From positions 21,425 to 85,424 of the forward strand of contig JACDGE010000004.1 in NCBI GenBank assembly GCA_013815465.1: a stretch of DNA of 64,000 nucleotides, written 5' to 3'. A model generated the notes under the pieces. That model did no database searches, had not been told where the DNA came from, and was given only the letters and a program-made list of their open reading frames with translations. The stretch comes from Alphaproteobacteria bacterium. Its GTDB lineage: Bacteria; Pseudomonadota; Alphaproteobacteria; UBA9655. Of this stretch, positions 1 through 64,000 are shown piece after piece (within the stretch, counting starts at the first letter, position 1; the number at the start of each line of letters is the position of its first letter). A program made the translations under genes and the position numbers.

Positions 1-2
1 GA

Positions 3-365
3 GACTATCTTCGTAATATCAAAGGAACAGCAGCCCTTGAGTTTGCGTTCATTTTTCCTGTTTTTCTTTTATTTGTTTTTGGCTCCATTGAATTAGGATA
101 TCTCTTTTGGGCAGACTCGTCATTGAAATATGGGGCGACTTATGGCGCTCGTTACGCATTTGTCCATCCAACAGCTTCAACGGCCACAATCCAGAATTTT
201 GCCTTATCGGTCGTAGATGTTCCAGGCTCGGTAATTTCTTATACCGTAACAAATGGGGGCTTATTCGTCGATATTGATGGGTCTCTTACTTATAATTTTC
301 TTGTTGTACCTTTAAATCCCATTACAATTAATGTGCATGCACGCCAAGTTCTCCCATTGCCCTAG
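3..365 (+). CDS. TadE-like pilus assembly protein, 5' truncated by window edge
   Basis: Frame from nt 3 reads DYLRNIKGTAALEFAFIFPVFLLFVFGSIELGYLFW..., typical TadE/TadG N-terminal motif (GxAALEFA + hydrophobic stretch); stop at 365. Confidence 0.75.
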   Translation, partial: DYLRNIKGTAALEFAFIFPVFLLFVFGSIELGYLFWADSSLKYGATYGARYAFVHPTASTATIQNFALSVVDVPGSVISYTVTNGGLFVDIDGSLTYNFLVVPLNPITINVHARQVLPLP

Positions 366-467
366 ACATCTGGGCGCTACATTTAAAAAATAAAAACTAG
401 CTTTTTTAGAAATTAGCATCTATATATAATTTAATTCATTTAAACCCCTTACATACTGGTTATATTC

Positions 468-2030
468 ATGACAACATTTAAGTCCTTTGGCCTGCCCTCT
501 TTTCTCAATGAAGCTCTTGAGAGGATGGACATTGCCATCCCTACTCCTATCCAAGAAAAAGCTATTCCCGCAGGCCTTGAAGGTCATGATATCTTGGGAT
601 CTGCCCAAACGGGTACAGGAAAAACCATGGCTTACCTTATTCCTCTCATTACAAACCTAATGAAGACGGAACGGTCAACAGCCCTTATTATGGCGCCGAC
701 CCGTGAGCTTGCTGCCCAAATTCAAGATGCAGCCCGTGACTTGAACGGTAGAAAAATGAATGTCGTGCTCTTGATTGGGGGCGATTCAATGTACAAGCAA
801 CTCTCTGCTCTCAAGCGGGGGCCACGTCTTATTGTAGGAACTCCAGGTCGGATTAATGATCACCTCACCAGAGGAACGTTACGGTTAAATGAAACTCGTT
901 TTCTTGTCCTTGATGAGACCGATCGCATGTTGGATATGGGCTTTACGGACGTATTGAAAAAAATCGTTCACCATTTACCAAAAGAACGTCAAACATTCAT
1001 GTTTTCAGCGACTATGCCGCCAAGTATCAAGACTTTATCCATGGCCTATCTAACCGATCCTCAACATATTGCCGTAGGGTCAACGACCCAACCGGTTTTA
1101 AAGATCAAACAAGAAATCGTTCAGACCTCATCAAGTGATAAATTTCCATGTCTTATCAAAGAATTAGAGTCGCGAGAAGGCTCTGTCATTATCTTTGTAA
1201 AAACCAAGCATGGGGCGGATCGACTCGCAGAAAGACTTTCTCGCCAAGATCATCAGGCCAATGCCATGCATGGTGATTTAAAACAACGCAAGCGGGAAGA
1301 AGTTATTAAAGACTTTAGAAACCTCACAAAGCGGATTTTAGTAGCTACAGATATCGCAGCTCGTGGACTCGATATTCCTCATATTAAGCACGTTATCAAT
1401 TATGACCTTCCCCAATGTCCTGAAGATTACATTCATCGGATTGGCCGCACAGGGCGCGCAGGAATGGAAGGCCATGCCCTTTCCCTTGTCTCCCCAGAAG
1501 ATGGGAATAAGTGGAGACGCATTCATAACCTTATCGAAACAGGGCATGATGATCCTTCCTTAGACGCTAAGTCCAAGTCACGAAATAGAACAAAGCAAAG
1601 ACCCTTTCAAAAGTCTGGGCCATCAGATGGCAGGTTTGGAGCATCGAAGCGAGAAGACAACAAGTCAGGAGCCGGAAGGCATAACGAAAGAAAATTTGGA
1701 AGCCCAAAACGAGATGGTGACAAGCCGGACGCTTCAAGACATGAAGAAAGAAGGTTTGGGGCGCCAAAACGCGATGGCAACAAACCTGACGCTTCAAGAC
1801 ATGAAGAGAGAAGATTTGGAGCCCCAAAACGTGAGGGTGACAAGCCGGGCGGTTCAAGACATGAAGGTTTTAAGAAGAGTTTCTCCAAAAGAGGGCCCTC
1901 TAAGCCTACTGACGCCCGTAGCGAAGGATCAAGGCCTGAAGGAGCACAACGACCTGCTGCGTTCAAAAGAGCAGCTCCCAAGCGAGATACGGGTGGAAAG
2001 CGTGGCCCTTCCCAACGTGCATGGGCTTGA
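468..2030 (+). CDS. DEAD-box ATP-dependent RNA helicase (RhlE-like) with low-complexity basic C-terminal tail
   Basis: Motifs AQTGTGKT, PTRELAAQ, DETD (DEAD variant), SATMP, HRIGRTGRAG in the translation. Confidence 0.93.
   Translation: MTTFKSFGLPSFLNEALERMDIAIPTPIQEKAIPAGLEGHDILGSAQTGTGKTMAYLIPLITNLMKTERSTALIMAPTRELAAQIQDAARDLNGRKMNVVLLIGGDSMYKQLSALKRGPRLIVGTPGRINDHLTRGTLRLNETRFLVLDETDRMLDMGFTDVLKKIVHHLPKERQTFMFSATMPPSIKTLSMAYLTDPQHIAVGSTTQPVLKIKQEIVQTSSSDKFPCLIKELESREGSVIIFVKTKHGADRLAERLSRQDHQANAMHGDLKQRKREEVIKDFRNLTKRILVATDIAARGLDIPHIKHVINYDLPQCPEDYIHRIGRTGRAGMEGHALSLVSPEDGNKWRRIHNLIETGHDDPSLDAKSKSRNRTKQRPFQKSGPSDGRFGASKREDNKSGAGRHNERKFGSPKRDGDKPDASRHEERRFGAPKRDGNKPDASRHEERRFGAPKREGDKPGGSRHEGFKKSFSKRGPSKPTDARSEGSRPEGAQRPAAFKRAAPKRDTGGKRGPSQRAWA
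1635..1874 (+). repeat. Tandem 60-bp (20-aa) repeat in the helicase C-terminus, about 4 copies
   Basis: FGASKREDNKSGAGRHNERK / FGSPKRDGDKPDASRHEERR / FGAPKRDGNKPDASRHEERR / FGAPKREGDKPGGSRHEGFK. Confidence 0.9.
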
Positions 2031-2229
2031 TAGAAAGATTGTTTGGAGCCTGATACAGTATCCTATATTGCCATAGGGCAGCCCGGGAGCCTCATCTTTG
2101 CGAAGAAAGGGATGACAGCTCGTGGGGGATAGGGCTTTAGGAAATGAAAAAATCGGATGACGCCAATGAATATAAATGTTTAAGTAATGACTTTATAAAA
2201 ACACTCAAATGTCTTAACAGAAAAAATAG

Positions 2230-3153
2230 ATGCGGAAGAGATTTTTTAATTACTTTAAATATAAAAATACTGTTATATATTTAAGTTTTTTATTTTTCCC
2301 CTTACCTGTGTTTTGCACAGATGGTCCCTCTAATCCAGAAAAAGAGCCTAAAGAAGCATCTCCCCTAAATATCGGTAACTTTGCGCTGCCCACCCCACAA
2401 CAACCTGGTCCTTTAATAAGCTTTGGGCAACATGTGATTAATAAAGATCAAGCCCAAGTTTTTTGGTTTGCGGACGATTTTAAGGGAGAGAAAAAGCATA
2501 AAATTGATCTTATTCCCACCCTATTGCTTGGAGTTACAGATGATTTTTCGATTTCTTTCAGTGCTCCGCTCGCGGTAAAGTACAAAGATGAAAAGACGCA
2601 TTCTTCAGGCTGTGAAGATATATTCTTGCAACTTGAGTATGCGCCTTATACAGCAAAAACAGCGAATTTTCAAGAACAACTGACCTTACTTACCAGTATT
2701 ACTTTTCCTACAGGTTCTACACACAAGCAGCCTCAAACGGGTTTTGGCTCATCCAGCTTCTTTGTAGGAGGGACATTTAGCCGTATGTATACAGATTGGT
2801 TTGGCTTTACGTCTCATGGGGTCTTACTAACAACTTCCGATGAGGGAACAAAATTTGGCGATGAGTTTTTGTACCAATGCGGTTTGGGAAGGAATATTTT
2901 TAGTATAGCTTCTGAATTGATTATTTCCGGAATGATAGAAATAGATGGTCAATACGTTAAAAAAGATAAAATAAAGAAAATTACCAATCCTGATTCGGGT
3001 GGAAATATACTATATGTAACTCCTTCACTGTGGATTTCCACAAAAAGGGTAATCTTTCAGGTGGGATTCGGGTTACCCGCAACACAGCATTTGTTTGGAA
3101 ATCAAAAAAAGAACAATTATTTACTGGCTGCCAATTGTGGGTGGACATTCTAG
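2230..3153 (+). CDS. Putative secreted/outer-membrane beta-barrel protein of unknown function
   Basis: 307-aa ORF with N-terminal hydrophobic segment ending in FCTDG, alternating beta-strand-like pattern, C-terminal NCGWTF aromatic end. Confidence 0.6.
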   Translation: MRKRFFNYFKYKNTVIYLSFLFFPLPVFCTDGPSNPEKEPKEASPLNIGNFALPTPQQPGPLISFGQHVINKDQAQVFWFADDFKGEKKHKIDLIPTLLLGVTDDFSISFSAPLAVKYKDEKTHSSGCEDIFLQLEYAPYTAKTANFQEQLTLLTSITFPTGSTHKQPQTGFGSSSFFVGGTFSRMYTDWFGFTSHGVLLTTSDEGTKFGDEFLYQCGLGRNIFSIASELIISGMIEIDGQYVKKDKIKKITNPDSGGNILYVTPSLWISTKRVIFQVGFGLPATQHLFGNQKKNNYLLAANCGWTF

Positions 3154-3178
3154 GGGTGCAAGCTGCAGATAATGCTCC

Positions 3179-5551
3179 TTAAGCGAGACAAGCCATTTGA
3201 TCCTTTGCTTGAACCTCTAAAGGAAGACGGGGTAAAAAACAGCTGACGGTTGTTCCACTATTGGCTTTTGCACCCAATTCTACGCGGCCTCCGTGGAGCT
3301 CAATCAGCTTTTTTACCAATGACAGCCCAAATCCAGAGCCAGCGTCCCTCTCATCTTTTCCCTGTTCGAATGTATTAAACATGCGTATTTGCTCCTCAAA
3401 TGCTATTCCTCCGCCCCGATTGGTCACAGATACAATAAGTTCTTCTTGTATAATATTTGCTTCCATTATGATTTTTCCATTGCTCGACGTGGATTTAATG
3501 GCATTGCTTAAAAGATTTAAGAGCACTTGCTTAAGACGCCCTTCATCAGCAACCCACTTATTTATCTCCTTATTGCACTTAATAGTAATATGCTGTCTAT
3601 TTTCTTCTGCCGCTTTGGAAATAAGTTTTACGACATTTTGTAATAATTCTGGAATTTTTACAATACTAAGCTCAAGTGCTAAATGTCCGGCTTCGATGGA
3701 CGCTAAATCTAAAATATCATTTACAAGTGACAAAAGATTTGTTGAAGCCTCTAATACACCCTCCACATAGTTATTTTGTTTTTCATTTAATTCTCCAAAA
3801 TATTTATTTTTTAAAGACTCAGTAAAACCAATAATTGTGTTAAGAGGTGATTTTAATTCATGAGAAACACTTTCAATGAATTCTGATTTTAAGTGATCAG
3901 CAGTTTCAAGGGCTTCATTCTTTTCTTGGAGAACTTGCTGCACATGAAAGGTGTCAGTGGTATCAACACAACTTATCAGGTGACTACCATTGGGAAGAGG
4001 AAAATAGCCAAAATTTAGAATCATTCCATCTCTTCTTTTGAGCTGCTCTGCTTTAGGGACGCGGTCAGTAATACTTTCAATAAACTGTGCTTTATACGTT
4101 TCCCAATCATCTTGATAATCAAAAAAATCTTTTAATTTTTCCACGATTTGATTCAGATGTTGCCCGATATTAATATCTCCCTCTTCGAAATTCCAAAGGC
4201 GGCGAAAACTAGGGTTAAAAATTTCAAGGCGATTATTGCTGCCTATAACAACGACTCCCTCAAAAAGATTATCTAAAGTAGCTTGATATGAATTGAGGAG
4301 AGTTTTGTTGTTTCTCTCAAGACTCAAATAATTTGTTACATCCTCAATCATGAACAAAAGCCCGCCCATGGGGTGAGGAGCACTAAAAATCCGTAGCGTT
4401 CGCTCATCCGGCAAGTGCAGCATTTCTTCTATGGGTTCCCGTTGCTCTGTAAGCAGTTGAAGACACTTCTTTTTATGAGCAGGAAAGTCGGCATATTCAG
4501 GAAGCTGTCGTCGGCCTCTCAACTCTTCAAGAACTTCATCCAAACGGGGGTGTGTTTTAAGGAATTCTTCATCAAAACTATTTAAATTCACATAAGCTTG
4601 ATTGTAATATTGCAAAGTACCAAAACCATCATAAATAGCGATGGCTGTTGAAAGATGAGCGAGAACCTCATCATGGGCATCCACAAGATTTTGAATTTCC
4701 TTTTGGGCATTCTTAAGCTCTGAAATATCAAAAGCAACGCCTAGCGTCCCCTTTTCTAATGCATTTGGGAGCTCACAAATACGAAAATGTCGTCCGTCCT
4801 GTTCAGCCATCGCAGCTGAACCTTCAAAAAATTGCTTTTCATTCGTATGAAGTGCTTTACGAGCAAGTATCTTAGCCGTACGAGATGGAATGAGCTCAAT
4901 GCCTTCGTGTTGTACAACCTGAGAAGTGGCTCCCACGACCTCTGAATAGGCACGGTTACAATAGGTAATCCTTTGATCTTGGTCTCGATGCCAGATAAGA
5001 ATAGGCAGCATGTCTAATGTCGCTTGTAACGTCCTCAAAAAACTTTCTTTTTTCTGGGAATTTTCTGCATTCAGGCGTTCAAGATAGGTCGACTCTGTAA
5101 TATTCTGGAGCCAGAAAATATATTTTCCTTTTAACGGCTCTCCTTCAAAGGCGTAAATAGCATTGCCTTTGGCTGGGTGGATTTGTATTTTAAAGCAAAC
5201 ACCTTTATTAATTAATTCATTTATTGCTGATTCTACTTCATGAAAAACGTCCGGATGTAAAAAATCCTTAAAAGATTGAAGAGAATGACCTGGAAAGAAA
5301 GGAGAGCGATCAATAATTTGATCTCCCTCACATAAAGCCCACGCATCATCACGTGTTAAAAGAATATGCTTTAATGTTCGAGTATTTTGGCGCTCTGTTA
5401 GCCACAACATGCAAAAGACGCCTCCCAGGAGAAGAAACAAAGAAGCCCAAGAAAAGGCAGAAAAGTATCCACTGGCCCAGCCGATTGAAGGAACGGCTCC
5501 AATAAATAAAAATAAGGCTATGTTTTTTATCAAACTTTTTTGTGCCTCCAT
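3179..5551 (-). CDS. PAS-domain hybrid-type membrane sensor histidine kinase (DivL/PleC-like layout)
   Basis: N-terminal TM segments, PAS-like segments, H-box SHELKSPLNTIIGF, N-box LLSNAIKST, G-box GSGFGLSLVKKLIELHGG. Confidence 0.85.
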   Translation of the reverse strand: MEAQKSLIKNIALFLFIGAVPSIGWASGYFSAFSWASLFLLLGGVFCMLWLTERQNTRTLKHILLTRDDAWALCEGDQIIDRSPFFPGHSLQSFKDFLHPDVFHEVESAINELINKGVCFKIQIHPAKGNAIYAFEGEPLKGKYIFWLQNITESTYLERLNAENSQKKESFLRTLQATLDMLPILIWHRDQDQRITYCNRAYSEVVGATSQVVQHEGIELIPSRTAKILARKALHTNEKQFFEGSAAMAEQDGRHFRICELPNALEKGTLGVAFDISELKNAQKEIQNLVDAHDEVLAHLSTAIAIYDGFGTLQYYNQAYVNLNSFDEEFLKTHPRLDEVLEELRGRRQLPEYADFPAHKKKCLQLLTEQREPIEEMLHLPDERTLRIFSAPHPMGGLLFMIEDVTNYLSLERNNKTLLNSYQATLDNLFEGVVVIGSNNRLEIFNPSFRRLWNFEEGDINIGQHLNQIVEKLKDFFDYQDDWETYKAQFIESITDRVPKAEQLKRRDGMILNFGYFPLPNGSHLISCVDTTDTFHVQQVLQEKNEALETADHLKSEFIESVSHELKSPLNTIIGFTESLKNKYFGELNEKQNNYVEGVLEASTNLLSLVNDILDLASIEAGHLALELSIVKIPELLQNVVKLISKAAEENRQHITIKCNKEINKWVADEGRLKQVLLNLLSNAIKSTSSNGKIIMEANIIQEELIVSVTNRGGGIAFEEQIRMFNTFEQGKDERDAGSGFGLSLVKKLIELHGGRVELGAKANSGTTVSCFLPRLPLEVQAKDQMACLA

Positions 5552-5653
5552 GTCTTATATTTAGTCACAAAAATTACTTTTTCACAAGGGACGTGTTTTC
5601 GGAAGGCAGCAAAAAGATGAAGAAAAGGAAGAGTATTGTGATTATACAAGGGA

Positions 5654-6172
5654 TTAGTGTTTCTTAGCTTCCTCATTTTTTATAACATAATCCCACAATT
5701 CTTCAAGAATACGCGCGTAAAGCTCTCGCTTAAAAGGTACGATTAGATCTAAAAGCTCTGTTTTTTCAGCCCATTTCCAAGCACGAAACTCGGGATGATA
5801 GGTATTGATGTTGATGTCTTCATCTTGTCCCCGAAAACGTAAAATATACCAAATTTGCTTTTGACCCTTAAATTTTCCATGCCATAAACGCTCTGAAATT
5901 TGGGGGGGTAAATCATATTTGTACCATGTTTTTGACTTAACAATGATTTCTACGTTACGGGTTCCAATTTCTTCTTCCAATTCACGGAGCATGGCTTGAT
6001 CTGTATCTTCGTGAGGGCCTATTCCTCCTTGAGGCATTTGCCACGCATAGTCTGTTACCTCCAAACGCTGGCCTACAAAGATTTTGTTCTCTGCATTGAG
6101 AATCATCATTCCCACAGCTGGACGGTATAAAGGATCTCCAAATTCATCGTCAAAAAAGCGCATATCATTCAC
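5654..6172 (-). CDS. rppH: RNA pyrophosphohydrolase (Nudix hydrolase)
   Basis: YRPAVGMMILNAENKIFVGQR...WQMPQGGIGPHEDTDQAMLRELEEEIG; Nudix box. Confidence 0.9.
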   Translation of the reverse strand: MNDMRFFDDEFGDPLYRPAVGMMILNAENKIFVGQRLEVTDYAWQMPQGGIGPHEDTDQAMLRELEEEIGTRNVEIIVKSKTWYKYDLPPQISERLWHGKFKGQKQIWYILRFRGQDEDININTYHPEFRAWKWAEKTELLDLIVPFKRELYARILEELWDYVIKNEEAKKH

Positions 6173-6632
6173 TTCTCATATTGCCTAAACTAACAGATTA
6201 CACCTTTTTAAGGACTTTTTTAAGCCAAGTTCTGCTTAAAAAATCGAGAAAAGTACGAAACGAGTCTGTCATTTGTCATTGTTAAGATAGAGTGTATTGT
6301 TTTTCAACGAAAAAATGGGAGACCCCCTAAGAGAAAAATTTTATGCCACTAATTATATTGACAAAGACCCGCAAGATATCTATATGATGACTTACGATGT
6401 CAAGAAGTGATGTCTTTAATTAATTTATGAGAACCCATTTAATGTCTAACGTTGACAAAAAAAATTTTCAAATTTCTTTCTCCAGTGGACTCCACCTCCT
6501 CCTCCGCTAAGGCGGAGCATACTCAACTATTTCACACATTTTATACCGATCGATTTTTACAAAATAACCAATTTGTGGACTTTTGTAGAATTCAACTAAT
6601 TTAATATACTTATTATTTAAACGAGGAAAACG

Positions 6633-7847
6633 ATGTCTCCTTCACGTTCAGTTGCATGGATGATCTGGATGATTGCATCCATATTTTATGCTTATCAATA
6701 CGTTTTACGGGTTATGCCCAATATCATGCTTGAAGATATTATGCAGCAATTTAATATTGATGCAGCGGTCTTCGGTCAATATTCAGGATTTTATTATCTC
6801 GGGTATTGCATTGTCCATTTACCCATCGCCATCATGCTGGATCGCTATGGCCCCAAAAAAGTCATGGCGGGGTGCATCTTACTGACAGCTATCGGCCTCT
6901 TGCCGATCATTATGACAGACTATTGGGTGTACCCTATAGTGGGTAGAACCCTCATTGGTATGGGCTCTTCTGCGGCCATCCTAGGGGCTTTTAAAGTCAT
7001 TCGTATGGGCTTTAGGGAAGAACGCTTTGCAAGAATGCTGAGCCTTGCGGTTACCATTGGGCTGATCGGCGCCATCTATGGAGGCGGCCCCGTGAGCTAT
7101 ATGTGCGATACCTTGGGCTATAAAGTGGTCGTTCAAATTTTTGTCGGATTAGGTATTGTCTTGGCTGGATTAACGTACTTTATCGTCCCCAATATGGTCC
7201 CCAGCCCTCACAGGCCTATTCGAGCTGATATTAAGGAGGTTCTAACCAATCCTAGAGTGATATCTTTATGCATATTTGCAGGTATGATGGTAGGTCCTTT
7301 AGAAGGATTTGCCGATGTGTGGGGATCAGAATTCTTGAAGCAAGTCTATGGTTTTGATACGGGTGTGGCAAGTTACCTCCCCTCCATGATTTTCGTGGGG
7401 ATGTGCTTCGGAGCTCCCATTCTAACCCTAATTGCGGAAAAGACGGGTAGTTATTTAGGCTGTATTATAGGCGCTGGAATTGTTATGGCCTTTATTTTTA
7501 TGGCTTTAATTTTGGGGTTCCTGACGGTCAATAGCATAACCATTGGCTTTCTGATCGTGGGTCTTTCGCAAGCCTATCAGATCATTGCGATTTATAAGGC
7601 CTCGACCTATGTTCCTGAACATGTATCTGGACTGACAACAGCCGTTGCGAATATGATTATTATGAGCTTTGGATATGGGTATCATACGGTTATCGGTTTG
7701 GTGGTCAATGCTTATGAAGGAATCAACATGGTTCAAGCCTACGTCTATGGGGTCGGCGTGATTCCAATCATTGTAGGCATGGGCGCTACAGGATGCGCTG
7801 TGCTTGCATGGCACGATAAAAGGAGGATGAATAATGTTATTATCTAA
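6633..7847 (+). CDS. MFS transporter
   Basis: ~12 hydrophobic segments, MFS motif DRYGPKKVM. Confidence 0.85.
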   Translation: MSPSRSVAWMIWMIASIFYAYQYVLRVMPNIMLEDIMQQFNIDAAVFGQYSGFYYLGYCIVHLPIAIMLDRYGPKKVMAGCILLTAIGLLPIIMTDYWVYPIVGRTLIGMGSSAAILGAFKVIRMGFREERFARMLSLAVTIGLIGAIYGGGPVSYMCDTLGYKVVVQIFVGLGIVLAGLTYFIVPNMVPSPHRPIRADIKEVLTNPRVISLCIFAGMMVGPLEGFADVWGSEFLKQVYGFDTGVASYLPSMIFVGMCFGAPILTLIAEKTGSYLGCIIGAGIVMAFIFMALILGFLTVNSITIGFLIVGLSQAYQIIAIYKASTYVPEHVSGLTTAVANMIIMSFGYGYHTVIGLVVNAYEGINMVQAYVYGVGVIPIIVGMGATGCAVLAWHDKRRMNNVII

Positions 7848-8310
7848 AAGCGCTCAAAGCGTTCAGGCAGCCCTCGAAGAGAAGGGTATAACATCTCGAG
7901 TTGTAGAGCTTGCGGCCAGCACAAGAACAGCTCAGGACGCAGTGGCTGCTATTGGCTGCGATGTGGCTCAGATTGTTAAGTCGCTTATCTTTAAGACGAG
8001 GATGTCGCAGAAACCCGTCCTCGTTTTGGCGTCAGGTCCCAACAGGGTGAATGAAAAGCACATTGAATCTCTCGTGGGGGAAAGTATCGTCAAAGCAGAT
8101 GCGGACTTTACCCGCAAGGTCACAGGCTTTGCCATCGGCGGGATTCCTCCCTTTGGCCACAAGCAGGCTATCGAATTGATTTTTATTGATGAAGATTTAC
8201 TAAACTTTGAGGATGTATGGGCTGCAGCCGGCACACCTCATGCGGTGTTTTGTTTGAAGGGAAAAGATTTACGAGAGATGACAAAGGGTAAGGTCGTTTC
8301 GGTTCAATAA
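7834..8310 (+). CDS. YbaK/EbsC-family aminoacyl-tRNA deacylase-like protein
   Basis: 158 aa, AQIVKSLIFK..., GFAIGGIPPFGH typical of YbaK/EbsC family; overlaps 3' end of MFS gene. Confidence 0.85.
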   Translation: MLLSKSAQSVQAALEEKGITSRVVELAASTRTAQDAVAAIGCDVAQIVKSLIFKTRMSQKPVLVLASGPNRVNEKHIESLVGESIVKADADFTRKVTGFAIGGIPPFGHKQAIELIFIDEDLLNFEDVWAAAGTPHAVFCLKGKDLREMTKGKVVSVQ

Positions 8311-8324
8311 AAAAGGAGAAAACG

Positions 8325-8738
8325 ATGTCATTTGAAAATAAGCTCGTCGCTCTTGTGAATAAAGAAATTGAAACGGGAGTTGCCATGAATGCGATTGCCC
8401 ATATGACCATTGGTCTTGGCGCACAGTTGAATCATGAGCTCTTGAGGCTTAATGACTACCAGGATAAAGATGGTAACATCTACCCACGTATCTCCCAAAT
8501 GCCTTTTATGATTTTGCGGGGGAAATCCAGTGAAATCAGGAAAGCAGTGGGTCAGGCAAAGGAACACCAAATGCAATTTAGTGTCTTTACCCATACGATG
8601 ACAGGCGGCACCTATCAGGAACAGTTGGACAATACACTGCTAACGCCTGAAGAACAGCTCATTTATTATGGCGCTGTTCTCTTTGGACCATGGGATGATG
8701 TGAGCCAAATAACGAAACGGTTTTCGCTATATAAGTGA
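8325..8738 (+). CDS. DUF2000 family protein
   Basis: KLVALVNKEIETGVAMNAIAHMTIGLGA resembles DUF2000; directly follows the YbaK-like gene. Confidence 0.75.
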   Translation: MSFENKLVALVNKEIETGVAMNAIAHMTIGLGAQLNHELLRLNDYQDKDGNIYPRISQMPFMILRGKSSEIRKAVGQAKEHQMQFSVFTHTMTGGTYQEQLDNTLLTPEEQLIYYGAVLFGPWDDVSQITKRFSLYK

Positions 8739-8769
8739 AGATCTATTCGATCACTGAATACTGCATGCC

Positions 8770-9054
8770 TTACTCCACCACGAGATCCTGATACTCTAAA
8801 TGACGCTTTATGTAGGAATGCACATATGAGCAACTGGGGATGACGCGGTAATGGTTTTCCACGGCGTAATCGAGGGCAAACTTAACAATGTTCCCCGCGA
8901 TCTCGTGGCCTCTCAATTCGGGGGGAACGTAGGTGTGGTAATAATCCAAGGTTTTTCCATCGGGTAAAATAGTATAATCGAGAAGAGCTTTCTTGCCCTC
9001 TACCATTGAAAAAAACTGATGATTTTTTTTGTCATGTTCGATTGTAATGTTCAT
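8770..9054 (-). CDS. GNAT-like N-acetyltransferase (YjdJ type)
   Basis: 94 aa; TYVPPELRGHEIAGNIVKFALDYA...VIPSCSYVHSYIKRH. Confidence 0.8.
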   Translation of the reverse strand: MNITIEHDKKNHQFFSMVEGKKALLDYTILPDGKTLDYYHTYVPPELRGHEIAGNIVKFALDYAVENHYRVIPSCSYVHSYIKRHLEYQDLVVE

Positions 9055-9112
9055 TTTGTGTCTCCTTATATGCCTATCGGACTAGAAATTACCTATTTAC
9101 AACCCCCAGTGT

Positions 9113-9183
9113 CCTTCCCGCGTAGGCGGGAATCTATCAATATTTCAACCAGTGGTTGGACCCCCGCCTTCGCGGGGATGACA
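9113..9183. repeat. Palindromic repeat, CCCGCG(A/T)AGGCGGG family
   Basis: GTCCTTCCCGCGTAGGCGGGAATCT...GGACCCCCGCCTTCGCGGGGATGAC inverted arms. Confidence 0.8.
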
Positions 9184-9209
9184 ATAGAGAGAAAACCAAT
9201 AAACCATCC

Positions 9210-9901
9210 TCAGTTCCTTTGAGTATTCCCCAATAAATTCCCCTCCGCAAACGACCAATTCACAAGATGGTCAAGGAATATTTCGACATAATCCTTGCGA
9301 CGGTTCTGGTAATCCAGATAATAGGCATGCTCCCAAATGTCACACACGAGAAGCGCTTTTTGACCATGGATCAGGGGCAAGTCCGCATCCTTAGTGCCCA
9401 CAATTTTTAGCGTGCCATCTGTGTCCAGGATTAGCCATACCCATCCACTGCCAAAGAGTTGCGTTCCGGTTTCAATAAATTGCTTTTTAAATTCATCAAA
9501 GCTACCAAAAGTTTTCATAATCTTCGCGAGAAGGGATCCGGTAGGTTGTCCCCCCCCTCTGCCTTCATGGAGGACCAATAAAAAGTATGATTCCAGTCTT
9601 GAGCGGCGGCATTAAAGAGAGGCTTTAAAGCCTGATCCTCCGCACTCTTCTTAATCAAAGCCTCAAGAGATAACCCGATGAGTCCCTTTTCTAGAGAGAG
9701 CCTATTAACCGTCTCCACATACCCTTTATGGTGTTTACCATGATGAAAGGTCATTGTTTTTTCCGATATATAAGGCTCGAGCGCATTTTCCTTATAGGGA
9801 AGAGGAGACAGGGTATATCCTGTGGAGGACTCCTGTCCTAACCCTATGCCATTTAATGCAATGACAGAAAGCAATGAGCAGCCGCTTATTAATTTTTTCA
9901 T
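9210..9901 (-). pseudogene. Fe/Mn superoxide dismutase with N-terminal signal peptide, split by frameshift at a G8 tract
   Basis: ORF 9515..9901 (FHHGKHHKGYVETVNRL...AAQDWNHTFYWSSMKAEGG) continues in ORF 9210..9578 (GGGQPTGSLLAKIMKTFGSF...FGSGWVWLI...VCDIWEHAYYLDYQNRRKDYV); a ninth G at 9550..9557 would restore the frame. Confidence 0.88.
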
Positions 9902-10051
9902 AAAATCCTTCTCTATTTTTATATATCATATGCGCGTTTTTTTGAAAGCTGGCTAGGGGGAATCTAAAACTCTAAAACACCCCCCTCCTCAAATCGAGAG
10001 GACTATGGTAGGGTTGGCTCAGAATGAAGTAAACGATGGAAGATGTGAGTC

Positions 10052-11197
10052 ATGCAACTGACTGTTCTTAAAGAACGAAGGCCTTATGAAACGCGGGTCG
10101 CGGCCACCCCCGAGACTGTTAAAAAACTGATTGTCTTGGGCTTTCAGGTTGTCGTGGAAAAAGGGGCGGGCGAAAGCTCTCACTATGTTGATACCGCTTA
10201 CGAAGAAGCCGGAGCCACGATTGAATCCACCCCCAAAAAAGCACTGGAAAAGGCTAATGTCGTTTTAAAAGTAGGCCCTCCCATGACAATAGAAGACGGG
10301 GGAGAGGACGAAGCCTCTCAACTTCCTGAAGGGGCCCTTCTCTTGGGGATACTGCAACCCTATGCTAAGCAAAGCCTTCTGGAAGTTTATAACAAACGTA
10401 AGGTTACGGCCTTTTCTCTTGAACTTGCGCCGCGGATTACGCGAGCACAAGCCCTAGACGTGTTGTCTTCTCAAAGCAACCTTGCAGGTTATCGGGCTGT
10501 GATTGAAGCGGCCAATAGTTTTGAGCGCGCCTTTCCCATGATGATGACAGCAGCAGGAACCATTGCCCCAGCGCGCGTTTTAATTCTAGGCGCAGGTGTC
10601 GCTGGCTTGCAAGCGGTTGCAACAGCCAAGCGCTTAGGCGCCATCGTGAGTGTCTTTGATGTGCGCGCTGTAGCTAAAGAGCAAGTAGAAAGCTTAGGCG
10701 GAACGTTTGTAGAAGTTGAATCTCAAGAGGCAGGCGAAGCAGCTGGTGGCTACGCGAAAGAAATGAGTGACGATTACAAGGCCCGCCAAGCGGCTAAAAT
10801 TAAGGAAGTGCTTCAAAAATCCGATATTGCCATCACCACTGCCTTGATTCCGGGAAAACCTGCTCCCCGACTTCTCACCGCCGATATGGTGAAGGCCATG
10901 AAGCCGGGCTCAGTCATCGTGGATCTTGCTGTTGAATCAGGCGGAAACTGTGAAGGAAGTGTGGTAGGCAAAATTGTTGAGACCAACGGCGTTAAAATTA
11001 TTGGCTACGCCAATATGCCTGGTCGTATCCCTACGGATGCCAGTGCGGTATATGCGCGTAATCTTTTGAATTTACTGACTCTTTGTGTGGATAAGGAATC
11101 CAAGTCCCTTAAAATCAATTGGGAAGACGAAATCATCCAAGCGATTGCTTTGACCCATGATGGGAAAACCTTACAGTCTGAGAAAGGAACAAACTAA
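10052..11197 (+). CDS. pntAA: NAD(P) transhydrogenase subunit alpha part 1
   Basis: 381 aa, [20 protein letters not shown]..., [23 protein letters not shown] Rossmann motif. Confidence 0.93.
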
Positions 11198-12969
11198 TGG
11201 AAATAATTTCTCCTTTTATCTTAGGATTGACGGTTTTTGTTCTTGCCGTTTTTGTGGGATATTACGTTGTTTGGAAAGTCACCCCCGCTCTCCATTCTCC
11301 CTTAATGTCTGTCACCAACGCGATTTCAAGTGTGATTATTGTGGGGGCAATTCTTGCTGCCGGCTCCGCACAAGATTTAGTCACTAAATTTTTTGGTGTT
11401 GGGGCGGTCGTCATGGCCTCGATCAATATCTTCGGGGGTGTCGTCGTTACCAGGCGTATGCTGGAGATGTTTAATAAAAAAAATGCCGAAGGTAAAAATC
11501 GTTCAAGATTAGCTTATTGGGTGGCGGAGATCTGCTTTAACGTCGCTATCCTAGTAGGATTTGAAATCTATGGTTTAAATGCAAACCTCTCAGCCTTAGC
11601 CTATCTAGCCTCTTCTGTATGCTTTATTTTGGCTTTACAAGGACTTTCCTCCGCAAAAACATCAGAAGGAGGATTGAGGGTAGGGGTTTCAGGAATGATA
11701 TTGGCGGTTGTTGTAACCTTTGCCTCTCCTATGGTAACAAACTATCTAGGGAGCATTACGGGAATTATCGCCGGTGGTATTATTGGAACCATCATCGCAA
11801 AGAAGATTCAAATGACCGCCCTTCCTCAATTGGTCGCTGCCTTTCATAGTTTAGTTGGGCTTGCGGCCGTGTGTGTGGCAGCTGCCGCACTACTGGAACC
11901 TCTGGCCTTTAACATCGGCTCTGTGGGTTCTATTGCGGCTGGTTCTCTCATCGAGATGGGACTTGGTGTTGGGATTGGTGCTATTACGTTTACGGGTTCG
12001 CTCGTGGCGTTTGCCAAACTTCAGGGACTTGTCTCCGGAAATCCACTGATCTTTAAGGGTCAGCATACGATTAATGCGTTGCTTGGGATTGGCCTTATTG
12101 TTTTGCTCATTCTGTTTGCGGCATCAGAGTCACATAATCTGTTTTGGGCCATCACGCTTATTGCGTTTCTATTAGGATTTCTGCTGATTTTACCTATTGG
12201 CGGAGCGGACATGCCCGTTGTTATTTCCATGTTAAATTCTTATTCTGGATGGGCTGCAGCTGGCATTGGGTTTACCCTTGGCAACAGCCTTCTCATCATT
12301 ACGGGAGCCCTCGTGGGCGCATCCGGTGCAATCCTTAGCTATATTATGTGCAAGGGCATGAACCGCTCGATTCTGAATATTATCCTGGGTGGCTTTGGAG
12401 GAGAAGCCGCTGCCGCGTCTCAAGCAAGCGGCGAGCAGCGTCCCTATAAGGCGGGCAGTGCGGAAGACGCTGCTTTCATAATGAAAAATGCCCAGTCCGT
12501 GATCATCGTTCCTGGCTACGGCATGGCCGTTGCCCAGGCCCAACACGCCTTAAGGGAGATGGCTGATATCTTAGGGAAAGAAGGGATTGAGGTTCGGTAT
12601 GCCATTCACCCCGTTGCTGGTCGGATGCCCGGTCATATGAACGTGTTGTTAGCAGAGGCCAATGTGCCTTACGAGAGCGTGTTAGAGCTAGAGGATATTA
12701 ACCGTGACTTTGCTCAAACAGATGTTGCCTTTGTGATTGGCGCGAATGACGTGACCAACCCTTCGGCGAAAACAGATCCGAAAAGTCCGATCTATGGCAT
12801 GCCCATTTTAGATGTGGAAAAGGCAAAAACCGTTCTCTTTGTGAAACGCTCCATGTCTCCAGGCTATGCTGGGGTGGATAATGAGCTCTTCTATCGCGAT
12901 AACACCCTTATGCTCTTTGGGGATGCGAAAAAGATGTGCGAAGAGATTATTAAGGTGTTGGAGGCATAG
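11197..12969 (+). CDS. Fused NAD(P) transhydrogenase alpha part 2 + beta subunit
   Basis: First ~95 aa are alpha2-like ([46 protein letters not shown]); remainder is PntB-like ([25 protein letters not shown]...[20 protein letters not shown]); start overlaps pntAA stop. Confidence 0.92.
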
Positions 12970-12976
12970 AAGCGAC

Positions 12977-13050
12977 TGGAGCGGGTGAAGGGAATCGGAC
13001 CCTCGTCTGAAGCTTGGGAAGCTACTGCTCTACCATTGAGCTACACCCGC
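12977..13050 (-). tRNA. tRNA-Gly (anticodon CCC), CCA encoded
   Basis: Reverse complement GCGGGTGTAGCTCAATGGTAGAGCAGTAGCTTCCCAAGCTTCAGACGAGGGTCCGATTCCCTTCACCCGCTCCA folds as a cloverleaf; anticodon loop TTCCCAA. Confidence 0.93.
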
Positions 13051-13325
13051 GATATGCCAGATGTATACGCGACTTTAAGAGGTTGCGCAAGACTCTCCTC
13101 GCGTAAAGAAGGGTTTTAGATATAAGTAAAAGGCACCCAGAGGTGCCATTAAGAGAAGATTTTCTCCATAGAAAGCCAGTTTTCTTGAAGCGTTCTGAAT
13201 CAGGACCCCTTCGATGAGGGTTCGTGATGACGACCTTTATTGAGGACTTTGCTCTAACCTACACTTTTAATCACATCTTATTTTCCCTCTTGTTAAAATT
13301 TGAGCCAATCTTTATAAAACATTAA

Positions 13326-14210
13326 TTGAACGGCACAATAATTAATGAGATTCATAGAATGAACAAGCGCCCATTTCTATTCCTAGCCTGTCTCACTCTC
13401 TTATTTCCTATGACCTGCGAAGCCGCCAAAAATGTTGCTGTTGAAGTAACCCCTGCGGTTGGCTACCGCCAAGATAGTCTCAAATGGACCGCAAATGATA
13501 AGAGTTCAGGTCAATGGAAAAACATCAAATTTATTGAATATGGCGCCAAGGCCAAAGCCGTTATTAAAGATCGTTATGTATTTAACTTTGATGTTATGGT
13601 CGGCAATCTTATTGGTGGTTCCTTTCAAGATAATAACTATTTGAATCCGCTCCTAGCCTCAAGCGTACCGGCGCAAAAAGGGTCGAGTTTGTCCTTTCGT
13701 CCCAACTTTGGTATTGGGTACAAGTTTAAGCCAAAACGATGTTTTGCCCTTGTTTCCCAGTTGGGTTTTTTCTATGAGCTACTCTATCTTAAAACAAAAA
13801 AAGTTAACTCCGGCCCCTTTTCTGAATTGAAGGATACGGTTCAATGGTTTGGGCCTTGGATAGGTCTTGATACAACGACGAAGCTAACCCAACGATTGAC
13901 ACTGGATTTAGGTGGAGCTTATCAACTCGCGTTCTATAGGAATAGTGCGACTTGGAATACTCCTTTTATTCAAACCCAGAATAGGACGAATCAGAAGGCA
14001 ACAGGGCAGGGCGTGGCAGGACGGGTTCGACTGCAATATGAAGTTGTTAAATCCGTCAGTCTTGGCGGAGAAGCTGACATTGCTTGGAAGTGGACAAACA
14101 GTGGTCACAGTACGCGAAAATTTGCCGATACACCCACCGTAAAAAATACTCTCACCAAAGTTACAGCGCGTACGTGGGGAGCACGTTTGGTGCTGACAAA
14201 AGCCTTTTGA
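13326..14210 (+). CDS. Putative secreted outer-membrane beta-barrel protein
   Basis: Signal peptide MNKRPFLFLACLTLLFPMTCEAA (probable start 13359), C-terminal RLVLTKAF ending in F. Confidence 0.65.
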   Translation: MNGTIINEIHRMNKRPFLFLACLTLLFPMTCEAAKNVAVEVTPAVGYRQDSLKWTANDKSSGQWKNIKFIEYGAKAKAVIKDRYVFNFDVMVGNLIGGSFQDNNYLNPLLASSVPAQKGSSLSFRPNFGIGYKFKPKRCFALVSQLGFFYELLYLKTKKVNSGPFSELKDTVQWFGPWIGLDTTTKLTQRLTLDLGGAYQLAFYRNSATWNTPFIQTQNRTNQKATGQGVAGRVRLQYEVVKSVSLGGEADIAWKWTNSGHSTRKFADTPTVKNTLTKVTARTWGARLVLTKAF

Positions 14211-14314
14211 TCAGTGCTACAGAATACAGTATTGCAGCGTACAGAAACTCTTAGAATTGAACATATTAGCTCATTTTCCTTTTTCACTCTGGATTTTGTT
14301 AAACTGCAACACTG

Positions 14315-16978
14315 CTAAACTGCATTACTGAGAAGTTGCCGAATAACATACTGCAATATGCCGCCGTGTTTATAGTATTCAACTTCATTTTCTGTATCAA
14401 TCCGACACAAAAGAGGGATCGATTCTTGCGTCCCATCGGGCCGATGAATGCGCGCCGTCATTCCCATCTTGGGATGAATTTTATGCTCAAGCCCCTCGAT
14501 ATCAAACCTTTCAGACCCCTCTAAATTAAGAGTAAGCCGCGTCAAACCTTCCGTAAAAACAAGAGGAAGAACCCCCATACCAATAAGATTACTGCGATGA
14601 ATGCGCTCAAAGCTTTCAGCAATCACAGCTTTTACACCCAAAAGACGGGGGCCTTTCGCCGCCCAATCGCGGGAGGATCCAATCCCATAGTCTTTTCCCG
14701 CAATGATCACGAGGGGCGTTTTTTCCTCTTGATAGCGCATGGCCGCATCATAAATAGAAAGGAGTTCTCCGCTCGGAATATGGCGTGTCACGCCTCCCGT
14801 GATGCCCAGTGTCATCTCATTTTGCAGGCGAATGTTAGCAAAGGTACCGCGCATCATGACTTCATGATTTCCTCGCCGGGCCCCATAAGAGTTAAAGTCC
14901 CCGACTTCCACATTATGTTCCAAAAGATACAGCCCCGCTGGACTCTCGACTTTTATACTCCCCGCAGGCGAAATATGATCCGTACTGATACTATCCCCTA
15001 AAATCGCGAGAGGGCGGGCTCCCTTAATATCTTTAGGAGCAGCAGGGGTTTTCGGCATATCGTCAAAGAAGGGGGGAGTTTTGACGTAAGTACTCGTGGG
15101 CCACCCATAAGTGAGGTCACCCTCAATTTTCAGTTTCTTCCAATCCTCATCTCCTTCAAAAACGTTCGCATACCGTTTGGTAAACATATCTGGCGTCAGC
15201 GAGCTCTGAATCACCGCCTCAATGTCTTTGCTTGAAGGCCAAATATGACGCAAATAAACATCCCGACCTGTCTGATCTTGACCCAAAGGATCTTGGGTAA
15301 GATCAACAAGCATAGAACCGGCAATGGCATAAGCCACCACAAGAGGAGGAGATGCCAAATAATTCATTTTCACTTGAGGATGAACCCGTCCCTCAAAGTT
15401 TCGGTTACCCGAAAGAACCGCTGCAACGGAGAGATCATTGTCATCAATCGCTTGTGCAATGGGATCAAATAAAGGACCTGAATTACCAATACAGGTGGTG
15501 CAGCCATATCCCACCAAATTAAAGCCAAGGGCATCAAGGTGTTTTTGGAGCCCTGCTTTTTCATAGTAGTCCGTCACAACTTGACTCCCCGGCGCCAAGG
15601 ACGTTTTGACCCATGGTTTTGTTGTCAAACCCTTTTGCACCGCATTCCGTGCCAGTAGCGCGGCCCCTACCATGACCCGCGGATTCGATGTATTGGTACA
15701 GCTCGTAATGGCTGCAATCACCACATCACCATGGTTTAAGGTATAAGGTTGATTATTTACAGGGACATCCCGCTTCCCTTCTCTCTCTTCATGAGCAAGA
15801 GTTGAAGCGGCGGATGTCCTAGCGTTTTTAAGCAGAATTTTATCTTGAGGTCGAGTAGGCCCGGCGATGGTCGGCTCCACGTCACCTAGATTTAACATAA
15901 CCGTATCTGTAAAGAGGGGCTCTTCTTTCCCGCCCCATAACCCTTGGGCTTTTGCATAAGCTTCGACCAATTTGACCCGGTGGGGATCCCTACCCGTAAA
16001 ATTGAGGTAGGAAATGGTTTCCCCATCTATCGGAAAAATTCCACACGTTGCCCCATATTCAGGCGACATGTTCCCAATGGTGGCGCGATCTGCAATGGTG
16101 AGGTGCTTCACGCCAGGGCCATAAAACTCCACAAATTTCCCAACAACCCCTTTTGCACGCAACATTTGGGTGATGGTGAGGACTAGATCCGTGGCCGTCG
16201 TTCCTTCCCTCAGGTGGCCATCCAAGCGAAATCCGACCACATCAGGAATGACCATCGAAAAAGGTTGACCGAGCATGGCCGCTTCTGCCTCTATGCCGCC
16301 CACGCCCCAACCCAGAATCCCCAGACCATTAATCATGGTGGTATGGCTATCTGTTCCCACCAGTGTATCGGGATAGACCTCTGTTGTATCCCCTCGCGTG
16401 TTTGTCCACACCACTTGACCCAAGTATTCAAGATTCACTTGATGGCAAATCCCTGTACCAGGAGGTACCACTCTGAAATTATGAAACGCTTTTTGTCCCC
16501 ACTTTAAAAAGGCATAACGCTCAAAATTTCGTTCAACTTCTCGGTGGACATTGAATTGATAAGCACCCTCCGTTGCGTATCGATCCACTATGACCGAATG
16601 ATCAATGATAAGATCGACAGAAGCGAGAGGATTAATGATCGTCGGATCCCCATTCATGCGAAAAATCGCATCGCGCATTGCCGCCAAATCCACAACGGCA
16701 GGCACACCCGTAAAATCTTGCATCAAGACCCGAGCGGGCGTAAACGCAATTTCTGCTTGAGACGTCCGTGTTTTCACCCATTCCGCGAGGGCTTCAATAT
16801 CCTTTGCTTTGACACTGCGTTCGTCCTGCAATCGCAACATGTTTTCAAGAAGAATTTTTAAGCAATACGGAAGGCGAGAAATATCCCCGAGGTATTTAGA
16901 CGCTTTTTCGAGGGAGTAATAGGTATAGTCTTCCCCCTCAACAGTGAGGGTTTCACGCGTTTGAAGGTGGTATGACAT
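14315..16978 (-). CDS. acnA: Aconitate hydratase
   Basis: 887 aa, TDSHTTMINGLGILGWGVGGIEAEAAMLGQP, SCTNTSNP, GYGCTTCIGNSGPL. Confidence 0.97.
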   Translation of the reverse strand: MSYHLQTRETLTVEGEDYTYYSLEKASKYLGDISRLPYCLKILLENMLRLQDERSVKAKDIEALAEWVKTRTSQAEIAFTPARVLMQDFTGVPAVVDLAAMRDAIFRMNGDPTIINPLASVDLIIDHSVIVDRYATEGAYQFNVHREVERNFERYAFLKWGQKAFHNFRVVPPGTGICHQVNLEYLGQVVWTNTRGDTTEVYPDTLVGTDSHTTMINGLGILGWGVGGIEAEAAMLGQPFSMVIPDVVGFRLDGHLREGTTATDLVLTITQMLRAKGVVGKFVEFYGPGVKHLTIADRATIGNMSPEYGATCGIFPIDGETISYLNFTGRDPHRVKLVEAYAKAQGLWGGKEEPLFTDTVMLNLGDVEPTIAGPTRPQDKILLKNARTSAASTLAHEEREGKRDVPVNNQPYTLNHGDVVIAAITSCTNTSNPRVMVGAALLARNAVQKGLTTKPWVKTSLAPGSQVVTDYYEKAGLQKHLDALGFNLVGYGCTTCIGNSGPLFDPIAQAIDDNDLSVAAVLSGNRNFEGRVHPQVKMNYLASPPLVVAYAIAGSMLVDLTQDPLGQDQTGRDVYLRHIWPSSKDIEAVIQSSLTPDMFTKRYANVFEGDEDWKKLKIEGDLTYGWPTSTYVKTPPFFDDMPKTPAAPKDIKGARPLAILGDSISTDHISPAGSIKVESPAGLYLLEHNVEVGDFNSYGARRGNHEVMMRGTFANIRLQNEMTLGITGGVTRHIPSGELLSIYDAAMRYQEEKTPLVIIAGKDYGIGSSRDWAAKGPRLLGVKAVIAESFERIHRSNLIGMGVLPLVFTEGLTRLTLNLEGSERFDIEGLEHKIHPKMGMTARIHRPDGTQESIPLLCRIDTENEVEYYKHGGILQYVIRQLLSNAV

Positions 16979-17045
16979 AGGTGGGTTCCCTGTTATTATA
17001 TGGACTCATTGTACTAAAAATTTGGGTGTTTGGCTAGTACAGCGC

Positions 17046-18218
17046 TCACTGAAGTTCCTGCATCGTTATATGCTCTGCCGATATTATTTTTTTAACATCG
17101 TTTTTGTTCGTAGGTTGGATTTTCATTTGTAAAAAGGTCGCTCCTGGGACTTTAAAGTTGAGCTCTTTTAAATCAATAGGGGTATAAGAGCTCGTAATGG
17201 GCATGGGATACAAGCTCCGGTCTCCCTGGAATAAAACAATATTTTTTACATAGTACACCCGATCATCCAAATCCTTTATCGTACTCCAAAGGGTAGGTGC
17301 TGCCCCTTTCAGAACAGGAACCGAGAGAGAGTCATTCAAGGCCGTTGCTTGGTATAAAGCAACTTGGCGGGAATCAGGTGTCGGGAAATTATTTAACAGG
17401 ACCTGGCCCCGTGCAAACCGGGATGGGGGTGTAAAGTCCCCTGGCATTCCCATAAGATTAGCTTCCCCTTTATAAGAGCTGCTCTTATAGATTTCTTTAT
17501 AATTTTGAAATTTTGCATCGAATTTTTTATTAGGCGTTTTATTATCTGCCCGCAAAGAATCATAGTAAGTTGCATTTTTAAGTTGCCAATCAAAGGAAGG
17601 CGCATTGGTCATCACATCTCCTGCCTTCTCATAAATTATTGTTTGGCCATCGATGAATTCGATAACAGCACTTTCCCCATTTTTATCGCGAATGACAAAA
17701 TGAATGGGGAGATCTTTTATAAAAATTCCTTCCTTTTCCCTGACCGCCGATTGAACAAGCTGGTGCGAACGAATGAGATCCAGAGCTTCGGACACTTTTT
17801 TTGTTTGGGACAATAGAAAAGCCGCTACATCATAAATCGCCAAAACAGGCTTTTTGTCTGCTTCATCATAGGCTGGATAGATGGTCCCGGGGAGGTAAAG
17901 AATGGCGACAGAGAGACCTTCCGTATTCATTCCATCGATAATCTTCTCTCCGTTAAAGGCAGCCCGCCCCACGTACCCATATTCATTTGTCCACGTTGCC
18001 AACTGAGAGGCTGGAATTTTATCCGCATCCAAAACCACATCTGTCGTATTCTCAGCACCAATGAATCCAAGCTTTTCTTGAAACGCTAGATTAACAAGAA
18101 AATCAAGAGTACGAGCTTCAATGTGGTAGCCCCCTTTGTTAATAAAGACATCGCTGCAAGCCAGGGTATGAGAGGGCACCGAGGTTGTGAGGGCTAACGC
18201 AATGATCAGTTTTTTCAT
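17046..18218 (-). CDS. Secreted linear amide C-N hydrolase (choloylglycine hydrolase / penicillin V acylase family)
   Basis: Signal peptide followed by ACSDVFINKGGYHIEARTLDF; N-terminal Cys after the A-C site typical of Ntn hydrolases; GMNTEGLSVAILYLPG. Confidence 0.85.
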   Translation of the reverse strand: MKKLIIALALTTSVPSHTLACSDVFINKGGYHIEARTLDFLVNLAFQEKLGFIGAENTTDVVLDADKIPASQLATWTNEYGYVGRAAFNGEKIIDGMNTEGLSVAILYLPGTIYPAYDEADKKPVLAIYDVAAFLLSQTKKVSEALDLIRSHQLVQSAVREKEGIFIKDLPIHFVIRDKNGESAVIEFIDGQTIIYEKAGDVMTNAPSFDWQLKNATYYDSLRADNKTPNKKFDAKFQNYKEIYKSSSYKGEANLMGMPGDFTPPSRFARGQVLLNNFPTPDSRQVALYQATALNDSLSVPVLKGAAPTLWSTIKDLDDRVYYVKNIVLFQGDRSLYPMPITSSYTPIDLKELNFKVPGATFLQMKIQPTNKNDVKKIISAEHITMQELQ

Positions 18219-18454
18219 AAGAAGTCTCCTTTTCTGTAGAATGAGGGGAAAAAATTAATAAACAACTAATCAGGTAGTGTTAAAACCTCCAAATTCGTCA
18301 TTGCGAGCGGAGCGGACCAAAAATAATACAATACTATATATTGGCTGAACTATAAAATCATTTATACATATTGCCTGTAATAACATATTGCATTTTTAAT
18401 CTTATTTCTATGGAGTTTATTATGGTTTCGAATGCTTTAAATGTTGGTGCAGCA

Positions 18455-18637
18455 TTATTTACACTTGGGCTCTGATCTGGCATACTCTCTATATAAAGAG
18501 GAATCAATTCCTGACTCATCCATATAGACGATTTTCTCCGAATCTAATGCTTTTAGTTTCGTTAAAAACTCTTGTTTCTTTTGTTCATTTCTCACTTTGT
18601 ATAGGGTGGTTTTTTTACGCGTTATACCAAGTTTCAA
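18455..18637 (-). pseudogene. IS630-family transposase remnant
   Basis: GITRKKTTLYKVRNEQKKQEFLTKLKALDSEKIVYMDESGID; internal fragment only. Confidence 0.7.
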
Positions 18638-18954
18638 AGATTTGGAATGTTTTGTTAACCTGCCTGGTGATTATCCCTGCACGAAGATTCAGATGGATTA
18701 TCAAAAGCCTTCTTCAAAGGCAGAGCCTTTTTTATTGAAAACTGAGAAGAAGCGGGACTATAGCATTCCCGTAACTGCAAAGTCTGAGGAGCCTGAACCT
18801 GAAGTGACTAATGAAAAATCAAAAGTCCCTGAAACCCTTAAATCCTTTGAAATCCCCTGAATTTTCTTCAGAAAACAGAGAAGCATTGGTGTGATTTAAT
18901 CATCCTCCTTAAGGTAGTGCATGTATGGAAACATAATTTAAGATCATCCATATC

Positions 18955-20469
18955 TTAATACCACTTTTCAAACAATGCCGGAACAATGTTTTCGATATCC
19001 CGAAAACTTTTGCATTCATACTTCTGTATAGCCGTTTTTAGCTTTTCTTTATCTAGTGTAAGCTCTATTTCTTCTTCATTTGCTAGCGTTTCAAAGAGTT
19101 CAGCTGCATAAGAAAAAAGCGCTTCTGGGAGTGGCATTGGAAATTTAATATGGCCAAAGCGGCTTTTTAGGTATTTTTCTTCAATGGGATTATTAGATGA
19201 AACTAAAACAAGCTTAGAAGGCACAGGTAATTTAATCCCTTCTCCTTCTACTCCTACACCAAAATAGGTTGTGGACAGTTTCGAAAAATCACCATTAAAA
19301 ACACGCTTTGCTGGCGCTTCATATTCTTTATCATTCAGCCAATTTGCTTCATCCATAGTCACAACTGATCCTCTCGTCCGTTGACGACACTGATTTCTGA
19401 GGACCTTTAGAAAAGCTCCAGGATGTGTATCCCCGCCTTCAAGTTCAGCTGCAGAGGTGATGATCAACGGCTCATAGGAAACACTCATCGGAAGAAGCGC
19501 CTGAATCCAATCAACAAGTTGTTTTGCAAAATGTGTTTTTCCAATGCCTCCCTCTCCATAAAGAAAAAGGGGTTTTGGCTGGGTTCCTTTCCCCATAAGG
19601 CTTTTAACAAACAATCTGATATTTGCCTTAAGCAGTGAAAGGGAAAGATCATCCTCTTCAAAGGGCTGATATTTTTTGAAAAATTGATCAACTTTACTTA
19701 TAATACCTTGTTTTATTCTTCTCTCTATAAGATCTTTCTTTAAGATCCCTTTATCAAGAGGGAGGTCGTTATTGTCTTCATCCCTAAGGTAAAGAGAAGG
19801 TTTGGGTTCATATATTGTTAATCCTAAAGTAAAAGAGAGAAAATCTAAGGCACGCTTCTCTTCAAAAGGATTTTGGCGAGCCACCATCAACTTTTCAATA
19901 ATAACAGGCCACAAAGGATTGGGGATAAAGCACTGCTTTTGAACATATTCTTTTTCAAGATCATCTACAGGGTGCGTTGGTTTTTTATAAAGATTATACC
20001 CCGCACGAACCCCATCCATCAAATAATAAAGCCCGCTAAGAATAGAAATGCTACCGCCATAAGAATCAGGGCCGAGTAGATAAGTAGTGGCTCCTCCCAT
20101 CAACACCACTAATGCACCGGCTTCATATGCCGGTCGTAAAATTGTATGTCTTCGCACAGCAGCTAGATGTGCAAGACATTCAGCTTTGTAAGCTTTTAGG
20201 CTCTCTTCATCTTCCTCTGACAATAGTTGTATGCTTTGAATCTCTTGCTTTTCCTCTTTATCTGACGGGGGATCAATGTTGTGCGAGCACCCCATTTTCT
20301 CTATAAGAGGACGGTATTTTTTCTGAATTATCTTCAGATTGCTTCCCTCGTTATAATCTAAGTTCCCAGGAGGGTTGCCTTGAGAGGAACCGCCTTCACC
20401 GCCAGCAAAGGCTCCCCAACAGATGGTATTGACACAAACAACCAAGAACAACTTTTTCATCACATTCAT
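18955..20469 (-). CDS. AAA+ ATPase with N-terminal signal peptide and hydrophobic hairpin
   Basis: MNVMKKLFLVVCVNTICWGAFAGG; hydrophobic AGALVVLMGGATTYLLGP; Walker A GEGGIGKTHFAKQL; Walker B-like GSVVTMDEAN; sensor-like LVLVSSNN. Confidence 0.75.
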   Translation of the reverse strand: MNVMKKLFLVVCVNTICWGAFAGGEGGSSQGNPPGNLDYNEGSNLKIIQKKYRPLIEKMGCSHNIDPPSDKEEKQEIQSIQLLSEEDEESLKAYKAECLAHLAAVRRHTILRPAYEAGALVVLMGGATTYLLGPDSYGGSISILSGLYYLMDGVRAGYNLYKKPTHPVDDLEKEYVQKQCFIPNPLWPVIIEKLMVARQNPFEEKRALDFLSFTLGLTIYEPKPSLYLRDEDNNDLPLDKGILKKDLIERRIKQGIISKVDQFFKKYQPFEEDDLSLSLLKANIRLFVKSLMGKGTQPKPLFLYGEGGIGKTHFAKQLVDWIQALLPMSVSYEPLIITSAAELEGGDTHPGAFLKVLRNQCRQRTRGSVVTMDEANWLNDKEYEAPAKRVFNGDFSKLSTTYFGVGVEGEGIKLPVPSKLVLVSSNNPIEEKYLKSRFGHIKFPMPLPEALFSYAAELFETLANEEEIELTLDKEKLKTAIQKYECKSFRDIENIVPALFEKWY

Positions 20470-20579
20470 AATAAAAACCTCGAATAATTAAAATAATTGT
20501 AGATATTATTTTTACTTTATAAGTTTTTCAATTAAAAACTAGCGTTGATTGATAATAAAAAGCAAAATGGGGGGAATTT

Positions 20580-20705
20580 GCCGTATCGCCAGGACTTGCG
20601 CCTGTGCTCGGAGGCTATCTGACTTACCACAATGGTTGGCAAGTCGTTGATCGATTGGACCTTATGCAACAATTAGGGCGTCAGGTGAACCCAACTCAAA
20701 AATGA
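20580..20705 (+). pseudogene. MFS (DHA-type) transporter remnant
   Basis: Frame reads AVSPGLAPVLGGYLTYHNGWQVVDRLDLMQQLGRQVNPTQK*; matches the xxxPxLGGYLT..W motif of drug MFS pumps with no intact ORF. Confidence 0.45.
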
Positions 20706-21042
20706 GGAGTCTCAAATAATTTAGGAAAGAGATGCAAAAAAAGAGCCTCCAATGATCTAATACAAATAAATTATCTTTGGTTATAAAATCTTTCTTCTCC
20801 TCAATTCTCCTTTCTTATTGGCAGCAACATTCTTTCCTATCAACCCATATCCTATGCATGATAACGGCTAATTTCCTCGCAACTGCAACTGCTGCTTTTT
20901 TAAAACCTTTTTCTTGGCAATTCACAATTCCCAAATTTTTAATTTATAAAAAGATGATGATATAAGTGAAGTATTATGAGGGGGAAAGAAGTAAAAGGTA
21001 AGGTAAACTGTTTATTAGGGCTCTTGGGGCATAAGACGCTCT

Positions 21043-22218
21043 TTAAAATAATTTCTTAAACCATCCCTCCTTTTTTTCAGCTTTACGGGTTCCAAGGATG
21101 TCCAACATAATTTCTCTTATGGATTCCGCAAGTGGATTGTTTGTGTTCTCCATTGTTTTACCCTGGTTCAGAAATTCCAAGGGAAGCAAATTATTATAAA
21201 GAATAGTATGGTTAATTTTATTCTTTAGGTTCTTTTCAAATTCCTCAAGACCTAATTCGCTTTTTTTATACTGACCGCTTTTGTTCATTACAATAATAGA
21301 CCGGTCCACCCCACCTTCTAAGTTGAGATAATGGGTAAGCCGTCCTGCATCTCTCAAATTCGCAACGGAAGGCTCCGTTATCAGAAGCATAATATTTGCT
21401 TTAAGAAGCATTGTACTTATAAATTCATTAAAATAATGAGGGATGTCCACAATGACATAATGGAATTGTTTTGAAAGATAAGTCAGGAGCTCCTCTAAAC
21501 CTTCAATTTTGTATTGTATTTTTTCTTGCAAGGGTTCTTCTGAACTCAAAAGAAAAAGCCGCTGATTAACAGGAACCAATAATCTATCTATAAAGACCTG
21601 ATCAATGCGGCCTGGACTTTCAAAGACCTCTCTAAGGCCAAAGCTTGGTTTCAAATCGAAATTTAAGGAAAGCGTCCCAAAGTAGAGATCTAGATCAATG
21701 AGAACAACTCTACGTAACTTTTCCATGGAAAGCATAGCTGCAAGATTTGATGCAATAAAAGTCGCTCCTACTCCTCCTCGTGATCCCATACAAGCAATTA
21801 TCTTACCTGACTTGGTGGACTTACCCTCTACTTGGGCCTTGCCTGAGAGCATCGATTGTAAGGTGCGTTCCAAAATTTCAGAAAATAATGGAGTTAGTAA
21901 GTATTCATAAATACCAATTTTGTTTAAGTCCCTATAGAGACTCACTTCATTTTTTTGACCAACAGCTATTATGTTAATATTTGGGCTACAAACCTCTAAT
22001 AATTGGGCCATATCTGATATAGGTAGTTCAGATTTGGAAATATCCACTATTAAGAAAGCAGGCGATTTTTTCTCTCTATATAGATCAATTGCTTGGCTTA
22101 TCCCACCAGCTTTAATTTCATAGTTCTTCAGACCTAGTTGCTTGGCTACGTTATTGAGGACCTCTATATCATCAGAGCTTTCAATAAAAGCGGAAAAAAC
22201 TTCTTGATTCGCTGCCAT
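21043..22218 (-). CDS. cpaE: CpaE/TadZ-like pilus assembly ATPase
   Basis: Receiver-like N-term plus MinD-like domain: GKIIACMGSRGGVGATFIASNLAAML, VVLIDLDLYFGTLSLNFDLKP. Confidence 0.88.
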   Translation of the reverse strand: MAANQEVFSAFIESSDDIEVLNNVAKQLGLKNYEIKAGGISQAIDLYREKKSPAFLIVDISKSELPISDMAQLLEVCSPNINIIAVGQKNEVSLYRDLNKIGIYEYLLTPLFSEILERTLQSMLSGKAQVEGKSTKSGKIIACMGSRGGVGATFIASNLAAMLSMEKLRRVVLIDLDLYFGTLSLNFDLKPSFGLREVFESPGRIDQVFIDRLLVPVNQRLFLLSSEEPLQEKIQYKIEGLEELLTYLSKQFHYVIVDIPHYFNEFISTMLLKANIMLLITEPSVANLRDAGRLTHYLNLEGGVDRSIIVMNKSGQYKKSELGLEEFEKNLKNKINHTILYNNLLPLEFLNQGKTMENTNNPLAESIREIMLDILGTRKAEKKEGWFKKLF

Positions 22219-22221
22219 TAA

Positions 22222-23046
22222 CTAATAACTGCCTCCTGAAGGTGCTGCCGTAGCACCTGCCCCTGCCCCAACTACTGGATTCTGCATGGTTGTTGTCGTG
22301 ACTTGAGCAATGGCTTTGACCTTATCATGTTCATACCGGTTTACACCTGCAGCCATAACTGTTCCGTCGTAGGCATCTCTCTGGCGCCCTCTCAAAAGAT
22401 CTAGAGGATTCGCGACCATGTGGCCAAGATTCACTTCTGTAGAGCATCCATGGTTACTCGGGCTATAGGCTTGAGAAGCATCCCCAATTTGTTTGGAAAA
22501 ATTTGAACATGAAGGCGTAATCACAACAAAACGCTCAACAATAACGACAACCACAGATCCCCTCGCATGATCTTTTTGGTGACGTGGCTTGTTATGACAG
22601 TTTTTGTGCTTATCATAATGATGTTCACTATACTGCTCTTCAACGTGGTCATAATTACGATTGAGAAGGTCAGAAGGCACACCAAATCTTAGAAGTTCTC
22701 GCTCAATATCCATGAGCCTTTTATCCGAGTGTCCCCCATATTCTTCCAAGGTGATTCGAACGGCATAGGGACTGGAAATTGTGTTCTTCAAAAATTCAAT
22801 GAATTTTCCTTTTTCCAAGGAGTTCATCCCCTCGCCATGTGCTGGCACGGGAAGGGTATATTTAAATACGGCACGATCAACCCTATTTTCTTTCGGACTT
22901 TCTGCTGGTGTCCATTCAGCAACCTCTGGGGTACAACCTGAAAGTAAGGCTATTCCTAAGACACAGATTTTACTTATTTTCATTTTCTTCACCTTACAGT
23001 TTTTTATTGTTGTCATTTTACTCAATGCTAAAGCCTGCGGGTCCAA
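22222..23046 (-). CDS. cpaD: CpaD-like pilus assembly lipoprotein (start probably at 22983 or 23016)
   Basis: Lipobox LLSGC, C-terminal CSTEVNLGHMVANPLDLLRGR typical of CpaD; operon context. Confidence 0.85.
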   Translation of the reverse strand: MDPQALALSKMTTIKNCKVKKMKISKICVLGIALLSGCTPEVAEWTPAESPKENRVDRAVFKYTLPVPAHGEGMNSLEKGKFIEFLKNTISSPYAVRITLEEYGGHSDKRLMDIERELLRFGVPSDLLNRNYDHVEEQYSEHHYDKHKNCHNKPRHQKDHARGSVVVVIVERFVVITPSCSNFSKQIGDASQAYSPSNHGCSTEVNLGHMVANPLDLLRGRQRDAYDGTVMAAGVNRYEHDKVKAIAQVTTTTMQNPVVGAGAGATAAPSGGSY

Positions 23047-24586
23047 TCAAGCGGATCCCCCCCGGACCAAATGCAGGTGCCTTACCTTTTTGAACACCTT
23101 GTTTGATGAGACGTCTTTCAAAAATCATCTCAACAAAAGTTGCAAACTGCATGTTGTCCGTTGGCAACGACATTTCCTTTCCGGCCGCAGGTTCTACAAG
23201 ATAAGGCGTAATAAGGATAACAAGTTCTGAATCGCCTCGTTGGAATTGATTCGATCGAAACAATGGTCCTAATACGGGCAGGTCTCCAAGTCCAGGAATA
23301 GCACCAATACTAGAGCGAGAGGTATTCAAGAGCAAACCAGCAATGGCGAATGTTTGACCACTGGCCAGTTCTACGGTTGTTTCCGCCCATCTCGTTAAAA
23401 TTCCGGGGACAACAATATCATTTAATTTAATGCCATTGTTTGGATCCAATTCACTGACCTCTGGGCGAACCCTCATGCTAATTAAACGGCCATCGAGAAC
23501 GGTTGGGGTAAAGGCCAAACTCACACCATACTGTTTGAACTCAATCGTAATATTTCCCAGCTGTTGGGGGACAGGATAGGGGAATTCTCCACCTGCAAGA
23601 AAGCTAGCTGTTTCTCCTGAAATCGCCATCAAATTCGGCTCCGCTAAAATCGTAACGAGCCCTTCCTGAGACAACATATCGAAAACTGAGTTAATATCAG
23701 AATGCTTATTTAAAAAGTTGATCCCAATTGAATCAACAGGATCGTTGACGCCGCGTATTAATTCAGAGGTAGGTTTTAAAGTCAAGACACTTGGAGCGCT
23801 CGTTCCAGGAGGAATAGGGAAGATAGGATCCCCCCCCGTGATAGGTGACCTTCCGGTGATGGCCCCAAAGTTGAAATTTCCAATATTAGCAAATGCAGTC
23901 TGCCAGTTGATAGAAAATTTATTCAACACACCTCTTGCCACTTCAGCAATCTTAACCCGAAGACTCACCTGCACGGGGGATTTAATAGCCAAGCGGTTAA
24001 TAATGGTTTGCTCTGAGGACTTCCCTCCTTTATCCCCTGATTTATCCGTGCCTTTCGCTACAAACTTATCAGCAATAAGTCGTATTTCTTCTGCCGTTTT
24101 GGGAGAGTCAACCTGCCCCTCTAAGATAATGGCTCCTGGAATAGACTGAATCTCTACAAGCCCATAGGGATCAAAGGGCGCAATCATTTTCTTCAATTGA
24201 GAAATATCGTAAGTCACATAGATTTCAGTCTTTAAAATCTCTTTTCCTTTTGAATTTACCGCAAAAAGCTTCGTTTTACCCGGTGCCCTACCATACACAT
24301 AGGCTGTATGGGGACTGGTGAGTTGAACATCAGCGATTTCGGGATTTGCAATAAAAATCTCTGCTACGTCCTTATCAAAGTGGAGAATTTCCGCATCATT
24401 GATCTCCAGATGTATGTTTTTAGCCATTGCAAGCGATGCAAAACCCATCATAAAGCCGCATACGCATAAGCTTGCGAATAAAGTTAAAAAACGCTCTTTC
24501 CAGATTTTTTGATTATTCATTTTGGTCTCTTTCCTTGCGTGTGCTCTTGTTTTCAATTGATGCGTTAACCGAGGGTCTAAAGACAT
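23018..24586 (-). CDS. cpaC: Tad secretin CpaC/RcpA
   Basis: Secretin domain: VTILAEPNLMAISGETASFLAGGEFPYPVPQ, SRSSIGAIPGLGDLPVLGPLFRS. Confidence 0.93.
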   Translation of the reverse strand: MSLDPRLTHQLKTRAHARKETKMNNQKIWKERFLTLFASLCVCGFMMGFASLAMAKNIHLEINDAEILHFDKDVAEIFIANPEIADVQLTSPHTAYVYGRAPGKTKLFAVNSKGKEILKTEIYVTYDISQLKKMIAPFDPYGLVEIQSIPGAIILEGQVDSPKTAEEIRLIADKFVAKGTDKSGDKGGKSSEQTIINRLAIKSPVQVSLRVKIAEVARGVLNKFSINWQTAFANIGNFNFGAITGRSPITGGDPIFPIPPGTSAPSVLTLKPTSELIRGVNDPVDSIGINFLNKHSDINSVFDMLSQEGLVTILAEPNLMAISGETASFLAGGEFPYPVPQQLGNITIEFKQYGVSLAFTPTVLDGRLISMRVRPEVSELDPNNGIKLNDIVVPGILTRWAETTVELASGQTFAIAGLLLNTSRSSIGAIPGLGDLPVLGPLFRSNQFQRGDSELVILITPYLVEPAAGKEMSLPTDNMQFATFVEMIFERRLIKQGVQKGKAPAFGPGGIRLIGPAGFSIE

Positions 24587-24588
24587 TC

Positions 24589-25392
24589 TTATTTCTCCTT
24601 AAACTGTATTTCGCTTTTTTCTTTTCCACGCATGAGGATGATTTTTCTATCTTCAGCTTTTTTTACAGCAGGGGATTTTGCTTGAACTTCTGCTCCTTCT
24701 CCTGCCGGGTCTCCTGCTTCCATACTGTGTAAGCTGAGCGATATTACTCCCTCTTTTACTGCAGCCATTAAAATATCTGCTTCTTCAGGCTTCATTTCCA
24801 GAGTTGCAACATGTGGAGGCGTTTTTGGTGTTTCGTTTGGCGGGGAAAGCGCTGTATCAAAAGCAAGAACTTTAATATTCTTTAAAATCGTTTTACTCTT
24901 TCCAACCTGTAAAGGACCTTCTGGGACCGTCGTTGACAAAATTACGTCTACAAAATCTCCAGGATAGATAAGTCCACTACCAGAAGAAGAAGCTGTCACA
25001 TCTATGGATACGGCCCTTTTACCAGGGGTTATAATAGCAGCGAGCAGACCTTTATCACCTCTCTTCACCAGTTCTTCTCTAACAATGGGATTTCCCTTGT
25101 GGATAGTAGATCGAACAATTGAACCCATAAATTCTTCTATTTTAGCGGATTCTTCGGTCATATCACTGGGAGTTATAGCCGTTGCGGGCCATTCCTGCCA
25201 TGTTAAATCACCTGCTTTAACCGTATCTCCCACAGAAAGGGTTTTCGCTGCCACCAGGACTTTCGTGATTTTTTTTTCTTGCGCGATTTCTGGGGGCTTT
25301 TCTTCTTTGGTGAGAAAAATTCTTGTTAGAAAGGCAACGCCAACCGCTAAGAAAAGCGCCAAAATCAACCCTATAATATCCCTTAATCTCAT
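24589..25392 (-). CDS. cpaB: CpaB/RcpC pilus assembly protein
   Basis: N-terminal TM, SAF-like domain VLVAAKTLSVGDTVKAGDL, GKRAVSIDVTASSSGSGLIYPGDFVDVIL. Confidence 0.9.
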   Translation of the reverse strand: MRLRDIIGLILALFLAVGVAFLTRIFLTKEEKPPEIAQEKKITKVLVAAKTLSVGDTVKAGDLTWQEWPATAITPSDMTEESAKIEEFMGSIVRSTIHKGNPIVREELVKRGDKGLLAAIITPGKRAVSIDVTASSSGSGLIYPGDFVDVILSTTVPEGPLQVGKSKTILKNIKVLAFDTALSPPNETPKTPPHVATLEMKPEEADILMAAVKEGVISLSLHSMEAGDPAGEGAEVQAKSPAVKKAEDRKIILMRGKEKSEIQFKEK

Positions 25393-25407
25393 CCCTGAAT
25401 CCTCTTT

Positions 25408-25968
25408 TTATAAATGTGTTATTGGACTAATTATCAACATGATAATGGATCCCGCTGCAATTGCAATTCCGTAAGGAACCATACGTGAACCTATATTTTC
25501 ACGCTTTCCTTTTTCAGGACCCGTACCACTACCTATCCATACGTTTTGTAACTTAGGATAGTTTTCCTCTGTTTTTTGAATTTTCAGCCAAATCCGATCA
25601 GATAAATGACCAATATGATCCTTGAATACCAAATATAAGACAGCTAAAATCCCTCCCGCTAAAGAGATAAGAAAGAGGAGGGGCACGATCCCATGAACGC
25701 CAAACCATAAAGAAGTTACCGCTATATACTTTGCATCTCCTGCTCCTATTACTTTTAGCGCATATAGACAATATCCTACAGCCATTGTAACTGCAAAAAC
25801 GAGAAGTGCGCTTAGAATAGCATGACTATCTAAATAAATAGGGGCAAAAAATGCATAAAGAACAACCAGCACGCCCAAAAAAAGATTAGGAATACGGTAG
25901 AAACTAAAATCATAAACTCCAATGAGGATATGTATAATAATAAGTAAAGAAATAATTATAAAAAACAT
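25408..25968 (-). CDS. cpaA: Prepilin peptidase CpaA/TadV
   Basis: Type IV prepilin peptidase-like: YDFSFYRIPN, GAGDAKYIAVTSLW; multiple TMs. Confidence 0.88.
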   Translation of the reverse strand: MFFIIISLLIIIHILIGVYDFSFYRIPNLFLGVLVVLYAFFAPIYLDSHAILSALLVFAVTMAVGYCLYALKVIGAGDAKYIAVTSLWFGVHGIVPLLFLISLAGGILAVLYLVFKDHIGHLSDRIWLKIQKTEENYPKLQNVWIGSGTGPEKGKRENIGSRMVPYGIAIAAGSIIMLIISPITHL

Positions 25969-25978
25969 TTTATCCCTA

Positions 25979-26818
25979 CTAGTTTTTATTTCTATCTTGC
26001 CAATTACGGTTTTCGTTTAAAGGTCCTTCATGATTTTTAGGAATTAGACCTGCATATTCTGCTGTTTCTTGAACAGCTTCCATATAAGTAATATTATTTC
26101 GAACCCAATCACTGGAAAGGTCGACTGTACCAATATTTCTCGCCATTTTCATGTCGCCCGCAAGCCCGTATGCGAGGGAAAGATTTTGTCTAACCCTTGG
26201 AGTTACTTGAGGAGATCGAGAAAGGCGTTCCAAAATATGGATAGCTTCAGCTGTATTTCCGTCAAGTGCCATGGATAGACCTAAGTTGCTTTCATATGAA
26301 ATATTATTCGGGCACTGTTCCATTGCTGCTCGATAATTAGCTTGAGCCCCTCTATGATCTCCTATCATATCAAGAGCAATTGCATATCCATTCAGAGCCT
26401 TAGCAAGAGATGGATTCAACTTGAGAGCCGTGGAAAAAGTCTGGATAGCGTTTTCAGGCTGGTCAATTGTTAGATAGAGCGCTCCCAACCCTGCGTAGGC
26501 CTCAGCAGATCTTGGATAGAGAGAGATTGCTTTATCAAAAGTATTTTTTGATTCTTCAATTGCGTTGGCATCCAAAAGAGACATTCCTAAGCCTATATAG
26601 GCTTTTTCGCAATTAACACACTCTTTGATGATGTCTCTGTAATCATGAATAGCTTGAGGAAGATCTCCACGGGCACGCGCTATTTCCGCGGCTTTAAGCT
26701 TAGGATGGTCTTCAAATGGAGGAGTGACTAGGTCAGAGTTTAGAAAGGCAAAGTCATTAGCGCACCCGCTTAGAATAACCATACAGCTTGCCATGCAGAA
26801 TAATTTCCAAGAATTCAT
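25979..26818 (-). CDS. TadD-like TPR lipoprotein
   Basis: Lipobox ILSGC, multiple TPR repeats (AEAYAGLGALYLTIDQPENAIQTFSTALKLNP). Confidence 0.8.
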   Translation of the reverse strand: MNSWKLFCMASCMVILSGCANDFAFLNSDLVTPPFEDHPKLKAAEIARARGDLPQAIHDYRDIIKECVNCEKAYIGLGMSLLDANAIEESKNTFDKAISLYPRSAEAYAGLGALYLTIDQPENAIQTFSTALKLNPSLAKALNGYAIALDMIGDHRGAQANYRAAMEQCPNNISYESNLGLSMALDGNTAEAIHILERLSRSPQVTPRVRQNLSLAYGLAGDMKMARNIGTVDLSSDWVRNNITYMEAVQETAEYAGLIPKNHEGPLNENRNWQDRNKN

Positions 26819-27122
26819 ACCTTAATTTCCCCATTAAGCAGTTTTTTAATTGTCAGAAATTTAGCACAAATTTTACCTTTGTCATTCTATATAATGTTTC
26901 TCCCTGTTGAATTTTTTAAACAGTGACCCTAATGTCACATCACATCATTTTTTTGTGACGTAATTTTATACCTCTACGACATTCTGACAACTTATTTTGT
27001 TTCCCTCAAAGTCACGCAGAGGTATTCACGTTTAATGGGTATCAAAGGAATAAAAATCGCTGGACAATCGGATAACATCTGTGGGAAAGGTTTATATGTT
27101 TAAGTATTTCCCCTAAGGTCAT

Positions 27123-28385
27123 ATGATTCAAAATCCAAACTCACCACCTTCCATTCCGTTAAGTATCTGGGCTTTGGGAAGCGTTTCTTTTTTAATGAAA
27201 ATCTCATCAACAATTGTGTTTACCTTAAGCCCTCTTTTTGTAACGCAGGTCTTAGGCGCTAGCATGTTTACGCTGGGGATATTAGAGGGTTTTCTTGAAA
27301 CTGTTTCGCTTTTAGCACGAATTTTTTCGGGTGTACTTAGTGATCTTATTCATAAACGAAAAAGTATTATTGCCGTTGCATATATCTTTGCCTTAATTTC
27401 CCGACCCCTCTTAGCTCTTGCGACGCGTATGGAGGATATCGTTCTAGGTCGAGCCTTTGATCGTATCGCAAATGGGTTAGATGCAACCCCTCGAGATGCC
27501 CTCGTTGGTGATCTTGCTCCCCCTCCCATAAAAGGGGCGTGTTATGGGCTTCGCGAGTCTCTCTCACGGGGAGGCTCTTTCGCGGGAGCGCTTCTCGTCA
27601 TGGGGCTTTTGTGGCTTACGGCGGGAAACTTCTCTCTTGTTTTTTGGATAGGGTCGATTCCTACAGCTCTCGCGTTGATTGTACTTTTACTTTTTGTTAA
27701 AGACCCAACAAGTGAAAAATTTCAGCAAAAAAAATTAAAGAAAAAATTTAATTTCAAAGAGTTATTGCATCTTCCTCTCTCTTTTTGGCTTACCCTGCTT
27801 TTAAGTGGGCTTTTTATGCTTTCGAATTTCTCTGGGGCATTTTTAATTTTAAGAGCAGAACAAACAGGTATGGATCTCCATCTGATTCCCCTTGTCATGA
27901 TCATTCAGAATTTCGCTACCGCTGGTACAGCTTATCCCGTTGGCTATTTGTCCGACAAAATGGGAAGGCGCTCCATGATGGCTTTAGGGATTCTGCTTGT
28001 TATTCTTTCCGATCTTCTTTTAGCTTGGGGGAGCTCCATTTATTTAATCTTAGGAGGTGTGCTCCTATGGGGCGCTGAAATAGGCATAACCTCAAGCATG
28101 CTCGCAGTTTTTCTTGCCGATTCTTGCCCGGAAGATGTACGAGGCACAGGTTTCGGTCTTTTCCATTTTATCAACGGATGCTGCTTGTTGCTTGCAAACA
28201 TTTTTGCGGGATGGCTCTGGCATGATAGCAGTCCATCCGCCATGTTCTACGCAAGCGCCATTGTGGCAACTTGTTCAGCTGTGGTTTTGCCCTTTATAAA
28301 AAAAACTTCTCCTATACCGGCAGGATTTCAAGAGCGCGGGGAATCCCCTCGTCGAAGCTTGAAAGGCGAGGGTAAAAAAGAATGA
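27123..28385 (+). CDS. MFS transporter with repeat-derived C-terminal tail
   Basis: ~12 TMs, MFS motif DKMGRRSMM; last ~20 aa AGFQERGESPRRSLKGEGKKE encoded by the TTTCAAG/CTTGAAA repeat. Confidence 0.88.
   Translation: MIQNPNSPPSIPLSIWALGSVSFLMKISSTIVFTLSPLFVTQVLGASMFTLGILEGFLETVSLLARIFSGVLSDLIHKRKSIIAVAYIFALISRPLLALATRMEDIVLGRAFDRIANGLDATPRDALVGDLAPPPIKGACYGLRESLSRGGSFAGALLVMGLLWLTAGNFSLVFWIGSIPTALALIVLLLFVKDPTSEKFQQKKLKKKFNFKELLHLPLSFWLTLLLSGLFMLSNFSGAFLILRAEQTGMDLHLIPLVMIIQNFATAGTAYPVGYLSDKMGRRSMMALGILLVILSDLLLAWGSSIYLILGGVLLWGAEIGITSSMLAVFLADSCPEDVRGTGFGLFHFINGCCLLLANIFAGWLWHDSSPSAMFYASAIVATCSAVVLPFIKKTSPIPAGFQERGESPRRSLKGEGKKE
28315..28380 (+). repeat. TTTCAAGA...CTTGAAA element, copy C (short)
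   Basis: GGATTTCAAGAGCGCGGGGAATCCCCTCGTCGAAGCTTGAAAGGCGAGGGTA. Confidence 0.75.
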
Positions 28386-28472
28386 TAGGGGCTTGTATAT
28401 GACATTTAAAAACTGTATCTTGACGCTTAAATATAAAAATTGATTCAAATCACCGTGAATAGGGGACTCTTT

Positions 28473-29321
28473 ATGAGACAACAAAAAGATCATATTTCCA
28501 GAAAGAATGCTTCCAACGGAGCCTTCGGGACATACTTTCTTCTAGTATTTCTTTTTTCTTGCTTGAGTGCAGAAAAAGCATTTAGTGATAATACTTTCAT
28601 CATTAATTTCGTTGTTTCTGATGGTAAAATTTCTGGCGGACCAGTGACAAACCAAACGGCAGAAGAGAGTTCAAAAACGATTGAGAAAACAATCGTACTC
28701 CCTGCACAAATGGAAGCCGCCCAGGTTACTGTTAATCAGCCGCAAGCTTCAGCCCCTAGACAGCCTGAAACGCCACAAGCTTCAGCACCCCAACCGTCAA
28801 CACTAAGGCAGCCTGCGACACTCCAAGCTTCAGCACCAAAACATCCTGAAGCGCCGAAAAAAACGTCTGTAGCGAATGTTGCTGTAAAAGCTAATCCTAA
28901 AATTCTCTCTTCAGCTGAAAAGCTAAAGCCAACCTCGCTTGTTCCTCTTCAGGCTCATCCGAAAGCCATGCCTGTTCCTGAGGATAATCAAGCTTCTTCT
29001 CTACCAAAAGAGCAGACTCCTCAAAGGAAAATTGTCTCATATTCAGACGCTGCAAATGACAGTTCACCTTTAGGACTTCTAGCACCTGATCAAGCAGTTC
29101 ATAGTCAAAGATGGTATCTCTATTCAGCAGCTACCCGGGGTTTGAGGGATTTTCCCGATCGTATACATGTCGTAAGTATGGAAGGGAAGAACCCGAATCG
29201 CGGAGAGGAGGTTAAGAATCTTCTCGTAAAAATGGGTATTGAGCCGGCAAAAGTTAAACTCATCCATGCGGCCGGGGACGAAAACCAAGCAGGAATCATC
29301 TATATCTTTGCTGGAGGTTGA
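28473..29321 (+). CDS. Secreted/periplasmic protein with proline-rich repeat region and OmpA/CpaD-like C-terminal segment
   Basis: Hydrophobic N-term; QASAPRQPETPQASAPQPSTLRQPATLQASAPKHPEAP; C-term RGEEVKNLLVKMGIEPAKVKLIHA. Confidence 0.5.
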   Translation: MRQQKDHISRKNASNGAFGTYFLLVFLFSCLSAEKAFSDNTFIINFVVSDGKISGGPVTNQTAEESSKTIEKTIVLPAQMEAAQVTVNQPQASAPRQPETPQASAPQPSTLRQPATLQASAPKHPEAPKKTSVANVAVKANPKILSSAEKLKPTSLVPLQAHPKAMPVPEDNQASSLPKEQTPQRKIVSYSDAANDSSPLGLLAPDQAVHSQRWYLYSAATRGLRDFPDRIHVVSMEGKNPNRGEEVKNLLVKMGIEPAKVKLIHAAGDENQAGIIYIFAGG

Positions 29322-29633
29322 AGGTCCTATCTACCTTCCTCACGCGTCCTATCGGGAGAGGGTTTATATGATATTTGGACGGGCCCTGAATAATTTTTAG
29401 ATCCCGCAGCAAGTCCGGGATGACAGCGTTGTGGTTATTTTTCTTTATGATAAGCAGACTTTTCAAACTGGGTAATATTGTTAGTGAGCTTTCGTCCTCT
29501 TACCTTGTCATCCCAGGGCAAGCCCGGGAGCGTAGCTCGTATGGATGTACTCCCTGTCATTACTGCGAGCCCTTCACCACACTGGAAGAAAGGGAAAAGT
29601 AGGAAATGAATTAAAATTTTAACCCACTCTTCC

Positions 29634-31235
29634 CTACATATCCACATAATTGGGCCCTGATGCCCCTTCAGGAGGTGTCCAGGTGATATTTTGGGTAGGG
29701 TCCTTAATCTCACACGCCTTACAATGAATGCAGTTCTGAGCGTTGATTTGAAGGGCTGCGCCATGGGTGCCTTCGACAAGCTCATAGACTTGTGCAGGAC
29801 AGTAGCGACCCTCAGGGAAATCATAAATCTTAAAATTTACAGAAATTGCTTTTTGTGGTTTTTTTAAGCGCAAATGATTCGGTTGATTTTCCTTATAGCT
29901 AATATTTGATAGATAGAGGGATGAAAGTCGATCAAAGGTCAGTACGCCGTCCGGTTTAGCATAAGAGATCTTAAAACATTCAGCTGCTGGTTTGAGCCGT
30001 TTATAATCCTTATGGTTTTTAAGTGTCCAGGGACTTTTTCCTTGCATGATTGTTTCGAAAACTGCGTTCACAAGCCCAAATATGAGCCCTTTTCGAAAAC
30101 CAGGTCGGATGTTCCGAACTTTATAAAGCTCCTTATAAACCCAGCTTTTTTTAAGCCGTTCTTGATAGGCATAGGGGGCATCATTTCTTAAATGATCATA
30201 AAGAGCCTCAGCCGCAATCATGCCTGATTTGAGGGCAGTATGAGACCCTTTTATCTTGGCCACATTTAGAAATCCTGCCGCACATCCAATCAGAGATCCT
30301 CCAGGGAATTCCACCTTAGGGATGGATTGATATCCCCCCTCATTTAACGCGCGTGCACCATAGGAGAGCCGTTTTCCACCTTTTAAAAGAGGGCGGATGG
30401 CAGGATGGGTTTTAAATCTTTGGAATTCTTCAAAGGGATTCAGATAAGGATTTTCATAATCAAGGCCTACAACAAATCCTAATAAAAGCTGGTTGTTATC
30501 CATATGATAGAGAAAGGATCCCCCATAGGTATCATAGGATAAAGGCCAGCCTACAGTATGGATGGCAAGTCCCGGTTTACTCTCTTTTGCATCAATTTCC
30601 CAAATTTCCTTAAGGCCTATCCCATAGGTTTGAGAATCGCAGTCCTTATCTAACTTATATTTTTTGATGATCTGCTGGGTGAGGGAACCGCGGCATCCCT
30701 CAGCCAACAGGGTCATTTTTCCATAAATTTTAACTCCCTCTTGGAATCGGTCTGTGGGGTTACCTTCTCGATCAAGACCTTGAGGGCCCGTTTGAACCCC
30801 AATAACCTTATCATTTTCATCAAAAAGGCATTCAGTTGCAGGGAAACTGGGATAAATTTCAACGCCTACTTCCTCTGCTTCTTTTGCAAGCCACCTGCAA
30901 AGAGATCCCAAACTGGCTACATAATTCCCTTTGTTTTTCATTTGAGGAGGTGTGGGGAGAGAAAAGGCGTGCGCGGAGGTCAAAAATAAAAATCGATCCT
31001 TTGTGGCAGGCGTGGTGAGAGGCGCACCCCTTGTTTTCCAATTAGGGAAAAGCTCCACAAGGGCTCGAGGTTCAATGAGCGCTCCCGAAAGAATGTGACT
31101 CCCTACGGACGCGCCTTTTTCAAGAATACAAACCGTCAAGCTAGGATCAAGTTGTTTGAGGCGAATGGCGCACCCTAATCCTGCAGGCCCCGCTCCAACG
31201 ATGATCACGTCATAGTTAAATTCTTGTTCGCGCAT
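29634..31235 (-). CDS. Electron transfer flavoprotein-ubiquinone oxidoreductase
   Basis: FAD motif VIIVGAGPAGLGCAIRL, C-terminal 4Fe-4S NAQNCIHCKACEIKDPTQNITWTPPEGASGPNY. Confidence 0.95.
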   Translation of the reverse strand: MREQEFNYDVIIVGAGPAGLGCAIRLKQLDPSLTVCILEKGASVGSHILSGALIEPRALVELFPNWKTRGAPLTTPATKDRFLFLTSAHAFSLPTPPQMKNKGNYVASLGSLCRWLAKEAEEVGVEIYPSFPATECLFDENDKVIGVQTGPQGLDREGNPTDRFQEGVKIYGKMTLLAEGCRGSLTQQIIKKYKLDKDCDSQTYGIGLKEIWEIDAKESKPGLAIHTVGWPLSYDTYGGSFLYHMDNNQLLLGFVVGLDYENPYLNPFEEFQRFKTHPAIRPLLKGGKRLSYGARALNEGGYQSIPKVEFPGGSLIGCAAGFLNVAKIKGSHTALKSGMIAAEALYDHLRNDAPYAYQERLKKSWVYKELYKVRNIRPGFRKGLIFGLVNAVFETIMQGKSPWTLKNHKDYKRLKPAAECFKISYAKPDGVLTFDRLSSLYLSNISYKENQPNHLRLKKPQKAISVNFKIYDFPEGRYCPAQVYELVEGTHGAALQINAQNCIHCKACEIKDPTQNITWTPPEGASGPNYVDM

Positions 31236-31248
31236 ACATGTCCCTTAT

Positions 31249-33342
31249 TCACATTTCTTTTGGCAATTCTATAATCAATCGAGAATATTCCCCTACCTTA
31301 CTGTCTGCGGTTAGCCGGCCATGATGCTGGCGTACAATAATATCATGACTTAAGGAAAGGCCTAAGCCTGTTCCTTTTCCGGCTCCTTTTGTTGTAAAAA
31401 AAGGATTGAAGATTTTTCTAAGAATTGATGCGCCCATCCCTCTTCCATTATCCTGGAAGATAATGTCAATTCTTTCTCCTCTGGCCTGTGTTGTAACTTT
31501 TAATTCGGGTTGGTAATCGCCTCCCAGGGCAATTCGTTTTTCATTCATGGAAAAACAGGCATTATTGACAATGTTCAAAAAAACCCGCGTGAGTTCTGGC
31601 GAAAAACCTTGTATTATTCCAATGCTTTGATCAAAATTTTTCGTAATTTTTGCCGTAAAACTATGTTCCTGCCCTTGAAACCCGAAATAGGCAAGATCAA
31701 CGGCCTGCTCCAACAGCTCATTGAAATTAAAGGTTGTCATCTCACCCGTGCCGCCGCGGGCGTGCGCTAGCATCGCTTTTACAATAGCATCAGCCTTTTC
31801 TGCATGTTCTCGTGATTTCGTCATATTCTGTTCAATTAGGTCAAAAAGTTCATTTTCATTTGAAATTTTTTCTTTTAATGCGTGAAGATACTCGAGAGAA
31901 AGGTCAGTAAAATTTATAATAAAGTTGAGTGGATTTTTGATTTCATGGGCAATACCTGCTGTTAAACTCCCCAGACTTGATAGCTTTTCTTGAACAATAA
32001 TTTGATTTTTTGCCTTTTTTAAGGCTGTTAAAGTTTGTTCCAACTCCTGATTTTTTTGCTCTAATTGTTGCGTACGATTCTGAACCCGATGTTCTAGATC
32101 TTCTAAAAGGGTTCTATTTTCTGCAAAAATACGAGAGACAATATCAAACAAAGATTGCCACCTAAGGGGAAGATTTTTAGGCGTACTTTTGAGTCCTTTA
32201 TTTTCTTTTTCAATATGTTTCACCAGCTTTTCAGAAGGAGAAATAAAGTTCCGCATCACAAGGAAATAGCCGATACCAACAACAACAATAAGGATGAGAG
32301 AGATCATAAAAATACCTTGGAGGGCATCATAAAAAGCGTCTAAAAAGATCTTGGACTTTGAATCAACATAAACCAAAAACCAAGGTGCGGTATGTAAATC
32401 CTTAACGTATACAACCGAGGGGCCCTCGAGAGAAAACCAGTTTGTCGGATGGTGAATTTCTTGATTAATCTTTTGAATCATTTCGGGGGAGAGAAACTCT
32501 TCAAGAGAAGTAATGGGGGAATTTAAATCAACTCCTTTTGTGGCTAGAACTTGATGCTCCTTATTGATTAAAAAAAGAGAACCCGATTCGGACGCAAATT
32601 GGTTTACCACTCGATTGAGCTCTACAAGGCTGAAATCAATAGAAATAACCCCTAAAAAATCTTTTCCATTGTAAATGGGAGATGAGTTTGTGATCACAGA
32701 GTGTCCCGTAATTTGATCCTTATAAACAGGGCTCCAAAAATTGCGATGATAGGGGTCTGAGTTTGAGATAGCCATTTGAAAAGAAACATTATGTTCAAGA
32801 TTTTGTAGTGTGGCGGGGTTTACTGCTACCCAGGGGTAGAGAAGTTGAAAATTATTTTTAGAAATATAATATGCTCGCAAACCGCCGCGGATATTTTTTA
32901 ACGCAACCTCAAAAAATGTATTCAGAAAGAGAGCCATGTTAATCTCATGTTTATGATCTTTCGAGAGCGACTCTATAGATCCCAGGCCAGAGAAATTTCC
33001 CACTGCTTCTTTGTTGACCTTTAAATCTTTAACATCTAAAGAAAAGAACTTTTTATCAGAAGAGTCTTTAATAAGAGGATAGAGAAAAGAGGTATGATTA
33101 AATTCTTTGATATAGATTAAAGAATTCTCCGCGGCCATTTTAAGTCCATTAACATATCCTTGCACGGCGCGTGATCGAAAGTTTATATTGATGGTATGCT
33201 CATCAAGTCGATTTTTAAGATCATTTAAAACAAGATTCTGATGACGCTGATATTGAAAATATTCAATGCCCAAGGTCACCAGTACCAGTACAAGGCCTGT
33301 AAGATAGGCAACTTTATAATAACCTCGGTGCAATTGGTTCAT
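31249..33342 (-). CDS. Membrane sensor histidine kinase with extracytoplasmic Cache-like domain
   Basis: Two TMs flanking sensor region, H-box AHEIKNPLNFIINF, G-box GKGTGLGLSLSHDIIVRQHHG. Confidence 0.88.
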   Translation of the reverse strand: MNQLHRGYYKVAYLTGLVLVLVTLGIEYFQYQRHQNLVLNDLKNRLDEHTININFRSRAVQGYVNGLKMAAENSLIYIKEFNHTSFLYPLIKDSSDKKFFSLDVKDLKVNKEAVGNFSGLGSIESLSKDHKHEINMALFLNTFFEVALKNIRGGLRAYYISKNNFQLLYPWVAVNPATLQNLEHNVSFQMAISNSDPYHRNFWSPVYKDQITGHSVITNSSPIYNGKDFLGVISIDFSLVELNRVVNQFASESGSLFLINKEHQVLATKGVDLNSPITSLEEFLSPEMIQKINQEIHHPTNWFSLEGPSVVYVKDLHTAPWFLVYVDSKSKIFLDAFYDALQGIFMISLILIVVVGIGYFLVMRNFISPSEKLVKHIEKENKGLKSTPKNLPLRWQSLFDIVSRIFAENRTLLEDLEHRVQNRTQQLEQKNQELEQTLTALKKAKNQIIVQEKLSSLGSLTAGIAHEIKNPLNFIINFTDLSLEYLHALKEKISNENELFDLIEQNMTKSREHAEKADAIVKAMLAHARGGTGEMTTFNFNELLEQAVDLAYFGFQGQEHSFTAKITKNFDQSIGIIQGFSPELTRVFLNIVNNACFSMNEKRIALGGDYQPELKVTTQARGERIDIIFQDNGRGMGASILRKIFNPFFTTKGAGKGTGLGLSLSHDIIVRQHHGRLTADSKVGEYSRLIIELPKEM

Positions 33343-33686
33343 TTTTGTTTTTCTTGAACCTCATTAATATTAAATCCCATTCCCGGGAGAGCCATGATCT
33401 TATTGAGTGTAAGCCATTTATATTAATTTTCTTTTAACGGGCTTTTTAGATTTGTGCAAAGAATGTTACAATATATAAGTTGTTAACTTAATCATGTAAA
33501 ATTTGTTTCCGAAGCTGGGGCGGAAAAATTAGATAAAAAAAGAGAACTTCTTTATCAATGCTCTCTGAAAGCAGCCCTCGATATTGAGCGTGAAAAGGAA
33601 CTTAAGGGTTGTGATGCCATGAGTATGGAGGTGTAGGAACGGGAAAATCTAAAATCTATTCATTAATTTTTACTTCCCTTTCAAGC

Positions 33687-33926
33687 TTAGGATTTTCCTG
33701 GAGGATACGATATAGTATAACCGCACTTCTCACATCCTTTTGTAATCTTGAGAGCCTGAAGGTAATTCGAAAGGTCCGCACACATCATTTGCATGTTATT
33801 ATAGGGAATTTCTGGGCAATCGGATGCAAAAACAGGTGTTCCATTACATGTTGCGCTTGCGTCTATTGAGAATGCAGTAAACATAGCCATAAGGCTGATA
33901 AGGGATAATATCCCTGATATCTCCAT
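33687..33926 (-). CDS. Small secreted Cys-containing protein, unknown function
   Basis: 79 aa, N-terminal hydrophobic signal, 5 Cys (CNGTP, DCP, MMCADL, GCEKCGY). Confidence 0.5.
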   Translation of the reverse strand: MEISGILSLISLMAMFTAFSIDASATCNGTPVFASDCPEIPYNNMQMMCADLSNYLQALKITKGCEKCGYTISYPPGKS

Positions 33927-34020
33927 TTTACCTCACCTCTCTGAGCTCAAATGTTCTAACTTAAACTATAGTGAGTTAGTTTGAATTGGAGATTACATAG
34001 CCATCATGACCTCTCCAGAC

Positions 34021-34079
34021 TGTCATGCTGAATTTATTTCAGCATCTAAAAAAGATCCTGAAATAAATTCAGGATGACA
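34021..34079. repeat. Nested palindrome
   Basis: TGTCATGCTGAATTTATTTCAGCATCT / AGATCCTGAAATAAATTCAGGATGACA 27-bp inverted arms, each arm itself hairpin-forming. Confidence 0.9.
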
Positions 34080-34193
34080 CCTGAGGAGTTGAGGCATCTT
34101 CAACTTAATGCCCTATATATGAAAATTCTTAATTTTTCTTTAAGACCCTATCCACATTAACATGCCAAGTAGGGAGTAATGGACGAAGGAGAG

Positions 34194-35471
34194 TTAAGAA
34201 TGGGGATCTACTTTCTTTTCAGCTTCCTCATCCTCTACCCATTCCCCGTGTTCCAAAAGATGTTGTTTTTGAAATTCTGCAGTCCTTGGGTCAGCTTCAC
34301 CGGCAATGAGTTCCTCACCTTTAAAGAGAATTCCTAAAAAGGGGAGAGATTGGCGATTGCATTCTTCAAGGGCATCTTTGATGTACTCTGGGCGATCATC
34401 GATCAAAACAATTTGGGGGGGGCGTCCCGCCTTTAAAAAAGCAGCAATCACGTCACTTTTATTAAAAGAGCCCGTCATAAAGATCCCTTTCGTAAAGGTT
34501 GCGGGATAGGGATGAGAGGAATTCTTAACAAGCGTACCTTCGGAAATTCCAGGACAAGAGGGGGTAAAGGTGATCCCTAGTCCTTTTAATTCGTTATATC
34601 TCCACTGCTCCATGGAGGGGATAGCGCCCACCCGGCCCGTTTCTAGCTTTGTAAGAGCATAAACAGGATAGTTCTTTTTAAGGATGTTAATGAAATCGGG
34701 CCATTCATCAGAGACAAGCCTAATTTTTCGTTGTAACCGCCAGTGGCTCAGAATCCTCTCAACATGAGGAATTCGATCCCGTTGCTTTTTTATCTGATCA
34801 ATGATCGTTCGAAAGGGACTGGAAGACCGAAAAACCTTTGACTGGGGTGTAATGAGCGTGTCATCCACATCGATAAAGATAACCGCCCCTTCTGATAGGT
34901 TCAAAAGGGCCCCTTTCACCTCAGAAACTGTCGTGGCTGTGATGATTTTATCATCACCCTTCAAAGCTAGTGGGGGGGTTGAGGGGGTCATGGATGCTCC
35001 TAAATATTTATTATCACTGATTTTGGGGAGATCGGCCTTGGCATTTGTACTGTATGATACAGAACACGCCTTTGAAATACCTTTTTTCTTCACTTTTCCC
35101 CCCGCAATCTCAAGGACTTGAGCTGTATTCTCGATAGGGCCAATGAGATTAAGGGAGTGGGGGGTGGTGTTTTCTGCTATAGCCACAATTTTACCCTTGC
35201 GGTTGATAAAAATGATGTCGAGGGAAAGGGGGGTGTTTTTCATCCACATGGTGACAGGATGGGGTTCGGGAAAGAGAAAAAGCATGCCTTCGTTCTCTCC
35301 TAGCTTCTCGCGATTCATCAGGCCTTTTTCCAGTTCCTGAGGGGTTTGAGAAAGTTCAACTTTAAAGGATATTTGAGCGTGAGGACAGGAAACCCTCAAT
35401 TCAGTTGCCACGATTGGGGAGGAGAAAAAGAAGGAGAGTGGAATTAAAAGATAGGGCAGGATGCCTTTCAT
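34194..35471 (-). CDS. Secreted DUF192 - DUF2608 (HAD-like) fusion protein
   Basis: Signal peptide; DUF192-like MNREKLGENEGMLFLFPEPHPVTMWMKNTPLSLDIIFIN; then AVIFIDVDDTLITPQ...IVLIDDRPEYIKDALEECNRQSLPFLGILFKGEE (DUF2608-like). Confidence 0.8.
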   Translation of the reverse strand: MKGILPYLLIPLSFFFSSPIVATELRVSCPHAQISFKVELSQTPQELEKGLMNREKLGENEGMLFLFPEPHPVTMWMKNTPLSLDIIFINRKGKIVAIAENTTPHSLNLIGPIENTAQVLEIAGGKVKKKGISKACSVSYSTNAKADLPKISDNKYLGASMTPSTPPLALKGDDKIITATTVSEVKGALLNLSEGAVIFIDVDDTLITPQSKVFRSSSPFRTIIDQIKKQRDRIPHVERILSHWRLQRKIRLVSDEWPDFINILKKNYPVYALTKLETGRVGAIPSMEQWRYNELKGLGITFTPSCPGISEGTLVKNSSHPYPATFTKGIFMTGSFNKSDVIAAFLKAGRPPQIVLIDDRPEYIKDALEECNRQSLPFLGILFKGEELIAGEADPRTAEFQKQHLLEHGEWVEDEEAEKKVDPHS

Positions 35472-36296
35472 TTAATTGTCTCCTGACTGCATTTTTTCCC
35501 ATTCCGCCGTCAGTCTACAAAATTCCTGGATGGAAAGGTTTTCCGCCCGACGCTCTGGATTAATATTCGCTTTTTCTAAAAGAACTTGAGGCGCCTCAAA
35601 AAAATTCTTTAAACTCGATCGTAGCATCTTCCGTCGTTGAGAAAAGGCAGCTTTGGTTACCTTTTCAAGCGCCTCCCACGAGACGCCTTCTCGCTGGAGA
35701 CGGGGTGTAAGTTGGACGACTGTGGAAGTTACCTTAGGGGCTGGTATAAATGCCCCAGGAGGCAACTCAAAAAGTTTTTTGATATTGGCTTTCCACTGGC
35801 ACATCACGGAAAGACGACCATAATCTGATGTATCATGAGGTGCCGTCAAGCGGGCAGCCACTTCTTTTTGGAACATCAAGGTTAAGCTCTCAAAATCATC
35901 CAAATGCTTTAAACAGTGGAGTAGAAGGGGAACAGAAATATTATAAGGCAAATTGGCAATGACAACCCGGGGGGAAGAACCAAGATTATGAAGAGGCAGC
36001 TCTAACGCATCTCTATTCATCAGGATCATCTCTCCCTGAAAATAATCGCGGAGGGTTTCCAGATGGGGGAGGCACCGCACATCCTGTTCAATGAGAATGA
36101 GTTGCTTGCAAGGAAATTTAATGATTTCACGAGTGAGCCCCCCGGGGCCTGGCCCTACTTCAATTACCGTGCGGCCTTCAAGAGGGCTAGCTGCTTTCAC
36201 AATTCGTTCTAAAATATTTGGGTCGGTCAGAAAATTTTGACCTAAACTTTTTTTTGCTTTTAAGGAGCGAATAACTTCCTTTAAGGGCTGCATCAC
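35472..36296 (-). CDS. rsmA: 16S rRNA (adenine1518-N6/1519-N6)-dimethyltransferase
   Basis: KSLGQNFLTDPNILERIV, VIEVGPGPGGLTREI, VIANLPYNISVPLL. Confidence 0.95.
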   Translation of the reverse strand: MMQPLKEVIRSLKAKKSLGQNFLTDPNILERIVKAASPLEGRTVIEVGPGPGGLTREIIKFPCKQLILIEQDVRCLPHLETLRDYFQGEMILMNRDALELPLHNLGSSPRVVIANLPYNISVPLLLHCLKHLDDFESLTLMFQKEVAARLTAPHDTSDYGRLSVMCQWKANIKKLFELPPGAFIPAPKVTSTVVQLTPRLQREGVSWEALEKVTKAAFSQRRKMLRSSLKNFFEAPQVLLEKANINPERRAENLSIQEFCRLTAEWEKMQSGDN

Positions 36297-37585
36297 ATGC
36301 GCATATCAATAAAAGCCTGGCGTCTTAAGTCGCGCAATTCTCGCCTAGCAAGGAGAGTATGCTTACGACCCGCGAGGATCTCAATTGCGTTATCTCTTGA
36401 AAATTCTTGGATTTGTGGAGATTCTTTCTCACAGACCATCAAGATAAGCGCTCCATCTTGGGTGAGCAAAGGTTCGCTTATTTGATTGATTTCTAAAGAT
36501 ATAATAATATTTTGGAGCGGTCCAGGGAAACTAGCTAAAGGCTCTCCTTTTGTTAGATGGGACGTTGCAGATGGGAATTTTTCCTTAGCTATTTTTTCAA
36601 AGGTAGGACAATTTTTTGCTGCTTTTCCAATTTCAGCCCCTTTTCTCATAATTTCTTTGGCCCTTTCTTCTGTGACATCTTCTGGAAAAGGAAGCAAAAC
36701 CTGCTGCATAGTCAGAAGGGTCTGCCCTTCAGAACCAGGTAATTTTTGCTCGATAAATGCAATAATGACATATCCTTGGGAGGTACGAAGGGGCTGAGAA
36801 AGCTGGTTAGGGGACATTTGAGCAACAGCTTCGGCGATTTCGGGCTCTAACTGATCTTCTGTCAGCCAACCCATGTCTCCTCCCTGACTTGATGTCGCGG
36901 ACCCAGAAAATTGTTGGGCTAGCGCCTGGAATTGAGCTCCCTTTTGGAGTTCTCCGTGAAGTTGGTTAAGTGTATTCTTTACTTCTTCTTCTTGAGAGGG
37001 AGTATCAAAGGGCAAAACAATTTCAGCCAAATGATATTGTTTTTTTGTTTCTTTTTCTTGTTGTAACTTTATTTCCTGCTCTATTTCCCAATCTGCTATT
37101 TGGAGCGAAGGAGAGAATTCAGAGTGTTGCTTTTTTCCGAGTTGATCTTCGAAGGTTTTAAGAGGATATTTCTCTCGAATAAAGATTAACCATGTTAGTT
37201 GCGCTCGTATTTGATCTTCAAAAATTTTTAAGGGAATGTTATTGTCTGCCAGCATCTTGGTAACGGTACCCGCAGCCATTCCATTGCTTTCTTCAATATC
37301 ATTTATTGCGGCTTGAACGTGATCAGGGGCAATATCAATGCCGTATTGCTTTCCGATTTGAAGTTGCAGTTGCTCATCAATCATTCCCCGGAGCATTTGT
37401 GCTTTCATTTTCTCTAAGTTTTCTGTTGTTGGTTCTAGGCCAGAACTCAACGCCGCAAAACGGAGCCGATTCATTAAATCGGCTTGACTAATGATCGTAT
37501 TATTGACAACAGCCGCAATGCGGGAGGAGGCTCTCGCTTCCCCCACGCCGATTAACAAACTGATTAGAATGAGGAAACAACGCAT
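36293..37585 (-). CDS. surA: SurA-like periplasmic peptidyl-prolyl isomerase
   Basis: Signal peptide, IAAVVNNTIISQADLMNRL, parvulin domain FSGSATSSQGGDMGWLTEDQL; adjacent to rsmA. Confidence 0.92.
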   Translation of the reverse strand: MRCFLILISLLIGVGEARASSRIAAVVNNTIISQADLMNRLRFAALSSGLEPTTENLEKMKAQMLRGMIDEQLQLQIGKQYGIDIAPDHVQAAINDIEESNGMAAGTVTKMLADNNIPLKIFEDQIRAQLTWLIFIREKYPLKTFEDQLGKKQHSEFSPSLQIADWEIEQEIKLQQEKETKKQYHLAEIVLPFDTPSQEEEVKNTLNQLHGELQKGAQFQALAQQFSGSATSSQGGDMGWLTEDQLEPEIAEAVAQMSPNQLSQPLRTSQGYVIIAFIEQKLPGSEGQTLLTMQQVLLPFPEDVTEERAKEIMRKGAEIGKAAKNCPTFEKIAKEKFPSATSHLTKGEPLASFPGPLQNIIISLEINQISEPLLTQDGALILMVCEKESPQIQEFSRDNAIEILAGRKHTLLARRELRDLRRQAFIDMRM

Positions 37586-37756
37586 AAGATAATTCCTTTA
37601 GGATACTTTCTATGAGGGTAAAATAACACTTTATTTCTTCAAAAGGGAAGGAAAAATTGCAGAGTTTTTTAAATCCTGGACCCGGTCCTCGTGTAGGCGG
37701 AGATTGTTCCAGGATCTAAAAAAATTTTCCACAAAAAGAGGAGGTAAAAAGAAAAC

Positions 37757-38074
37757 TTAAACCGACTGAATCCAGGCCAGAAGAGTGGCCTTGGACTGAA
37801 CCCCAACTTTCGTTCCTACCATTTTGCCATCCTTGAAAAGCATTAACGTTGGAATCGAACGAACCCCGAGCATTGCGGGGGTTTCTGGATTTTCATCAAT
37901 GTTTACTTTAGCAATAACAGCAGTTTCACCAAGTTCTGGGATCAGTTCTTCTAAAACAGGTGCGATCATGCGACAAGGCCCACACCATTCCGCCCAAAAA
38001 TCAACCAGCACAGGCTTTTTTGATTCCATAACATCTTTTTTGAAAGAAGAGTCTGTTACTTTTAAAACGTCCAT
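37757..38074 (-). CDS. trxA: Thioredoxin
   Basis: VDFWAEWCGPCRMIAPVLEEL. Confidence 0.97.
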   Translation of the reverse strand: MDVLKVTDSSFKKDVMESKKPVLVDFWAEWCGPCRMIAPVLEELIPELGETAVIAKVNIDENPETPAMLGVRSIPTLMLFKDGKMVGTKVGVQSKATLLAWIQSV

Positions 38075-38094
38075 TGATGGGTTCCTTTTCTGAT

Positions 38095-41000
38095 TTAAAC
38101 TTGATTCTCAACAGTATAAAGCTTACTAGCCTTTTCGTCAATCAAAGGGGTTACCTTTTTTAGAAGATCGTCAGGTAACAGATCCAAACGAGGCAAATGG
38201 GTCCATAGAAGGCCACAAATAATGGGGTGTTGAGGATAAACCTGAGAAAGGGCTACCTGATAAAGAGCCATTTGGCGCACATAGGTCTCGGGAATATCAT
38301 GCAGGCCTTCTGGTACGTGGGTATGGGTTTTGAAATCAATACAGAGGATATGATCGTCCGCCATGACCAGGCGATCAATCTGACCAGAAAGCACAAAATC
38401 CCCCACCGCTCCCACAATAGGAACTTCACCTTGAGAACGAGGCCCGAAGAAATCGGGATAAGCATCAAAAACGCGTGTTACACTTTTAATCATCCCAAGG
38501 GCTATATCTGGCGGGATTTGTTCTCTTTCCAAGTACCTTGAGGCTATGATTTTGCGTTTGTCTTTTGAAACAAGGGCAAGTGTTTCTAATAACTTATGGA
38601 TAAGGACCCCCCGTGGGGCTGCAAAGGCACCAAAATCAGAAGACCTAAATGTACCGTCATCTTTTTCTTCAGAAGGTCGCAACAATTGAGGAGAGATCTC
38701 TGGAAGGGGAGGATTGTTGAGCCAGGTTGGCATCAAGAAAGCGTCTGGTTTTTCGGGTGATAGAAAAGGGGCTTCGCTTTTATGACCCGCAGAAAGGCGC
38801 CACCCTGTCCCAGATAAGTCTCCATCAGCGGGAAAATCAACTTCTTCTCCAACTTTCTCCATTCCTCGGGTGACAAGATCATACCAGGAATCTTCTGCGC
38901 TGCCTTCCCACCCACAAACGTAAAGGGCATCTTCCGCTCGGGTGAGGGCTACATAGAGCAGACGGTTATGCTCTCCTTGCTGTTTCTCCCGGAGTTTTTG
39001 TTTCAATTCTTTTGTGAGAGGGATGTCTTTTGCTGCAGGTGGCAACCACACCAATGAACCTTCATGAAATTCAAAGGGTGGAAGCTCGGAAGGAATTTGA
39101 GTTGTATCAGGAAGAAACACGATAGGAGCTTGCAGTCCCTTCGATCCATGAACTGTCATGATTCGAACCTGATGGCTTTGATCAAGGTCACGCTTAAGTT
39201 CAATAACCTCTTGGGAAATCCAGTAAAGAAAACCCTGGAGAGAGGGGGTTTTGTCCTCCTGAAAATTCACGCAGAGATTTAAAAACTCATCGAGGGAGTC
39301 AAGGCATTCGGGCCCTAGGCGGGTCTGCCATTTTTTCTTACCCCCAAGGGGGCCTAAGATATAACTAAACAAGGAAAATGGCGTCAAAAAATCAACTTTC
39401 GTAAGCAGATCGCTTAAAAGGGATTTTACGTCCGCATAAGATTCATCATTTTGTAAGCGTTTCCATAGAGTGTCCTTGGGAGGAGCATATGGACTTCGTC
39501 CATATAAGTTTAGATCCCGGATCGAGTCCGGGATGACAGCGTCGGGGTTTTGTGTGTTTCTAAGAAGAAATGCATTCAAATCAACAGGCGGTTGTCGTGG
39601 AGTTTCAACACTCTTCGCTGTCATCCCGGACTTGATCTGGGATCTCTTTTGGATGCTGACAAGCTTAAAAAGGTCCTCATCAGATAGGTTACAAAGAGGG
39701 CCCTTCAAAACGGTGGCAAGCGTTAGGTCATCTTCAGGAAGTAATAAAAATTCACCGATTTTTAAAAGGTCCTGAACCGCTAAACTGTCGAGCAGCCAGA
39801 GGCGATCAATACCCGCAACGGGAACCTCATGCTCTTTAAGGACGCGGATGAGCGTATCCACGAAGGCCGTCCTCCGCCGCACCAAAATAAGGATATCACC
39901 AGGTGATGTGAGCCGGACAAGGGGGCCGGAACCAGTAAGCCATCCTTGAATAGTTTTAGCTATGACTTTGGCCAACCGGCGTTGCGGTGAGTCAGGGTGT
40001 CGTTGAGTCAGGGGCGGGCTCCAGGATTCTAAGGACTCCTCCTTTTCCTTCTCGATAAGGGGCCATACCTCGACATGACCGGCTGATTCTTTTCGAAAGG
40101 GCAAATGATAGAGAGGATGAGAGAGCAGAGGACAGCCAGAAAAAACTGCATCCACAACGGCAAGGACTTGCGGCGTGGAACGGAAGGAAACCGTTAGATC
40201 AATGTCCTTCCAGGTTTGTCCGGAATTTCGCGCAAATGTGCTGAGATCTTGTTGCATCTGAGCAAAAACGGCCGGGTCTGCCCCTTGGAAGCTATAGATG
40301 GATTGTTTCCCATCTCCCACAATAAAAAGGGTGCGTTTGCGGGTCTCATCCACAAAATTTGCATAAAACTCTTCTGCAATGGCGCGAATAACTTGCCATT
40401 GGGTAGGACTTGTATCTTGAGCTTCATCAACGAGGATGTGATCCAGACCGCCATCAAGCTTGTACAAAACCCAATGGCAGCCTGGATTCTTTAAAAGAGC
40501 CGCGGATTTGAGAATCAAGTCTTCATAGTCTAAAAGGGATTGCTTCTTTTTAAGGGCTTCATAGGTCTCTAAAAATGCTTGGCCATAGTTTAGGAATGCT
40601 TCTGAGACCGTGGATATTTCCAGCGTGTGGCGGGCAATGAGCCACTGTTCCAGACGCGCACCTTCCTCCTCTAAAAGGTCCTTAAAGAGAGGAGCTTTGA
40701 GGGCCGCTTTTTGGGTCAGCAGGCATGCGCGTTTTTCGCCCTTTTGAGTAAGGAAGAGGGAGAGATAGTCTTCGTATCTTTGAATTTTTTCTTCTTCTGG
40801 GAGGGATAAGAAGTGGGCAAGGGTGTGTCCCCTTATTTGATCAGTGGGGCTGCCCTCTTCAAAAATAAAGAGGTTTGGTTTGAGTTGCTCAACAGGGATT
40901 GGGGTGATGAGGGCGTGGAGGAGGTTATTCTCCACATTCCCAACGGGCGTCATTCCCGCGAAGGCGGGGACCCAGGTGGAATTCATATCTAGGGTTCCTA

Positions 41001-41634
41001 GGTTCCCACCTTCGTGGGAATGACGCCCGTGTTGGGAGAACCGATCCCGCGACTGCAATACAAACCCATTCAGTTCCTCCAAGGTGTGTTCACTGAAACG
41101 GAGAATGAGCTCATGATGACGGGGATCCTCCATCACCCTATGAGACGCCGTTTTTAAAAGTGTTTGCCGCTGCGTATCATTCATCACCTCAAAAAAAGGG
41201 GAAAGGCCCGCTTCCAAGGGAAAGCGTTTGAGAAGGGACTGGCAAAAGCTATGGATGGTTTGAATTTTTAATCCTCCAGGCGTATCCAGCGTCAGTCCAA
41301 AAAGGGTGCGCGCCCGTGTGAGCTTTTCATCAGAAGGAGAAATCCCTTGCAGATTTTCTAAAGATTGGCGCAACTCAGGTTCAGGCAAAATCGTCCACTC
41401 ACCCAAGCGCACCCGCACCCGATTGGCCATCTCAGCAGCAGCCGCCTTCGTAAACGTAAGGCATAAAATACGTGTCGGATCACAACCTTCAAGCAACAGG
41501 TTTAGTACCCGATCAGTCAAAACCTTAGTTTTCCCCGACCCGGCAGAAGCCGCAACCCACACAGAATGATGAGGATGGGCAGCGAGTTGCTGGGATTTTC
41601 CCGCGATTTGGTGAGGCATTACGATTTTCCCCAT
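38095..41634 (-). CDS. addA: Double-strand break repair helicase AddA, carrying palindromic-element-encoded inserts
   Basis: Walker A ASAGSGKTKVLTDRVLNLL, VDEAQDTSPTQW, IMTVHGSKGLQAPIVFLPD, C-terminal nuclease IDFKTH. Confidence 0.95.
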   Translation of the reverse strand: MGKIVMPHQIAGKSQQLAAHPHHSVWVAASAGSGKTKVLTDRVLNLLLEGCDPTRILCLTFTKAAAAEMANRVRVRLGEWTILPEPELRQSLENLQGISPSDEKLTRARTLFGLTLDTPGGLKIQTIHSFCQSLLKRFPLEAGLSPFFEVMNDTQRQTLLKTASHRVMEDPRHHELILRFSEHTLEELNGFVLQSRDRFSQHGRHSHEGGNLGTLDMNSTWVPAFAGMTPVGNVENNLLHALITPIPVEQLKPNLFIFEEGSPTDQIRGHTLAHFLSLPEEEKIQRYEDYLSLFLTQKGEKRACLLTQKAALKAPLFKDLLEEEGARLEQWLIARHTLEISTVSEAFLNYGQAFLETYEALKKKQSLLDYEDLILKSAALLKNPGCHWVLYKLDGGLDHILVDEAQDTSPTQWQVIRAIAEEFYANFVDETRKRTLFIVGDGKQSIYSFQGADPAVFAQMQQDLSTFARNSGQTWKDIDLTVSFRSTPQVLAVVDAVFSGCPLLSHPLYHLPFRKESAGHVEVWPLIEKEKEESLESWSPPLTQRHPDSPQRRLAKVIAKTIQGWLTGSGPLVRLTSPGDILILVRRRTAFVDTLIRVLKEHEVPVAGIDRLWLLDSLAVQDLLKIGEFLLLPEDDLTLATVLKGPLCNLSDEDLFKLVSIQKRSQIKSGMTAKSVETPRQPPVDLNAFLLRNTQNPDAVIPDSIRDLNLYGRSPYAPPKDTLWKRLQNDESYADVKSLLSDLLTKVDFLTPFSLFSYILGPLGGKKKWQTRLGPECLDSLDEFLNLCVNFQEDKTPSLQGFLYWISQEVIELKRDLDQSHQVRIMTVHGSKGLQAPIVFLPDTTQIPSELPPFEFHEGSLVWLPPAAKDIPLTKELKQKLREKQQGEHNRLLYVALTRAEDALYVCGWEGSAEDSWYDLVTRGMEKVGEEVDFPADGDLSGTGWRLSAGHKSEAPFLSPEKPDAFLMPTWLNNPPLPEISPQLLRPSEEKDDGTFRSSDFGAFAAPRGVLIHKLLETLALVSKDKRKIIASRYLEREQIPPDIALGMIKSVTRVFDAYPDFFGPRSQGEVPIVGAVGDFVLSGQIDRLVMADDHILCIDFKTHTHVPEGLHDIPETYVRQMALYQVALSQVYPQHPIICGLLWTHLPRLDLLPDDLLKKVTPLIDEKASKLYTVENQV
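39488..39645. repeat. Palindromic element (AGATCCCGGATC...GGGATGACAGCG family) within addA
   Basis: TAGATCCCGGATCGAGTCCGGGATGACAGCG and inverted CGCTGTCATCCCGGACTTGATCTGGGATCTC, preceded by small palindrome ATATGGACTTCGTCCATAT. Confidence 0.88.
40938..41037. repeat. Palindromic element (CCCGCGAAGGCGGG family) within addA
   Basis: CCCAACGGGCGTCATTCCCGCGAAGGCGGGGACCCAGG ... CCTAGGTTCCCACCTTCGTGGGAATGACGCCCGTGTTGGG. Confidence 0.92.
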
Positions 41635-44597
41635 TCTTGAAGACGGGCGAGTTGCTCGTAATCATTGTATCGCAAGGCCTTACTGGGCAGAGGGCGAGCT
41701 GGATAGGGGATTCGTTCATCCTCAAACAAGATCACCATGCGTTTTAACCCTTCAAGGGCTTTGACGGACCGTTCATGAGGGTCGCCGGAAAGAGTACGCA
41801 CAATACCTCCTTCACGATCACCTTTCAACCACCAAAACTGTAGGCTTTCAATGGCGGTGGTCGTGATGCCATCAAACCCTTTCGCCAAGGCAATCGCCCC
41901 CTCCAAAGGAAGTTGGGGAGAAAAACCAAGGGTCACATCCTGCTCTGAGGGTGGCATGCCCGTTTTATAATCCAGAATCCGCAGACGACCATCAGGCAGC
42001 AGATCTATCCGATCAGCCTTTGCCGTACACTCAAAGGGACCTTGGGGCGTGTTAAAGGTTAGGCGGCCTTTGACCTCCGTAAAGGTTTGGGTGCCAGAAA
42101 GCCGAGTCGCTTTCTCGTGGGTAATGAACCACTGGGCTAAATGCGTAAAGCGCGGCCACCAGAAAAGTTTGACGGAAGAGCTTTCTTCAAAGGGGTCAAA
42201 AAGGGTTTTGCCAATAAATAGAAGGATTTCCAGGCTATCCTTATGATGAGGATCCTTACAAAGTTTAAAGAATTCTTCAAAAATCTTATGAAGAAGGGTG
42301 CCGCGATCCGCAGGGCCTACTTCCGCATTCAGAGGATCAAGGGGCGCCAGTCCAAGAATTGTTCGTGCATAAAGGGCATAGGGATCCCGCATCCAGGTTT
42401 CAATTTGGGTGACGGAAAGACGTCGTGGACGCAATGAAGCAGGCGGAGAAGGAAGAGGCGGACTTGGGGTTTTGTACGCATCTGGTTGATCGAGGTGTTT
42501 GACCCACTCCAGCACCCTCGGCTCTTCGGGGAATGCAAGGTTCCAGGACTTTAAGTACACATCTAACCGTTCAAGCCAGCGGCACGCGATGGTGGGGGTC
42601 CCATCAATCTTTAAGGAGCGGGTCAAATAGACCTTGGGACGAGCGAAGGCTTGACCAAAGTCATGGGCAGAAAGCCCAATCCGTCTTTCAAGGGGAGGAA
42701 AGCCCAGCTCTTTCCGCATGGGACGATTGAGCCAAGGATCCAGACCGATTTCCGGTGGCCAATTGCCCTCATTCAGGCCCCCTAGAATCATGACGTCCGC
42801 GTGAAAAAGACGCGCTTCGATTGTGCCGAGGATGGCAAGGCGGGGATGCCGTTGAGGATGGAAGCGAAGTTTTTGGCCGCCCATAAATTCTTTAAAAACA
42901 GATGCATATTCTTTTAAAGTGAGGGCAGGAAATTCGTATGTAGCTTTTTTTAGGTCGTTAAAGAAAGTTTTGAGCGCCTCCCCCTTCACGCCCTTCCAGA
43001 GTTGACAAGCTCCTTTGTCATCTCTAGAGAGAGCTTCAGCCACCGTAACGTGCAGAGACAAGAGGTGTTCTAAGGGCGCTTTATTTATTTCTGTGAAGGG
43101 GAAAAAGAGATCTTGAAATGTTTTGAGCCAGGGGGTGTTATCCTCCCGACGATCTCCCCCACTAGCGTCATCCCGGAATTTAGAAAATCTTTGCGTTAGC
43201 TTAGCTTTTCTTAATGTCCGGGACTCAGGAGTATTTAAATCAATATTTTCCTGGGTCCCCACCTTCGCGGGGATGACGCTAGTTGGGTGTGCGCGAGACG
43301 TCCCCCGCAAAACACGTTTCTCAAACCGACGAACCTTACTCCGCGAGGTCAAATGGCACAGAGGATGCTTCAGTAAAGATAAGAGAGCGATTTGGTCTTG
43401 AGGATTCGCCGCAAACTCCACACACAGATTAAGGAAAACACCAGGGGGGGTTTGATTCAGAGGCTCACCCGCTGAACTGTCGATGTCAATCGCCCATCGT
43501 TTGAGCTCTTCCCTCACCCGCTCCGTGAGTTTTAAATCGGACGTTATAAGAGCAATGCGTTGATGGGGAATTTCAAGCTGTTGACGAAGTAAAATAGAAA
43601 TCGCAAGGGCCTCTTCTTGGGGAGAAGGACACAAAACCCGGTACACCCCTTCAAGAGCTTTTTCAGGCGAAGGTCCCGTCGTTGAAAAGGAAGGCTTCAA
43701 CGATTGGGCAAAAAGATGCACACGTTCAGGACATTGGGCTCTCTGCCCCTGCAACCCACCCCAGAGCTGAATCTCCGACGGCAGTAGATTCATTTTCTGC
43801 AAAAATTGGGTGGGAGCATATTGAGGATGACACGGAGAAAGGGATCTAACTTCTTCCTTGGTTAAGGTCGTATCCAGGCCTGGTAAAATGATGGCCCCTT
43901 GGGGCATGTTCGCGATGGCCTGAAGGAGCGTACAGGTGGCCGGCATGGTTCCTGTAGATCCCGCTGCCATTATGGGGTGAGAAGGTGGCGATTTTTCCCA
44001 ACGCCCTATGATTTTCTGCACCAGCTGATGGTGGCGGGTGTGAGGCTCGATCACCCCTTTTTCTTCTAAAATTTTTGGCCAGTGGGTTGTAATGATCTCA
44101 AGAAAATCGAGAGTGAGCTGCCAGTGACTTGCAAATTCAGAAGGCACAAGATGCAACAATCCTTCCCACGGCACATTTTCAATCACCGCTTGATCCATCA
44201 AGCTCACAAGGCTTTTCGCAAGCTTAAGGGAAAGGGCGGGGGTGGAGGGAACGCCCGATTTTTCCGCATATTCTTCAATAAGCTTCGTCAAGAGGCTCAG
44301 ACGGTTAAAAGGAGGCAAAAGAGGAGGTAATCCATCCTCATCTATGGGAGAGTGTATGAACGCTTCATCCTCATCCAAATCCCCCAGAGGGGTCAACTTA
44401 GGAAGGAGAAAACATCGCGTCTTCTCATGACGCAACATGGCTCTCCGCACTTCAATACAGGCGCGCCGTGTAGGCAGAAACACTTCCATTTGACTGAGGG
44501 CAAAGGGATCTTTTTTGCTCAGCTGCAGGAGGCCGATGGCAAAACTTTCTAAGAATGAATACTCGGAGGGGATGTTATAAACGTTTGGCATTTCCAT
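41619..44597 (-). CDS. addB: Double-strand break repair nuclease AddB, with palindromic-element insert
   Basis: AddB layout: ...LPTRRACIEVRRAM, GTIEARLFHADVMILGGLNEGNWPP, C-terminal LRILDYKTGMPPS nuclease motif; overlaps addA start. Confidence 0.93.
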   Translation of the reverse strand: MEMPNVYNIPSEYSFLESFAIGLLQLSKKDPFALSQMEVFLPTRRACIEVRRAMLRHEKTRCFLLPKLTPLGDLDEDEAFIHSPIDEDGLPPLLPPFNRLSLLTKLIEEYAEKSGVPSTPALSLKLAKSLVSLMDQAVIENVPWEGLLHLVPSEFASHWQLTLDFLEIITTHWPKILEEKGVIEPHTRHHQLVQKIIGRWEKSPPSHPIMAAGSTGTMPATCTLLQAIANMPQGAIILPGLDTTLTKEEVRSLSPCHPQYAPTQFLQKMNLLPSEIQLWGGLQGQRAQCPERVHLFAQSLKPSFSTTGPSPEKALEGVYRVLCPSPQEEALAISILLRQQLEIPHQRIALITSDLKLTERVREELKRWAIDIDSSAGEPLNQTPPGVFLNLCVEFAANPQDQIALLSLLKHPLCHLTSRSKVRRFEKRVLRGTSRAHPTSVIPAKVGTQENIDLNTPESRTLRKAKLTQRFSKFRDDASGGDRREDNTPWLKTFQDLFFPFTEINKAPLEHLLSLHVTVAEALSRDDKGACQLWKGVKGEALKTFFNDLKKATYEFPALTLKEYASVFKEFMGGQKLRFHPQRHPRLAILGTIEARLFHADVMILGGLNEGNWPPEIGLDPWLNRPMRKELGFPPLERRIGLSAHDFGQAFARPKVYLTRSLKIDGTPTIACRWLERLDVYLKSWNLAFPEEPRVLEWVKHLDQPDAYKTPSPPLPSPPASLRPRRLSVTQIETWMRDPYALYARTILGLAPLDPLNAEVGPADRGTLLHKIFEEFFKLCKDPHHKDSLEILLFIGKTLFDPFEESSSVKLFWWPRFTHLAQWFITHEKATRLSGTQTFTEVKGRLTFNTPQGPFECTAKADRIDLLPDGRLRILDYKTGMPPSEQDVTLGFSPQLPLEGAIALAKGFDGITTTAIESLQFWWLKGDREGGIVRTLSGDPHERSVKALEGLKRMVILFEDERIPYPARPLPSKALRYNDYEQLARLQEWGKS
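43156..43287. repeat. Composite palindromic element within addB
   Basis: CCCCCACTAGCGTCATCCC ... CCTGGGTCCCCACCTTCGCGGGGATGACGCTAGTTGGG with an internal CCCGGAATTTAGAAAA...TTTTCTTAATGTCCGGG inverted repeat. Confidence 0.85.
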
Positions 44598-44619
44598 TCT
44601 TTCTTGTGAGGTAGAGAGA

Positions 44620-45216
44620 TTAATATAACTTAATCACTGCCAAGGCTAATAAAAAAATAAATGATAAGTATAAGATAAAAAATATATAACCCATAATAAT
44701 GAACACTCCATCCTTTTCAGTTGTGCCAAGGCTGAAAAGAATAATACACCCCCCAAATATGAAATTACTTAAGGGAATCGGGAGAATTAATAAAATCGCC
44801 AAAAGGAAAATAGCGATTCCGTTCATGACTTCCATAATTCCTGTAGTCATAAAAGATCTTCTAGGTTTTAAAAAGCGTTCCAATTTAATGATGTAAGGAA
44901 GAGCTGCCTCGATAACTTTAGAAATTTTTTCATGAGATATTGTGTGGTGGGCAATGAGTTTGGGAAGCCAAAGAGAACCTCTTCTACAGATCATTTGTAC
45001 AGCAAAAATGAGAATAGGAATACTAAAAACAAAGGCAATGCCAGGAATGACAGAAAAAGGTAAGATCGCGGGTAAGGAAAAAAGTAATATGGCCACACCA
45101 AAGGCTCTTCCTCCCAGCATATGGACGAGGTCTTGATAGGTTAGGGTGTGATTCGATGGTTTATCGTGAACAATTTTGAGAAGGATTTCAGAAGACCGTT
45201 TGTGAAGTTTTTTCAT
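44620..45216 (-). CDS. ExoD family exopolysaccharide synthesis protein
   Basis: LGGRAFGVAILLFSLPAILPFSVIPGIAFVFSIPILIFAVQM typical of ExoD family. Confidence 0.82.
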   Translation of the reverse strand: MKKLHKRSSEILLKIVHDKPSNHTLTYQDLVHMLGGRAFGVAILLFSLPAILPFSVIPGIAFVFSIPILIFAVQMICRRGSLWLPKLIAHHTISHEKISKVIEAALPYIIKLERFLKPRRSFMTTGIMEVMNGIAIFLLAILLILPIPLSNFIFGGCIILFSLGTTEKDGVFIIMGYIFFILYLSFIFLLALAVIKLY

Positions 45217-45311
45217 GTGTTTCCAAGCTATGCACTGAGAAAGGGCGTAAGTCTATAAAGTATAGTTTTTTTTTGCCGTTTGATCAATTGATGATCACCA
45301 AAATATTTTAA

Positions 45312-46052
45312 CTAATTGCTTCTCACCAACTCATAAAGGGCCAACGCCATCGCGATGGATACATTGAGGGTGGGGAATTCAGGATCGGTGGGAAGTTTCG
45401 TCATATAGTCGCACTTTTCCTGTGTGAGGCGCCGCAGCCCCTCTCCCTCTGCGCCCATAACGAGGGCAAGTTTGGGGGGCAGGTCGGCTTTAGAAAGAGT
45501 TTTAGGGGCTCTTTCATCCAGGCCTAGGGTCCAAAAACCGTCCTCTTTCAGGTCATCCAAGGTGCGGGCGAGGTTTGTGACCTGCCATATAGGCAAAAGC
45601 TCGAGCGCCCCTGAAGCGGCTTTGGCCAATACGCCACTTAAGGGAGGGGCATTGCGGTCCGTCATGATGATTCCTAAGGCGCCCAACGCCCGCGCTGTTC
45701 GAATGATCGCTCCCACATTGTGAGGGTCTGTGACTTGATCCAAAACAACTAGAATCCCCGCATCCTTGTGGCGTAAAGCCGGCAAAGAATGCTCGGGCAG
45801 CGGCGCAACCTCCATGGCGATGCCTTGATGAACTGCGCCTTCAGGCAGCATGCGGGAGATCGAATAGGCATCCATAATTTCAGTTCTAATGGAAGGGTCC
45901 TCTGCTTTGAGAGCGAGCTCTTTAGCATTTGATTGGGTAATTACAAGGCGAAAGCAACGCCTGTTGGGATTGGCAAGGGCTGCATGGCAGGCATGAATTC
46001 CCCAAAGCCACAGACGATTAGGATTTGAGGGTTGGGAACGTTTTTTGACCAT
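45312..46052 (-). CDS. rlmB: RlmB/TrmH-type 23S rRNA ribose 2'-O-methyltransferase
   Basis: VVLDQVTDPHNVGAIIRTARALGA, MGAEGEGLRRLTQEKCD, FPTLNVSIAMALALYEL. Confidence 0.92.
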   Translation of the reverse strand: MVKKRSQPSNPNRLWLWGIHACHAALANPNRRCFRLVITQSNAKELALKAEDPSIRTEIMDAYSISRMLPEGAVHQGIAMEVAPLPEHSLPALRHKDAGILVVLDQVTDPHNVGAIIRTARALGALGIIMTDRNAPPLSGVLAKAASGALELLPIWQVTNLARTLDDLKEDGFWTLGLDERAPKTLSKADLPPKLALVMGAEGEGLRRLTQEKCDYMTKLPTDPEFPTLNVSIAMALALYELVRSN

Positions 46053-46057
46053 AATGA

Positions 46058-46528
46058 TTATTTTTTAACCTCAAAAATAGCTTCTACTTCAACTGCCACG
46101 CCGAGGGGCAATGCATTCACACCAACAGCTGCGCGCGTATGGTGACCCTTTTCGCCAAAAATCGCAACCATAAGATCGGAGGCTCCATTCATGACCTGTG
46201 ATTGCTCCTTAAAATCATCCGTTGAATGAATAAAGCCCCCTAAACGAACACAGCGGATAATTTGAGTCCCGTTTTCTTCGCACGCTCTTTTCAACTGAGC
46301 GAGAATATTCAAAGCGCAGAGATGGGCGGCTTTTTGCCCATCTTCAATAGAAAAATCGCGTCCTAGCTTTCCAATATAGTTTATTTTTCCGTTCCAAGAC
46401 GGTATTTGGCCAGAGATAAACACGAGAGATTCAACTTTTACGTAAGGAACATAATTGGCCAGAGGAGGAAGTTGGGTGGGCAAAGAGAGACCTAATTCCT
46501 GCAGTCGTGATTCAATCATAGCATTCAA
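46058..46528 (-). CDS. RidA family protein
   Basis: LVFISGQIPSWNGKINYIGKLG..., HTRAAVGVNALPLGVAVEVEAIFEV. Confidence 0.9.
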   Translation of the reverse strand: MNAMIESRLQELGLSLPTQLPPLANYVPYVKVESLVFISGQIPSWNGKINYIGKLGRDFSIEDGQKAAHLCALNILAQLKRACEENGTQIIRCVRLGGFIHSTDDFKEQSQVMNGASDLMVAIFGEKGHHTRAAVGVNALPLGVAVEVEAIFEVKK

Positions 46529-46689
46529 CCTTTTTTATTCTGTATACTCTTTTATGATGATATAACTACAGGCCAAAATATGCTAGTACAACGATTGTGG
46601 GGTGTGATATTTAGCAGGTTGTCATTGCGAGCGAAGCGTAGCACCCCGGAGCTGCAAAAAAACTAGATTGCTTCGCTTGTAGGAGAACA

Positions 46690-47589
46690 TTGCTAAATAT
46701 AAAAACAAGGGGAAAAATGATAAAAAATATTGGTGTTATTGGCTCAGGCCAAATGGGGAGCGGTATTGCTCATGTGGGCTTACTTGCGGGCTATACGGTG
46801 TTCTTAAGTGATACATCAGAGGAGATTCTCGAAATAGGTCTTCAGAAAATTAGCCAGAATATGGACAGACAAGTATCCCGCGGGAAGCTATCCGTTAAAG
46901 AAAAAAGCGATGCTCTGGCAGGCCTCCATCATTTTGTAGGGTTAGAGGGCCTTAAATCCTGTGATCTTATCATAGAAGCCGCGACAGAAAATGAAGAGGT
47001 CAAAAAAGAGATCTTTCGGAAACTTGTTCCTTTTCTTTCACCCCATTGTTTGTTGGCAACCAATACATCCTCAATTTCTATTACAGCCCTAGGCGGGGCA
47101 ACCGATCGGCCTGATAAATTTATGGGTATGCATTTTATGAATCCTGTCCCCGTGATGCAACTCGTTGAACTTATTAAAGGAATTGCGACTTCGACTGCAA
47201 CGTTTCAGTCTATCCAAGATGTGGTCAAACGGCTGGGAAAGAAAAGTGTCTTATCGGAAGATTATCCGGGCTTTATCGTCAATCGTATTCTGATGCCCAT
47301 GATTAATGAGGCGGTCTATGCTCTTTTTGAAGGTGTGGGAACCATTGAATCGATTGATAGAGGCATGTGCTTAGGGACCAATCACCCCATGGGCCCCTTG
47401 GAACTTGCGGACTTGATCGGCCTTGATACCTGTGCGTCTATTATGGAAGTCCTTTACAACGGTCGGGGCGGCAGTAAATACAAGCCTTGCCCTCTCCTCG
47501 TTAAATATGTAGAAGGAGGATGGCTTGGGCGAAAAACAGGCCGCGGTTTTTATGATTATACAGGGGAACAACCTGTTCCCACCCGTTAG
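46690..47589 (+). CDS. 3-hydroxybutyryl-CoA dehydrogenase (internal ATG at 46717 likely start)
   Basis: IGVIGSGQMGSGIAHVGLLAGYTVFLSD, GMHFMNPVPVMQLVELI, DYPGFIVNRILMPMINEAVYALFEGVG. Confidence 0.95.
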   Translation: MLNIKTRGKMIKNIGVIGSGQMGSGIAHVGLLAGYTVFLSDTSEEILEIGLQKISQNMDRQVSRGKLSVKEKSDALAGLHHFVGLEGLKSCDLIIEAATENEEVKKEIFRKLVPFLSPHCLLATNTSSISITALGGATDRPDKFMGMHFMNPVPVMQLVELIKGIATSTATFQSIQDVVKRLGKKSVLSEDYPGFIVNRILMPMINEAVYALFEGVGTIESIDRGMCLGTNHPMGPLELADLIGLDTCASIMEVLYNGRGGSKYKPCPLLVKYVEGGWLGRKTGRGFYDYTGEQPVPTR

Positions 47590-47604
47590 GTAAGAGAGGG
47601 AAGT

Positions 47605-47841
47605 ATGCAACCTATTGAATCGATGAGCTTTGAAGACGCATTAAGAGAGTTAGAAGCGATTGTCCGTCGTCTTGAAGAGGGAAAAACAAACTTGGAAGAC
47701 GCCATGGCTGCTTATGAAAGAGGGGCGGCTTTGAGGGCACATTGTGAGAAAAAGCTTAAAGACGCCCGTCTTCGGGTTGAGCAAATTGTGGTGGGGGTGG
47801 ATGGCGTGATTACGAAGAAGGAAAGCGATCTTGAGGTATAG
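47605..47841 (+). CDS. xseB: Exodeoxyribonuclease VII small subunit
   Basis: MSFEDALRELEAIVRRLEEGKTNLEDAMAAYERG. Confidence 0.95.
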   Translation: MQPIESMSFEDALRELEAIVRRLEEGKTNLEDAMAAYERGAALRAHCEKKLKDARLRVEQIVVGVDGVITKKESDLEV

Positions 47842-48043
47842 ATTATGATTTTTAGATCCCGGATCAACTCCCGGATGATAGTGTCAAATAATGTATTCTC
47901 TATTAATAAGCAGTAGGATCAGATCTAACAATGGTTGATTATAGAGACGCCCCACCCTCCGCTGTGATCCAGGTCCCTGCCTTCGCGAGGATGATCCTGG
48001 ACCTAAAAAATTCGGCATAAGATATAGAAGGTGTGAGAAGATC

Positions 48044-48919
48044 ATGACGACGAAACCCGCATTTCTCCAACAGCTCAAAACCTTCAGCAAACAAATCGAA
48101 GACGTCTTAGAGCATATTCTCCCCCCACCGGCTACGCGCTTGCATGAAGCGATGCGCTATAGCGTCTTAGGCGGTGGCAAGCGTCTTCGCTCTTTTTTTG
48201 TGTGGGCCGCTTCCCAACTTTATGATGTAGAGCCAACACAAGCTCTCAAGGCAGCAGCTGCACTAGAACTAATCCAATCCTATTCCCTCGTGCATGACGA
48301 TCTACCCTGTATGGATAATGCGGATATGAGGCGGGGAAAGCCCAGCTGCCATAAAGTTTTTGGAGAAGCAACCGCTACCCTTGTGGGGGATGCGCTCATA
48401 CCGCTGGCTTTTGAAACCCTTTCCTCCCTCGATGTGACACCTCAGATTCGCCTGGAACTCATTGAAAGTTTGGCCCATACCATTGGCTCTACAGGTTTGG
48501 TTGCGGGTCAAATGAGGGATTTAGATCAGGAAGAATGGCCTCGAACTTTTATGGGGCTTGTTGAACTGCAGTATCTTAAAACGGGTATTTTGTTCGGATT
48601 TGCTATGGAAGCGGGCGCCATCTTAGGAAGCGCTTCTGTTACTGAGCGAAATTCTTTAAAAGCCTATGGAATTCTTTTTGGCCAAGCCTTTCAAATGAAG
48701 GATGATTGGCTGGATGGCCATGGGGACGAAGCGACGCTTGGAAAGCCTGCGGGGCAAGATGCAGAGAAGTTTACTTTCCTTACCTTGCTTGGTCCGGACC
48801 TTCTGCATGAAAGAGCAGAAAATTCCATTACCGAAGCCATTCGCGAGCTTCACTCTTTTGGAGAGCGGGCTGCTCCCTTGAGGGAAGCAGCTTTGTATGT
48901 GATGACGCAGGGGAAGTAG
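48044..48919 (+). CDS. ispA: Polyprenyl (farnesyl) diphosphate synthase
   Basis: LGGGKRLRSFF, SLVHDDLPCMDNADMRRGKPSCHKVFGEA, FQMKDDWLD. Confidence 0.95.
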   Translation: MTTKPAFLQQLKTFSKQIEDVLEHILPPPATRLHEAMRYSVLGGGKRLRSFFVWAASQLYDVEPTQALKAAAALELIQSYSLVHDDLPCMDNADMRRGKPSCHKVFGEATATLVGDALIPLAFETLSSLDVTPQIRLELIESLAHTIGSTGLVAGQMRDLDQEEWPRTFMGLVELQYLKTGILFGFAMEAGAILGSASVTERNSLKAYGILFGQAFQMKDDWLDGHGDEATLGKPAGQDAEKFTFLTLLGPDLLHERAENSITEAIRELHSFGERAAPLREAALYVMTQGK

Positions 48920-49038
48920 GGGTATAGTTCTTCAATAACTTGTCCTAAATATTTCACCACCTAACAAATTTTTTGTGAATAGGACAGTATTCTGGCGAGT
49001 GTCGTCCCCGTGTTCCCCGCTTCTGCGCCCCAGTATCT

Positions 49039-49091
49039 CGGGCTAGAGTTTCTAATCGTTCTTAAAGAAAAGTTTTAGAAACTCTAGCCCG
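49039..49091. repeat. Perfect 17-bp inverted repeat (possible bidirectional terminator)
   Basis: CGGGCTAGAGTTTCTAA (49039..49055) / TTAGAAACTCTAGCCCG (49075..49091). Confidence 0.9.
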
Positions 49092-49290
49092 TGTTTTCTT
49101 TAAAACTGCAATGGCCCTCCCGGTCTTTAAACGCGCGATTCATGCAATCATCTTTATCTGGCGACTTGAATGTGCCCCTGTGCACGCACGTGCACAGACC
49201 ATCAGCGTAGGTGGGACTTAGACTGCTGATCAGATACGTACTTATAAGCAGTGAGAACGCCAGAACACTGACATCAAATTTTCTAAACAT
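49084..49290 (-). CDS. Small secreted Cys-containing protein, unknown function
   Basis: 68 aa, signal-peptide-like N-term ending YADG, 4 Cys. Confidence 0.45.
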   Translation of the reverse strand: MFRKFDVSVLAFSLLISTYLISSLSPTYADGLCTCVHRGTFKSPDKDDCMNRAFKDREGHCSFKENTG

Positions 49291-49419
49291 GTGAATCTTC
49301 CTTGTTGTTTGTTTCTATCTGGAGAGCAAACGTCACGCATACGGACGGGATCTCTCATCCTCAGTCTATCCCATTTTGATTAAGATGTGATTAACAACGG
49401 GATCCCCGCCGTAGCATAG

Positions 49420-49599
49420 GACAAGCCTTGTGGCCAAGATGCAGAGAAATTTACGTTCCTTACTTTACTTCGTGCCGACCTTCTTTATGAGAGAGCCGGG
49501 CATTATATTACGGAAGCCATCCGGGAGCTCTAACCTTTTGGAGAGCGGGCTGCTTCTTTGCGGGAAGCAGCCTTGTTTGTAGTTTCTCAGGGGAAATAG
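49420..49599 (+). pseudogene. Decayed copy of ispA 3' end
   Basis: DKPCGQDAEKFTFLTLLRADLLYERAGHYITEAIREL*PFGERAASLREAALFVVSQGK* vs intact ispA GKPAGQDAEKFTFLTLLGPDLLHERAENSITEAIRELHSFGERAAPLREAALYVMTQGK*. Confidence 0.93.
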
Positions 49600-49718
49600 A
49601 GTCAAGATTTAATCTCTCTTAGGATTGAATTCCCCGCCGTTTGCGGCGACAATTTCAACTCTCTTTTCTAAACTCGATACCCTGCTGCTTGCAGCGGGGT
49701 TATTCATTTGCACTCATA

Positions 49719-49943
49719 TCATTCACTCTCCCTAACCCTTCTATAAGCTTCCCTCAATTGCTCAAATTCTTGCCGGACGTGAAAGGCCATGACGTCGATC
49801 TGATTAATCTCATAGGAGAGGCGATGATAACGATAGGCCAATTTCTCAAGTTCTTCAATCGTATGGCTGAGTTTATCAAAACGTTGATTTAGGTGCTTCA
49901 AAGAAGCATGCGAGTGGTTTATGATCTGATCAGGCATGATCAA
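49719..49943 (-). CDS. Small coiled-coil protein, unknown function
   Basis: 74 aa, helical heptad-like LKHLNQRFDKLSHTIEELEKLAYRYHRL. Confidence 0.4.
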   Translation of the reverse strand: MIMPDQIINHSHASLKHLNQRFDKLSHTIEELEKLAYRYHRLSYEINQIDVMAFHVRQEFEQLREAYRRVRESE

Positions 49944-50146
49944 TCCTCCTTTTAAGGGTTATCGTGTTTAGTGAGCGAACAGGGGGCCAAGCCCTGTTCG
50001 CCACGCCGATGATTTTATCACAATCAAATTCCAAAGCAACTAAAATTTTTTGGTATGTGTTTAATTTAATTCATTTTATTAAAATGAAAAAAGAATTTTG
50101 TAGGTGGCTTCTATCTTCGAGAAATGAATTTTGTAACTATTCACCA

Positions 50147-50313
50147 CGCGGTGTCATCCTTGGGCTAGAAAAGTCTTGTTTTTCTTTGAAAAACAATGGC
50201 TTTTCTTGATCCGAGGATCCAAAAGTTCAAATATGATGGATCCTCGGATCAAGCACCTCTTAAGAATTTTCTTTGAAAATTCAAGAGGTTATAGTCCGAG
50301 AATGACACAGCGG
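50147..50313. repeat. MITE-like element with TIRs and internal hairpins
   Basis: Ends CGCGGTGTCATCCTTGGGCTA / TAGTCCGAGAATGACACAGCG; inner perfect CTTGATCCGAGGATCC / GGATCCTCGGATCAAG (50205..50220 / 50238..50253). Confidence 0.85.
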
Positions 50314-50397
50314 GGTAATAAGCTGAATGGTTGCTAAATTCCCTTGTAATATATTTTATACATTGTGCTATAATCTTGTATCATTAAGGGACTGAAA

Positions 50398-50584
50398 ATG
50401 CCCAAGGAAATTGAAATGAAAAAAAGCTAAAAGGCTAAAAGGCTATCTTGATCAGATGCGTCGCTTTCAAGAAGAGACAGCATATCTCTCTCGATCCCAT
50501 AAGAATCTTAAAAGATTACTGAACGCTCTCAATAGAAAAGAAGGAAAAACCCTCGATGAAGTTCGAAAAGAACTTGGAATTTGA
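50398..50584 (+). pseudogene. Small gene frameshifted at an A7 tract (or programmed frameshift), upstream of phaC
   Basis: MPKEIEMKK then, after a 1-nt shift at 50419..50425, KRLKGYLDQMRRFQEETAYLSRSHKNLKRLLNALNRKEGKTLDEVRKELGI*; TGCTATAAT extended -10 about 25 nt upstream. Confidence 0.5.
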
Positions 50585-50661
50585 TCCATTTCCTTTAACC
50601 CTTTCTTAACCATAAGACCCCACTATGAGAATAAGTCCACCACCATAAAAACGATAAGAAC

Positions 50662-52413
50662 ATGACACCGAATGAACCGGCAAAAGATTTCATAAACCCG
50701 TGGGAGGATTTTTTACAGTCCTATCAGGAACAACACACCCAGATGATGGGTTCATTCCTGGCGGGGATGGAGTCCTGCCTGGCCATGCCCGTTGCTGCTT
50801 CTTCCGCTCATATAGGGGACGTGCTCGTTAAAGCAACGCAAGCCCTAGCAGAAGATCCGTCTAGCTTTCTCAAAGCTCAGGTAGAGCTGGTAGAAGACCT
50901 GGATGCGTTATGGGAAAAGATGTTATCCATTGAAACAAAAGTAACTTCTGAGCAGCCTGCCGATCGGCGTTTTCGCCATCAGGCTTGGGAGACGGTTCCC
51001 TACTTTCTATTCATAAAAGAGTATTACCTGATTACGTCTCATTGGCTTGAAAAAATGGTTTCGGAAATCGAAGGGCTTGATGAAAAAACGAAGCATAAGG
51101 TGCGGTTTTATATCAAACAGATAGTGGATGCGGCCTCTCCCACAAACTCTCCCTTTACCAATCCAGAAGTTTTAGAAGAATTTGTCAAAACAAAAGGGGA
51201 GTCCTTAAGGCAAGGGTTAGAAACTCTTTTACACGATATGGAAACGGGTCAAGGGATGAAAATGACCGATCCGTCTGCTTTTGAGCTTGGAAAAAGCGTG
51301 GCCTTGACCAAAGGGGAGGTGGTCTTTCGCAATCATCTATTTGAATTGATTCATTATACACCTCTTACAAAAGAACAGCATGCTGTGCCTCTTCTTATTA
51401 TTCCCCCTTGGATTAACAAGTATTACATTTTTGATTTGAGCGCCTCCAATTCGTTTGTCAAATGGTTGGTGGAGCAAGGCCACAATGTCTTTATCATTTC
51501 GTGGGTAAATCCCGGGTCTGAGCATGCATCCATGACTTTTGAGGATTACCTCCTTGATGGCGCGTATCGTGCGTGTGAAGTTATCGCATCCCTCACAAAA
51601 AGCCCCTCCCTGAATACGATGGGGTATTGTGTGGGAGGGAATTTGTTGACAGCCTTAAACGCCTACCTTGCAAAGGTGCCTGCCCCTTTTACCCTTCAGA
51701 CCATGACCCTTCTTGCAACTGTTGTTGATTTTGAAAAAATGGGGGACCTAAGGGTTTTTGTGGATGAAGACTACCTACAGCATGTGGAGCAAACGATGTC
51801 CCAGAATGGGTTTTTAAAGGGGGAAGCTCTCAAATCCCTTTTTAGCTTGTTGCGTCCGAATGACTTAGTGTGGTCATTTTTTATTAAAAATTACTTCCTT
51901 GGACAAGTTCCTCCTGCCTTTGATTTCCTTTATTGGAATTCGGATTCAACCCGTCTGCCGGAGGGGCTTCATGGATTTGTTCTTCGGAAATTTTTTCAAG
52001 AAAATCTTTTTATGAAACCGGGAGGCATCAGCATTAAGGGGATTCCGCTTGATTTGAAAGAAATTATGACACCTGCTTTCCTTCTCTCAACTTCTGAGGA
52101 TCATATTTCGCCTTGGCAAAGCAGCTATCCCGCGGTTCATCTTTTTAAAGGACCAGTAGAGTTTGTTCTGGCAGGTTCTGGACATGTAGCCGGTGTCGTT
52201 AATCCCCCTTCAAAACATAAATATGGTTTTTTTACGAACACTTCTTTTCCGGATCAAGCCCATGAATGGTTTGAATCCTGTACGAAAAATGAAGGGTCTT
52301 GGTGGACAGCCTGGGATGTTTGGGTATCGAGCTTTGGGGGCGAAAAAGTCCCCTCTCTTGCGACCTATCCCTTTTTAGAGGCGGCCCCTGGTTCTTATGT
52401 AAGGATGACGTAA
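50662..52413 (+). CDS. phaC: Poly(3-hydroxyalkanoate) polymerase
   Basis: Lipase-like box GYCVGGNLL, PPWINKYYIFDLSASNSFVKWLVEQGHNVFIISWVNP, GSGHVAGVVNPP. Confidence 0.95.
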   Translation: MTPNEPAKDFINPWEDFLQSYQEQHTQMMGSFLAGMESCLAMPVAASSAHIGDVLVKATQALAEDPSSFLKAQVELVEDLDALWEKMLSIETKVTSEQPADRRFRHQAWETVPYFLFIKEYYLITSHWLEKMVSEIEGLDEKTKHKVRFYIKQIVDAASPTNSPFTNPEVLEEFVKTKGESLRQGLETLLHDMETGQGMKMTDPSAFELGKSVALTKGEVVFRNHLFELIHYTPLTKEQHAVPLLIIPPWINKYYIFDLSASNSFVKWLVEQGHNVFIISWVNPGSEHASMTFEDYLLDGAYRACEVIASLTKSPSLNTMGYCVGGNLLTALNAYLAKVPAPFTLQTMTLLATVVDFEKMGDLRVFVDEDYLQHVEQTMSQNGFLKGEALKSLFSLLRPNDLVWSFFIKNYFLGQVPPAFDFLYWNSDSTRLPEGLHGFVLRKFFQENLFMKPGGISIKGIPLDLKEIMTPAFLLSTSEDHISPWQSSYPAVHLFKGPVEFVLAGSGHVAGVVNPPSKHKYGFFTNTSFPDQAHEWFESCTKNEGSWWTAWDVWVSSFGGEKVPSLATYPFLEAAPGSYVRMT

Positions 52414-52435
52414 GGAAGCATTGTCAAACTGGCGC

Positions 52436-54550
52436 CTAACCCCGTTTTAAGCGAAGAGAATTCAGCACCACGATCAGGCTACTGGCTGCCATGGAAGCGC
52501 CAGCGACTTCAGGACTGAGCTTGCCAAAGGCTGCGAGGCCAATTCCTATCCCATTGAAAAGGAAAGCCCAAAGAAGATTTTCCTGAATAATGCGGAAGGT
52601 TTTATTGGAGAGAATAAAGGTCTTGGGAATCAAATCAAGTGAAGGACGCATCAGGGTAATGGAAGCGGCATCCATGGCTACGTCTGAGCCTGATCCCATT
52701 GCAAATCCCACAGTGGCAGCAGCTAAAGCAGGGCCATCATTTACCCCATCCCCCACCATCGCTATATGGAGATGATGATGTTCTTGAGCTTTAACATAGT
52801 TAATCTTATCTTTAGGCTGAAGTTGGGCAAAGATGTCATCAATGCCCACTTTATTGCCAATGGCATAAGCAGTTTCTTTATTATCCCCCGTGAGCATTAC
52901 TGTTTTTAATCCCAGGTCTCTTAATGTGTTAAGAGCTTCAAGAGCCTTTTTACGGGGCATATCAGCGAGGCGGAAAAGAGCCAGAAGATTTCCATTTTCA
53001 GCCAAGTAAACGGTGGATTGACCTGCTTTAAAAGAAAGGGGGACTTGAATGTTTTGTTCGGTCATCAGCTTTTGCGACCCTAGATAATAAACTCTTCCTC
53101 TTATTGTACCGGTCACCCCTCTGCCGGGAAGGGACCTAAAATTTTTAACATTAAGAAATTTTTGGCCCTTGAACGCTTTTAAAAAGGCGCGTGCGAGGGG
53201 GTGTTCACTTCCCTTTTGGAGAGAAGCCGCCAGAGCCAGCAATTGTTCCTCAGGAATTTCAGCGAGAGCATCAGAAAAAATGAGGCTAAATTCTCCTCGG
53301 GTTAACGTTCCTGTTTTGTCAAAAACGACCTGATCGATTTTACGGAGCGCTTCAAGGCTTGTCAGATCTTTGATAAGGATGCCTTTTTTTGCGGCCGTTC
53401 CCATCGCTACAACAATGGCCGTCGGGGTGGCAAGTCCTAAGGCGCAAGGGCAGGCCACCACAAGGACGGAAATTGAAACGAGCATAGCCTGCTGAAAGGT
53501 GGGACCTATCACATACCACACACCAAATGTTACAAGGCTAATGATTAAAACAATGGGCACAAAAATAGCAGAGATTTGATCAACCAACTTTTGGATAGGG
53601 GAGTGGGACGCTTGCGCTTCTTCCACCAAACGTATCATGCGAAAAAGAGTCGATTCATGGTCAATCGCTGTGACGATTAAATATAGGATGCCGAAGGTAT
53701 TGGTTGTCCCGCCAATCACTTTGTCACCCAATCCTTTAAAAACCGGGACACTCTCCCCTGTAATCATGGATTCATCAACTTCACTGACGCCATCAGAAAT
53801 AATGCCATCGACAGGGATATGTTGCCAGGATTTGACCATAATATGATCACCTTTTTTTATTTCTTGGGTGGGGATTTCTTTATACTCTCCATCCCTTTCC
53901 ACGAGCGCTGTCGGCGGCGCAAGCTGCATGAGAGATCGCACAGCTGTATTGGCCGATCGGGTTGCACGATCTTCCAAAAATCTGCCCAAAAGCACGAGTG
54001 TAATCACGACAGCTCCCACTTCAAAATAAAGATCATTCTTGTGAAGGATGACAGCCGTAAGGCTGTAGAAATAGGCCGCAGATGTCCCCATGGTCACCAA
54101 AAGATCCATATCTCCGTGCAGGCGTTTAAGGGCAAACCAGGATGCTTTGTAAAAACGCCGTCCCGCCCAGAATTGAACAATAGTTGCACAGAAAAGTTGG
54201 AGAGTGGGCGAGATATGAAAACCGATCATATGAGTTACAAGCGGTAGGGTAAAGACGATCGCAATCCCTAAATTTATGGTGCTTGAGCGATAAGATGTCT
54301 GATGACTGGGCTCATAAGGTAAAAGCGTGTTTTTGAGCAGTTCTCCCTCATAGCCTTGCTCTTTAATGGCGTTAAGAATATTTTGATTCAATGCAGGGGA
54401 AGGGCTATCCGTTTCGATGATGGTTTTGTTGTTAACAAAATTTACCTGCACCTTTTGAACGCCTTTCAGGGAGGCAATGGCGGCTTCGAGATGGGTTGCA
54501 CAGCTTACACAATGCATCCCCATTATTTTAAAGTGGAGTGTTTGATTCAT
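52436..54550 (-). CDS. copA: Heavy-metal (copper) translocating P-type ATPase
   Basis: HMA motif GMHCVSCATH, VVACPCALGLATPTAI, DKTGTLTRG, MVGDGVNDGPAL. Confidence 0.95.
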   Translation of the reverse strand: MNQTLHFKIMGMHCVSCATHLEAAIASLKGVQKVQVNFVNNKTIIETDSPSPALNQNILNAIKEQGYEGELLKNTLLPYEPSHQTSYRSSTINLGIAIVFTLPLVTHMIGFHISPTLQLFCATIVQFWAGRRFYKASWFALKRLHGDMDLLVTMGTSAAYFYSLTAVILHKNDLYFEVGAVVITLVLLGRFLEDRATRSANTAVRSLMQLAPPTALVERDGEYKEIPTQEIKKGDHIMVKSWQHIPVDGIISDGVSEVDESMITGESVPVFKGLGDKVIGGTTNTFGILYLIVTAIDHESTLFRMIRLVEEAQASHSPIQKLVDQISAIFVPIVLIISLVTFGVWYVIGPTFQQAMLVSISVLVVACPCALGLATPTAIVVAMGTAAKKGILIKDLTSLEALRKIDQVVFDKTGTLTRGEFSLIFSDALAEIPEEQLLALAASLQKGSEHPLARAFLKAFKGQKFLNVKNFRSLPGRGVTGTIRGRVYYLGSQKLMTEQNIQVPLSFKAGQSTVYLAENGNLLALFRLADMPRKKALEALNTLRDLGLKTVMLTGDNKETAYAIGNKVGIDDIFAQLQPKDKINYVKAQEHHHLHIAMVGDGVNDGPALAAATVGFAMGSGSDVAMDAASITLMRPSLDLIPKTFILSNKTFRIIQENLLWAFLFNGIGIGLAAFGKLSPEVAGASMAASSLIVVLNSLRLKRG

Positions 54551-54641
54551 TGGTCTTCATTTCTCCTTACTTCAGATTAAAGCAGGAGAATAAAGAAATG
54601 GTTAACGGGGAAGCAGTGATCAGTTGTAAATGGTTTTTTGA

Positions 54642-54825
54642 CACCCCCACGGGCGTCATCCCCGCGAAGGCGGGGACCCAGGAAATTATTGACATAAAAG
54701 ATATTTTGAAAAGAGAGATAAACAACAAGCAGATAGTACAAATAGAAAAATCTATCCTTAACCTATACCAATACCTGTGCATTACCTGGGTCCCCGCCTT
54801 CGCGGGGATGACGCTCGTGGGGGTG
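54642..54825. repeat. 184-bp MITE-like element with 41-bp TIRs
   Basis: CACCCCCACGGGCGTCATCCCCGCGAAGGCGGGGACCCAGG (54642..54682) vs inverted CCTGGGTCCCCGCCTTCGCGGGGATGACGCTCGTGGGGGTG (54785..54825), 40/41 match. Confidence 0.95.
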
Positions 54826-54866
54826 CCAGGTGGTGCAGGATGTCGAGTTATTCACGAACTCCACTC

Positions 54867-55199
54867 CTATCCCGGAAAAGGATTCATGACGTTGTCTTCA
54901 TTAATTTCTAGATCGTCTTGCTGTTCAGGCGTGAGATCTTTCTTCGCCTTTCCATCCAAGGGCTCAGGGTACATTAAAGAGGTATCTGGTTTTTCTTTTT
55001 GTTCACCTGTTAGTCCCTCACCATTCTTTTGTGCAGGAACGGAAGGGGTAACGGGAACTGTAGCTGGCGTTTGTTGTTCATTCATTTGTTCCACTTGCTC
55101 TGCTACAGAAGGCATTTTTTCTTCTTTCTTAGGGCCGCAAGAAACAAGTAAAAATGAGCACATTGTTCCGAGTAGTATTGTTTTGTATTTTGTATGCAT
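54867..55199 (-). CDS. Small lipoprotein, unknown function
   Basis: MHTKYKTILLGTMCSFLLVSCGPKKEEK: lipobox LVSC. Confidence 0.65.
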   Translation of the reverse strand: MHTKYKTILLGTMCSFLLVSCGPKKEEKMPSVAEQVEQMNEQQTPATVPVTPSVPAQKNGEGLTGEQKEKPDTSLMYPEPLDGKAKKDLTPEQQDDLEINEDNVMNPFPG

Positions 55200-55215
55200 C
55201 GTTGTTTTCCTTTTA

Positions 55216-55428
55216 TTATTTGTTTTGCTCATAGGGAATGCCCCCGGTGTGGTGGTTGTCAAAGATTGTGTTATGAGGTTGAACTTCCTTTAAAAGTTTT
55301 AACTTCTCTTCGGATGACATTTCTTGCATACCCTTGTTCGTTGGAGAAAAATTTTCCTTTGCTTCAACGGCCAGTACAGCACTTGATAGGGTTAAAACCC
55401 CAAGCAATATGGTTATAAATTTCATCAC
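55216..55428 (-). CDS. Small secreted protein, unknown function
   Basis: 70 aa with signal peptide MMKFITILLGVLTLSSAVLAVEA. Confidence 0.55.
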   Translation of the reverse strand: MMKFITILLGVLTLSSAVLAVEAKENFSPTNKGMQEMSSEEKLKLLKEVQPHNTIFDNHHTGGIPYEQNK

Positions 55429-55512
55429 TCACACTCCCACAGTTAAACTTTACCTAAATCCAGTGTAACAGTAAAAAGTTAATAAATGATTTCTAAATAC
55501 TGAAAGTTCCTC

Positions 55513-57897
55513 CTACTTGGTATCTATTCCTGACATCCGTTCATAAAAGATCATTGCTGTGGGAGCATTAAACTTAAAGATGTCATCCTCAACTTCTTTG
55601 AAGAGCTGATTGAGACGTGAACGTGCTCTTTCCGGTCGTGTATCTTCCACGCAATCTGGTTCCCCGGAAACGAGGAACGTAGTGATTTTTTGTAATTTGG
55701 GAATGTGAAACATAAAATCGAGTGGAAATTCTGTACAAACCACTCCAGCGGCTAGCATTACATTGATATAAGAGGGAAGCTCGGCACCCATGGTAAAAAT
55801 CAGGCCAATCTTTGCAAGGCAAGAAGCGGTGCTGGGTACGATTCCAAGTATATTTCCAGCTCCTCTTAGCCAGGAATAGTCGGTTGATTTTTCGAAATAG
55901 GGCCGCTTTGTGTAAAACTCTTCTAGAGCATCGCGTTCTGCTATAGGCCTTAAGAAAGTATCCAGAACGGCAGCACTCCACCCCAGCCCAAAACCGAGCC
56001 AGGAACGAAGATCTAGCAGGATGTTGAATGGATAAAGCGTCTCTTGAACTCTCCCCCACATGGCTGCGCCTTGAACCCTATGAGCCAACCACTGCCAAGA
56101 GGAAGGCTCAGGCGGGAGCTTTTCCTCATCAAAACGCCGTATATACATTCCTTCGACTTTATGTGTTTTTAAATCCTTTGTCACTTGTATGAGTTCACTT
56201 GTTTCATCTTGTTGCTTAAAGGCCACCTCCCTCGCCTTCTTAGTCAGTTCGCCCAACTGTTTATTATAATTAATAAGATTGATATATTTTGTGAACAACA
56301 AGCTAATGGCGGATTCTGACATTTCATTGTTTTTATTAAATAAATAGCCAAACTTCTTCCGTATTTTCTCTGTGGCTTCCCATAAATGATGTTCTCGTTC
56401 ATTATCATAACGTTCAAATAAAGAAGAAATTGAGTTGTTTATTTCTCTTATTAAGTTAGTAATTTCTTCTCTAAAATCATTATCTTCTTTTTCCTTTGCG
56501 AGTGTTTCATCTTCTCTTAAGTCACGGCCTGTAATGTACTTATACATTAATTTTGAAATATGCTGTTGATCATTTATAAGTATCGATGAGGTTAAATCGT
56601 TTTCAAAGATTGTATCTTTTATAATTCGCTGTATATATGAATATATTTCATGAGGGTCTTGGGTCTCTAAAAGCAAGTCAGGGATATGTTGAGAGATATG
56701 GTCTTTCATTTTTTTGATTAAATCAGTGCTTATTTTTTTTTCTTTAATTTCAAATGCAGCATATTCAAATAGAATCTCAGAAATACATTCATTATTTTTT
56801 TCATTTCTTAGAATATCATTTAATTCCAGGCATAGACTTTTCCCCCTCATTATTCTACGAAACTCCTTATCCAACATAATCGCAAGGGCATCGCTGTCCT
56901 CACCATTGACAAGAACTCTAAGTGTATTGAGTTGGTGTTTTAACAGTTTTTTTATACCCTCGATCTTAGATTCTTCGTTTTTATGTTGGATCTCATTTTT
57001 CTCTTGAGATTTCATGCTAAATTTATAAATTTTTCCTAAATACAGCGCGTAAGGTATGGTAAACCCGGCTGCCCAATACAGACCATCTTGTGAATGGTTA
57101 TGCTGAGCAACTATCCCCTCTAGATTCCAAAAAAACAACACAAGAGGTACAGCTTCTATAATAAATGTCGTGCCAGCAATCAATCTGTGGTACAAGCGCG
57201 TTTTCCAATCTATGGAGAAGATTTGAGGTTTTCGATCATCTCCTATGTTAAGTTCCAAACCCGTTGGATATGTGAATTTCTTTATGTCTTCTGCTAATTC
57301 ACACCCGTAAACGAGACCGCTAGGTATAAAAGAGGCGGCCAATGTATAACCGAAAGCCTCACCTGCGCTTGAATTTTCAGGGAGAAAGTCCAAAAAGGGC
57401 CCTGCCCCGACCATGATGGCAGGGACAGCCCCAAAACCGGCGGCGCTTGAGGGCACCGCGAAGGCTCCTTGAAGGATCTTGTGAAGCCACCATTGGGTGC
57501 GTCTCATATTTCGAGGAACATAGTTAATAAATTTCTCATCTAAATTATCAAAAAAAATAGCCTTGGAATCTGAGCTAGAGTAAGTGAAAAAAGCCGTTTC
57601 TCGTGGAGGGATATTTAAATCTGCATAGCCAAATTTTTTTGCAACATTCTCTTTATTTGATTCTAAAGTATCTTGTATTAAAGTATTTAATGGAATTTTT
57701 GTAGAAATGTTTTCATAATTAACTGTTGGTTCTTCATCTTCTTCAGTTAATGTAAGATAGAATTCGGCTCGCCTGTTAGAGCTATTTATATTTGAATCAT
57801 CATTTAAAAATAAATCCATTGAATTGCAGTCAAGACAATTAGAAATAAAAAGAATAAATAATGAAAATAGAAAGTGCGCAGATTTTTGAGACAACAC
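55513..57897 (-). CDS. Large exported/membrane protein of unknown function with two membrane modules around a charged helical middle
   Basis: 794 aa; signal-like N-term; hydrophobic clusters near aa 130-280 and aa 625-740; charged helical centre. Confidence 0.65.
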   Translation of the reverse strand: MLSQKSAHFLFSLFILFISNCLDCNSMDLFLNDDSNINSSNRRAEFYLTLTEEDEEPTVNYENISTKIPLNTLIQDTLESNKENVAKKFGYADLNIPPRETAFFTYSSSDSKAIFFDNLDEKFINYVPRNMRRTQWWLHKILQGAFAVPSSAAGFGAVPAIMVGAGPFLDFLPENSSAGEAFGYTLAASFIPSGLVYGCELAEDIKKFTYPTGLELNIGDDRKPQIFSIDWKTRLYHRLIAGTTFIIEAVPLVLFFWNLEGIVAQHNHSQDGLYWAAGFTIPYALYLGKIYKFSMKSQEKNEIQHKNEESKIEGIKKLLKHQLNTLRVLVNGEDSDALAIMLDKEFRRIMRGKSLCLELNDILRNEKNNECISEILFEYAAFEIKEKKISTDLIKKMKDHISQHIPDLLLETQDPHEIYSYIQRIIKDTIFENDLTSSILINDQQHISKLMYKYITGRDLREDETLAKEKEDNDFREEITNLIREINNSISSLFERYDNEREHHLWEATEKIRKKFGYLFNKNNEMSESAISLLFTKYINLINYNKQLGELTKKAREVAFKQQDETSELIQVTKDLKTHKVEGMYIRRFDEEKLPPEPSSWQWLAHRVQGAAMWGRVQETLYPFNILLDLRSWLGFGLGWSAAVLDTFLRPIAERDALEEFYTKRPYFEKSTDYSWLRGAGNILGIVPSTASCLAKIGLIFTMGAELPSYINVMLAAGVVCTEFPLDFMFHIPKLQKITTFLVSGEPDCVEDTRPERARSRLNQLFKEVEDDIFKFNAPTAMIFYERMSGIDTK

Positions 57898-58114
57898 GAT
57901 ACTCCCTTGAATTTTATATATTATTTACAAAAGAATAGAAAATTGCACGAAACATTGCAAGACTAAAATATATTTTTTTGGGTTTTCTCGAGGAATTAGG
58001 CCTGGAGGCGCAAAAGATATGTAATAATATTTTTTATTTATTAACTGTTTGTTTAGTATTTAGAGATATAATTTAGATATAACAAAGTAACTAAAAATTA
58101 AAAAAGGGGGAAAT

Positions 58115-58288
58115 ATGAAAATATTTAATTTTTTGCTCGTGAGCGGTCTTTTTTTTGTGGGAGCCTCGCTAGTTCCGTTTGAATATGCCCATTCAGAAAA
58201 TATTACGGCTGAAAAGCTTATTGAAAACGATACCTTAAATCATAACGAAAAATTAGCTTGTTCTTGCATCGATCCACGTTGTCGCTAA
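58115..58288 (+). CDS. 57-aa secreted Cys-containing peptide (not in supplied ORF track)
   Basis: MKIFNFLLVSGLFFVGASLVPFEYAHSENITAEKLIENDTLNHNEKLACSCIDPRCR*; RBS-like AAAAAGGGGG just upstream. Confidence 0.55.
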   Translation: MKIFNFLLVSGLFFVGASLVPFEYAHSENITAEKLIENDTLNHNEKLACSCIDPRCR

Positions 58289-58360
58289 AATAAGCCATTG
58301 CAGACGCAGGAGGATGTGAGTTACAAAACCTCATAACTCATTCTGCAAGAGGCTTACCCT

Positions 58361-58594
58361 ATGCACCAAGACGATTCGCAGTCAGCTACATCTTCACCTT
58401 TCCAGGATGCTTATTCAACGGGATCAACCCATGAAGCCCATATTCATTCTGATGCTTGTGGGACACACTGCCATACCCATGAATCAGTATTGAGGAAAAA
58501 TCTTCCACGAGCTAAACAAGTCCCTAAAATTGGACGGAATGATCCTTGCCCTTGTGGGAGCCTTAAGAAATATAAGAAATGTTGCTTGAGGTAG
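58361..58594 (+). CDS. SEC-C motif protein with His/Cys-rich segment
   Basis: C-terminal [36 protein letters not shown] upstream. Confidence 0.85.
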
Positions 58595-58597
58595 GAT

Positions 58598-58927
58598 TCA
58601 CCCGAACATTTTACCGAGGATATTGAGAACCAGGGTTGCTGTATCCCTATCTAATGTTCCAAGTTTTTTTACGATCCGGGATTTGTCTATGGTGCGAATC
58701 TGATCAAGAACAATGCTTCCCTCTTTACCATCAAACTTGACAGGAATACGGGTAGGGTATTCTTTAATCGTACTTGTCATAGGCGCTATAATGATTGTTT
58801 TGATGTGTCTATTCATTTCATTAGGCGAAACCACCAGGCAAGGTCTTGTTTTCTGGATTTGTGATTCCATGGTGGGATCGAGAGAAATAAGAAAAATGTC
58901 AAATCGAGCAGCCGTTACCATTTCCAC
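58598..58927 (-). CDS. MazF/PemK-family toxin
   Basis: RFDIFLISLDPTMESQIQKTRPCLVVSPNEMNRHIKTIIIAPMTS, GSIVLDQIRTIDKSRIVKKLG. Confidence 0.92.
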   Translation of the reverse strand: MEMVTAARFDIFLISLDPTMESQIQKTRPCLVVSPNEMNRHIKTIIIAPMTSTIKEYPTRIPVKFDGKEGSIVLDQIRTIDKSRIVKKLGTLDRDTATLVLNILGKMFG

Positions 58928-59169
58928 TCTTCCTCATCCCAAGAATGACTGATGGTTTCTTCATCGAGAAGAGAACCATCCCCGTTCTTTGCCATTAATT
59001 CAAAAGCCTTCTCCCACCCTTCTCTCACTTCTTCATAGGGCTTAATCATGAGCATATGATTCTTTACTGTTAACTCTACAGTATCTTTTAAACCACATTG
59101 TTCAAGAATGGCTTTGGGAATTCTCAACCCTTTTGAATTGCCAATTTTAATGATTTCAGCGCGCATCAT
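58915..59169 (-). CDS. AbrB/MazE-family antitoxin
   Basis: MMRAEIIKIGNSKGLRIPKAILEQCGLKDTVELTVKNHMLMIKP; overlaps mazF; supplied ORF extends upstream but this start follows the operator-like repeats. Confidence 0.9.
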   Translation of the reverse strand: MMRAEIIKIGNSKGLRIPKAILEQCGLKDTVELTVKNHMLMIKPYEEVREGWEKAFELMAKNGDGSLLDEETISHSWDEEEWKW

Positions 59170-59179
59170 TGTCTCCTTA

Positions 59180-59201
59180 ATTGTAGTTACATTGTAGTTA
59201 C
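59180..59201. promoter_or_regulatory. Putative MazE/AbrB autoregulatory operator: two perfect 11-bp direct repeats
   Basis: ATTGTAGTTAC ATTGTAGTTAC immediately upstream of the antitoxin start. Confidence 0.6.
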
Positions 59202-59235
59202 ATTTGAGAAGATTGTCAACCGCTATTTCCTCTGT

Positions 59236-59336
59236 ACCCAAAGGATTTCAAGAATTTGGGTAGGCGCCAGAGGGCGAGATCGAGGAGCGTATTCTTATAT
59301 GTGCCCGAGGACAGGCTTGAAAAGCGAAGGGTATAA
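59236..59336 (+). repeat. TTTCAAGA...CTTGAAA element, copy A
   Basis: GGATTTCAAGAATTTGGGTAGGCGCC...GAGGAGCGTATTCTTATA...GGCTTGAAAAGCGAAGGGTATA. Confidence 0.85.
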
Positions 59337-59396
59337 TTTTTCCCTTTTGCATTTTCCCCCCCCTAGTCTATAATTCCAAAAAAATAAGGATTGGTT

Positions 59397-59804
59397 ATGA
59401 ACGACTCACTGAAGAAAAAACGACCGCTTTCTCCCCATCTCCAGGTTTATAAGATTCAAATTACCTCTCTTCTCTCGATCCTCCATCGATGTACGGGAAT
59501 GGTGCTATGCGGGGGGGCAATCCTCTGTAGCGTGTGGTTTATAACTCTTGCCCAAGGATCGCAGGCTTATGGTGTTATGCAGACGTTTTTGCTCCATCCT
59601 GTGGGGTTAATCATCCTTCTCGGGCTGTCCTTTTCCTTCTTCTACCATCTCTGTAATGGCCTCCGTCATCTTTTATGGGATGCGGGAATTGGCTACGAAA
59701 TGACGGAAGTCCGCAAGACAGGGTGGGCAGTTGTTATCTTTTCTTTTGTCTTAACAGGATGTGCTTGGATTTTGGCCATCATGTATGGGAAACTTTTGTC
59801 ATGA
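59397..59804 (+). CDS. sdhC: Succinate dehydrogenase cytochrome b556 subunit (ORF track start 59391)
   Basis: RPLSPHLQVYKIQITSLLSILHRCTGMVL, FFYHLCNGLRHLLWDAGIGY. Confidence 0.93.
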   Translation: MNDSLKKKRPLSPHLQVYKIQITSLLSILHRCTGMVLCGGAILCSVWFITLAQGSQAYGVMQTFLLHPVGLIILLGLSFSFFYHLCNGLRHLLWDAGIGYEMTEVRKTGWAVVIFSFVLTGCAWILAIMYGKLLS

Positions 59805-60307
59805 GGTTTCAAACTGATCTTCACAAGGCTCGCGGCTTAGGGGCGGCCAAAAGTGGAGTCCATCACTGGATCATTCAGAGGATGACAGCAATTGCCCTTA
59901 TTCCTTTAGGGCTTTGGTTTGTCTATTCTTTTATTGTATTAGTTGCTGCACCCTATGAGAAAGCGTACGAATGGCTCTCATCTCCTTGGGCAGTAAGTGC
60001 TTCAATCTTATTTATCGTTTTCATGTTTTATCACGGATATCTAGGGATGAAGGTGATTTTGGAAGACTACGTTTCCCGCCTCTTCCTGAGATGGATCCTG
60101 ATAATATTCATAAAACTTTTTAGTATATTCATGGCTGCTTTGGCCATCGTTTCTATACTTTTCGTCTTTCAAGCTTCGGCGGCTTCGCCCGTAGGGATTC
60201 ACCCATTGTCATGTATAAGAATACACTCCTCGAGCTCACCACTCGGGCTCCTACCCGAATTCTTGAAACCCGAAGGGTCTATTTTTAGAGTAAAGGCACG
60301 ATTATGA
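59801..60307 (+). CDS. sdhD: Succinate dehydrogenase membrane anchor with repeat-encoded C-terminal extension
   Basis: [53 protein letters not shown] overlap with sdhC and with sdhA. Confidence 0.9.
60160..60290 (-). repeat. TTTCAAGA...CTTGAAA element, copy B (inverted relative to copy A)
   Basis: Reverse complement reads GGGTTTCAAGAATTCGGGTAGGAGCCCGAG...GAGGAGTGTATTCTTATA...GAAGCTTGAAAGACGAAAAGTAT. Confidence 0.85.
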
Positions 60308-62094
60308 CAAACGCATATCCAATTACAGATCATATTTATGACGTGCTTATTGTCGGTGCGGGGGGAGCGGGACTCAGGGCCACTCTTGGAATGGCAGCAC
60401 AGGGTCTTAAAACAGCCTCAATTACGAAAGTTTTCCCGACCCGTAGCCATACAGTTGCAGCCCAAGGCGGTGTCAGTGCAGCTCTGGATAACATGGGTGA
60501 TGGGGACAACTGGCGCTTTCATATGTATGATACAGTTAAGGGGTCGGACTGGTTGGGCGATCAGGATGCCATTGAATATATGTGCCGTAACGCCATTCCT
60601 GCCGTCATTGAATTGGAACACATGGGTGTTCCTTTTTCGCGCACAAAAGACGGGAAAATTTATCAAAGACCCTTTGGGGGACATACCATCAATTATGGCG
60701 AATCCATGGCAAAGAGAGCCTGTGCAGCGGCGGATAAAACAGGCCATGCTATTTTGCATACCCTTTACCAACAATCCCTCAAACATAAGGCTGAGTTTTT
60801 TATCGAATACTTCGTGATCGACCTCATTATGGACGAAGAAGGGATTTGTCGGGGCCTAATCGCCTGGAATTTGGAAGATGGCACCCTACACCGTTTTGCG
60901 GCCCATATCGTTGTTCTCGCGACAGGTGGCTATGGGCGGGCCTATTTTTCCTGTACCTCGGCGCACACGTGCACAGGGGATGGGAATGGAATGATTCTAA
61001 GGGCAGGTCTTCCCCTTCAAGATATGGAATTCGTCCAGTTTCATCCCACAGGGATTTATGGGGCAGGGTGCTTGATTTCAGAAGGGGCGCGGGGAGAAGG
61101 GGGATATCTCACAAATAGCGAAGGCGAGCGATTTATGGAACGCTATGCCCCCACGGCAAAGGACCTGGCCTCTCGCGATGTAGTGAGCCGAGCCGTAACC
61201 ATTGAAATCAACGAAGGCCGAGGCGTGGGCCCTCTAAAAGACCATATTTACCTCCATATGGAGCATTTGGATCCAGCGATTATCCATGAGCGTCTACCTG
61301 GCATTACGGAACTCGCAAGAATTTTTGCAGGTGTGGATGCAACGAAGGAGCCCATCCCTGTGCTTCCCACCGTTCACTATAATATGGGCGGAGTGCCCAC
61401 AAACCATTTTGGGGAGGTTGTCAATCCCACGGATCAAAATCCTGAACAAGTGACCCCCGGCCTTATGGCTATTGGGGAGGGAGCCTGTGTCTCTGTCCAT
61501 GGGGCCAACCGACTGGGGACAAATTCTCTGCTTGATCTTATTGTATTTGGGCGAGCGGCGGCCATCCGTGCAAAAGAAATTGTCTCCAAAAATGGGGGTG
61601 TAAAGCCTTTGCGCCCTCACGATGGGGAAGACATTATCGCGAAGTTTGATCGCATAAGGAACGCCAGTGGTTCCCTTAAAACCTCTGAGATTCGCCTGAA
61701 TCTTCAGCGGACCATGCAGACCCATTGTGCCGTGTTTCGCACCAAAGAACATTTAGAAGAGGGCATCAAAAAAATCAAAGAAATCGCGGAATCTTTCCAA
61801 CAGCTTCAACTGGCCGATCGTTCAATGATTTGGAATAGTGATTTGGTGGAAGCTCTCGAGCTTGAGAATCTGATTCAACAATCTCTTGTAACAATTGAAT
61901 CAGCATTCAATCGTACGGAGAGTCGAGGGGCGCATGCGCGGGAGGATTATCCAGAACGGGATGATATTAACTGGATGAAGCATACGGTTGCCCGGCTGGA
62001 TGGGGATCAAGTTTCCTTTACCTATCGTCCTGTGCATCTATATACCCTATCCCCTGAAGTGGATGTGCTTCCACCCAAAAAACGCGTATATTAA
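60304..62094 (+). CDS. sdhA: Succinate dehydrogenase flavoprotein subunit
   Basis: [57 protein letters not shown]. Confidence 0.98.
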
Positions 62095-62160
62095 GGGAAT
62101 TTGGAAAAGTTATGAATAATCTTAATATATTAACTATTTCCGTTCATTAGGAGAACAACC

Positions 62161-62943
62161 ATGGTTCAACTTCGCCTGCCAGTGAACTCTCGGCTTAAGA
62201 CGGGGCAGAATTTCCCTGCCCCCTCTCAAGGTCCAAGAATGAAGCTCTTTCATGTTTATCGTTATAATCCTGATTCTGGAGAAAACCCTCGTTTAGATAC
62301 CTTTGAGCTTAATTTGGATGAGTGTGGCCCTATGGTTCTGGACGCTCTGATCAAAATTAAGGACGAAATCGATCCAACGTTGACCTTCCGCAGGTCTTGT
62401 CGTGAAGGAATTTGTGGCTCTTGCGCTATGAATATTGAGGGTACTAATACGCTCGCTTGCATTAAACCCATTGAAGAATGCAGTGGCGCGGTAAAAATTA
62501 CGCCGCTACCTCACCTTTATGTGGTGAAGGATTTAGTGGCCGATCTGAGCTTCGCCTACGCCCAATATCAATCCATTGAACCCTGGATCCAGTCTGCAAC
62601 AAATCCTCCGCCGGACAGGGAGCGCTTACAAAGCCATGAAGAGCGAGAAAAGCTAGATGGACTTTGGGAATGTATCCTTTGTTTTTGTTGCACAACCAGC
62701 TGTCCCAGTTATTGGTGGAGTGGGGATAAATACTTGGGTCCTGCGACTCTTCTCCAATCCTATCGCTGGATTGCGGATAGCCGAGATGATGCAACAGGAA
62801 AGCGACTGGATGAGCTAGAAGACCCCTTTAAGCTCTATCGTTGCCACACCATTATGAACTGCACTAATACGTGTCCTAAAGGCCTAAACCCCGCAAAAGC
62901 GATCGGTGAGATTAAGAAAAAAATGGTGGAGCGGGTGGGGTAG
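62161..62943 (+). CDS. sdhB: Succinate dehydrogenase iron-sulfur subunit
   Basis: [61 protein letters not shown]. Confidence 0.97.
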
Positions 62944-63142
62944 GGTTCCTCTGAACTTAAATTTCTAGTGTTTTGAGATTTTTAAATTAAAATAAACTCT
63001 CTTCTTAAGGACATATAAAACCCCTTTCCCACCCCTATGTAAAAATAGTAGGCATCGCTAAGTCTCCCCTAGAGACAAAATTAGCGGATATTTAACTTTT
63101 CTTCGTGTAAAGTTTTTAGAACATTGGAAGAAGAAAAGGCTC

Positions 63143-63880
63143 ATGCAACGTTATCTTATCAATCACCTAAGTGCTGGCGAATTCATTGCATTGTTAATGT
63201 GTTCGATCCTCTGTTTAGCGCTTACGCTGTCATTTTTGTCAAACAAATATCTTACTTCCTTCATGAGCTATGATAACAATAGATTTACGGGTTATTTTCT
63301 TGGAAGTATTAGCGCTAGTTATGGATTTATATTAGGGTTTATTATTGTTACATTATGGAGGGAACTTTACGAAGTCAAAATTTTTATAATGCATGAGGCC
63401 GAGTATCTTTCCTTACTGGTCTATAATTCTTCTGCTTTCCCTATTTCTACTCAAAGTGAGCTTAACAATGGAATTGAACAATACATTAAAGTCATCATTC
63501 AAGATGAATGGCCCTTAATGCACTTGGGGAAAGTAAGTGAAAAAACTGTTCCTGCTCTCCTTAACCTTTTTCATCTTATTCAATCCTATTCACCAGAAAC
63601 GAGAATAGAGGAAACGTTTTATAACCAGTTTATAAACAATTTAAATAGAGTTGTTGAATTTAGAAGGAAGAGGCTCGAATATTTAGATTCATCATTAATA
63701 GATGTTATTCGATTTATGTTGGGGTTTGGACTTATAATCATTTTATTTCTTATTTCGTTGCTTGACAGTGACTCTAAGAAGTTAAAAATACTTTCTATCA
63801 TTCTTGTGAGTGGGATGTTGTCTTTTAATCTCGGGCTAGCCTTCCTTCTTGATTATCCTCTTGCGGGAAGTATATTATAA
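63143..63880 (+). CDS. DUF4239-like integral membrane protein
   Basis: TM segments, GSISASYGFILGFIIVTLW, RRKRLEYLDSSLIDVIRFMLGFG. Confidence 0.65.
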   Translation: MQRYLINHLSAGEFIALLMCSILCLALTLSFLSNKYLTSFMSYDNNRFTGYFLGSISASYGFILGFIIVTLWRELYEVKIFIMHEAEYLSLLVYNSSAFPISTQSELNNGIEQYIKVIIQDEWPLMHLGKVSEKTVPALLNLFHLIQSYSPETRIEETFYNQFINNLNRVVEFRRKRLEYLDSSLIDVIRFMLGFGLIIILFLISLLDSDSKKLKILSIILVSGMLSFNLGLAFLLDYPLAGSIL

Positions 63881-64000
63881 TGCCCCCCATAAACTAGACC
63901 AGTAGCTAAGTGAGACTTTTTTCTCCATATATAGAGAAGGAGAAAGAAATGACACGAAGAAAACATAGCTCAGGATTTAAGGCGCAAGTGGCTTTAGAGG
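63881..64000 (+). mobile_element. IS3-family insertion sequence, left end plus start of orfA (truncated by window)
   Basis: TGCCCCCCATAAACTAGACCAGTAG terminus-like sequence; ATG at 63949 encodes MTRRKHSSGFKAQVALE, typical IS3 OrfA N-terminus. Confidence 0.8.

Follow-up and report, generated by a model that had tools for sequence, protein, structure and literature searches.

A 98-bp palindrome lies in frame inside the addA gene of this alphaproteobacterium, and its sequence features identify it as a dimer of CGTC-1 REPs and not as a new class of repeat. The explanation that, taken as a whole, we consider very probable is that one copy of this non-autonomous, head-to-head element landed in addA, that the reading frame was kept and that the resulting loop was tolerated. 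The element is a well-supported further instance of a known phenomenon and is one of several inserts that form an unusually distinct cluster in the repair proteins of one genus; recurrent insertion into the same loop in repair proteins of related species is the most interesting part.

The palindrome in addA is a CGTC-1 REP dimer

The addA gene (38095–41634, minus strand) is an intact open reading frame (ORF) of 1179 aa that carries two palindromic inserts and encodes a helicase–nuclease with UvrD-helicase, UvrD_C and C-terminal PDDEXK_1 nuclease (PD-(D/E)XK) domains by Pfam; its nearest solved relative by PDB match is AddA 3u44. An earlier note on the window (the whole 64,000-nt stretch analysed here) had described one of these inserts as a palindrome of about 100 bp that adds about 33 aa without breaking the frame. 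We confirmed this description: the element (CCCAAC...GTTGGG, 40939–41036; palindromes and spacers are given without strand) is the inverted repeat CCCAACGGGCGTCATT...AATGACGCCCGTGTTGGG and codes for approximately residues 200–232 of an ORF that remains open throughout. The core arms, 34 nt each, show 88% complementarity, and the element as single-stranded DNA has a folding energy of −37.4 kcal/mol, compared with a mean of −15.9 for shuffled sequences (z = −7.7, no shuffle as good). The core consists of two CGTC-1 REP monomers, CGTCATTCCCGCGAAGGCGGGGACCCA on the plus strand (40948–40974) and CGTCATTCCCACGAAGGTGGGAACCTA on the minus strand (40999–41025), separated by a spacer (40975–40998), an architecture known as a tag-outside (HH) dimer. 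The arm core has seven matches in the window where 0.02 are expected, and the two other sites at which the earlier note had placed it are both genuine CGTC-1 HH dimers, one outside any accepted gene (9111–9182) and one (54655–54812) crossed by a 251-aa frame that is probably not a gene.

Across the whole genome the arm core matched 105 times and a reversed-pattern control not once; congeners carry 0–72 matches per genome. The consensus from 107 monomers in ~1.03 Mb of this organism's contigs, YGTCATYCCCGCGAAGGCGGGRAYCCA, comprises a CGTC/TGTC tag, an 8-bp stem, a 4-nt loop and a CCA tail. The unpaired terminal tag begins with C in 78 and T in 28 of the 107 monomers, followed by a nearly invariant GTC; the stem (ATYCCCGC/GCGGGRAY) begins with AT and covaries at pair 7/22 (T-A in 49, C-G in 49); the loop is GAAG in 67; and the tail bases are C in 99, C in 88 and A in 98. 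Among clusters containing both orientations, 33 were '+-' (HH) and one was '-+'. Density estimates from the ~1.08 Mb of contigs read are biased, as these contigs were picked for carrying copies.

CGTC-1 REPs were described by Di Nocera, De Gregorio and Rocco in 2013 from all alphaproteobacterial orders (PMC3733652), and the repeats here share the published tag, the 8-bp stem starting with AT, the 4-nt loop and the CCA tail, as well as the predominance of HH over rare tail-to-tail (TT) dimers, the lack of a dedicated transposase and the location of some copies in ORFs. Because every published structural feature is present, the suggestion in the earlier note of a separate, unnamed family is unsupported. 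Its comparison with Rickettsia palindromic elements (RPEs), by contrast, is upheld, as Rickettsia conorii RPE-4 and RPE-6 have been published as CGTC REPs (PMC3733652).

Unlike the published repeats, most copies here have CCCC(n)...(n)GGGG outer arms and an ACCCAGG tail. A C-rich CCCC...RGY|GTC stretch before the tag, with its mirror image after the second tag, is conserved in most copies of this genome, which makes the unit longer than the published 27 bp; the outer borders drawn in the earlier note match these arms. They resemble published CGTC dimers lying within outer palindromes. Except near the tag, the outer arms are barely more complementary within than between elements; they may belong to the element itself or reflect a preference for certain targets.

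Several further CGTC families coexist in the same genome. Minimal single hairpins with outer arms and no spacer, possibly collapsed dimers, occur at G000:C13:1903-1928 and C79:122068-122093 (G000 being this organism's genome). A longer repeat, ttctttacaaacgcaccaaaggtgc..., is present in six near-identical copies that each contain one CGTC-1 monomer (G000:C149:5316, C149:48990, C79:16511, C137:56730, C101:67 and C47:15593). Most CGTC dimers of genome G011 measure 84 bp and lie within a larger inverted repeat, TATACTCATCGGACGTGAAGATACC ... GGTATCTTCACGTCCGATGAGTATA, that is probably a MITE (L276, L281, L283 and other loci). Searches against Rfam returned only vertebrate and plant microRNA models far below their gathering scores, which we dismissed as generic hairpin matches.

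A probable insertion into AddA kept the reading frame in a predicted loop

We compared AddA with 92 orthologs, of which 13 belong to the same order and 79 to other Alphaproteobacteria. None carries the REP-encoded residues, so the refuting condition named in the earlier note was not observed; read from the alignment, however, the insertion is not clean. The element codes for ~33 residues, yet the region spans 38 residues here against ~21 in congeners, so that about 15 native residues (~45 bp) would have been lost, for a net gain of about 17. Across Alphaproteobacteria this region ranges from 14 to 66 residues, with 4 of 92 orthologs as long as ours, so the case for insertion is built on repeat identity and the congeners; length by itself would not prove it. 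The comparison was made between proteins, and its nearest members are congeners, whose AddA is only ~60–66% identical to ours over the full length.

Two properties would explain how addA survived: five of the six frames through the CGTC-1 consensus are free of stops, the sixth being closed by the TGA in ATGACG, and the net length change preserved the frame. The AlphaFold model of AddA (mean pLDDT 81) falls below 50 at residues 205–231 and 662–714, which correspond to the two inserts, placing the element in a predicted disordered loop. In the weaker AddB model (mean pLDDT 74, 15 sequences), low-confidence segments between residues 431 and 487 cover an insert described below, alongside other low stretches. 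Residues that the alignment lacks are expected to score low in any case, so these models support, and do not prove, disorder.

In the sequence of events that we favour, a head-to-head CGTC-1 REP pair with extended CCCC/GGGG arms would have multiplied here to roughly 100 arm copies. One copy would then have entered addA with the loss of ~45 bp at the site, the net length change leaving the gene in frame to encode ~33 foreign residues as a disordered surface loop, and selection would have kept the insert because AddA tolerates the loop. The dimer is presumably the unit that moves, although spacers differ between copies and movement of the whole dimer is therefore not proven; the site was probably filled by insertion with deletion, and AddA, whose motifs are intact, probably still works.

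Palindromic inserts recur in repair proteins of the genus

The addBA operon contains three palindromic inserts, a difference from the published CGTC-1 REPs; two of them (39512–39645 and 43166–43278) are unmentioned in the earlier note. The second addA insert (39512–39645) is a tag-inside (TT) dimer with a 5-nt loop that belongs to a different CGTC family (TGTCATCCCGGACTTGATCCGGGAT type) and is unrelated to the first palindrome. Its region spans 63 residues compared with 6–15 in all 92 orthologs, none of which has the encoded peptide, and this insert is much cleaner. The upstream partner addB (41619–44597, minus strand, 992 aa), recognized by its ORF, a PDDEXK_1 domain and congener alignments, carries an HH heterodimer (43166–43278) composed of a long-loop CGTC hairpin (43166–43229) and a CGTC-1 REP (43252–43278, minus strand).

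The same AddB loop holds separate palindromes in three species: the heterodimer here, a CGTC-1 homodimer in G016 and a GTCATTGCGAGG-type element in G005 (L321, L324). None was found in this loop in the other congeners examined, including G013, which the AddA tree places as sister to G016 (support 97/95); from that tree we used only the G016–G013 and G011–G006 pairings, its row for G005 being wrong (long branch). The lack of an insert in G013 makes separate origins the likelier reading, and replacement of an insert inherited from a common ancestor the less probable one. In MutL, the interdomain linker contains different CGTC palindromes at different places in this genome (G000:C137:42343-42418, L326) and in G016 (L327).

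Other genes of this genome with inserts are ampD (twice), a gene for a GltD-like oxidoreductase and the ccmF/ccmH junction. The AmpD-like amidase (302 aa) has CGTC inserts at two places, close to its N terminus and ahead of the peptidoglycan-binding domain (G000:C107:16524-17196). At the ccmF–ccmH junction a CGTC dimer (G000:C107:1816-1893) lies where both genes read as one 778-aa frame.

The chance that at least 2 of the 7 inserts other than the first addA palindrome would fall in addAB is ~0.001, a post hoc value that assumes uniform insertion and comes from selected contigs. REPs have been reported inside excision-repair, polymerase and recBCD genes (PMC3733652), and RPEs of different kinds have been described close to matching sites of orthologs, a RecB-family exonuclease among them (PMC3767692). 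That loops and linkers tolerate inserts is enough to account for the repair-gene pattern, with no targeting involved. We consider it very unlikely that CGTC palindromes preferentially enter, or are preferentially kept in, AddAB and MutL, whether by target preference or because slightly altered AddAB or MutL helps hairpins to persist; if true, this would account for the independent AddB-loop inserts in three species and the MutL-linker inserts in two.

Alternative origins and mobilization of the repeats

We looked for the machinery that moves the repeats. Y1 (IS200/RAYT-type) transposases are lacking in the near-complete, copy-rich genomes G011 (72 copies) and G016 (68 copies); G004, with 35 copies, is little informative at 63% completeness. 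The single Y1 transposase fragment of our genome is not beside any copy, and copy number does not correlate with Y1 count across genomes (rho = −0.15, P = 0.56). Between facing arms 0.4–3.5 kb apart, where transposase classes other than Y1 were sought as ORFs, we found no transposase in ~1.08 Mb of this organism's contigs (about half of the genome); the genes there were nuoE, nuoD, tsaD and eno. Nor was there a consistent target-site duplication signal in 31 dimers of this genome, 14 of G016 and 10 of G011. These results agree with the published statement that CGTC REPs have no dedicated transposase (PMC3733652).

They also bear on two other accounts of the element. It could be a MITE of a DDE-type insertion sequence, with terminal inverted repeats that start with CCCC and contain the REP core. 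The conservation of the CCCC/GGGG arms beyond that core speaks for this, as do the many CGTC dimers of G011 that lie within a longer TATACTCAT...ATGAGTATA palindrome. With no target-site duplication signal in the dimers scanned and no transposase between facing arms in the half of the genome read, we consider this origin unlikely. The G011 dimers sit in a different, longer TIR element, so that comparing them with the near-sister G006 would not inform the addA copy. Mobilization as a REPIN by a RAYT or other IS200/IS605-type transposase suits the architecture, in that REPINs also consist of two inverted REPs with a short, diverse spacer that can form one long hairpin (PMC8049555), but the tag is CGTC instead of GTAG and no association with RAYTs emerged from the Y1 survey, and we regard this origin as quite unlikely.

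The kinship with RPEs raises the question of descent. Like RPE-4, RPE-6 and RPE-7, the element is a palindrome in the range of ~100–150 bp that expands a protein while keeping the frame, here within a putatively functional AddA, and it holds the ATGAC motif reported as typical of these three families (PMC3767692); it also belongs to the same superfamily. That it is a true RPE-4, -6 or -7 acquired from Rickettsiales by descent or transfer is nevertheless highly improbable. The host is neither Rickettsia nor Wolbachia and its lineage has no tie to Rickettsia (the congener G006 is the unclassified alphaproteobacterial MAG Gw_Bodden_bin_46), the relationship to RPEs is drawn from the motif and the published equation and not from direct sequence comparison, and the presence of CGTC-1 elements in all alphaproteobacterial orders makes transfer unnecessary.

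These observations take protein-coding palindromes beyond Rickettsia into a further, uncultured genus of Alphaproteobacteria, in which copy number swings from 0 to >100 between species. They also provide several natural before-and-after comparisons, in which a given repair protein occurs both with an insert and free of one, and the repeated, separate insertion into the AddB loop and the MutL linker opens to testing the long-standing remark that repair genes are favoured by REPs.
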